The notes below the pieces were generated by a model, which saw only the letters and a list, made by a program, of their open reading frames with translations, was not told where the DNA came from and did not search any database. Position numbers and translations under genes: made by a program. Positions 1 through 34,951 of a stretch of 34,951 nt of DNA are shown here, one piece after another; position 1 is the first letter of the stretch, and each line of letters starts with the position of its first letter. Source of the stretch: Streptomyces fulvoviolaceus (GTDB taxonomy: Bacteria; Actinomycetota; Actinomycetes; Streptomycetales; Streptomycetaceae); NCBI RefSeq assembly GCF_000718165.1, contig NZ_JOEY01000074.1:1-34951 (forward strand), read 5' to 3'.

Positions 1-310
1 GGGTACCACATCGCTGCGCGATGTGCAAGGGAAGGCGGTCGCTGCGCTCCCGCTGGCCCGTGCTGCGCACGGGCGGATCCCTGCGCTGCGCTTCGGGATC
101 GGGTGGGGCCGGTCGCTGCGCGACCGGCATGGCGCGCGGTGCGCGCCATGCGCCTGAGGGATTGTCAGGTGCGGCTAGTTTGGTTTCTAGTACGGAAGTT
201 GGGGAGTGCTTCGCACTCCTGGGCGAGTCCGCTGCGCTCCCCCGCCCTGACAGTCCTTCAGGCTGCGCCTTGCGGACTGCTAGGCCCGCTGGCGCGGGCC
301 GGGCTGGCTG
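1..310. repeat. Streptomyces-type linear replicon telomere (left end, outermost bases missing)
   Basis: This stretch is a chain of hairpin-forming palindromes, most with a CTGCG loop. Perfect arms are seen at 7-13/19-25, 56-62/68-74, 76-81/95-100, 108-115/121-128, 129-137/141-149, 203-209/213-219, 251-256/274-279 and 283-289/294-300. The opening GGGTACCACATCGCTGCGCG is, from established knowledge, the inside of the archetypal Streptomyces telomere, which begins CCCGCGGAGCGGGTACC. About 10 terminal bases therefore seem absent, as is common in assemblies of protein-capped ends. In linear Streptomyces DNA these palindromes fold in the 3' overhang and are patched by the terminal protein Tpg with Tap, both encoded in this window. 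No convincing gene lies here. Confidence 0.92.
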
Positions 311-443
311 CGCGAGGTGAGGGTCGATCGTTCGTGTGGATTCCAGTGTAGCGGCTGCCTCAGGTTGATGCAGCATGTAATGTTGGCGGAAACGTGGGAT
401 CCCCTCCCAACCACTTGGGTGGAGATCGGAAGGAGGGGAAGAC

Positions 444-1727
444 TTGAATTTGTTGAGCGTCGAAATGCGCCTCAAGGTGCGGGAGGAAATCCAGCGTGAG
501 GTTAGCGGATTGACGGCGGATCAGGTCCACGAGCGGCTGGTGGCTGCTGGCCTGGAAAGCCGCGAAGGCCAGCCAAGGCCTCTTGGCGCAGAGGAGCGGC
601 TGGCTGCTGTTCGGCTGAACGAGCTGCGGCGCATCTGGACCTTGATGGGCGGCACGAGCTGGGACGCCTACTCCGCTGAGAACGACGCGCAGGCGGACCG
701 CTGGCATCAGGCGCTGCGGGACCGTCAGGAAGGTGCGGGCGGTGGGGCGGTGGAGTCTGGCTCCGGGCTGATCCGCTATCGGATCGTGGCTCAGCGGACC
801 GACCCTGCGCACCCCGGGGCCTCGGTGGTGACGAACTACGCCTACGCGCGGTCCGTTGAGGAGGCCGTGGCGAAGGTGCGCCGGGCGACGGAGAAGCCGG
901 GGGGCCTGTACCGCGTTGTGGAGGCCGTCGAGGACAGCCCGCAGAGCGAGGCGCGTCAACTGCAGGGCGCTCGCGGGCGGTTCCTCACTGCGGTCATGGA
1001 CGCCGCTGTTGCCGCCCTGGATGACGATCCGGCATCTGCCCGCCCGGAGCTGGTCGGCGTCCTGTCCGAGTTCTTCTTCGACACGGTCTTCACTCGCGCC
1101 ATCGTCTCCTCTGGCAGCGGTGCCGACGACAACGCTCATCTGCACGCCAGGGACGGGCAGGTCTTGTCCCGCCTGCTCCTGACTCACCTCGCCGCCCACG
1201 GCCTGGACCTGGTGGAGGCAAGCGCCCGCACCGGCGATCGGCGCGCCCTGGCCGATCGACACACGGGGGTCGGCCGACCTTCCGTTCGTGGCGCGGAGGC
1301 CGGGGAGGAGAGCGCGGCGCCGGCGGAGCTTGTCGAGCGCGTCCTCGCCGTGTGTGAGCAGCACTATGCGGCCGTGACCGGCACCAGCTCCGAGCAGTGG
1401 GACCAGGAGTCGTCCCGGGAGCTCGTGGACATCGCCCTGCGGACCGTGCACCTGGCGGAGCCGGAGACCTACCCGCAGACGCTGGACGCGTACCTGCACG
1501 AGCACCGGGCGCGGCTGGAGCGGCTGTGGCAGCGCTACGGGCCCGGCGGCATGTTCGCGGGCGAGCTCGCTCTGATCGACCTGCCCGGGTCCTTCGTGCT
1601 GTGCGAGAGGATCGAGACGACCCCGCTCTGGCTCGAAGGGATCTGGGCGAAGCACGGCCAGGAGGAAACCGCACTGGAAAGGCTTCAGGACAGCTGGCTG
1701 TACGACACGGGAGAGGAGGACAGGTGA
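444..1727 (+). CDS. Telomere-proximal protein of unknown function, 427 aa
   Basis: I do not recognise the family. The start is a TTG preceded at 431-438 by a strong AGGAGGGG site seven bases upstream; no better ATG fits. The protein is soluble and acidic with no signal peptide or membrane helix. It has an N-terminal helical part (about 1-95), a short beta-rich part (about 105-160, with IRYRIVAQ) and a mainly helical C-terminal half rich in Trp and Glu. Its stop overlaps the start of the helicase gene by one base (TGATG), so the two are translationally coupled and probably act together. Being the first gene inside a telomere, it may take part in end maintenance or conjugal transfer, but that is inference from position only. 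Confidence 0.75.
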   Translation: MNLLSVEMRLKVREEIQREVSGLTADQVHERLVAAGLESREGQPRPLGAEERLAAVRLNELRRIWTLMGGTSWDAYSAENDAQADRWHQALRDRQEGAGGGAVESGSGLIRYRIVAQRTDPAHPGASVVTNYAYARSVEEAVAKVRRATEKPGGLYRVVEAVEDSPQSEARQLQGARGRFLTAVMDAAVAALDDDPASARPELVGVLSEFFFDTVFTRAIVSSGSGADDNAHLHARDGQVLSRLLLTHLAAHGLDLVEASARTGDRRALADRHTGVGRPSVRGAEAGEESAAPAELVERVLAVCEQHYAAVTGTSSEQWDQESSRELVDIALRTVHLAEPETYPQTLDAYLHEHRARLERLWQRYGPGGMFAGELALIDLPGSFVLCERIETTPLWLEGIWAKHGQEETALERLQDSWLYDTGEEDR

Positions 1728-4408
1728 TGAGCAGGATTCCACTCAAGAAACACCAGATCGACCAGAAGTCGAGTTTCCGTAAGTGGGTCGGATTCCCTGC
1801 AAGATCATCTGTGCCCCCTCAGGGTGCCCGTGGCACGATCGTGTCAGCGACTGGGTCCGGAAAAACGATCATGGCGGCCGCGAGCGCCCTGGAGTGCTTC
1901 CCCGAGGATCGGATCCTCGTGACCGTGCCGACCCTGGATCTGCTCGTGCAGACCGCCCAGGCGTGGCGGGCGGTGGGTCACCGCTCCTCCATGGTCGCGG
2001 TGTGCTCGCTGGAGAACGACCCGGTGCTGAACGAGCTGGGGGTGCGCACCACCACCAACCCGATCCAGCTCGCCCTGTGGGCCGGGCACGGGCCGGTCAT
2101 CGTGTTCGCCACGTACGCCTCTCTCGTGGACCGCGAGGACCCTGAGGACCCGATGGGCCAGCGGAAGGTGCGCGGGCCGCTGGAGGCCGCTCTGGCGGGC
2201 GGAGAGCGCCTGTACGGACAGCAGATGGACGGCTTCGATCTCGCCATCGTGGACGAAGCCCACGGCACCGCAGGGGACCTTGGCAGGCCCTGGGCGGCGA
2301 TCCACGACAACGCCCGCATCCCCGCCGACTTCCGGCTGTACCTGACCGCGACCCCGCGCATCCTCGCCTCACCCCGGCCGCAAAAAGGCGCGGACGGCCA
2401 GGAGCTGGAGATCGCGAGCATGGCCGACGACCCGGACGGGACGTACGGCGCCTGGCTGCCCGGGGCTGAACTCGGGCTCTCGGAGGCGATCGAGCGGGAG
2501 ATCCTCGCCCCGTTCGAGATCGACGTGCTGGAGATCTGCGACCCCTCCCCCGTGCTCGGGCTGTCGGAGGAGGCGCTGCGGGGCCGGCGCCTGGCCCTGC
2601 TGCAGACCGCCCTGCTGGAGCACGCGGCGGCGTACAACCTGCGCACCGTCATGACCTTCCACCAGAAGGTGGATGAGGCCGCGGCGTTCGCGGAGGCGCT
2701 GCCGAAGACCGCTGCCGAGCTGTACGTCACCGAGACCGATGACGCGACCATGGTCAAGGCGGAGAAGGAGCTCCCCGCGTCGGCGATCGACGCTGAGTTC
2801 TACGGCCTGGAGGCCGGCCGCCACGTCCCGCCGGACCGCGTGTGGTCGGCATGGCTGTGCGGCGACCACCTCGTAGCCGAACGCCGCGAGGCGCTGCGGC
2901 AGTTCGCCAACGGCATCGACGCCAACAACCGGCGCGTACACCGGGCCTTCCTCGCCTCCGTACGGGTCCTCGGGGAAGGCGTCGACATCACCGGCGAGCG
3001 CGGGGTGGAAGCGATCTGCTTCGCCGACACCCGCGGCTCGCAGGTGGAGATCGTGCAGAACATCGGCCGGGCGCTGAGGCTGAACATCGACGGCTCCATC
3101 AAGGTCGCCAGGATCATCGTGCCCATCTTCCTGGAGCCGGGCGAGGACCCCACCGACATGGTCGCCTCCACCAGTTTTCGCCCTCTTGTAGCGGTCCTCC
3201 AAGGTCTCCGCAGCCATGATGAACGACTCGTTGAGCAGCTCGCCTCCCGCGCCCTCACCCGGGGCAAGCACGCGCGCAAGGTCCACGTGAAGCGGGATGA
3301 GGAGGGCCGGATCGTCGGCGCCGACGGCGAGGGCGACGGCGAGGACCAGGAGCACGACGCCACCCAGGCCGCCGCAGAATCGGCACTGCTCCACTTCTCC
3401 AGCCCACGCGACGCCTCCACGATCGCCGCGTTCCTGCGTACCCGCGTCTACCGGCCGGACTCGCTGGTGTGGCTGGAGGGCTACCAGGCCCTGCTCCGCT
3501 GGCGGAAGAAGCACCACATCACCGGCCTATACGCCGTGCCCTACGACACGGAGACCGAGGTCGGCGTGACGAAGGACTTCCCCCTCGGGCGGTGGGTGCA
3601 CCAGCAGCGGAAGGCGCTGCGGGCCGGGGAGATGGAGGAGCGGCGCAAGGAGCTGCTGGACGCCGAAGAGGCCGGGATGGTGTGGGAGCCGGGCGAAGAG
3701 GCGTGGGAGACCAAGCTCGCCGCGCTGCGGTCGTACCACCGGGCCACCGGGCACCTCGCCCCGCGTCAGGACGCTGTCTGGGGTGAGGGCGACGCAATGG
3801 TGCCGGTCGGGCAGCATGCCGCCAATCTCCGGCGCAAGGGAGGTCTCGGGAAGGACGCTGAGCGGGCAGCAGAGCGCGCGAAGCAGCTGGCGGCGATCGA
3901 CCCGGACTGGAACTGCCCGTGGCCGCTGGACTGGCAGCGCCACTACCGCGTGCTCGCCGACCTGGTCGACGCCGACGGCGTCCTGCCCGAGATCCAGCCC
4001 GGCGTCCTGTTCGAGGGCGACGACATCGGACGGTGGCTCCAGCGGCAGAAGCAGCCGGGCACCTGGGCACAGCTGTCCACCGAGCAGCAAGACCGGCTGT
4101 CCGGGCTGGGCGTGCAGCCCGCTGAGGCGCCTTCTCCGGCTCCGGCGGCCGCGCGCGCGACGAAGGGCCTGGGCAAGGCGCAGCAGGCGTTCCAGCGGGG
4201 CGTACAGGCCCTCGCGCAGTGGGTGGAACGGGAGGGCGCGGACCGGCCTGTACCTCGCGGCCACGGCGAGGAGATCACGGTCGACGGCGAGGCGGAGCCG
4301 GTGGTCGTAAAGCTGGGGGTCTGGGTCTCGAACACCAAGGCGAGGCGGGACAAGCTTGCTCCCGACCAGCGTGACGCGCTCGTGGCGTTGGGAGTCGATT
4401 GGGTGTGA
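1727..4408 (+). CDS. Telomere-linked superfamily 2 helicase, TtrA-like, with helicase-associated repeats
   Basis: This 893-residue protein is a DEAH-type superfamily 2 helicase. Visible motifs in order are Walker A ATGSGKT (41-47), Walker B DEAH (176-179), TATPR (about 207-211), motif V GEGVDI, and motif VI QNIGRALR (444-451). After residue about 580 come three repeats of the Trp-rich helicase-associated type (for example WLEGYQALLRW, then DWQRHYRVL, then FQRGVQALAQW). Related helicase genes typically sit next to telomeres of Streptomyces chromosomes and linear plasmids; ttrA of SLP2 is the reference and was implicated in conjugal transfer. ATG 1727 is chosen because GGAGGA lies at 1715-1720; GTG 1724 is possible. 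A terminator follows at 4582. Helicase identity is firm; the TtrA role is by family and position. Confidence 0.9.
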   Translation: MSRIPLKKHQIDQKSSFRKWVGFPARSSVPPQGARGTIVSATGSGKTIMAAASALECFPEDRILVTVPTLDLLVQTAQAWRAVGHRSSMVAVCSLENDPVLNELGVRTTTNPIQLALWAGHGPVIVFATYASLVDREDPEDPMGQRKVRGPLEAALAGGERLYGQQMDGFDLAIVDEAHGTAGDLGRPWAAIHDNARIPADFRLYLTATPRILASPRPQKGADGQELEIASMADDPDGTYGAWLPGAELGLSEAIEREILAPFEIDVLEICDPSPVLGLSEEALRGRRLALLQTALLEHAAAYNLRTVMTFHQKVDEAAAFAEALPKTAAELYVTETDDATMVKAEKELPASAIDAEFYGLEAGRHVPPDRVWSAWLCGDHLVAERREALRQFANGIDANNRRVHRAFLASVRVLGEGVDITGERGVEAICFADTRGSQVEIVQNIGRALRLNIDGSIKVARIIVPIFLEPGEDPTDMVASTSFRPLVAVLQGLRSHDERLVEQLASRALTRGKHARKVHVKRDEEGRIVGADGEGDGEDQEHDATQAAAESALLHFSSPRDASTIAAFLRTRVYRPDSLVWLEGYQALLRWRKKHHITGLYAVPYDTETEVGVTKDFPLGRWVHQQRKALRAGEMEERRKELLDAEEAGMVWEPGEEAWETKLAALRSYHRATGHLAPRQDAVWGEGDAMVPVGQHAANLRRKGGLGKDAERAAERAKQLAAIDPDWNCPWPLDWQRHYRVLADLVDADGVLPEIQPGVLFEGDDIGRWLQRQKQPGTWAQLSTEQQDRLSGLGVQPAEAPSPAPAAARATKGLGKAQQAFQRGVQALAQWVEREGADRPVPRGHGEEITVDGEAEPVVVKLGVWVSNTKARRDKLAPDQRDALVALGVDWV

Positions 4409-4947
4409 GGGGCGCCACCACCGCGACCGGTACCGCCGGGTTCGCCAGCACGATCGAGAAGCTGATGTCACCGGCGATCTCTCCGCCGCCGAACACCCCG
4501 ACATCCATGAGCACGGCACCTGACCGTCCCCGTCGTACGGAGCCGGAGACGGATCGTGGATGCGTTTCGTCAGAACGCAGAGAGACCCCGGGGCGACGGC
4601 GCCCGGGGTCTCGTGCTGTCGGCAACAGGGGTGGGGGGACGACGTCCAGGACCGCCGGACAGGGTTCGAGATCCACTCGTGGGCCATCTCCTCCCAAGCA
4701 GGGAGTCATGAGGGTTGAAATTGTCAAGCAACGGTATCTGAGCTGCCATAGATCGCAATCTGAATGCGCAAGAGTTTTGGGCACCAGATACGGGTCTGCC
4801 TGCGGCTTTTGGTACACATGGGTTTCCTAGGGGTGTCATCAGTGTTCACAGGGTTTCCGACTAGCCGAGCTGAGCCGGTGCCCAGCCGACCGGGCACTCC
4901 CGAAACCGACACCCGAACCGCACACGCCGGGGCGCATAGTTGAGCCT
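4409..4947. other. Intergenic region downstream of the helicase
   Basis: I see no convincing complete gene in these 539 bases. The first 110 bases read open on the minus strand as a short protein-like stretch (around MDVGVFGGGEI, 4398-4508) without start context, perhaps a gene remnant. A terminator hairpin lies at 4582-4612. From about 4700 the sequence is noticeably more AT-rich (to about 4855) and probably holds the promoter region of the next gene. Confidence 0.5.
4582..4612 (+). terminator. Hairpin terminator after the helicase operon
   Basis: There is a perfect 11-bp stem GAGACCCCGGG (4582-4592) with CCCGGGGTCTC (4602-4612) around a 9-base loop. There is no U-tract, which is usual for Streptomyces terminators. 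It lies 174 bases after the helicase stop and could serve either strand. Confidence 0.7.
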
Positions 4948-5844
4948 GTGAAGACCGAACTGACCGTGCTCAAGCGGGACAAGGCCGTGAGCCAGGACGA
5001 CACGATACGGATGCTGCTGAACGAGTCCAAGCGCTCCGGCCGTGCCGTCCCCATCCGGCGTGCCTTCGTCCAGGACGCCGCCCCCGGCCCCCGTCTGGTC
5101 ACGCAGCCCGGCCCGCTCCGCCACTTGCTGCGCAGCCCCGAGCGGCTGGAGCTCTTCCTCTTGGTCCACTGCGTCGCCTCCCGCGACAACTGGGGTGTGA
5201 CCCGCCGGTCCGAGACATGGGGCCGCGCCGCAGGGATCTCGTTCGCCACCGACGGCACGGCCAGCGCCGCGGTCTCCCGGCATCTGGCCAAGCTGAAGAA
5301 GCTGAAGCTGATCACCACGGCGCCGGACGGACGGATGACCCGCATCACCAAACTGCTTGAGGACGGCTCCGGGGATCCGTACACGCTGCCGTCGGGCAAC
5401 GAGGAAGGCTCCCGCAAGGACATCTATTTCAAGGTGCCGTTCGCGTACTGGGAGCAGGACTACTACAAGTCGCTGACGATGCCGGCGAAGGCGATGCTGT
5501 TCATCTTCATGAGCCAGCGCAGCCGGTCCTTCGTCCTGCACAAGGAGAAGCAGTTCGCGTCCTGGTACGGGATTTCCCCGGCGACCGTCGGGCGCGGCAT
5601 CACGGAGCTGAAGGCGAAGGGACTGCTGTACGAGTTCCTCACCGAGCAGTACCTGGACGGCTCGTCCATCTTCGGCCAGAGCACGGGCGTGCGCTGGGCG
5701 CTCGCCGCGCCGTTCGGCCTGAACATCAACAAGAAGGACCGGGAGGCGGCCTTCGCCGCCTGGACCCCGTCGGGGGTCGCCAGCACCGCGCTGCGGATCG
5801 CCTCCCGTGTCCCCGTGCTCTCGGGGGCGATGGCCCCGCGATGA
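4948..5844 (+). CDS. Double winged-helix DNA-binding protein, possible plasmid replication or regulatory protein
   Basis: The 298-residue product begins at GTG 4948, with no clear ribosome site. A CATAGT -10-like hexamer at 4935-4940 would place the transcript start at or next to the GTG, so the mRNA may be leaderless. Two winged-helix-like segments are visible: about residues 60-135 (SPERLELFLLVHCVAS through AVSRHLAKLKKLKLI) and about 155-230 (MPAKAMLFIFMSQ through ISPATVGRGITELKAKGLL). Each has a recognition-helix pattern followed by a hydrophobic wing. Such two-wHTH proteins are frequent on actinobacterial plasmids and can be replication initiators or regulators; I cannot choose between them. 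The stop TGA at 5842 overlaps an ATG at 5841, but a hairpin follows, so I begin the next gene at 6009. Confidence 0.8.
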   Translation: MKTELTVLKRDKAVSQDDTIRMLLNESKRSGRAVPIRRAFVQDAAPGPRLVTQPGPLRHLLRSPERLELFLLVHCVASRDNWGVTRRSETWGRAAGISFATDGTASAAVSRHLAKLKKLKLITTAPDGRMTRITKLLEDGSGDPYTLPSGNEEGSRKDIYFKVPFAYWEQDYYKSLTMPAKAMLFIFMSQRSRSFVLHKEKQFASWYGISPATVGRGITELKAKGLLYEFLTEQYLDGSSIFGQSTGVRWALAAPFGLNINKKDREAAFAAWTPSGVASTALRIASRVPVLSGAMAPR

Positions 5845-5880
5845 GCACCGCCGGGACGCCACGTCCCGGCCCCCACGACT

Positions 5881-5903
5881 CCCGACCCGGCACACGGGTC
5901 GGG
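5881..5903 (+). terminator. Hairpin between the winged-helix gene and the small basic protein
   Basis: Perfect 9-bp arms CCCGACCCG (5881-5889) and CGGGTCGGG (5895-5903) flank a 5-base loop. It lies 37 bases after the preceding stop and may terminate or attenuate transcription. Confidence 0.55.
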
Positions 5904-6008
5904 CGCGGCGCAGGCCGCCGCCCCGCAAACGGGCGACGGCCCCCTGTTGGAGCAGGGAGCCGCCCAGTGAAGAAACCGACAGCCACTCCTCTAGGAGGCA
6001 CCATCAGC

Positions 6009-6251
6009 ATGTTCACCGAGCTTAAGGGCACCGACCGGCCGGCGTCGACCCGGCACCACCCGCGCAAGGGCAAGCTGCGCCACATCTGGTCCCGGACCCG
6101 GGACCGGCTGCGGCAGCTGCTGGACGGTGGCCGCCGCCGTCGCCTTCGCTCTCTCGCCCGTACGGCGGGCCACGGCATCGTCCGCGGCTCCGCCGGCGCC
6201 GTGGGCGCGAGCGGGACCGGGTGGATCATCTGGTGGATTCAGCAGCGCTGA
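6009..6251 (+). CDS. Small, strongly basic protein with hydrophobic C-terminus, 80 aa
   Basis: I do not recognise a family. The ATG at 6009 is preceded by a near-ideal AGGAGG (5993-5998). The same frame stays open back to an ATG at 5841 that overlaps the preceding stop; that 56-residue extension is low-complexity Pro/Arg/Gly and contains a hairpin, so I prefer the short form. The protein is Arg/Lys-rich from about 4 to 55 (RTRDRLRQLL, GRRRRLRSLA) and ends in a short hydrophobic stretch, GWIIWWIQQR, perhaps a membrane-associating tail. It is followed 28 bases later by a strong terminator. Confidence 0.65.
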   Translation: MFTELKGTDRPASTRHHPRKGKLRHIWSRTRDRLRQLLDGGRRRRLRSLARTAGHGIVRGSAGAVGASGTGWIIWWIQQR

Positions 6252-6279
6252 CCCGGCGCTGATCCCGTCGTCCACCCGG

Positions 6280-6314
6280 CCTGATGGTCCCGGTCCAAGA
6301 CCGGGACCATCAGG
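6280..6314. terminator. Strong bidirectional terminator between convergent genes
   Basis: A perfect 15-bp stem, CCTGATGGTCCCGGT (6280-6294) with its complement (6300-6314), closes a 5-base loop. It separates the rightward small-protein gene (stop 6251) from the leftward PIN gene (stop 6356) and can stop transcription from both sides. Confidence 0.9.
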
Positions 6315-6355
6315 TTCGCCGGTACTCCCGGATAGCCGGTGAAGGGCGGGCTCGC

Positions 6356-7240
6356 TCAGGAGGCCTCGATGAACGGCAGCCCGACCGCGGCGAGCTTCGT
6401 CTGAAGGTTGATGTCCCTGGTGGCCGCGTAGATCGCGGAGCCGGGATGTCGGGACTGGAGCAGCAGCGTGGAGGCCACGAAACGGTCGTCGGGCACATCC
6501 AGGTCGAGCCAGTTCGGCAGCCCGTCGCCCTTGGGCTCGATGTGCTCGAAGACGGCGTGCACGTCGCCAGCCACCCTTACGCCGCGCAACACGTTGCCGT
6601 TGGTCCGCAGCCCCTTCAGACGACGGTCCGCCTTCTTCGCGGCCTCCCGGAGCTCCGGAGTGCGGCCGCCGAGCTTCTTGTCGTCCAGCTCTCGCAGCAC
6701 CACCGGCAGCAGATGAACCATGTACCGCCTGCCGAGCACGGACGTGTAGATCGCCACGTCCGGGTCATCGAGCAGCATGTTCGTATCGACGGTGACCCGT
6801 ACCGGCCAGTCGTCGGCGGGCAGGAGCTCGCCCAGTTTCCGGAGCGTGGCCACTGCCTTCTTGACCTTGTCGACGGCCTCGTCGACGGTGGCTGGCACGG
6901 TCTTATCCCGGGGGCGCTCAAGCCAGCGCCGCAGCAGGGCGAGGGCCCCGTCCAGTCGCTTGGTCACCTCCGGGGTCGGGTGCGGGAACAGCAACCGGAA
7001 CAACGGTTCCCAGTCCCGGACACGCCCCAGCAGTTCCATCCTTCTCGACTCAAGTACGGGGGTGCTGGGCACCCAGCCCCACTTCGCAGCGCCGATGTAA
7101 ACGATGCCGTCGGACCGGCGGTTCGGGTCAACGTTCCGAATCTGCGAATCCGCGAGGATCGCCAGAAAGTCCGCTTCGATCAGATCCAGGTCCCCGGAAA
7201 GGCGGTCCAGGTATGTCGGCGGGGCTTGCGTCGATGCCAT
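6356..7240 (-). CDS. PIN-domain protein (putative ribonuclease), 294 aa
   Basis: The C-terminal half (about 148-294) is a PIN domain. The acidic residues expected for a metal-dependent RNase active site are visible: D152 in VTVDTNMLL, E184 in LRELDDKK, D251/D252 in VPDDRFVAS and D276 in ATRDINLQTK. The N-terminal 145 residues are helical and unassigned (YIGAAKWGW, then WEPLFRLLFPHPTPEVTKRL). It is about twice the size of a VapC toxin and there is no small antitoxin gene beside it, so it is not an ordinary VapBC pair. The start is taken at ATG 7240; a GTG at 7303 would add 21 residues and run toward the divergent promoter. It is transcribed divergently from the AlbA_2 gene across about 100 bases. 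Confidence 0.85.
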   Translation of the reverse strand: MASTQAPPTYLDRLSGDLDLIEADFLAILADSQIRNVDPNRRSDGIVYIGAAKWGWVPSTPVLESRRMELLGRVRDWEPLFRLLFPHPTPEVTKRLDGALALLRRWLERPRDKTVPATVDEAVDKVKKAVATLRKLGELLPADDWPVRVTVDTNMLLDDPDVAIYTSVLGRRYMVHLLPVVLRELDDKKLGGRTPELREAAKKADRRLKGLRTNGNVLRGVRVAGDVHAVFEHIEPKGDGLPNWLDLDVPDDRFVASTLLLQSRHPGSAIYAATRDINLQTKLAAVGLPFIEAS

Positions 7241-7344
7241 CCGCCGATGATGCCCCACGTCTTCGATAGTGGAAGAGCTGTCGCCGGTCGACTGCCGTGT
7301 CACTCGGAGCAGGCGATGCGCGCGTGCGCGTAGGCTCCGGCCGC

Positions 7345-8664
7345 ATGGCCGCCGACAGCATGGTTCAGCTCGTCTCCTATCTCACCGCGCAGCAGCCGTA
7401 CGAGATCCTGGGCACGCCAGAGAGCCAGTGGGTCGACTTCAAGAGCTACTCGCCCAAGGGGCCGTACGACCTGAGCACCGACAAGGGCAAGTTCGAACTC
7501 TCGAAGGATGTCGCCGCGTTCGCGAACGCCAGCGGCGGTCTGCTCGTGTGCGGCTTCAAGGCGAAGAAGAAGCAGAACGAGCTCTACGAGGTCGCGGAGA
7601 AGGTGACGCCCTTCGGCAAGGAGCTGGTCGACGACGACAGCTATAAAAGCGTCCTCGCGGAGTACGTGCGCCCGCTGCTCAAAGTGCAGTTCTACTGGTA
7701 CGACCACCCCGCAGACGACCCGGACGTGTCCGGGCACTACTTCGTGATCGAGGTACCGGCGCTGCCCGACGCCGACCGGTGGGCCATGGTCGCCCGGGGC
7801 ATCACCGACAACGGCCAGTTCATCAAGAACAGCTGGACGATCCCGATCCGCAACGGCGACAACACGGCCTACCTCCCGCCGGATGAGGCCTACCGGCTCC
7901 TGAACGACGGCCTGCGTACGCGGCGCGGGCCCGCCGTCGCGCCCACGCCCGTCGCGGACCGCGTGAGGAGCCGGGAGGCCCTGCGTACCGCCGTGGGCAT
8001 GGAGGAGACGCCGGTGCTCTTCTTCCAGACCGTCCCCGACCATCCGCGCGGACTCGTCACCGGCCTGTACGCCGACGGCGGCCTCCGAGACATCCTGAAC
8101 AACCAGGACACGCTCCGCGACGCCTACGCCTTCAACTGGGCTTCGGAACGCAACCGTCCGGAACCGCATGAGGGCGGTCTCCTGCTGGCCGATGGTTCCC
8201 GCCGTGGTCTGCTGATCGAGTCGGACGGAGCGGTCACCGGGGCCGCGGCCGCGAACGCGGACATGCTGGGCTGGGCCATGGAGGCCTCATCCGTCATCGA
8301 GCCCCGCAGGATCAGCGTGTTCGTACTGACCGAGATCACACTGGAATACTTCCGCCTGGTCGACCAGCACGTCCTTCCCCTGGTCGACAGCACGTGGACG
8401 CACCGGATCGTCGCCTCGGACTTCACCCGCCCACCGGCCCGAACGTTGGCTCCCGGCGACGACCCGTCCTTTCCTCTCCGGGGCGCTCCGCAGCCCGCCA
8501 CAAGCGACAGCTGGAACTACAGCTGGCAGGCCCTGGGTGACCCGGAACGCGACGCGTACGAGGCGCTGAGCCGCATCTACCCGCTCTTCGGCCTCGATGT
8601 CACCGCCAACCCGTTCGTCGACGCGGACCGCGTGATCACGGCCAAGTTGCTGGAGAAGAAGTAG
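7345..8664 (+). CDS. AlbA_2 / Schlafen-like putative DNA- or RNA-binding protein, 439 aa
   Basis: The N-terminal region (about 20-160) fits the AlbA_2 (Schlafen AlbA-like, formerly AAA_4) domain: E26 and WVDFK (29-33), then KDVAAFANASGGLLVCGF (54-71) in the usual order, and later a beta-rich stretch with HYFVIEVPALPDADRWAM. The C-terminal part (about 220-439) is unassigned. The family is found in regulators and in several phage-defence proteins, but the exact role is not fixed. ATG 7345 is preceded by a TAGGCT -10-like element (7328-7333), suggesting a leaderless transcript; ATG 7360 is an alternative. It is divergent from the PIN gene and convergent with the kinase gene, whose stop is only 34 bases away, with no clear terminator between. 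Confidence 0.8.
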   Translation: MAADSMVQLVSYLTAQQPYEILGTPESQWVDFKSYSPKGPYDLSTDKGKFELSKDVAAFANASGGLLVCGFKAKKKQNELYEVAEKVTPFGKELVDDDSYKSVLAEYVRPLLKVQFYWYDHPADDPDVSGHYFVIEVPALPDADRWAMVARGITDNGQFIKNSWTIPIRNGDNTAYLPPDEAYRLLNDGLRTRRGPAVAPTPVADRVRSREALRTAVGMEETPVLFFQTVPDHPRGLVTGLYADGGLRDILNNQDTLRDAYAFNWASERNRPEPHEGGLLLADGSRRGLLIESDGAVTGAAAANADMLGWAMEASSVIEPRRISVFVLTEITLEYFRLVDQHVLPLVDSTWTHRIVASDFTRPPARTLAPGDDPSFPLRGAPQPATSDSWNYSWQALGDPERDAYEALSRIYPLFGLDVTANPFVDADRVITAKLLEKK

Positions 8665-8698
8665 GAATCGACCAGGCTGGTGCCGAGCACGACGTGGG

Positions 8699-10699
8699 TC
8701 AGTCCAGCAGGTCGAACCTGCCATTGACGATCGCATCCAGCGGCACGTCAGCTCCGGCGGCGAAGTCGCACAATTCCCTCAGGATCGTGGTTCCGGCCTG
8801 GCGGTCCGATGAGTCGAAAACCACGACTTCCGGCGGAGCCTCTCCGAAATCTGGATCGGGATCAATGTGCCCGAACCCTTTGCCTTCCAGTTCGGCGAAC
8901 AGTTCCGTGATTTTGTGGCCGCCGATCTGTGCTCGGCGGCGCAGTTCGCCCAGGGCGAGTCGGATCTCAGTGCCCGGAAGCCCCATGTGCCGGCTACTGC
9001 TATCCCCGTGTTCGAGGACCTGGGTCAAAAGGGCGCGTGCCTGAGGGGTCAGGCCTGCCAGTCGGTCAGCCACGTCATTGATCTGCCGAGCGACCGTGGC
9101 GATGTACTCGCTGTCGTAGTCCTGATGCCCCCACCAGCCCTGGAACCGTCCCCAGCGTTCCAGGGTCTGGCAGTACCGAACGTTGGAGGCGGTTTGCCGG
9201 GGGGCGGGCGAGCGTGCCACTCCAACTCCTTGGGAGCCGGCGCCGTGTGCTGGCCTCTGGTCGGGGCTGGCGGTTGCGGGCGATGGAGTACGGGGGGTGG
9301 CCTTGCCCGAGACGGCGGAGCGGATCCGGTGGTCGACGTGGACGTCGTTGGCCAGGGAGGAAAAGTGGCGCGCGCAATCGGGGTGATCGCGCAGCGCTCC
9401 AGCGACCGACGCGGCGGCGTCCCCTCTCAGGGTACGCAGCCAGGGCCTGATCTCGTCTTGGGGACGCCATTGGTCCCATAGGGCGTCCCAGGTGAATGCG
9501 CCATTGCAGCATTCTTCGAGCAGGTGCAGCTCGGCGGCATCGGCTGCGTGGCGGGCGACGGCGAAGAGCCAAAAGATGACGGCATCGACCTCTCCGCGCT
9601 CCGGTGGCCGGTGTGTGCCCAGCAGTTCGGGCATTGCACGGACAATTTCCACTGCCTGCGAAGGATCGGCCATCAGCGCCGGCAGGAGCACCTCCGGAGA
9701 GACCCGGACAAGTACGTCGCAGTACAAGGCGGCGTCATCGGGATGAGCAGCAGCCAGGGCCACCAGTTGCTCCGGCGCATCTGGTACCGCTTCGCCCGTG
9801 CCCTCCAGTGAGTCGCGGAGCGTCTCGCCGTGGACCAGCGGCGGTACAGGCGATGTCTCGATTTCCCGGGCGACAAGATCGAGAAACGCCTGCACTGTTG
9901 GCGGCCGTCGCTCGGGGTCCCGCCGTGTCGCTTCCCGGACGACCGCGCGCCACGGGCCCGAGTCCGGAACCTGGGCGATGTTCTCCAGCGGGTCCTTGCC
10001 GGTGACCGCCCAGCCGATCAGCTGCCCCAGGCTGTAGATGTCAGCCGGCGGGCCAGCGCTATGGGGGTCGCCAGTCAACTCGGGGGCGGCGAAGCCCAGG
10101 GAGCCCATGTTCATTCCGACCTTGGTGCGCTGCGGATGGGTGGTCAGGCCTGCGGGACGGCGTGTGATGCCCCAGTCGGCCAGGACCCATCGCCCGTCGA
10201 GCCTAAGCACGTTGGACGGCTTGATGTCCCGATGCACCCACCCTTGGGAGCCTCCTTGCTCGTGAGCGCCATGAGCAGCGGACAGCACAGAGCACAGGTC
10301 ACTCACCAGAGCCCGCAGGGCAGCCGGCTCTTTGAGACGATCTCGGCATTCCGCAGCGGTCTCCTTTGCCACGGGCATGACGAACCAGGTGCTGTCTGGG
10401 CCGGCGTCCCAGACCGGCATCGCATGCGGGTGGCCGTTCAGGAAACGGCCGACCTGGATCTCACGCGCCATCCGGGCCTTCTTGGAAAGGGCCGGGTTCT
10501 TGCCGTGCAACTGTTTGAGAACAACGGGCGTGCTGGTTCCTTTGTGGGTCGCGTAGAAGACGTCGGCCATGCCGTCCTGATGGCGGTGGAAGGGCAGCGT
10601 CTGGCAGGCGTAGTCCTTGCGCACACCCCGCGCCTCGTATGGCGGCGCACCCGCGTGAGCAGATCCCCCGCCTTGGCGGGCGGTCTCATCCTTGCTCAC
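8699..10699 (-). CDS. Soluble serine/threonine protein kinase with long C-terminal extension
   Basis: Numbered from GTG 10699 (666 aa), the kinase domain spans about 30-300. It shows the ATP-anchoring K62 in VVLKQL, a helix-C E80, the catalytic loop HRDIKPSN (156-163), metal-binding D175 in ADWG (DWG instead of the usual DFG) and APE (204-206). The glycine-rich loop is poorly conserved. The 360-residue C-terminal part is helical, with a Pro/Ala/Ser linker (about 475-515), and has no membrane helix or PASTA repeat, unlike housekeeping PknB kinases. It is therefore cytosolic, and the tail may sense a signal or hold an effector. The start is uncertain: a GGGGGA site lies close before GTG 10699, and an in-frame start at 10747 is possible. 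Neighbouring nuclease-like genes suggest a stress or phage-response role, which is inference. Confidence 0.88.
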   Translation of the reverse strand: MSKDETARQGGGSAHAGAPPYEARGVRKDYACQTLPFHRHQDGMADVFYATHKGTSTPVVLKQLHGKNPALSKKARMAREIQVGRFLNGHPHAMPVWDAGPDSTWFVMPVAKETAAECRDRLKEPAALRALVSDLCSVLSAAHGAHEQGGSQGWVHRDIKPSNVLRLDGRWVLADWGITRRPAGLTTHPQRTKVGMNMGSLGFAAPELTGDPHSAGPPADIYSLGQLIGWAVTGKDPLENIAQVPDSGPWRAVVREATRRDPERRPPTVQAFLDLVAREIETSPVPPLVHGETLRDSLEGTGEAVPDAPEQLVALAAAHPDDAALYCDVLVRVSPEVLLPALMADPSQAVEIVRAMPELLGTHRPPERGEVDAVIFWLFAVARHAADAAELHLLEECCNGAFTWDALWDQWRPQDEIRPWLRTLRGDAAASVAGALRDHPDCARHFSSLANDVHVDHRIRSAVSGKATPRTPSPATASPDQRPAHGAGSQGVGVARSPAPRQTASNVRYCQTLERWGRFQGWWGHQDYDSEYIATVARQINDVADRLAGLTPQARALLTQVLEHGDSSSRHMGLPGTEIRLALGELRRRAQIGGHKITELFAELEGKGFGHIDPDPDFGEAPPEVVVFDSSDRQAGTTILRELCDFAAGADVPLDAIVNGRFDLLD

Positions 10700-10961
10700 A
10701 CATTCCCCCGCTCCCACGCCCCTATCAATGCCGCCCTGTTCACCCAAATCATGCCATCGAGGCAGCCAGCCCCCTGGGGTACCCGGTTCTCGCCGTCTCT
10801 CTGTTCCTGTTCAGGGGTGTCCGCCGGATCCGGCTCGTCGGGCGGGCATTGCGGCTGTGCGAGGCAGCGGGGATGAGTGTGCGTAGCTTCGGCTCGCCAC
10901 CACCAGCACCAGGCGATGGTCCCGGCTCGTCAAGCGCCGTGTGGCTTCGAAGAGCAGTCGG

Positions 10962-12365
10962 TCACACCGCCTTCAGCAGCCTGCTGAAGAAATCCTCGAG
11001 CAGGGGACGGGCGTGCTCTATGTCTTTCAGTTCGTCGTGGCCGAAGCGGTAGACCTGGTAGCCAAGGAGCTTCAGTTCACGATCTGCGGCCATAGTGGCA
11101 GCGTATTTGCCGGTATTGGGCACCGTGCCCTGGTTGTCTGTGTAGTGCTGGCTTCCGTCGACCTCAAGGACTATGCGTCTACGGCCGGGCATGAGCAGCA
11201 GGAAGTCCATCCGGATGTGCTGTTGTGCGCGTTCACGGCGCTGCTTGATCGTCTGGTGGTCCCAGTGCAGCCATACCTCGGGCAGTAGGGCCGGCAGATC
11301 GTCGGGCTCGTGATGGTGGATGTTGTAGTACAGCCAGTACAGGTTGTCCTGACCCCTCGATTCCTTCTGGCCGGTTGATTCGTTGGGCAAGCTGGCCCGC
11401 ATGCGTTCAAACAGCGCCGATCGCGCCTGTTCGGTGTCCGTGATGCCGCGCTTTTCCTGCCACCAGTTCAGGAGGTCTCGCCAGCGGAGACCGTCATTTC
11501 CGATGACGCGGTCGTAGACGAGAACCTGGTCGGCTCGCTCGGCTTGCTCGATGACCTCCAGATCGCCGTCCAGCACGCTGCTGATCCTGATGTCGGGTTT
11601 GGCGAGGGTGGCGAAGATGACCTGCCGCGGCCGGCGCCGTGGCGGCTCACCGGTCCTGATCAGTTCGAAGAGCGGATAGCCGTCCTCTTCACCGGCCTCT
11701 TGCAGTTGAGCGCCGACACGCTGCAGGTGCACGTTGGCCATCTCGACAAACTGCCGTTGCGCGGACTCGTCAGGGAGTGTTGAGGGTGCTGCCAGCGCCT
11801 CCAGGAAGCGGGCGAAGCGCGGATGCGGTGCGTCGAAGCAGCCCAGCTGCTCGAAGAGGAACACGGCGTCCCAGTCCTCGTTGTTGATCACATACTGGGT
11901 GATCTGTGCGCGAAGGGTCCTGACACCTCCATTCCAGGCAGCCATCGGATCGTTGTCCAAGACCCACAGAGAGTTGAGCATCGTGAGAAATCGATCCGCG
12001 TGACGGACGTAGTCCTCGAGTGGCAATGAGGCCGCGAGCTCCCGTCTGGTCCTGCCGGGAACCTCTACGCAGTCGCTGCCCTGCCACAGCGCGTCCTGCA
12101 GGGCATTGCGCTGAACTGCGTTGACGGGCTGGCTGGCCAGAACCGCGCGCGCAATCACCGGCAGTTCTTCGTCACGGCATGCCTCCAAGCTGGCAGCCAG
12201 GCGCTCGTGCTTGGACACCTCGCGATGGGTGTGAGGGTCCACCTTGGACGGAGGCGCAGGCATGCTGAGGCTTGCGCACAGGCCAGGAATGTCCTTGTGC
12301 CCGAAGACCTGGTAGCGAGAGACGACTGTCTCGTCGATCAGCGCTCGAAGACTCGCCACATCCAT
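10962..12365 (-). CDS. AbiJ-NTD3-like protein with C-terminal Vsr/DUF559-like nuclease domain, 467 aa
   Basis: The last ~90 residues look like a small PD-(D/E)xK nuclease of the Vsr/DUF559 type: RMDFLLLMPG, then VLEVDGSQHY, then AADRELKLLGYQVYRFGHDEL. The acidic D and ExD and the closing Rf..dEl pattern are in the usual order. The N-terminal and middle part (GLCASLSMP; ITQYVINNEDWDAVFLFEQL; FARFLEAL; later MANVHLQRVG) resembles the AbiJ N-terminal domain 3 found in predicted abortive-infection proteins; this match is from memory and weaker. ATG 12365 is chosen for the GGGAGAG at 12370-12376. The gene is monocistronic in appearance, 220 bases downstream of the previous leftward gene. A role as a DNA- or RNA-cutting defence effector is inferred from domains. 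Confidence 0.75.
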   Translation of the reverse strand: MDVASLRALIDETVVSRYQVFGHKDIPGLCASLSMPAPPSKVDPHTHREVSKHERLAASLEACRDEELPVIARAVLASQPVNAVQRNALQDALWQGSDCVEVPGRTRRELAASLPLEDYVRHADRFLTMLNSLWVLDNDPMAAWNGGVRTLRAQITQYVINNEDWDAVFLFEQLGCFDAPHPRFARFLEALAAPSTLPDESAQRQFVEMANVHLQRVGAQLQEAGEEDGYPLFELIRTGEPPRRRPRQVIFATLAKPDIRISSVLDGDLEVIEQAERADQVLVYDRVIGNDGLRWRDLLNWWQEKRGITDTEQARSALFERMRASLPNESTGQKESRGQDNLYWLYYNIHHHEPDDLPALLPEVWLHWDHQTIKQRRERAQQHIRMDFLLLMPGRRRIVLEVDGSQHYTDNQGTVPNTGKYAATMAADRELKLLGYQVYRFGHDELKDIEHARPLLEDFFSRLLKAV

Positions 12366-12585
12366 CTGCTCTCCCATTTCACGATGATGGGTCACCCGAA
12401 CGCCAGCCGAGGGGCGTTACGAGATGCGCCGTCCAGCACGGTGGGACTCGGTGGCCGGTTGGGTCTCGTAGGACGCCACGGTTCAACGCCGGCGGGGATG
12501 CCACCGTCCCGACCGGCGCGGTCACCTCCAGGACGGCGGCACCGCTCGTGCGTTGATCTCGGTGAGGGGGAGTGCCACGAGGCCG

Positions 12586-13221
12586 TCATCCCCAGGACAT
12601 GGGCCGAACGGTCAGCCACCGCTTGACCACCACCGCCGGGGGTGCGACCGGCTCGTACGGCGCGATAGCCGCGGCGATGACATCCGCCAGCTCATCGACG
12701 TTCTGCACGATGTACCGGGGCGGAGTGATCCAGATACGCGGCTCGGCATCCGGGTCGTCCTGATTATGGATCAACTGCGCGTACAGGTGGATCTGCCCGC
12801 TCGGGTCGCTCTCGTAGCCCCAGGTGCTGTGCTTCTCCCAGCCGGGAGCCCAGAACGGATGCGGGCCGCCCCGGGTCAGATCGGGCTCCGCGGGCCGCGG
12901 CTTCGGCGGGCGGGTGTACGACGGCCCGTACACGATCTCCCAGATGCCATCGGTGTGTTCGAGCACGTCCATGCGTACCTGCTGCTTCAGCCCGCGCAGC
13001 TGTCGGCGGAACTCCTCCGCATCGAGGCCGGCCCGCTCCGCGAGGACCGGGATGTCGGCGTCCTGGAGCTCCAAGCCCATGACCTCGGGAACGTCCTCGG
13101 GACGACGGTACCGGTCGCCCGGGGCGTGGGTGCGCTCCGCCAGCAGCAGGAAGACCCGCCGTGCGGCCTCGTCGGCGATGTCGAGGCCGCGTACGTACGC
13201 GACGGCATGCCTGTTCACCAT
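12586..13221 (-). CDS. Unknown protein, possible winged-helix, 211 aa
   Basis: I do not recognise a named family. The start ATG 13221 has AAGGGGAG just upstream. The first ~90 residues are helical and could form a winged helix (ARRVFLLLAERT, then LELQDADIPVLAERAGLDAE, then FRRQLRGLKQQVRMDVLE). The middle has a Pro/Trp-rich stretch (PFWAPGWEKHSTWGYE) and the last 50 residues are helical and hydrophobic (VDELADVIAAAIAPYEPVAPP). It starts 46 bases after the stop of the large helical protein gene and is probably the last gene of the sigma-factor operon, making it a candidate target or partner of that regulator. Confidence 0.75.
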   Translation of the reverse strand: MVNRHAVAYVRGLDIADEAARRVFLLLAERTHAPGDRYRRPEDVPEVMGLELQDADIPVLAERAGLDAEEFRRQLRGLKQQVRMDVLEHTDGIWEIVYGPSYTRPPKPRPAEPDLTRGGPHPFWAPGWEKHSTWGYESDPSGQIHLYAQLIHNQDDPDAEPRIWITPPRYIVQNVDELADVIAAAIAPYEPVAPPAVVVKRWLTVRPMSWG

Positions 13222-13266
13222 GAACTCCCCTTCTGACCAGCTCCGTTGGGCTGATCTCTGATCAGC

Positions 13267-14370
13267 CTATGCATCGACGGATTCGCGGATCGTGGCTGTC
13301 CCGGAGCGAACGGTGAAGATCCCACTTCCCGGAGGGGTTTCCTCTGAACGGGCCTTGAGATCTTCAACGTCCATGGCTTCCGGCCAGCGGGTCGTGGCCG
13401 TCGACCAGCGCACGCCGGCCAGGTCGATGTCGGCCAGGACAGCGGTGCGGAGGTCGGCTGCGGTGAAGTCGTCCAGGAACGCCCTCACCTCCGCGAACTC
13501 AAGTGTCGGGAAGTTTTGAAGTCCGGACCGCCGGGCGAGGACCTTACGCATGCGTTCGGGGCCTTCGGCGGAGAGGTGCCGTACGGCCCAGTCGCCGCGC
13601 TGTACGAGGTCACCCAAGCCGTCCGCAAGACGGCGTGCGCGGTGTACGGCTTCGCTGAGATGCCCTGCAGCTTCACGGGCGGCCCGACGCGCCTGAGCCC
13701 GCCGGATCCCGGAGCCGCCGTCGGCCCCACGCCGCGAGGCGAGTTCACCGGCTAGGACGCTTGCATCAACAAGCTTCCGAGAGATGTGCCGGACCTCCAG
13801 AAGAACTTCGTCCAGCGACTCCACAAAACCGTGGCGTAGAAAACCCCTCACCTCCTCCAGCACATGGCGGAGCCGTTCTGCGCCGCGATCGAGCTCGCCT
13901 GAGAAGTGCCGTGCGGCCTCGTAGTCGGCCTCTCGCCCGGACAACGCGTCATCGATCAGGCGTGCGTACGGCTGGATGGCCCGCCAGCAGGGGGTCGCCA
14001 TCTCAAGTGCTTCAAGGGCCTCGCACCCCGCCACCACGTCCGGGTGCACCCGCAGGGCGATTCGGACCCGCGGGCTCACCCTCGCCAGGAGTTGCTCCAT
14101 CGTGGGCGCCTGCGGCAGGGAAACGGCTGGCTCAGGCCACTGCTCGGTGGGACCTGCTCCCGGCAGGACCGCGGCGAGTCCGGCTTCGACATCAAGCACT
14201 GCATCCAGGCGATTCACCATGGTGTCGTGGCTGGACTGAAGTAGAACCTCGCGCAGGCCGGCCTCGACATCCAGGACGTCCCCGAGCTCGCCGAGAAGGA
14301 GACTCTGCTGCCCGTCGAGCCAGGAGTCCAGAACACCATCGTTGCCGTACACGGCGTCGTGACCGGTCAC
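13267..14370 (-). CDS. Large helical partner protein of the ECF sigma factor operon, 367 aa
   Basis: The GTG start overlaps the sigma-factor stop (GTGA, 14370-14367) and is preceded by AGGAGGAGGG, so it is translationally coupled to it; an upstream extension to 14571 would overlap the sigma gene and is unlikely. The N-terminus has an internal repeat: VLDVEAGLREVL at about 24-35 and VLDVEAGLAAVL at about 46-57. The middle is long amphipathic helix with many Arg/Glu pairs (about 130-290). The C-terminus has a short pentapeptide-repeat-like run (FTAADLRTAVLADIDLAGV). There is no membrane helix. Its tight linkage suggests an anti-sigma or signal-sensing partner, but this is inference; it lacks a zinc-binding HxxxCxxC anti-sigma motif. 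Confidence 0.78.
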   Translation of the reverse strand: MTGHDAVYGNDGVLDSWLDGQQSLLLGELGDVLDVEAGLREVLLQSSHDTMVNRLDAVLDVEAGLAAVLPGAGPTEQWPEPAVSLPQAPTMEQLLARVSPRVRIALRVHPDVVAGCEALEALEMATPCWRAIQPYARLIDDALSGREADYEAARHFSGELDRGAERLRHVLEEVRGFLRHGFVESLDEVLLEVRHISRKLVDASVLAGELASRRGADGGSGIRRAQARRAAREAAGHLSEAVHRARRLADGLGDLVQRGDWAVRHLSAEGPERMRKVLARRSGLQNFPTLEFAEVRAFLDDFTAADLRTAVLADIDLAGVRWSTATTRWPEAMDVEDLKARSEETPPGSGIFTVRSGTATIRESVDA

Positions 14371-14948
14371 TGTCCCTCCTCCTGCCTGCGGAATTGCTCT
14401 GCGGCTGTCCGGCGGGCCTTCTTCAGGCTCGCCCGCACCGCTTCCGGGGATATGTGGAGCTGCTCGGCAATCTCGGACGGGGTGAAACCGCTGAACGTCC
14501 AGGCCAGAACCTGCCGCTGCCGGGTCGGAAGCCCCTCCAGCACCCGCAGAGCCTCCTGCCGACACTCCCACTCGCCCACTTCATCCGGCCGGGGTAACAA
14601 AGAGGTCGGCTCGGGGACCTCTTCGACTAGGTCCTCTCGTACGTCGGAGACCTTCCGGACCAGAGCACGGGACGCGACCGTATAGACCCACGGCCGTGGG
14701 TGTTGAATCTCATCCCACCGCTGGTAGGCCTTGGCCATCGTGGCCTGAGCGATGTCGGCGGCGTCAGCCACGTTGGCACCGTGGTTCACCAGGAACGCCA
14801 CCAGCATGCGCACCGTGCTGCGGTAGAAGGCTGAGAATTCCTGGTCGACTGTCCACTGCCTGCGGCCCTGTTGATAAAGAGCTCCCCACCGAGCGGACGG
14901 CGACCCGGCCGGTAAATCCCCGCCACCCGTCACTTCATCCTCACTCAT
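14367..14948 (-). CDS. ECF-type RNA polymerase sigma factor, 193 aa
   Basis: Region 2 is at about 38-105 (EFSAFYRSTVRMLVAFL, then DAADIAQATMAKAYQRW, then PRPWVYTVASRALVRK) and region 4 at about 130-185 (LEGLPTRQRQVLAWTFSGFT, then EIAEQLHISPEAVRASLKKAR, a clear helix-turn-helix). Length and layout are normal for an extracytoplasmic-function sigma factor, which directs RNA polymerase to a small regulon. The ATG overlaps the stop of the upstream small membrane protein (ATGA) and its stop overlaps the next start (GTGA), so three proteins are made from one coupled message. No classic anti-sigma gene is adjacent; control may run through one of the two coupled partners. Confidence 0.9.
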   Translation of the reverse strand: MSEDEVTGGGDLPAGSPSARWGALYQQGRRQWTVDQEFSAFYRSTVRMLVAFLVNHGANVADAADIAQATMAKAYQRWDEIQHPRPWVYTVASRALVRKVSDVREDLVEEVPEPTSLLPRPDEVGEWECRQEALRVLEGLPTRQRQVLAWTFSGFTPSEIAEQLHISPEAVRASLKKARRTAAEQFRRQEEGQ

Positions 14949-15196
14949 ATGCCGCCCCGCCCCTCAGCGGCCGGTGCGGGCAGAAGCCGCATCCGAAGCC
15001 GGTGCCCGTCGGGGCCTGTGGTCTCGAACTCCAGCCGCCCACCGGCTGCAGCAGCCCCAAGCACACCCGTCAGGCACCGCTGCCGCGCCAGTTCCTGCTG
15101 CGCCCGCCACCGCAGGCGCAGCCACAACGCCAGCAGTCCGCACGCCTTCGCAGTGCCGATCGACACGATGGTGACAACAACCGTTACCGAGTCCAC
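14945..15196 (-). CDS. Small single-pass membrane protein upstream of the ECF sigma gene, 83 aa
   Basis: The GTG start at 15196 has GGGAGG a few bases upstream. Residues about 4-26 (VTVVVTIVSIGTAKACGLLALWL) form one membrane helix, followed by a basic stretch (RLRWRAQQELARQR) that should lie in the cytoplasm, and a short beta-rich tail (GGRLEFETTGPDGHRLRMRLLP). Its stop overlaps the sigma-factor start. The arrangement suggests a membrane anchor or sensor for the sigma/partner module; no family is recognised. Confidence 0.72.
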   Translation of the reverse strand: MDSVTVVVTIVSIGTAKACGLLALWLRLRWRAQQELARQRCLTGVLGAAAAGGRLEFETTGPDGHRLRMRLLPAPAAEGRGGI

Positions 15197-15748
15197 GCAG
15201 GCCTCCCTCCCCGTCGGAACGGACCCACAGCAGGCCCGTCATGAGCTAAGAGCCCACGGGCACCTTCAGCGTGAACTCCCCCAGAAACAAAAGAAATTGA
15301 GGCAGGTCACATCGCCCAGGACAACACGGCCCGGCCGGGCAGTTTGTCTGTCCGGCATCGCGCGCGGCCCGCCGTCGCGCGCGAGCAACACCCGCGGCGC
15401 CCGATCCCCTCGCCCGCCGCCCGGGGCCTGTCCCACCCACCCACTTCTCTTTTCTTCCTGCTGTGGGGCGTGGACTCGGGGGCGTAGAGGGGATGTCGGC
15501 CTCCCGACCATGGCCAGATCAGGGTGGTGACCTGCGGATTCACGAACAGGCGCGGTAGAGAGTGCGGACGGTTGTCGGCCGGGTTATCAGCGGGGATGTG
15601 GGCCTGGTCCACGGAGGTGTTGTCGCTTCGTGACCGTGGTCGGGCCTTCGTGGTCGGGGCTCTGGTCGGGGCCGGCTGCTGGCCTGTCTGGTACGCGCGG
15701 CGCCGGGCAGGACGGTGCCGCACCGGGCGGGAAGCGGGCAGATCCGTG
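15197..15748. other. Divergent intergenic region between the sigma operon and the replication-relaxation gene
   Basis: I see no convincing gene. It should hold the leftward promoter of the sigma operon, where an A-rich patch occurs at 15288-15300, and the rightward promoter of the replication-relaxation gene. There is an alternating CGCGCG dyad near 15360-15386 and a pyrimidine tract near 15430-15460. The rightward frame stays open from 15524 but that part does not look like protein. Confidence 0.4.
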
Positions 15749-16653
15749 ATGATCGGCGTGGACGTGGGCAGCGGGGACCGGCTGGCGCTGGGCGTGCTGG
15801 CGCAGTACCGGATGGCCACCACTGACCAGATGCACCGGGTGATCGCCCCCAAGGTGCGTATCGAGCAGACCCGGCGGCGGCTGGCCAGACTGCGCACCGA
15901 GGGGCTCATCGACCGCATCACCCTGCCCCAGGCCGGACGGACGCGGGTGTGGTTCCCCACCGCGTACGGCGTGCAACTCGCCTCCGAGTGGCCCGAGATG
16001 CGCGGGCACCGTCCCTCCAAGGCCGTGTCCCACCCGACCGCCGTGCGGCTGAAGGCCGGCCACACGCTGACCGTGACCGAGACCGCGCTCGTCTTCCTCG
16101 AGGACGCCCGCCGCCGCGGCGAGCTGTGCCGGCCGCTGGACTGGATCCCCGAGGTCCACCACCCGATCGGGGGCGGCGAGGCCGTCATCCCCGACGCCCT
16201 CCTGTACTACCGGTGCGGCCCCGTCGACGGCGAGGGCGGGGCGATGCTGCGGGCATTCGTGGAGGTCGACCGGGCCACCATGGGCCCCGAACGCCTCGCC
16301 GCCAAGCTGTCCGCGTACGAACGTCTCTACCACTACGTGCCCGCGGTCCCGGGGCGCCGGCCGACCCTCCAGGAACCGGCGGTGGAGGAGTGGCGGCGGC
16401 GCTACCCGCTCTTCCCCCGCATCCTGTTCGTCCTGGACGGCACCGGCCCCGCCGGTGTCGACAACCGGATCGGCGCCCTGCACGCGGGGGCCAGGCTGCT
16501 GGCGCCGTCCCGCTTCCCGTACGACGTCCCCGTCCTCGTGGCGCCGTTGGCCAACCTGCTCCACCACGGCCCCCCTCCGCACCCGTGTGGCGTCCCGTCT
16601 ACGACCCCGACCAGCGGGTCCCCTGGACCGACTCTGGGCATCGACAGGCGTAA
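15749..16653 (+). CDS. Replication-relaxation (Replic_Relax) family protein, frameshifted near its C-terminus
   Basis: The product matches the Replic_Relax family found on Streptomyces mobile replicons. It has an N-terminal winged helix (LALGVLAQYRMATTDQMHRV, RRRLARLRTEGLIDRI, RVWFPTAYGVQLA) and a nuclease-like core (WIPEVHHPIGGGEAVIPDAL, RAFVEVDRATMGPERLAAKL, FPRILFVLDGTG). The natural ending, SAPVWRPVYDPDQRVPWTDS, is in a different frame from the body. The switch is needed at a six-C run (16570-16575), so one base is missing or two are extra. The unshifted frame would run on to 16936 with meaningless Arg/Gly-rich sequence. ATG 15749 is chosen; GTG 15746 is equivalent. The gene may be a real pseudogene or a sequencing error in the C-run. 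Confidence 0.8.
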
Positions 16654-16811
16654 CGCGCGGGCCACCGCAGCAAACCGGTTCCAGGCCGGGCCGCGAGGAG
16701 CGGAGCGCCGAGGGCAAGGGAGACAGCAGCGCGAAGCGAGGAAGCAGGGCGCGGAGCGCACTGGGACCGGCTACCTCCTCCCGCAGCGCGTGAGAACGCG
16801 CAGCGCTCGGT

Positions 16812-16838
16812 CCGGTCGGGCGCGGAGCGACCGACCGG
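16812..16838. repeat. Telomere-like hairpin
   Basis: Perfect 8-bp arms CCGGTCGG (16812-16819) and CCGACCGG (16831-16838) enclose a loop containing GCGGAGC. It is similar in arms and loop to the telomere palindrome at 108-128 but lies 16.7 kb inward. Nearby GCGAAGC, GCGGAGC and GCGCAGC motifs occur between 16700 and 16830. Confidence 0.5.
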
Positions 16839-16964
16839 CACTCGGCATGGTGGTACCTGTCGGGGCGGGTCCGCCCGGCCCCCGGGAAAACAAGGGCCCG
16901 GTGCCCGTGGGCCGGATCTGGCCGCTCAGGCTGTGAGGTCATCCCCTGTTGTTGTGGCCCTCGG

Positions 16965-17150
16965 TCACGGCTCCGGAGCCAGGGCCGTGCGGGCCTCGGT
17001 GACGAAAGTGTCGTGGGCCCCGGCGTGGTCATCGGCCGTGGGCGACGGTGGCAGCATACGAAGGACGGCCTCGGCCGCCGCTGTCACCCGGGCAGGGCCT
17101 TCGAGGCAGACAATGGTGAGGGCTTCCGACAGGGCAACACGAGAACCGAC
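16965..17150 (-). pseudogene. C-terminal remnant of an unknown protein
   Basis: The minus strand reads as protein-like sequence with Streptomyces codon use (ALTIVCLEGPARVTAAAEAV, then AHDTFVTEARTALAPEP) ending at a stop at 16965. Upstream of about 17150 the frame runs into AT-rich sequence that does not look coding. There is no start or ribosome site at the boundary, so it is probably the 3' end of a gene cut off by a rearrangement. Confidence 0.35.
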
Positions 17151-17195
17151 GTGTAGCAACCACTCCCAGCCTGATATGAAAAACACCTCAAGCCA

Positions 17196-17211
17196 CTCAA
17201 AGAGGTTTGAG
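17196..17211. promoter_or_regulatory. Dyad in AT-rich region upstream of the protease operon
   Basis: CTCAAA (17196-17201) and TTTGAG (17206-17211) form an inverted repeat, nested with a wider one, ACCTCAA (17186-17191) and TTGAGGT (17207-17213). It lies about 130 bases before the Trypco1 start and could be a regulator site. Confidence 0.35.
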
Positions 17212-17337
17212 GTATTCCCTGTTCCAGCTGGTGAGTGGTTAGCACCCCCGCTATTCCTTCTTTTCGTCAAAGATATATCGATGCAAGGGCACGCGGGTCT
17301 ACGCTGAGCGGCCAAACCTGGCTACACAGGGGGCACA

Positions 17338-17673
17338 ATGGGGGATGATCCGGTAAAAGCTGCACTGCTGGTGCGGGTTGAAACCGTGGAGCTGGACGGA
17401 CACGGAGCCAGGCAAATTGGGGTCAGGACACGCGACTCCGCACCGTTGGCTGGCCGCTCGGTCGAGTTGCGTGAGGCGATCGTCCAAGCTTCAACAATCG
17501 CGCAGGATTCCCTAGCCCAAGTGCCGGAGCGGCACGGCTGGTCTGTCACCAGCATGGAGGTGGTCTTCGGGCTGACGCTGGCAGCCGAGGCCGGAGTGAT
17601 CCTTTCGAAGGCATCGGCAGAAGCATCCTTCGAAGTGACACTCACAGTGCAGCGGACCGGGAACGCGCCATGA
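17338..17673 (+). CDS. Trypco1 (trypsin-co-occurring domain 1) protein, 111 aa
   Basis: The second half matches the Trypco1 / CU044_2847 pattern: SMEVVFGLTLAAEAGVILSK then ASFEVTLTVQR. The first half supplies the usual beta-strand (LLVRVETVELD) and helix (LREAIVQASTIAQDSL). The ATG has GGGGG six bases upstream. The stop overlaps the ATG of the trypsin-like protease gene (ATGA, 17670-17673). The family is named for its constant association with trypsin-like proteases in predicted actinobacterial conflict and signalling systems; no biochemical activity is established. It most likely binds or gates the protease made from the next gene. Confidence 0.88.
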   Translation: MGDDPVKAALLVRVETVELDGHGARQIGVRTRDSAPLAGRSVELREAIVQASTIAQDSLAQVPERHGWSVTSMEVVFGLTLAAEAGVILSKASAEASFEVTLTVQRTGNAP

Positions 17674-18542
17674 CCCAACGACACTACTGGGTGCGGATCA
17701 GCGAAAAGGGTGAACACAAAGGCGCAGGATTCCGCCTGGGGCGAGGGTACGTACTCACAGCCATGCATTGCCTCAAGAATGTATCGTCGGAGGATGCCCT
17801 TCTGGACGTCGAGCTGCCGAACGGGCAGACCATTTCCGGGAGGCTGTGCGACTCACGCAGCGATGCCGATCTCGCCCTAATAGCAGTCGAAGACGCATAC
17901 TCCCAGGGTCGGTCACTGACCGCTACCACAGACAGGCCGCGTCCAAGAGCAAGGTGGAGCGGCACGTACTCTCCACCTAAAGAGAACAAGCCACTGAGCG
18001 GGTCAATAACACACACGGACGACTATCACGGAAGAGATAACATCTATTTCCAGGGAATCTATCTGATAGTGGACCAGAATTATGATGTCTTCTCGGGTTA
18101 CTCCGGAAGTCCCGTAAGCACTGATCCAGGTGTCCTCGTTCAGCCGAAGGCCTACCTGCGGCGAGAGCTTCCGGTCGTGGGAATCCTCATGGATCAGCAA
18201 TACAGTCGCGCGGACCCGAACAAGCCGAGCAACGCTCTAGTCGCTGCATCCATAGATTATGCAATGCACGTGTTCCCGCAACTCAACACCGGCTGGCTGC
18301 GCAACAAGCTGCACCATATACACCGTCCTCAAGATCAGGCAGGCAGCGGGACCTACACCGCCTCAGGCAACGATGAGACTGCACCCCCGCGGACGCCCGG
18401 GGACGTGGTCGACGGCCAGCTCAAGTCGCTGTGGCAGGCGGAGGAATCCGGCCTCATCACCTTGGTGGACGCTAAGAAGCAGCGGCGTCTGACGGTGCAA
18501 CGCCTCGGAGATCAAGCAGCTGGAGGGGACTCCGATGTCTGA
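17670..18542 (+). CDS. Trypsin-like serine protease, 290 aa
   Basis: The catalytic triad is visible: H33 in LTAMHCL, D67 in SDADLAL and S145 in GYSGSPV. There is no signal peptide or membrane helix, so it should act in the cytoplasm, unlike secreted trypsins. The chymotrypsin fold occupies about 1-225; a Pro/Thr-rich linker (about 232-245) and a short helical tail (KSLWQAEESGLITLVDAKKQ) follow, perhaps a docking segment. The gene overlaps its neighbours at both ends (4 bases upstream, 8 bases downstream). Codon use is less GC-biased than in most of the window, suggesting recent arrival. It probably works with Trypco1 and the TPR-subtilase as a triggered protease. Confidence 0.9.
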   Translation: MTQRHYWVRISEKGEHKGAGFRLGRGYVLTAMHCLKNVSSEDALLDVELPNGQTISGRLCDSRSDADLALIAVEDAYSQGRSLTATTDRPRPRARWSGTYSPPKENKPLSGSITHTDDYHGRDNIYFQGIYLIVDQNYDVFSGYSGSPVSTDPGVLVQPKAYLRRELPVVGILMDQQYSRADPNKPSNALVAASIDYAMHVFPQLNTGWLRNKLHHIHRPQDQAGSGTYTASGNDETAPPRTPGDVVDGQLKSLWQAEESGLITLVDAKKQRRLTVQRLGDQAAGGDSDV

Positions 18543-20940
18543 AGCCTCCACGCCTCGGTGGCAGAGCAGAATCGATGTCGCCGAACGGGCATTGAGAGGT
18601 GATCATCAAGCCCAGGCCGCGTTGCACGGCGAAGTACTTCGTCTCGCTGAAGATGCGCAATTAATCAACAGCCCCGCTGCCGCTGGGTACATGTCCTATT
18701 TCCTCGCCATACTCCGGGAACTGGGAGGCGCAGCGGAGGTAAGCTATTCGCACACGCTCCAGGTGATCAGTGACTGGGTGAGGAATGCGCTGGTTCCTGC
18801 GGAACATGTGTGTATGGTGCACAACCGGCTAGCCACCATTCTCGCCGAGAGCGGGAACAGCCGTGGGGCACGCGAGGCTCTCCGGACAGCCCAGGAAGCC
18901 GCTCGAACTCATTTGGAGAAAGCAACCACCCTCGCCCAGCGCAGCGTTTTAGAAGCTCGTCTCGGAAAGTGGCCGACTGCTGTGCAGTACGCCCGTCAGG
19001 CCGAGAACCTCATTCCCACAGCCGACAGTGGTGAGGTTTGGCTAGACGTACGGATGCATACGACGGCTGTCCTGTTCCGCGCCGAGCGGATGGCCGGTTT
19101 TCAGGATCAACCGTACGCCCAGATGCTGGCCGACCAGCTTGCTGAAGTATGCGACCAGCAGATCGATCGCTGGGGCGAAGACCATCCCCGGGCGCTAGAA
19201 GCTCTCGTCATGATGGCATGCGCCCACCACGGGGTAGCGGAGATGATGCGCGACTTGGACGTCATGGAGCGTGCCACAGATGTGTTGGAGATAGCAGCCC
19301 AACGGTCGTCGGCCCTACTGGGAGCCCGGCATCCCCAAGCCACATCGGCCCGCGTCGCTCTCCAGGAGGCATATCAGATCACCACGCGGTTACACGTCTC
19401 AGACCCTCCTCCGCCGCCGTATGTCCCCTCAGCGAACAGCGACACAATTGCACCTCCGCAGCTGCGTGACCCGAAGCCTCCTCCGCCTGTCGCTATAAGG
19501 GCTACCAACGGCAGCGGAGCACCTCATCGGTTCCATGAGCGGTTCGATCAGATCCAGCGATTGATGCCCGACGTGTCCCTGGCCCTCGGGCCCGACGACT
19601 CCTCGGAGTTCATCTACGAGAAGGGCGTGGTGCTCGCCCGCGACGGTGAGGACGCGCAGCGCGTGGAGGACACCGTACGCACCCACTTCACCGAGGCCAC
19701 AGGCCTGACCGGCGATCACGTGCGCCGGGTGAGTCCGGAGACCAACCGCTCGGGCATCACCCGCATCCAGGTCGGCGACCCCGCCCACGGCGACCGGCGC
19801 GGCGACCGGGCCGTCACGAACGCCCTGCGGGCCATGCGCCAGCAGGAGGACCGCGTCGGACAGCGGATGGCCAGCCGCAACCACGTGGTGTCCATCGCCC
19901 CCTCCGGCTCCTGCGACGAACCCGTGCCCGCCCCGCTCATCCGGGGCACCAACCCGGCCCCGGCCGAGACCGGTTACGACGCCGACACCGCCGTGAAGAT
20001 CCTCGTCATCGACAACGGACTCACCCACGACCACTCACTCGTCCCGCTGCTCGCCCACGTCCAGGGCGACCCCCACGGCACCGAGACCGACGACCAGGGC
20101 AACCTCCTCCAGTACGTCGGCCACGGCACGTTCATCGCGGGCATCCTGGCGTCCGTCGCACCCAACACGAACATCACGGTGCGCAACACCCTCAACTACG
20201 CCGGCGCCATCCTGGAGTCCGACTTCGGCGAGGCGCTCTTCGCCGCCGTCGACCAGAACGGTTGGCCTGACATCCTCAGCCTCTCCGCCGGCACGACCAA
20301 CGGCCGCACCGACGGCCTGCTCGGCGTCGCCGCCTTCATGCAGGAACTGCGCCAGCAGCGCACCCTGTTGGTCGCCGGTGCCGGCGACAACTCCAGCGCC
20401 ACACCGTTCTGGCCCGCCGCCTACGCCTCCCTGCCCGACTACGCGAACGTCGTCCTGTCCGTCGGCGCGCTGCGCGCCGACGGAGAATACGGCGCCTGCT
20501 TCAGCAACCACGGCTCCTGGGTGAACGCGTACGCCCCCGGCGAGCGGCTCACCAGCACCCTCACCGGCTTCGACGCATTTGTCCCGTACGTCTACCAGCA
20601 CTCCACCTACGAAGCCTGCCGGTACCACTTCACCTATCAGTGCACCTGCCAGTCCCCGCGCCACACCGGCGAGCTGAGCACTGGCGGCTGGGCCAAGCAG
20701 GACAGCGTGACGTTCGACGGTTACGCACACTGGAGCGGCACCTCCTTCGCCGCCCCAGTGGCGGCGGGCCTGGTCGCCGCTCACATGGCGGCCCACAAGG
20801 AGAGCGACCCGCGGGCCGCACGCACGCGGCTCCTGGAAGCTAACACCCAGTTTTCGGAAGTGCGCGGGACGCATGTACCCGCGCTCATCCCGCCGACCTG
20901 GCGCCCAGGACCGGTCGTGCAGCTGACGACCGGCGCATGA
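18535..20940 (+). CDS. TPR-subtilase fusion (cytosolic S8 serine protease), 801 aa
   Basis: Residues about 1-290 are TPR-like helical hairpins (HNRLATILAESGNSRGAREA, LAQRSVLEARLGKWPTAVQY), followed by a Pro-rich linker (PPPPPYVPS, PKPPPPVAI; about 298-325). From about 340 to 790 is a peptidase S8 domain with D493 (ILVIDNGL), H530 (VGHGTFIAGI), oxyanion N619 (AGDNSSATP) and S737 (SGTSFAAPVAAG). A Cys-bearing insertion (YEACRYHFTYQCTCQ) lies shortly before the serine. There is no signal peptide. Two TTA codons (43 and 139) make it a candidate bldA-controlled gene. The TPR part has moderate GC3 whereas the protease part is extremely GC-rich, suggesting domain joining. It overlaps the trypsin gene by 8 bases. 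Confidence 0.92.
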   Translation: MSEASTPRWQSRIDVAERALRGDHQAQAALHGEVLRLAEDAQLINSPAAAGYMSYFLAILRELGGAAEVSYSHTLQVISDWVRNALVPAEHVCMVHNRLATILAESGNSRGAREALRTAQEAARTHLEKATTLAQRSVLEARLGKWPTAVQYARQAENLIPTADSGEVWLDVRMHTTAVLFRAERMAGFQDQPYAQMLADQLAEVCDQQIDRWGEDHPRALEALVMMACAHHGVAEMMRDLDVMERATDVLEIAAQRSSALLGARHPQATSARVALQEAYQITTRLHVSDPPPPPYVPSANSDTIAPPQLRDPKPPPPVAIRATNGSGAPHRFHERFDQIQRLMPDVSLALGPDDSSEFIYEKGVVLARDGEDAQRVEDTVRTHFTEATGLTGDHVRRVSPETNRSGITRIQVGDPAHGDRRGDRAVTNALRAMRQQEDRVGQRMASRNHVVSIAPSGSCDEPVPAPLIRGTNPAPAETGYDADTAVKILVIDNGLTHDHSLVPLLAHVQGDPHGTETDDQGNLLQYVGHGTFIAGILASVAPNTNITVRNTLNYAGAILESDFGEALFAAVDQNGWPDILSLSAGTTNGRTDGLLGVAAFMQELRQQRTLLVAGAGDNSSATPFWPAAYASLPDYANVVLSVGALRADGEYGACFSNHGSWVNAYAPGERLTSTLTGFDAFVPYVYQHSTYEACRYHFTYQCTCQSPRHTGELSTGGWAKQDSVTFDGYAHWSGTSFAAPVAAGLVAAHMAAHKESDPRAARTRLLEANTQFSEVRGTHVPALIPPTWRPGPVVQLTTGA

Positions 20941-21105
20941 GGGCCGGAACCGCCCCCCTCCACCCCGCCGACCAACCTGTCGCCCTTGGACGAGGGGAGA
21001 AACTGAGCCACGCAGAATGCCCGTTGGACCACTCACTGAACGTTGGCCCACCATCCGCGGCAAGCTTGACAGAGCTGATTCCACAGAATCCGTGTGTGGC
21101 ACGCC

Positions 21106-21384
21106 ATGTGGCTACAGCGGATCGATAACAAGATCGCCGCCGTCCGGCAGCGGGAAGCCGAGCAGGAACGCGGCCGGCAGCGGCGCCCGCCCGCCCCAGA
21201 CTGGATCGTCGAACTCGGCATCGGCACCGGCCGACCCCCGACCCAGCTCCATGCCGGCGACTGCTACGCCGCAGGCAAACGCCGGCGCCCCGTCGACCGG
21301 GACGAAGCCCGCCGGCTGCTCACCTCAGGGCTGCCCGCCTGCACCCACTGCCACCCCGACCAGCACCTCGGCATCCTCGAGTAG
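21106..21384 (+). CDS. DUF6233 family small protein, 92 aa, short N-terminus
   Basis: The C-terminal part fits DUF6233, a small actinobacterial family of unknown function: DWIVELGIGTGRPPTQLHAG, then GDCYAAGKRRR, then LPACTHCHPDQHLGILE with paired cysteines. An N-terminal basic coiled stretch (IAAVRQREAEQERGRQRR) is typical. Most members start with an LPxDLPRLRT-like segment, which is missing here, so the gene may be 5'-truncated. ATG 21106 is used; GTG 21094 is possible, and neither has a good ribosome site. It lies 165 bases after the protease operon with no obvious terminator between. Confidence 0.72.
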   Translation: MWLQRIDNKIAAVRQREAEQERGRQRRPPAPDWIVELGIGTGRPPTQLHAGDCYAAGKRRRPVDRDEARRLLTSGLPACTHCHPDQHLGILE

Positions 21385-21682
21385 ACGCCGCCGCCGTACG
21401 AGCGGACGTGGAAACCGCAGGTCAACGTCAACGTCTGGCATGTGGGTACGGCGCGTTAGATTCTTTGGTGTCACCACTTTGAAAAGTGTCACAACCCAAT
21501 TGAAAGTTCGCCGCGTCAGATTCACACGATTCACGAGTCGTGATTTGGACGGGACGCTAAGGTGGTACCACCAATGCATCTTGAGATGCATTACGGTGGG
21601 GTCGGCACTTGTTGGTGAGCGGCCCGCACAACAGTGGAGGGGCCCCTCGTAGCCCTGCGAAGCGTTGAGGGACCCCAGCGGA
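21385..21682. other. AT-rich non-coding region with direct repeats and palindromes
   Basis: CGCGTTAGATTC (21452-21463) recurs as CGCGTCAGATTC (21512-21523), exactly 60 bases on, and TTGAAAAG / TTGAAAGT repeats lie between them. They are followed by two back-to-back palindromes, GGTGGTACCACC (21561-21572) and AATGCATCT-TG-AGATGCATT (21573-21592). An imperfect GGGGCCCCTC...GAGGGACCCC hairpin (about 21640-21677) may terminate the convergent genes. TTGGAC at 21545-21550 resembles a -35 box. No gene is seen. Confidence 0.5.
21573..21592. promoter_or_regulatory. Palindrome pair, probable operator
   Basis: A 9-bp perfect inverted repeat with a 2-base centre directly abuts the 12-base palindrome at 21561-21572. 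The pair lies in the AT-rich gap between convergent genes and looks like a binding site for dimeric proteins; the protein is unknown. Confidence 0.45.
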
Positions 21683-21901
21683 CTAGCGGCCGCGTAGAAG
21701 CCAGGCCAGGACCACGGGGACGACGGCGGGAACCGTCGCCAACGAGGCCTGCCAGATCCAGCGCTTCACGCGGCCGTAGGTCTTGGTAGACCTCAACCGC
21801 GAGAGCCAGGACCTGAAGCACTCAGCTCGGCGGTGCCGAGCCTCCTGCTCCCCCGGCAGCGGCACCTCACCGAGGCGTCGCGCCGAACGTGCGAGTCGCA
21901 T
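21683..21901 (-). CDS. Small C-terminally membrane-anchored protein, 72 aa
   Basis: ATG 21901 is preceded by a GAAGGGA site on the minus strand. The first ~45 residues are basic and hydrophilic (MRLARSARRLGEVPLPGEQE, then RSTKTYGRVKRW), and residues about 49-68 (QASLATVPAVVPVVLAWLL) form one membrane helix ending in RGR. No family is recognised. It is the next leftward frame after the gene at 22080-23240, with 178 bases between. Confidence 0.6.
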   Translation of the reverse strand: MRLARSARRLGEVPLPGEQEARHRRAECFRSWLSRLRSTKTYGRVKRWIWQASLATVPAVVPVVLAWLLRGR

Positions 21902-22079
21902 GCCATATCCCTTCCATACAGCGCGAGCTCCGGCGCAATGCGCCGCCACGAGTGACTCGCTGACCTGAACTCGTGGTGCACGAGAGGGATATGGGTCCGC
22001 TCGAAGTATGTCCGATGCGTGTGCGCCTGTCCGGCAGAACGAAAAGTCCCGCGCCAAACAGAATAGGAAAGCGAGCGGG

Positions 22080-23240
22080 TCAGCCGCCGGTTTCGGTGGT
22101 CAGGTTGCGCGATGCGATAAGCCGGGTCGTCAGCTCCACCGTGGCCAGATACCACCAGAAGATCCAGTCGAGGAACGCTTCGTCGTAGTCACCGCGCTGG
22201 TCGGCCTTGCGGTGGCGCAGGTCGAAGCGGTTGGCGATCTCGAACAAGGCGCCTTCGTCCTTCCCGAGGTGCTCCTTGATCAGGGCCCGGCGTTCCTCAA
22301 GGATGCGCGCGAGGTTGAAGATTGCCGATCTCTTGCTCTCGGCCGACGTGTCACGTCCTCGGAAGAGCGCGATGGCGTGGCGAACGCCGGCGACGATGTC
22401 GGGTGGGCTGTCGTTGAGGGCACGGTGTACGAGCTGGCTTCGGGCGTCGTCGGTGACGGCGACCAGACGCCCGAGGTCCTCGCCTTCGGCGGCCAGTTCG
22501 TACTCGATGCCGGCCTCGCGCAACAGCTGGTTGACCTTCCACCGGTACAGGACGCGTGCCGGGCCGTTGTGGAACTCCGAGTGGTGCCAGCCGCAGCCGC
22601 TGTAGGAGTGGTAACGCCGCATACGGGGGCGGCTCACCAGGTCGTGGAACACCTCGATCAGTCCATAGAAGGTGTCCTCATCCCACGCCTCAGGGGCCAG
22701 GGGCCACAGGTGAGGGATGCCGAGGCGCCGGTCGATCACCTCGGAGGCGTCCGGCAGGTCGTTCGGGTCGTCGACACATTCCTCGCCGAACATCTCCACC
22801 AGGTAGCCGTTGTCGGCGAACTCGCCGATGAGCCGCGCGAAGTCACGTCGGGTGTCCCGCGCGGTACTGCCGTCGTGGGCGAGTCCGTTGCCGCGGCGCT
22901 GCGGCCAGTACGGCCGGGGCGCGGCCGCGTGCCTGAGCTCGGTCCCCCGGTTGATGAGCTCCGTGAACCAGTCATGCTGGTCCATCACGGCCCGCTTGGT
23001 ACCCCAGCCGGTGGCAGTGGTTGCCCAGGGATCGGCTGTCGGCGCGGTGTGATTGGGCAGGTCCTCGAAGTCGGCGACTGCGGTCGTGCCGGTCAGGGCC
23101 TCCGTCATGAGCCATATCGCCCGGTCCTGCCAGGAGCCCGCGGACCGGAGCACGCGCTCACCCTCGGACACGAACAGCGGTGCAGGCCACAGGAGTTCGT
23201 AGTTGCTCAGGTCCAGACTCACCACAACATCATCACCCAT
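22080..23240 (-). CDS. Conserved protein of unknown function, 386 aa
   Basis: The start is taken at ATG 23240 (MGDDVVVSLDLSNYELLWPA). The C-terminal ~110 residues follow a pattern I recall from widespread hypothetical proteins: ARILEERRALIKEHL, then LFEIANRFDLRHRKADQRGD, then LDWIFWWYLATVELTTRLI. The middle is Trp/His-rich (YHSYSGCGWHHSEFHNGP). No catalytic motif is obvious. It is the third gene of a leftward set with the zinc-ribbon protein (23788-23513) and the small His/Cys protein (23500-23279), with gaps of 12 and 38 bases. Operon membership suggests a shared task; what it is cannot be told from sequence. Confidence 0.8.
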   Translation of the reverse strand: MGDDVVVSLDLSNYELLWPAPLFVSEGERVLRSAGSWQDRAIWLMTEALTGTTAVADFEDLPNHTAPTADPWATTATGWGTKRAVMDQHDWFTELINRGTELRHAAAPRPYWPQRRGNGLAHDGSTARDTRRDFARLIGEFADNGYLVEMFGEECVDDPNDLPDASEVIDRRLGIPHLWPLAPEAWDEDTFYGLIEVFHDLVSRPRMRRYHSYSGCGWHHSEFHNGPARVLYRWKVNQLLREAGIEYELAAEGEDLGRLVAVTDDARSQLVHRALNDSPPDIVAGVRHAIALFRGRDTSAESKRSAIFNLARILEERRALIKEHLGKDEGALFEIANRFDLRHRKADQRGDYDEAFLDWIFWWYLATVELTTRLIASRNLTTETGG

Positions 23241-23278
23241 CGGGGATGCGTCCCGGCCCTGAGTGGTGAACTCCTGCC

Positions 23279-23500
23279 TCAGTCCCGGATGAGCTCCTGG
23301 AACTGCGGACGTCCGACGGCGTGCCACTCCCTGACGAGGACTTCCCCGGCAACGACCACGACCTCCGCGTGCCACGGCAGACAGTCGTGGCACGCATGGA
23401 TCTCGTACGAGTTGCCGTCGTCGTCGAACGCCTTGAGGTCGACGGAACCGACCGGCGCTCGGCAGGTGACGTCCTGCTGCGGATCGAAGCCATCTGCCAT
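23279..23500 (-). CDS. Small His/Cys protein, 73 aa
   Basis: ATG 23500 follows the zinc-ribbon gene stop by 12 bases, consistent with re-initiation; no strong ribosome site is seen. The centre carries a CRAP...HACHDCLPWH cluster that could bind a metal. The remainder is mixed (DLKAFDDDGNSYEI; VLVREWHAVGRPQFQELIRD). No family is recognised, but codon use and position between two other leftward genes support it being real. Confidence 0.62.
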   Translation of the reverse strand: MADGFDPQQDVTCRAPVGSVDLKAFDDDGNSYEIHACHDCLPWHAEVVVVAGEVLVREWHAVGRPQFQELIRD

Positions 23501-23512
23501 GTCGGCCAGTAT

Positions 23513-23788
23513 CTACGAGTGCCCGGACGGCCCTCCGGGGCCGGGATCACGCGCTGGGATTTCGCTGCGGCAGTCCTCGCATTCGACGTTCTGGGGCAGC
23601 GTCGTGAAGCGGATCCCGGAGATGCCGTAGGAGCCTTCGATACGGTAACTCCCGCAGACCGGGCACGGCGTGGCCTGGAAGTCCTTGTCGCATCGCAGGC
23701 ACCGGCCGCGCCTCACGTCGCCTTCGCCCGGCTCCATGATGGTGTCGTTGCTTCCGCACCTCGCGCAGTGCACCTGGATCTCTTCCAC
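23513..23788 (-). CDS. Double zinc-ribbon protein, 91 aa
   Basis: GTG 23788 has GGAGGAG five bases upstream, which fixes the start; a longer open frame to 23989 lacks support. Four CxxC knuckles are present, CARC, CLRC, CPVC and CEDC, enough for two treble-clef or zinc-ribbon folds. The tail is Pro/Gly-rich. Such ribbons bind nucleic acid or proteins. It is the first gene of the leftward three-gene set and could be the targeting subunit. Confidence 0.75.
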   Translation of the reverse strand: MEEIQVHCARCGSNDTIMEPGEGDVRRGRCLRCDKDFQATPCPVCGSYRIEGSYGISGIRFTTLPQNVECEDCRSEIPARDPGPGGPSGHS

Positions 23789-23991
23789 GCAGCTCCTCCG
23801 ATCGCCCTGGTGGCAGGGCGCCATGGAACCAGGGGCCGGCTGATTCCGCGCACCTGCCATCCCCTGCGGATCGAGGTCGGCACCAAGCGGCGCATCCACA
23901 TCAGGCTGCACCGTTTTCGAACGAAAGCCCGGAAAAGCAAACCTGCGTTCGGGCTCGTGGCAGGCGATGTCAGACCCCACTGCCACCACAC

Positions 23992-24189
23992 GTGAAACTC
24001 GCCCACGGCGCGCACCGCTTCGAGCTGGAATGCTGGTGGGGGCACAGCGAGACGTGGACGAAGAACGTCACGGTGCCCGAGACCGCGGCGCTCGTACGGG
24101 ACTTCGTCGGCCAGGCGCTCGCCGCCGCGCAGCCGGACGCCGTGGTACCGGCCGCGCGTGCCGCGTCGGACACGACGACGCCTGCGTAA
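23992..24189 (+). CDS. Small unknown protein, 65 aa
   Basis: A GTG start without clear ribosome site opens a short protein with Streptomyces-like third-position bias. It has a beta-rich start (HRFELECWWGHSETWTKNVT), then one helix (TAALVRDFVGQALAAA) and a disordered tail. The family is unknown. It is divergent from the zinc-ribbon operon and 123 bases before the next rightward gene. Confidence 0.5.
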   Translation: MKLAHGAHRFELECWWGHSETWTKNVTVPETAALVRDFVGQALAAAQPDAVVPAARAASDTTTPA

Positions 24190-24312
24190 ACAGCCGGCCC
24201 TTCACGGATTCGGCCCAGCCGGGTGAACACCTTCCGCCTCGCTTCCGCAACCCACGTCGATGCCCCGGCGTCCAACTCGATGACGGACGACTGCCGACAC
24301 CTAGGAGAGCAC

Positions 24313-24633
24313 GTGGCGAAGAAGGACAAGACGACGGATGCGGCGCGGGAGAAGGACAGCGAAAAGTGGATGGCGCGTTTCCAGGTGCGGCTGGCCATGC
24401 AGCCGGGCGTGGACCGGGCAGTCGTGCTCCAGGCGATCAAGGATGTCACGGTGCATTGCGCGGATACGGGAGAGCACCCGCTGACCGCTTTCGGCGATCC
24501 GGACGCCTACGCCGTGCAGGCCGCCGCGCGGCTGGTGCCGGCGGACCGGGCGGCGGACGCGAGGCGGCACAACGCCGTGGTGGACGCGTTCGGCTCCGTG
24601 CTCAAGAAGGTCAGGGACGTCCCCGGTCTGTGA
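24313..24633 (+). CDS. Small helical protein with HAAS-like pattern, 106 aa
   Basis: GTG 24313 is preceded by AGGAGAG (24303-24309), which decides the start over in-frame upstream options. After a lysine-rich N-terminus (AKKDKTTDAAREKDSEKW) come helices with AIKDVTVHCADTGEHPLTAF and GDPDAYAVQAAARL. This resembles the helical HAAS signalling domain (helix, then GdPdeyA), a resemblance noted from memory. There is no membrane segment. The function is unknown. Confidence 0.65.
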   Translation: MAKKDKTTDAAREKDSEKWMARFQVRLAMQPGVDRAVVLQAIKDVTVHCADTGEHPLTAFGDPDAYAVQAAARLVPADRAADARRHNAVVDAFGSVLKKVRDVPGL

Positions 24634-24830
24634 CCGGTTGAAGCGACTTCTGTCATGGCCCGGCGCACGGGTTCGGACACAGTTTCTATCCGCCGGGCTG
24701 CTGGGCAGCTCAGGCGTCTGGTGGAGCACCGGAGCGGGTGACACCGATCCTCCATTGCGCCCTGCTGGTGACAGATATCGCGCATCCCCGGTGACAACTA
24801 CCGTGCTACGGCTTACTGGTCCGGGCTCGC

Positions 24831-24993
24831 GGGCTGTTCGGGGGTCAGCCTCTACAGGTCGAACTCGAGGTGCTCGATGTCCGTGAACCGGACCTCCTCC
24901 AGGCTTCCGGCGCGGCGGCCGCCGTCCTGGAAGTACTCCTCCTTGAGCGTTTCGGCCGCGATCTCCTGGAGCTGCTGGTCGGTGGCGTCGGCC
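24831..24993. repeat. Direct repeat of the tpg 3' end, copy 1
   Basis: About 160 bases here match 26253-26413 with roughly nine in ten bases the same by eye, beginning at GGCTGTTCGGGGG and running into the tpg coding sequence. The two copies lie in the same orientation and bracket the HEPN-like gene and the permuted tRNA-like sequence. Confidence 0.8.
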
Positions 24994-25115
24994 GGAGCGC
25001 GGCACTGACCTGGGAGCGGGCGCTGGACGCAGCAGGGCGTTCGGCTGTGTTCGCTGTGTGGTGCCGCCGCCGGACTCGATCCGGTCCTCAAAGGCTTCGA
25101 GCATGGCCGCGGCAT
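24852..25115 (-). pseudogene. Truncated tpg copy (tpg')
   Basis: The last 46 codons (24852 to about 24990) encode ATDQQLQEIAAETLKEEYFQ followed by DGGRRAGSLEEVRFTDIEHL and EFDL, nearly identical to the C-terminus of the intact Tpg at 26272. Upstream of about 24995 the similarity decays into frameshifted sequence and no N-terminal half (with its helix-turn-helix) exists. It cannot make a working terminal protein. It is either the relic of a second tpg or the scar of a recombination event using the tpg 3' end. Confidence 0.78.
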
Positions 25116-25142
25116 CTACCTTGTCCGGATAGGTGATCTACT

Positions 25143-26051
25143 GTGAAAGGAACCGCGTTGATCCAATATCCTGCGTTTCGGGCGTGGCAGACGATGCAAG
25201 AGCGGTCAAATAACAGCATCGTGGCACTGGCTATCGGTGCCAGCCTCGCGGAGCAGGAGATGGCCCGGTCTACGCATCCGGCTGGTACAGCGGGCGCAGT
25301 GCTCGCTGGGGTGACGCAAGCCGAGCGGCTGAACGTGACGGCGACAGACGCGAAACGGATCTTCAAGACGGCGACAGAAGACATGGCGTTCTTGGCCATA
25401 CCGCAAGTCGTGGCCCTACACATCGAGTTGTGCGTCGGCACGGTAATCGAGTGCCAGCGTTTCCAGGGCCTCATCAGGCCGCACAACAAACCGGCTGAAT
25501 GGTGGGATGTGCCGCTCTTGGCGAAGACGGTCAGGTTCGGGGAGCCGGAGACAACGGCGGACCATCTCATGAAGTTCTGCGTAAAGCTGCGGAACACCAT
25601 CATGCACGGCGCAGGCAAGGTCGACGACAAGCTGATCCAGGCATGGAGCGGCCTTCCCAAGGCGGCAAAGACCCGCTGGGAGGCGCTGGCCAGACGCCCG
25701 TTCACGTACGCGAGGGTCGGTGCGCTGCCGGACCTCCGCTGGCCTGAGGTCATGGCCACGCTTGCGGTGACGAAGGAGTCGGCCCACGAAATCAACGCAC
25801 GAATCGGGCGGCATCTCACGCGGGAGCAGTGGGCACAAGTCATCGCCTTTGACTACCGGGAGGGTTCGCGGCACGGACGGAGGCGCTTCAACAGCAAGAC
25901 GCCGGGCAGGACGGTGGTGGACGAGAACAACCAACCCCACGCGGGCCAGGAGCGGGCTCTGCAACGGCTGCAGGGGCACGCCATCACGTACTACCGCCCG
26001 CTGGGGATGACACCCGACGAACTGCGTACGGGCCGAGACGCCATTCGTTAG
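25143..26051 (+). CDS. HEPN-like putative ribonuclease, about 302 aa
   Basis: The product has no family I recognise by name. Its central helical part contains FCVKLRNTIMHGAGKVDDKL, where R150-N151-x3-H155 is the RNxxxH signature of HEPN RNases; helices before it (VVALHIELCVGTVIECQRF) fit the first half of a HEPN bundle. The C-terminal 130 residues are basic (FDYREGSRHGRRRFNSKTPG) and could bind RNA. The start is GTG 25143 or, with the better AAAGGAA site, TTG 25158. Third-position GC is lower than in tap, suggesting separate origin. Its TAG stop (26049-26051) lies inside the oppositely oriented permuted tRNA-like sequence. HEPN enzymes often cut tRNA anticodon loops; the catalytic role here is inference from a short motif. 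Confidence 0.65.
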   Translation: MKGTALIQYPAFRAWQTMQERSNNSIVALAIGASLAEQEMARSTHPAGTAGAVLAGVTQAERLNVTATDAKRIFKTATEDMAFLAIPQVVALHIELCVGTVIECQRFQGLIRPHNKPAEWWDVPLLAKTVRFGEPETTADHLMKFCVKLRNTIMHGAGKVDDKLIQAWSGLPKAAKTRWEALARRPFTYARVGALPDLRWPEVMATLAVTKESAHEINARIGRHLTREQWAQVIAFDYREGSRHGRRRFNSKTPGRTVVDENNQPHAGQERALQRLQGHAITYYRPLGMTPDELRTGRDAIR

Positions 26052-26128
26052 ACGCGGGCGCTCTGCCATTGAGCTACTGGTGGACCGAAAATGTCCACGG
26101 ACCGGGCTCGAACCGGTATCTCCCGCAC
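26048..26128 (-). tRNA. Circularly permuted tRNA-like sequence (predicted anticodon CUA)
   Basis: Read on the minus strand, the 3' half of a tRNA comes first. It has anticodon-stem strand GCGGG (26126-26122), a 4-base variable loop, T-stem ACCGG/CCGGT (26117-26113, 26105-26101) with loop TTCGAGC, and acceptor strand GTGGAC (26098-26093). A 7-base linker ATTTTCG follows, then the 5' half: acceptor GTCCAC (26085-26080), TA, D-stem GCTC/GAGC (26074-26071, 26063-26060) with loop AATGGCA, anticodon-stem CCCGC (26058-26054) and loop GTCTAA with U33 in place. Both split stems pair perfectly between halves. Weak points are an A-C mismatch and a bulged C at the base of the acceptor, G at position 32, and no encoded CCA. 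Confidence 0.6.
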
Positions 26129-26182
26129 AGTGACGACTCCGGTGGTGAACCGGCCCATCCCGAAGATGATCGCCTCAAACCC

Positions 26183-26210
26183 ACTCTACCGAGGAACGCC
26201 GCCAACTCAA
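26183..26210 (-). promoter_or_regulatory. Putative promoter of the permuted tRNA-like RNA
   Basis: On the minus strand TTGAGT (26210-26205) and TAGAGT (26188-26183) are separated by 16 bases, a fair match to TTGAC-/TAnnnT of the main sigma factor. Transcription would start near 26176, about 50 bases before the first tRNA-like stem. Confidence 0.4.
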
Positions 26211-26252
26211 GAGCTCATCCGTCAAACAAGGCTCAATCACACTCATCCCGCA

Positions 26253-26413
26253 GGCTGTTCGGGGGCGGCTGCTACAGATCGAACTCCAGGTGCTCGATGT
26301 CCGTGAACCGGACCTCTTCCAGGCTTCCGGCGCGGCGGCCGCCGTCCTGGAAGTACACCTCCTTGAGCGCGTCGGCCGCGATCTCCCGCAGCTCCTGGTC
26401 GGTGGCGCCGGCC
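26253..26413. repeat. Direct repeat of the tpg 3' end, copy 2 (intact tpg)
   Basis: This is the partner of 24831-24993. The shared block covers the 3' part of tpg plus about 19 bases beyond its stop. Confidence 0.8.
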
Positions 26414-26829
26414 TCTTGGGCGTCGAAGAGGCGGGCGGCGTAGCGGGGCTGCAGGGCGACGGTCAGGTGCCGGATGCGGTCCTGGTCCGTCGTCCCGATC
26501 GGCGCGGTGTAGCCGAGGCGGGCGCGGGTGTCGATGACGATGCCGCCGGTACTCGCCGCCTTCTGCCGTGCCTGGGCGCGGATCTGCGGCTGCCACCGGG
26601 TCTTCACCTCGCGCTCCAGGCGGGCGGCGAGGTCGGCGCGGGGCTTCTTGATCTGGTCCTTCACGTACCGTTCCACGGTGCGCTGGGAGATCCGCAGCAT
26701 CTGGGCGACCGCCTTGGTGCCCTTGAGCTGCTTGACCAGGTAGCGCATCTGCGCGCCCGCGCTCTTGGGCGCCGGGCGGGTGAACGCCTTCTGCACCGCG
26801 GCGTCCAGGCCGTCCCCGAACACGCTCAT
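26272..26829 (-). CDS. tpg: Telomere terminal protein Tpg, 185 aa
   Basis: Length and sequence fit Streptomyces Tpg, the protein that primes end-patching DNA synthesis and stays covalently bound to the 5' ends. A helix-turn-helix-like segment is visible (KAVAQMLRISQRTVERYVK, about 39-57), then a basic helical part (RADLAARLEREVKTRW), then a beta-rich block (STGGIVIDTRARLGYTAP) and the conserved C-terminus (FQDGGRRAGSLEEVRFTDIE). The ATG follows the tap stop by 9 bases with AGGAG in front, so tap and tpg are one operon, the standard arrangement. Its presence explains how the telomere at the window's left end is maintained. A truncated second copy of its 3' end lies at 24852. Confidence 0.95.
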   Translation of the reverse strand: MSVFGDGLDAAVQKAFTRPAPKSAGAQMRYLVKQLKGTKAVAQMLRISQRTVERYVKDQIKKPRADLAARLEREVKTRWQPQIRAQARQKAASTGGIVIDTRARLGYTAPIGTTDQDRIRHLTVALQPRYAARLFDAQEAGATDQELREIAADALKEVYFQDGGRRAGSLEEVRFTDIEHLEFDL

Positions 26830-26838
26830 CGCCCGCTC

Positions 26839-29154
26839 CTACTCTCCGTTGTCGACGTCGGTGACGGTGCCGTCCTTGATGTACCGGGCGAGGTTGAGCT
26901 CGGGGGCCTGAAACTGCTCCCGCACACCCTCGCCCCACAGCACGCTCTGGGTGCCCTCCCACTTCACCAGGCCCGGGTTGATGCCGAGCTTGAAGCCTCC
27001 CGGCAGCGGCTTGCCCTCCCGGTACAGGAAGTCCAGCGGGCTCTCCCCGTCGACCGCGTACACGACGCAGTCGGAGAGGATCGCCACCGGGTACTGGCCG
27101 ACCGCCGCATGCTTGACGATCTTCCGGTGCAGGTTGATCCGGGTGCGGGAGATGACCGCCGCGCGGATGTCCGGCCGCCAGGTGGGCCGGGACAGCGCCC
27201 GCCACGGCTCGCCGGGCCGCCAGCCCTCGCCCCGGGGCCGCTCGCGCAGCTTGCCCAGGCCGCCCTTGACCGTCGCCTTGACCCCGGACACCACGATCGC
27301 CAGCTCGGGGTCACGGCTGCGGTAGCCGTCCATCGCCGCCAGGAAGTCAGCTGGCGACAGGTCCGCGTCGACACCGAGGTCGGCCATCGTGGCGAGGAAG
27401 GCGTCGCGCAGCCGGTTGTACCAGCCGTCCAGGTAGCGGCCGTTGTCGTAGCGGTACGCCTCCCGGTCTGCCTGCGTGACGACAATGCCCAACGCCTCGG
27501 CCTGGCGCAGGGTCGGCCGCACCCACGCCTCGATCGGCGCGACGTCGTAGCCCAGCTCCACCGCGTACGCCACGGTGGGCGTCGCGTACCAGGCCGGCCC
27601 CTCGGGGCGCTCGCCCTTCGGCGTGAACGGGCTGGGCAGCAGCGAGCCGTCCAGGTCCGCCCACTTGTCCTTGGCGACCTTCACCCTCGACAGGTCGACG
27701 TGGGACAGGTCGACCAGCCAGCTTCCCGGGAGCTTCTGGTCGAACACCGGGTTCGTGACGTTCACCGGCTCGCCGAGGCCGACGGTCAGCCCGTTGGCGC
27801 CCGCCGCGAAGGCCATGTTCACGTCGATGCCCACCAGGTGCCGGAGGGTGCATTCGCCGTCGGTGAGCGGGCGCGCCCAGTCGTAGGCCTCCTCGAACAG
27901 CTTCTCGCCGGGGCCGCGGATGTGGAAGCGCGGCAGGTCCGCCAGGAGCGGGTGCCCGTCAGGGGCCTCGCACGGCGCGCAGTCCATCGGGTCCTTGCCC
28001 AGACTGCCGGGGTTGTGCTCGGAGTGCCGCTTGCCGTCGGCGTCGGGCTCGGAGGCGCGGGTCGGCGGGTGCAGCGCGGTCATCAGCTCCAGGCCGGTGA
28101 CGGCGGTGGACCCGCGCGGCGTCATCACCCGGGACGCGAACACGCCCATCAGCCGGGCGAGCTCAGCCGGCGGGAGCTGCCCGGCCTCGCCCCAGTGGCG
28201 GGTGTCGAGCGCGTGCCACGACGGGATGCACAGCTGGACACAGGCCCGCTCCGAACCCGTGGCCGGGCGGTAGATCCGCGCCCACGGCCCGAACCCGCGC
28301 TTGGTCAGCTTCCATTCCGCGCGCACCAGCTGCTTGATGACCTTGTGGCCCTCCGGGAGCCGCCCGGCGAGCCGCTCTTGTTCGGTGAGGGCGACCGGCA
28401 GGCCGTAGCGCTCCAGCGCGGACTGGGTGAGTACGAGCAGTGGGTCGGCGTCCTTGCCCGGCCCGGACAGCTTCGGCTGCCCGAGCCTGGCCTCCTTCAG
28501 GGTCCAATCGACCAGGGACGGAACCGACTTGGCGGGCACGTCCAGGATCAGGCCGCCGACGCAGTACGCAAGGACCTGGCCGTCGGCGTCGACGTCGACG
28601 ACCGCGAGCGGACCGTTGGCGAAGCGCGGGTCCGTGCCATCGGCCGGGGTGTTCGCCGGGGCGGCCCTCCGCGCGGCCGGGCGGCGTGACGTCGGCGATG
28701 GCCTGGGGGTGCGGGCCGGATGCGACTCGACAGTCGGAGCGGCGGTGTTGTCGGCGGGACGGGAGGGGGTGTCCTCGGAATCAGTCGTGGTCGCGGCCTC
28801 GGAGGCCGGAGCCGTGGACAGGGTCCGCGTTTCCGGAGCCGAGGCGGGGGCGCTCGTGAATGTCGTGGGAACGGCCGTGTCCTGTACGGGCGTTGCGGCG
28901 TTGGCATCAGAGGGGTAGAGCTCCGCGAGCTGCTTGAGCAGACGGGCGTATGCCTCGCGCTCCTTGCCCCGCGGCTCGGTCGCCTTGGTGCTGGACTCCC
29001 AGCCGCTGACGGTCGCCCGACGCACCTCCAGGGCTTCGGCCACCTCATCCAAGGTCAGGCCGTGCGCGGTGCGCAGCCGCTTACGCTCCGCCGGCGGCGG
29101 CAGCGGAGACCGGGACGCAACCAGCGCGTCGATCCGGTCGAACAACTCGGACAT
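26839..29154 (-). CDS. tap: Telomere-associated protein Tap, 771 aa
   Basis: Tap binds telomere 3' overhang DNA and recruits Tpg. The N-terminus carries an XRE-type helix-turn-helix (about 23-60: RKRLRTAHGLTLDEVAEALE, then RRATVSGWES), a Pro/Thr/Ala-rich linker (about 85-165), and the long conserved body (AVVDVDADGQVLAYCVGGLI; HLVGIDVNMAFAAGANGLTV; INLHRKIVKHAAVGQYPVAI; GGFKLGINPGLVKWEG). ATG 29154 is chosen because GGAGGT is six bases upstream; an upstream ATG at 29178 lacks a site. A TATGCT -10-like element and three CGTAC repeats lie just upstream. Length is close to known Tap proteins. Confidence 0.95.
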   Translation of the reverse strand: MSELFDRIDALVASRSPLPPPAERKRLRTAHGLTLDEVAEALEVRRATVSGWESSTKATEPRGKEREAYARLLKQLAELYPSDANAATPVQDTAVPTTFTSAPASAPETRTLSTAPASEAATTTDSEDTPSRPADNTAAPTVESHPARTPRPSPTSRRPAARRAAPANTPADGTDPRFANGPLAVVDVDADGQVLAYCVGGLILDVPAKSVPSLVDWTLKEARLGQPKLSGPGKDADPLLVLTQSALERYGLPVALTEQERLAGRLPEGHKVIKQLVRAEWKLTKRGFGPWARIYRPATGSERACVQLCIPSWHALDTRHWGEAGQLPPAELARLMGVFASRVMTPRGSTAVTGLELMTALHPPTRASEPDADGKRHSEHNPGSLGKDPMDCAPCEAPDGHPLLADLPRFHIRGPGEKLFEEAYDWARPLTDGECTLRHLVGIDVNMAFAAGANGLTVGLGEPVNVTNPVFDQKLPGSWLVDLSHVDLSRVKVAKDKWADLDGSLLPSPFTPKGERPEGPAWYATPTVAYAVELGYDVAPIEAWVRPTLRQAEALGIVVTQADREAYRYDNGRYLDGWYNRLRDAFLATMADLGVDADLSPADFLAAMDGYRSRDPELAIVVSGVKATVKGGLGKLRERPRGEGWRPGEPWRALSRPTWRPDIRAAVISRTRINLHRKIVKHAAVGQYPVAILSDCVVYAVDGESPLDFLYREGKPLPGGFKLGINPGLVKWEGTQSVLWGEGVREQFQAPELNLARYIKDGTVTDVDNGE

Positions 29155-29186
29155 GGGCACCTCCTGTCTCTCAAGCATAGCGCGAA

Positions 29187-29216
29187 CCGTACAGATCGCG
29201 TACCAAATGCGTACGG
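29187..29216 (-). promoter_or_regulatory. CGTAC repeats upstream of tap, probable autoregulatory operator
   Basis: CCGTAC (29187-29192), CGTAC (29199-29203) and GTACGG (29211-29216) are spaced about one helical turn apart; the outer two form an inverted repeat. On the minus strand TATGCT follows at about 29174-29179 as a -10 candidate. Since Tap has an XRE helix-turn-helix, it may bind here; the divergent membrane-protein gene could be controlled too. Confidence 0.5.
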
Positions 29217-29232
29217 ATGGCGAACATAAATT

Positions 29233-29844
29233 GTGCGATCATGCCGCTACGAGGGCAACCGCTCCGGCAGGTCAGGCTCGGACGAGCGGTCCGGCAACGG
29301 CAATGACCGTGTTGTGCGCGGCCCGGGCGAGGTCGCCGCGCCGGTCGCGGTCGGCCCGATCAGCGCGGTCCTCCAACAGTTCTTCAGCCCCCTGCCAGAG
29401 CATGCGGGTGACGTGTGGGCCACCATCAATCAGCCCGTCACCCGTTTCCTGAACACCCACGCCGACGGGCTGCCGCTCACGCCGTCGGCTGCCCACGCGC
29501 TGTGGCTGGCAGGCGACATCGCCATCGCCCTGCTGTCCGAGGCAACCCGCGCCTTCGCCGCACGCCTGACCTGGGCACTGTGGGGAGCATCAACAGTCTG
29601 GATGACATGGGCCGGCACACCCGCCATCACCCGCCCCACAGCGGCCGGCCTCACCGCCCTCGTCTGGGGAATCGCCTCGATCCTCGCCCTCAACGGCCTC
29701 GGTTCCCGCCCCCACATCACCACCATCAACCTCATCGGCGACGTCCCCACCACCCTCCAGCAACACCACTCCACCGACCCGGCCGAGAGCGACGCGAACA
29801 GCCAAGAAGCCGACAGCACGCAACCATCAACAGCTTCTACGTGA
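29233..29844 (+). CDS. Membrane protein with about three transmembrane helices
   Basis: I do not recognise the family. Hydrophobic segments lie at about 90-108 (LWLAGDIAIALLSEATRAF), 112-128 (LTWALWGASTVWMTWAG) and 138-155 (GLTALVWGIASILALNGLG), followed by a hydrophilic Ser/Asp/Gln-rich tail. The start is uncertain. GTG 29233 gives 203 residues with an Arg/Gly/Ser-rich opening and would need a leaderless message, while internal GTGs near 29311 give a shorter form. It is divergent from tap and followed by a strong hairpin at 29893. Confidence 0.6.
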   Translation: MRSCRYEGNRSGRSGSDERSGNGNDRVVRGPGEVAAPVAVGPISAVLQQFFSPLPEHAGDVWATINQPVTRFLNTHADGLPLTPSAAHALWLAGDIAIALLSEATRAFAARLTWALWGASTVWMTWAGTPAITRPTAAGLTALVWGIASILALNGLGSRPHITTINLIGDVPTTLQQHHSTDPAESDANSQEADSTQPSTAST

Positions 29845-30227
29845 CATGCAGCGGGCCGACTACCACCTGGCGGAACTTCTACCGCACCAAGTTCGCCCCG
29901 CGGCACCGCGGGGCGATTCACCGGAGCCCGCCCCGCTTGAGGCGAACAGGCCAACGTATGAAGCCCAAGGCACCTTCAGACAGAGGGAGTTGGAGCGCAC
30001 GCAGGGCGTGGAAGAAGCACACACGGCGCACCAGGAGCGCTCGGAAGGCTGGCCTCCATTCCCCACCGGCCGTCGCCGTCGAACGATCCGTGGCAAGCAA
30101 TTCGATCAGGCCGGTCGCCAATCCAGAACCGGCCCCCTACGCCGAGACATTGACGGATACGCGTGACGGCCACATGACGCGGAGCCCGGTCCGTCGCAGC
30201 CGCCGTCGCGCGTTCAGGGGCACCGGC
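29845..30227. other. Non-coding stretch after the membrane-protein gene
   Basis: A 106-codon frame opens at 29846, two bases after the preceding stop, but it runs through a perfect hairpin and is low-complexity, so I do not annotate it. Apart from that hairpin (29893-29916) I see nothing definite in these 383 bases. Confidence 0.4.
29893..29916 (+). terminator. Strong hairpin terminator
   Basis: TCGCCCCGCGG (29893-29903) pairs perfectly with CCGCGGGGCGA (29906-29916) around a 2-base centre, an 11-bp stem 48 bases after the membrane-protein stop. Confidence 0.7.
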
Positions 30228-31298
30228 CTACCCCACCGGGTTTCCTCGGGCCGCTTCCCGCTGGCGATCGCCGGCGCGGATACCGGTGCCGTGTGCGAGG
30301 GCCCAGTGCAGATCTCCCGAGCCCGGGCAGGCCTTCCAGGACCCCAGCAGTCCTGTCGCTGTCAGTTGGTCAAGCGTGCTGGGCAGTTCCGCGGGCCGGG
30401 TACCGCAGGCGCGCGCCATCTGGTCGAGCTCGCCCAGGCCACTGCCGGCTTCCGGGTCCGTGTGCGCTGCGAGGTACACGCTCGCCAGTCGGGGCAGCGG
30501 TCCGGTTGCCCCTGCTGCAGAGGAGGAGCCGGCGCGCAGTGCCCAGTCCGCGGCATGTCTTCGGTCGGGGCGTGCTGGGGCCTGGCCGAGCAGGGTGACA
30601 TCGAGTAGTTCAGCAGTGATCTCGTTGCATGCGTTTCCAGGGGCCGTGCGCAGCCATCGCGCCTGCTCCAACTCGTGCCATGAATCCGAGGCGGTGTTGA
30701 GGCAGAGGCTGCACAACACGCCCCTGGGCAGCCGGACCTGCATTCTGGTGTTCATGCGGAGCGCGCACTGCAGCGCCAGCAGGCGCGCGGCGACCGAGGT
30801 GCCCTCCGGGAGCGCGGCAGCGAGGTAGCTGAGCATCTCGCGGACCCGGACCCGTTCACCCGGCCCCTTGGGGCAGCGCCTGCCGCGTCGCCGGGCGGAG
30901 CTCGGCTGCAGAGGTGCGCGGGCAAGGGCGGTGTCGGGTACGACGGCGGCCTGTGCTGTCGCTGCGGAGCAGGCGCTGCAGGCGTCGGCGAGCCGCCACA
31001 GCCGTCCGCCGCGTTCGCATGCAAGGAGGAGGCGGATGGGGCCGGCGCAGCCGCGGTGGCGGGGGTGCCAGTGGCAGCCGCGTTCGTGGCATTGACAGAT
31101 CCGCAGGTGCGGGGGACGGAGGTCGCCGCGCGCATGCCGGGCGAGGTGGGCCAGGGCAGCCGAGCGGGCGGAGGCTGCGGTGATGGGTGTGGTGCCGTGT
31201 GGACAGTGCTGGCATGCGAGGACGAGCCCGCCGGGGTGCGAGCGTAGTTCCACGGTCCAGGCGCGTGGCGGTGCCGGACATGCTGTGCGCAGCCTCAT
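30228..31298 (-). CDS. Cys/His-rich protein of unknown function, 356 aa
   Basis: ATG 31298 has GGGAGGA about ten bases upstream. The N-terminal half carries several possible zinc sites: CQHC (about 29-32), CQCHERGCHWHPRHRGC (about 68-84), CSACS (about 106-110), and later CSLC (about 197-200). The C-terminal half is helical and could hold a winged helix (AELPSTLDQLTATGLLGSW). There are no membrane helices. It is divergent from an XRE regulator across a block of long operator-like repeats, so the two are probably co-regulated. Such pairs are common on Streptomyces accessory DNA, but no function is known to me. Confidence 0.75.
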   Translation of the reverse strand: MRLRTACPAPPRAWTVELRSHPGGLVLACQHCPHGTTPITAASARSAALAHLARHARGDLRPPHLRICQCHERGCHWHPRHRGCAGPIRLLLACERGGRLWRLADACSACSAATAQAAVVPDTALARAPLQPSSARRRGRRCPKGPGERVRVREMLSYLAAALPEGTSVAARLLALQCALRMNTRMQVRLPRGVLCSLCLNTASDSWHELEQARWLRTAPGNACNEITAELLDVTLLGQAPARPDRRHAADWALRAGSSSAAGATGPLPRLASVYLAAHTDPEAGSGLGELDQMARACGTRPAELPSTLDQLTATGLLGSWKACPGSGDLHWALAHGTGIRAGDRQREAARGNPVG

Positions 31299-31367
31299 GG
31301 GCGCGTGTTCCTCCCGTTACTTCCGCGCCGGCCCCCGTCCTTGGTTGTGGGGCGGCCGCCCACCGTA

Positions 31368-31448
31368 GTGCAGACCTCTGCCCTCCACGGCTGCCACCAC
31401 GTGGGAAAATAGGGCAGAGGTCTGCACTGACAGGGCAGGGGTCTGCAC
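31368..31448. promoter_or_regulatory. Three 17-bp operator repeats between divergent genes
   Basis: GTGCAGACCTCTGCCCT (31368-31384) is the perfect reverse complement of 31411-31427, and 31432-31448 repeats the latter with one difference, 21 bases (two helical turns) further on. The block lies between the starts of the Cys-rich gene (31298) and the XRE gene (31463). The best candidate binder is the adjacent XRE regulator, repressing its own gene and the divergent one. Confidence 0.82.
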
Positions 31449-31462
31449 CGTCGGATGGACGG

Positions 31463-31726
31463 GTGACGATCTTGCCGCCCGATCCGGACCTCGACGCGCT
31501 GCGGTTGGAACTCGCGCGTCTGCGGGCCGTGCGCGGGTGGAGCTATGACGAGCTCGCCGCCCGCAGCGGCCTGGCCAGACGCACCGTCATCGAGATCGAG
31601 CAGGGCCGCACCATCGGCACGCTGAAGACCTGGCACGCTCTCGCCCACGCCCTGGGCACCCCGTTCGACGAGCTCTTCGGCACACTGTGCCGTGGGCACG
31701 ACCTGCCGGGGCCTAGCGAGGACTGA
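31463..31726 (+). CDS. XRE-family transcriptional regulator, 87 aa
   Basis: A single helix-turn-helix fills the protein: LRLELARLRAVRGWSYDELA, then ARSGLARRTVIEIEQGRTIG, then TLKTWHALAHALGTPFDELF, a classic Cro/C1-type domain. The GTG at 31463 is the start that gives a normal length; the frame is open further back but that part overlaps the operator repeats and is not protein-like. No strong ribosome site is seen and the message may be leaderless. The three 17-bp repeats just upstream suggest autoregulation. Confidence 0.88.
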   Translation: MTILPPDPDLDALRLELARLRAVRGWSYDELAARSGLARRTVIEIEQGRTIGTLKTWHALAHALGTPFDELFGTLCRGHDLPGPSED

Positions 31727-31886
31727 CGCCCCGCCCGAGCGGCCGCCACGGATCACTCAAACCGGCGAGACCACCTCGAACGCGCGACCGTTCATTCGTA
31801 CTCCGGTCGCATCGCATGCGGCCGGGCGGGTGATCCGGCCCCACCGCAGCCGCGGATGCGGCGTGTTGGCTGGCAGGTTCGCGCGC

Positions 31887-32774
31887 ATGCGCTCCACACC
31901 CCCCGCCTCCCGCCACTGGGACGGCAACCCCGTCCGCGCCCACCGCGCGCGCCGCTCCCTGCAGATCACCCCCGACGGCGGCAGCCGGCTGCTGCGATGC
32001 GGCCAAAGCGACCGGTGCCGCGACTGCGGCAACCGGATCGAGTGGTACCACCGCAGCAACCGCCGGCCGGTCCGTCTTCATCCGCACGAACTGCCTGCCG
32101 CCCGGGTGCCCTCAGCCTGCCGCTGGCATGTCAGCTCCGGCGTTGCCCACCCGGCCGGGGACGGCAGCAACTGGTGCCGTCTGCCGCACGCCGTCGTCTG
32201 TCCCGCCCGAGACACACCCCCGACACCCTCCGAGCTGGCCGGGCTTCGCCGGTCTCTGGCCGTGCATTCCCGCCGCCTGATCGACGCCGGCGTCTTCGCC
32301 CCTCCCCCGGCCTCGCCGGACAGCCCGGCACCCCAGCCGGCCGTCTGCCGCCCGGCCCGGCCCATCGTGCAGCTGCTGTACGTCCGCTATCTCGCCTCCC
32401 GCCCGGTGGATGAAATCCAGTGCGTCGCCCAGACCCGGCGCCGCCACCGCTGCACCAGCCCGCTGCTCACCTCCGACGCCCCGGCCGGCACCTGGACGCT
32501 GATGCCCGCCACCGCGACAAGCGGCCAACTGACCCTGCCCGCCGACGTCATGGCGGTCTACAACCTCAGCAGCGCCCCCTACGCCGAGCAGCTGCGCTGG
32601 CGCGCCCAGCGCTGCCCACAGCATGCCGCCACGCCCACGGCCGCCGACCTGGCGGTGGCCGACTGGGAGCCCTTCGACCCTCTCCGCCACCACGAACACA
32701 TCCAATCCCGCCTGCCCGCCCCCGCCCGGCGCCCCGGGCCTGCCGGCCGCGCGCGACAGGCGGCCCGGCCGTGA
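31887..32774 (+). CDS. DUF6083-type zinc-binding protein, 295 aa
   Basis: ATG 31887 begins a protein whose first ~110 residues fit DUF6083, a Streptomyces family of unknown function. It shows HWDGNPVRAHR, a C-x6-C-x2-C knuckle in CGQSDRCRDCGNRIEWY, and downstream conserved CRWHVSSGVAHPAGDGSNWC and LPHAVVCPA, giving likely zinc ligands. The C-terminal half has YVRYLASRPVDEIQCVAQTR and a second Cys/Trp region (YNLSSAPYAEQLRWRAQRCP). There is no strong ribosome site. It lies 160 bases after the XRE gene in the same direction. The family name is from memory. Confidence 0.75.
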   Translation: MRSTPPASRHWDGNPVRAHRARRSLQITPDGGSRLLRCGQSDRCRDCGNRIEWYHRSNRRPVRLHPHELPAARVPSACRWHVSSGVAHPAGDGSNWCRLPHAVVCPARDTPPTPSELAGLRRSLAVHSRRLIDAGVFAPPPASPDSPAPQPAVCRPARPIVQLLYVRYLASRPVDEIQCVAQTRRRHRCTSPLLTSDAPAGTWTLMPATATSGQLTLPADVMAVYNLSSAPYAEQLRWRAQRCPQHAATPTAADLAVADWEPFDPLRHHEHIQSRLPAPARRPGPAGRARQAARP

Positions 32775-32910
32775 AGCCGCACCACGCCGTCACGAGTACC
32801 CTGACCAGACCCACCACCACGGCGAACTCCGGCATGCGCGCTGCGGCGCGCCCCTGGCCGCGAACACGACCGCACCCGGCTGACGCCGGTCCACAGCGCA
32901 CGACGTCCCG

Positions 32911-33256
32911 GTGGCACCCTGCACACTCTGCGGCGCCCGCTGGGTCCGCGATTGCCGACCGACGTCCCGACCACGCCCTACCCGGACCGGCACGGGCCAG
33001 GTCCTGCTCAACGTCTCCCTCAGCCACACCGCCGACGCAGCCCTGCGCCAGGCCGCACCAATCCTGGGACAGCGGCCCCAAGACGTGCTCCGCCAGCGCG
33101 CGGCCGCGCTCCTCGCCCGGGATGAGCAGGAACGGGCCCGGCGACTCGAAGAGCGGCTCACGAGCCTGCTCGCCCCACCACAGACCCGAAGAAGCCCTGA
33201 TCTGCCTGGCCGGTCTCCTGCACGACCGCCGGCATCACACGCCCACAGCGCCGTAA
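32911..33256 (+). pseudogene. Small unknown gene with an apparent frameshift
   Basis: From GTG 32911 the frame encodes CTLCGARWVRDC and then a helical, protein-like part (QVLLNVSLSHTADAALRQA, then RQRAAALLARDEQERARRLE). Near the CCCC run at 33173-33176 sensible sequence passes to the next frame, which reads PEEALICLAGLLHDRRHHTP and stops with TAA at 33254-33256, inside the loop of a terminator hairpin. The hairpin position supports that second frame as the true end. It may be a broken gene or a base-calling error; the family is unknown. Confidence 0.45.
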
Positions 33257-33265
33257 GGCGCTGTG
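33244..33265 (+). terminator. Hairpin terminator with the stop codon in its loop
   Basis: CACAGCGCC (33244-33252) and GGCGCTGTG (33257-33265) form a perfect 9-bp stem with a GTAA loop that contains the TAA stop of the preceding small gene. Confidence 0.7.
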
Positions 33266-33341
33266 CCAGGCAGCATCCCGCCATGGCAGCTGCAGGCGCC
33301 CCCGCCCCTTCTGTCCCTCTTTCTCTTTCACGGAGCCCTTG

Positions 33342-34919
33342 TTGCACACGCCCACCGACGAACAGGTCCACGCCGTCGACGCCTTCCGGGCCGGTCACCA
33401 TCTCGTCCTGCAGGCCGGCGCCGGAACGGGGAAGACAAGCACGCTCGGCCTGCTCGCCGCCAGCACCCTCAGCCGCGGCCGCTACCTCGCCTTCAACAAG
33501 GACATCGCACGGGATGCCGCCGCCCGCTTCCCCCGCACCGTGGTGTGCAAGACCGCCCACGCCACTGCCTACGCCACTCTCGGCCACCGCTACACCAGCC
33601 GGCTCAACAGCCCCCGCCAGCCCGCCTGGAAGACCGGCCAAGCACTCGGCGTCACCCGACCGGTCCGCATCGGCGATCACGAGATCAGCCCCAGGGCGCT
33701 CTCCCACACCGTGCTGCGCACCGTGACCCGCTACTGCCACTCCGCCGACCGCACCCTGGCCCGCCACCACGTGCCCTGCCTGCGCGGCCTGAACACGCCC
33801 GGCGAGCACGCTCAACTCGCCCACGAAATCCTGCCATTCGCCCTCAAGGCCTGGACCGACCTGCACAACCCGGAACGAGGTGTGGTCCGCTTCGAACACG
33901 ACCACTACCTGAAGATGTGGGCCCTGACCGAGCCGAGACTCGAAGCCGACTTCCTCTTCCTCGACGAAGCCCAGGACACCAACCCCGTCCTCGAGGAAGT
34001 CTTCGCCACCCAGCGCCGCCACGCCCAACTCGTGATGGTCGGCGACTCCGCCCAGGCCATCTACGGCTGGCGCGGCGCCCGCGACGTGATGACCGGCTTC
34101 GACGCCACTCCCCTCACCCTGACGCGTTCCTTCCGCTTCGGCCCGCTGATCGCCGAGGAAGCCAACCGGTGGCTCACCCTCGCCGACGCCCCCATCCGGC
34201 TGACCGGCACCGACACCATCGCGACCGGCGTCGGCGGTCTTGACCATCCCGATGCGGTGCTGTGCCGCACCAACATCGGCGCCATGGCCGAAGTCATGCG
34301 CCTGCTCGCCGCCGGCCACCGCGTCTCCCTCACCCGCGGAGGCCAGCAGCTGGCCGCACTCGCCCGCGCGGCCCGCGACCTCAAGGACGGCCGCCGCACC
34401 TCCCACCCCGAACTCGTCCTCTTCGCCTCCTGGGGCGAGCTGCAGGACTACGCCGCATACGACCCCGCCGGACGCGATCTGCAGCCCTTCGTCGACCTCG
34501 TCGACGCCCACGGCCCCGACGCCATCCTCACCGCCGTCGACCAACTCACCGACGAGACCCACGCCGACGTCACCGTCTCCACCGCCCACACCGCCAAAGG
34601 CCGCGAATGGCCCACCGTCCAGATCGGCAACGACTTCCCACCGCCCAAGGACACCGACCAGCACGACGCCCAAGGACACCCCGTCCCCGAACCCGTCAGC
34701 GACACCGACGCCCGCCTCGCCTACGTCGCCGTCACCCGCGCCCGCCACCACCTCGACCTCGGCGGCCTCACCTGGATCAACACACACCCCACCGCGCGAG
34801 AAGCGGTTCAAAACCCCCGGCCAAAGGCGTTGGACGATGTTCGAACTGACCGAGGGGCAATGCTCAAGACCTGTGGATCGGCTCTAGGTTGGACGCGAAG
34901 GGCGTACCTTCCCGAGTGA
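33342..34919 (+). CDS. UvrD/Rep-like superfamily 1 DNA helicase, about 525 aa
   Basis: Motifs of an SF1 helicase are in order: Q-motif TDEQVHAVDAF near the start, Walker A AGAGTGKTS (about 25-33), Walker B DEAQD (about 208-212), QAIYGWRGA (motif III), SFRFG (motif IV), VSTAHTAKGREWPTV (motif V) and AYVAVTRARHHL (motif VI). At ~525 residues it is shorter than full UvrD/PcrA (about 700), lacking much of the accessory subdomains. Start is TTG 33342 (or TTG 33339) with CGGAG upstream after a pyrimidine tract. The last ~35 codons, after TWINTHPTARE, lose the very high GC bias and look unrelated, so the original ending may have been replaced. It could serve replication, repair or transfer of the linear element. 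Confidence 0.88.
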   Translation: MHTPTDEQVHAVDAFRAGHHLVLQAGAGTGKTSTLGLLAASTLSRGRYLAFNKDIARDAAARFPRTVVCKTAHATAYATLGHRYTSRLNSPRQPAWKTGQALGVTRPVRIGDHEISPRALSHTVLRTVTRYCHSADRTLARHHVPCLRGLNTPGEHAQLAHEILPFALKAWTDLHNPERGVVRFEHDHYLKMWALTEPRLEADFLFLDEAQDTNPVLEEVFATQRRHAQLVMVGDSAQAIYGWRGARDVMTGFDATPLTLTRSFRFGPLIAEEANRWLTLADAPIRLTGTDTIATGVGGLDHPDAVLCRTNIGAMAEVMRLLAAGHRVSLTRGGQQLAALARAARDLKDGRRTSHPELVLFASWGELQDYAAYDPAGRDLQPFVDLVDAHGPDAILTAVDQLTDETHADVTVSTAHTAKGREWPTVQIGNDFPPPKDTDQHDAQGHPVPEPVSDTDARLAYVAVTRARHHLDLGGLTWINTHPTAREAVQNPRPKALDDVRTDRGAMLKTCGSALGWTRRAYLPE

Positions 34920-34951
34920 TCGATTGACTGGAATCGAGTAGGCCGACGTTG

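Follow-up and report, generated by a model that had tools for sequence, protein, structure and literature searches.

What is a tRNA-like sequence doing in a Streptomyces contig with its two halves in reversed order? The question is raised by a locus of Streptomyces fulvoviolaceus on contig NZ_JOEY01000074.1, of which positions 1 to 34,951 were analysed (34,951 nt, hereafter the window; L and G numbers denote individual loci and genomes). On the minus strand, at 26046-26135, the initial annotation had marked a permuted tRNA-like gene with a CUA anticodon. The permuted domain is indeed there, but it forms only the 3' two thirds of a longer conserved RNA of about 132 nt, which opens with a separate three-way-junction domain that had gone unseen. 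A plus-strand gene for a predicted HEPN protein converges on this RNA, and the two together suggest an undescribed toxin or anti-phage module. The features of the locus, and what they rest on, are as follows.

25143-26051, plus: predicted HEPN protein gene, 302 aa, unannotated (homologues, RNxxxH, structural comparison)
25590-25607, plus: codons of the RNTIMH motif (Rx4H, residues 150-155), the predicted RNase active site
26044-26175, minus: conserved non-coding RNA, 132 nt in the window copy (R1 covariance model, 17 of 18 gene loci)
26132-26174, minus: 5' domain, P1 around hairpins P2 and P3 (RNAalifold on the MAFFT alignment of six, pair counts)
26169-26174 with 26132-26137, minus: P1 stem, enclosing P2 and P3
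26156-26168, minus: P2 hairpin, within P1
26139-26153, minus: P3 hairpin, either 5 bp around a 5-nt loop or 4 bp around UUCACCA (7 nt)
26054-26126, minus: tRNA-like domain in permuted order, with P4 as its closing stem
26122-26126 with 26054-26058, minus: P4, equivalent of the anticodon stem (compensatory changes)
26101-26117, minus: T-arm with T-loop UUCGAGC (alignments of 6 and 17)
26080-26098, minus: hypervariable hairpin at the acceptor position, 6 bp and a loop of 7 nt, lacking in 3 of 17
26060-26076, minus: equivalents of U8 and A9, then the D-arm GCUC..GAGC (all 17 loci pair the D-stem)
26044-26053, minus: 3' tail, overlapping the final codons and stop of the convergent gene, origin of the "CUA"
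26183-26188, minus: -10-like TAGAGT, its end 7 nt before the RNA
26205-26210, minus: -35-like TTGAGT, 16 nt before the -10 box (consensus match only)

A permuted tRNA-like domain within a longer RNA

Every part listed for the reversed tRNA halves can be read on the minus strand of the window. At the anticodon-stem position GCGGG pairs with CCCGC over 5 bp (P4), and the first of these strands is followed by AGAT, resembling a variable loop, and by the T-arm ACCGG-TTCGAGC-CCGGT. The acceptor position is taken by a 6-bp hairpin (GTGGAC with GTCCAC around the 7-base loop ATTTTCG), after which come TA, the D-arm GCTC-AATGGCA-GAGC, a G and CCCGC. The order of elements is therefore the 5' strand of P4, variable loop, T-arm, acceptor hairpin, UA, D-arm and the 3' strand of P4. 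The CUA anticodon did not survive: read on the plus strand, it is the TAG stop codon (26049-26051) that ends the convergent gene. The annotated interval was also too short, given that in the six closest loci the conserved block begins about 40 nt ahead of it.

Among 17 loci, the variable loop reads AGAY in 14, the T-loop UUCR in 13 and the D-loop keeps GG in 15, and a single pair of the D-stem varies, in two sequences. The assignment of residues to tRNA positions U8, A14, 15-48, 18-55, 19-56 and 26-44 is one that we take from general knowledge of tRNA. In L028 and L029 the D-loop has lost its GG and base two of the T-loop is altered as well, as though the elbow contact had gone from both sides at once. 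Neither the sequence nor the length of the acceptor hairpin is constant, and L032, L033 and L036 lack it altogether. In the 5' domain all 17 loci share the pattern YUNRYNR in the P3 loop, taken at a length of 7 nt; it resembles an anticodon loop, which P3 might present to the enzyme, and the whole arm looks like an anticodon arm. ARAGORN in fact calls a tRNA-Ala(CGC) in 3 of 16 loci, with P3 as the anticodon arm in both that were drawn (L073 and L079), a cloverleaf that we rejected because it breaks the covarying P1. An outer stem of the YrlA kind was rejected as well, its 5' strand being paired upstream within P1. At gathering cut-offs Rfam finds nothing in the window; a likeness to the cobalamin riboswitch was considered, and Rfam gave no such match at the locus.

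Is this structure conserved as pairing and not only as sequence? When the six close loci (the window, L023 and L027-L030) are aligned with MAFFT (alignment A3), RNAalifold independently gives P1, P2, P3, P4, the T-arm and the D-arm, and does not predict the acceptor hairpin. Compensatory changes occur in 7 of 35 pairs, two each in P1, P4 and the acceptor hairpin and one in the T-stem; GCGGG/CCCGC, for example, becomes GUGGG/CCCAC. The acceptor hairpin is partly paired in this alignment (62.5% and 41.7% of cells in two helices). We then have a covariance model, R1, built only on these six loci, and an alignment of 17 R1 matches to it (A7), which leans towards the modelled structure: pairing holds in 94.7% of its cells, compensatory changes occur in 28 of the 35 pairs, and covariation scores 0.594, against 0.205 for shuffled and at most 0.10 for slid alignments. 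Even the acceptor hairpin pairs in 79.5% of cells. When these 17 sequences are aligned by MAFFT without fitting to the model, RNAalifold returns P3 and both the T- and D-arms, 8 of their 14 pairs being compensated, and does not recover P1, P2 or P4. Single-sequence energy folding of the window RNA supports the structure poorly (the MFE fold holds 10 of 35 pairs, z -0.68), and across the set the agreement of MFE folds with the structure runs from 0/34 (L027) to 32/32 (L074).

These alignments also support the claim that the halves belong to one molecule and are not fragments of two. The split anticodon stem covaries among relatives, with compensatory changes in 2 of its 5 pairs in six sequences and in 4 of 5 in seventeen, and the layout, closed at the acceptor and open at the anticodon, is thereby confirmed.

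Upstream of the RNA lies a conserved, promoter-like box. TAnnnT ends 7-14 nt before the RNA in 17 of 17 loci (the close ones are not independent), compared with 30 of 5865 positions in the upstream background. Hairpins with T runs can be read after the RNA in L034, L036 and L074. The RNA is presumably transcribed.

The HEPN gene and its surroundings

The start codon of the convergent gene family is probably nearer 25158. The R, N and H of RNxxxH are invariant across 19 aligned relatives, and the motif agrees with the HEPN definition given in passages of PMC3710099, namely Rx4-6H with a polar residue after R. From this motif the protein is a putative RNase. A structural second look at the window protein placed HEPN proteins in the first rank, with HepS of Gifsy-1 among the nearest folds; the HEPN fold is supported but not proved. 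A PDB sequence search returned two weak diguanylate cyclase matches and no HEPN chain; the VIA-align lists name neither an AbiF nor a PrrC structure, an absence that proves nothing.

A search of plasmids led to a homologous locus (L023) on the linear plasmid NZ_CP109439 of Streptomyces sp. NBC_01483, where RNA and convergent gene form a single block common to plasmid and window. From 32 homologous proteins of the gene product came S. hokutonensis (L027) and three IMG/VR contigs (L028-L030), and in all six close loci the RNA lies directly past the gene stop on the opposite strand. A protein profile run over 392 same-genus genomes added five remote relatives, each with a full-length R1 match adjoining the gene (35.8-42.4 bits). 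Seven more loci lie on plasmids of Mycolicibacterium arabiense and Rhodococcus and in five other genomes of the class; R1 adjoins the gene in six of them (61.6, 61.1, 57.0, 52.5, 50.3 and 26.0 bits), the next best match within the same sequence reaching 11.9 bits, and in L076 the gene is present with no R1 match. Altogether 17 of the 18 loci with the gene have the RNA just beyond its 3' end in opposite orientation, at protein identities down to about 22%. In ten loci the two 3' ends range from 8 nt overlapping to 46 nt apart (the gene end of L023 being taken without its last codon and stop). We have little doubt that RNA and HEPN protein form one module.

Two loci carry particularities of their own. 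In L036 the HEPN gene (1378-1899, minus) is split over two frames, and the adjacent RNA is still a full-length R1 match; in L074 the HEPN match has an RNase P RNA gene (477-885, plus; 283.8 bits) at a distance of about 0.6 kb.

Few genomes carry the gene: it occurs in 6 of 392, 2 of 245 and 6 of 394, the window's own being counted each time. The protein profile search gave 144 clusters at E <= 0.001, and among the 120 listed, those named are from Streptomyces, Micromonospora, Mycolicibacterium, Mycobacteroides and Nocardia. Searched with R1 over whole genomes at E <= 0.01, 365 of 392 same-genus genomes have matches, many of those listed spanning only model positions 51-123, like a tRNA match in L001, while G300, G041 and G011 give no match of the expected strength despite the RNA beside the gene there. 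Such counts are uninformative on abundance, and we therefore used only loci found through the protein. A DNA search with the RNA in 295 same-genus genomes found short matches (20-59 nt) in 14, besides the window copy, and a phage collection searched with P0078 gave no match.

Around the gene, PADLOC assigned six of ten hand-picked neighbour proteins to defence families and four to none. Proteins like PD-Lambda-5_A occur in L080 (9900-11492, minus), L085 (8691-10220, minus) and L086 (10053-11396, minus), a PglX/methyltransferase match once (L082) and Ppl twice within one locus (L081). Pfam finds a GmrSD C-terminal domain (L087) and a transposase (L088) among the four negatives. In M. arabiense the HEPN gene comes after genes annotated as cyclases and a Pycsar effector.

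The window itself probably comes from a linear replicon, judging from its genes for the terminal protein Tpg (26272-26829, minus; E 1.4e-87) and the telomere-associated protein Tap (26839-29178, minus; E 0). We rejected tap and tpg as fixed partners of the RNA, neither being found in the 10 kb of NZ_CP109439 around it. Two other parts of the window, 7-393 and 1749-4356, recur on that plasmid; the second adjoins the RNA there and lies about 22 kb from it in the window. Positions 7-393 are 78% identical to the very end (2-389) of the plasmid, and the contig therefore probably starts at a telomere. Elsewhere in the window, a gene at 17670-18542 (plus) with PADLOC matches to LmuA (9e-9) and to an RT-Protease model overlaps a subtilase gene at 18535-20940 (plus; Pfam 1.7e-16, PADLOC IetS 2.1e-4), possibly another defence pair.

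A different gene is also followed by permuted tRNA-like domains. DUF7873 (PF25283) genes precede them in L038, L047, L052 and L059 (Streptomyces) and in the phage loci L093-L096, where the stretch after the gene is 409-581 nt and unannotated in the four phages. R1 matches there twice each in L093 and L095 and once each in L094 and L096; L052 has two YrlA matches, and elsewhere a second domain is recognised by eye only. By tblastn, DUF7873 occurs in 73 phage records, with tRNA genes nearby in all four viewed. These stretches may represent a second kind of permuted tRNA-like RNA.

Possible roles of the RNA

How could such an RNA work with such a protein? The permutation places the exit of both strands from the tRNA body at the site of the anticodon loop, and the RNA would resemble a tRNA cut there. 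The likeness to an anticodon-nicked tRNA, remarked on in the initial annotation, may be the functional key. We envision that the enzyme recognises tRNA-like bodies and that the RNA binds it as an uncleavable decoy, holding it silent in the way of an RNA antitoxin. When phage infection or loss of the element caused the RNA to be lost or displaced, the freed enzyme would cut RNA, probably tRNA, and translation would stop. A permuted RNA makes sense as a mimic rather than as a tRNA: elbow and upper anticodon stem are kept and the cleavable loop is removed. That the RNA binds the enzyme, that it restrains rather than activates it, that tRNA is the target and that phage is the enemy are all things we infer; taken jointly, a HEPN RNase restrained by a tRNA-mimic RNA, with a tRNA target and an anti-phage role, is the account we favour, with moderate confidence.

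The opposite direction of control is conceivable. The RNA could be an activator or sensor, an essential cofactor serving as guide, scaffold or bait in the manner of the Cas13 crRNA, with a phage factor as the trigger; we think this unlikely, as no variable spacer-like segment is seen in the RNA and the hypervariable acceptor hairpin still pairs at the rate given above. Could it act only in cis, as an antisense RNA or terminator region on the 3' end of the HEPN mRNA? The closeness of the two 3' ends in the ten loci (an overlap of at most 8 nt, or a gap of at most 46) would fit, but an antisense or terminator requires no tRNA core, covarying 5' domain or fixed -10 box, and we consider such a role improbable. 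Fainter still is the case for a divergent bacterial Y RNA of the YrlA type working with a Ro60/Rsr protein. The permuted tRNA-like topology is similar and YrlA is the best Rfam match; against this, no YrlA score reaches the cut-off of 69 bits, the strongest HEPN-linked matches (L078 and L035) span the tRNA-like part only, the 5' domain pairs internally and not with the 3' end, and TROVE is missing from the window genome and most gene-bearing genomes.

A permuted tRNA gene whose processed transcript would be a functional (suppressor) tRNA with CUA as its anticodon is scarcely credible, even though both halves are present and pair. This is not a tRNA gene, since the CUA is antisense of a stop codon, the acceptor hairpin is variable or absent, a further conserved 5' domain is attached and the neighbour is a predicted HEPN gene; ARAGORN, which may not look for permuted genes, calls no tRNA in the window. 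Of the annotated element the permuted domain thus holds and the gene assignment does not. Debris of tandem tRNA genes, or chance, we dismiss almost entirely. Both models, YrlA and R1, do match tandem-tRNA stretches, with scores of about 28-39 bits, and a score near 30 bits therefore proves nothing alone, but here the whole layout is conserved with covariation across lineages beside a constant gene partner.

Restraint by the mimic could also be built as a guard, an elaboration to which we give only a small chance. The RNA would mimic an anticodon-cut tRNA, phage tRNA-repair enzymes (ligase, kinase) or tRNA-aimed factors acting on it would release the HEPN RNase, and phages would answer with permuted tRNA-like RNAs of their own, for instance those beside DUF7873 genes. 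If true, the RNA would be both antitoxin and bait; we found no description of immune sensing of this kind.

To our knowledge, few modules are known in which a toxic HEPN RNase is joined to a controlling RNA. An actinobacterial family with a permuted tRNA-mimic RNA would add a new mode of RNase control, and a partner RNA of this shape would point to tRNA as the enzyme's target. The permuted tRNA architecture would moreover be seen to recur beyond Y RNAs. The module lends itself readily to testing: it has only two small components, its predicted active site is pinpointed and the RNA measures 130 nt. AbiF modules, according to passages of PMC12373285, are linked to the origin of Cas13.

Comparison with known systems

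YrlA is a permuted tRNA mimic, and in the Rfam alignment its T-arm precedes its D-arm with a closed loop between, as here. Its model (RF02553) is the best sub-threshold match in the window, at full length, 17.8 bits and E 0.8, which is weak evidence because it also matches ordinary-tRNA sites in the window genome; among seven HEPN-linked loci it reaches at most 35.7 bits. YrlA has a stem joining its 5' and 3' ends, whereas the present RNA has a self-contained 5' three-way junction and a free 3' tail; YrlA has a Ro/TROVE partner, whereas here none lies nearby and a predicted HEPN protein takes that place. TROVE was found neither in the window genome nor in 7 of 11 gene-bearing genomes (6 of 10 with the RNA); in the other four it is on contigs other than the gene's. 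We rejected identity with Y RNA on the low score, the lack of a terminal stem and the lack of a Ro partner.

On the protein side, HepT of HepT-MntA, a type VII toxin-antitoxin system, is silenced by a nucleotidyltransferase protein and not by RNA, and no sequence relation between HepT and the window protein was found. PrrC, RloC and HepS are RNases with an Rx4-6H motif, like the one here; HepS itself cuts tRNA, and we know of none of the three with a tRNA-mimic RNA. In the open-licence literature searched, we found no HEPN protein described with one. PrrC and RloC cut tRNA anticodon loops, as stated in a part of PMC3710099. The permuted tRNA genes of algae and archaea share the reversed order of halves; they yield standard tRNAs after circularisation and cleavage (passages of PMC10085705), whereas here acceptor and anticodon are not conserved.

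AbiF (Abi_2), a type III-like system, is alike in setting a HEPN-like protein beside a structured non-coding RNA, and passages of PMC12373285 describe the abiF RNA as repressing the toxin. The present protein differs in giving no Pfam match to Abi_2 at E up to 1 in the three members scanned (the window protein and two relatives), and the abiF RNA has no Rfam match at E up to 10 within 25700-26500. AbiF RNA consists of repeats upstream, in contrast to the single convergent tRNA mimic downstream of the gene here. The same passages define type III toxin-antitoxin systems by repeated RNA units arrayed ahead of the toxin gene, and this locus has one RNA, downstream and convergent. The locus lacks defining features of both YrlA and AbiF, and we therefore file it in neither, as a variant HEPN-plus-RNA module.
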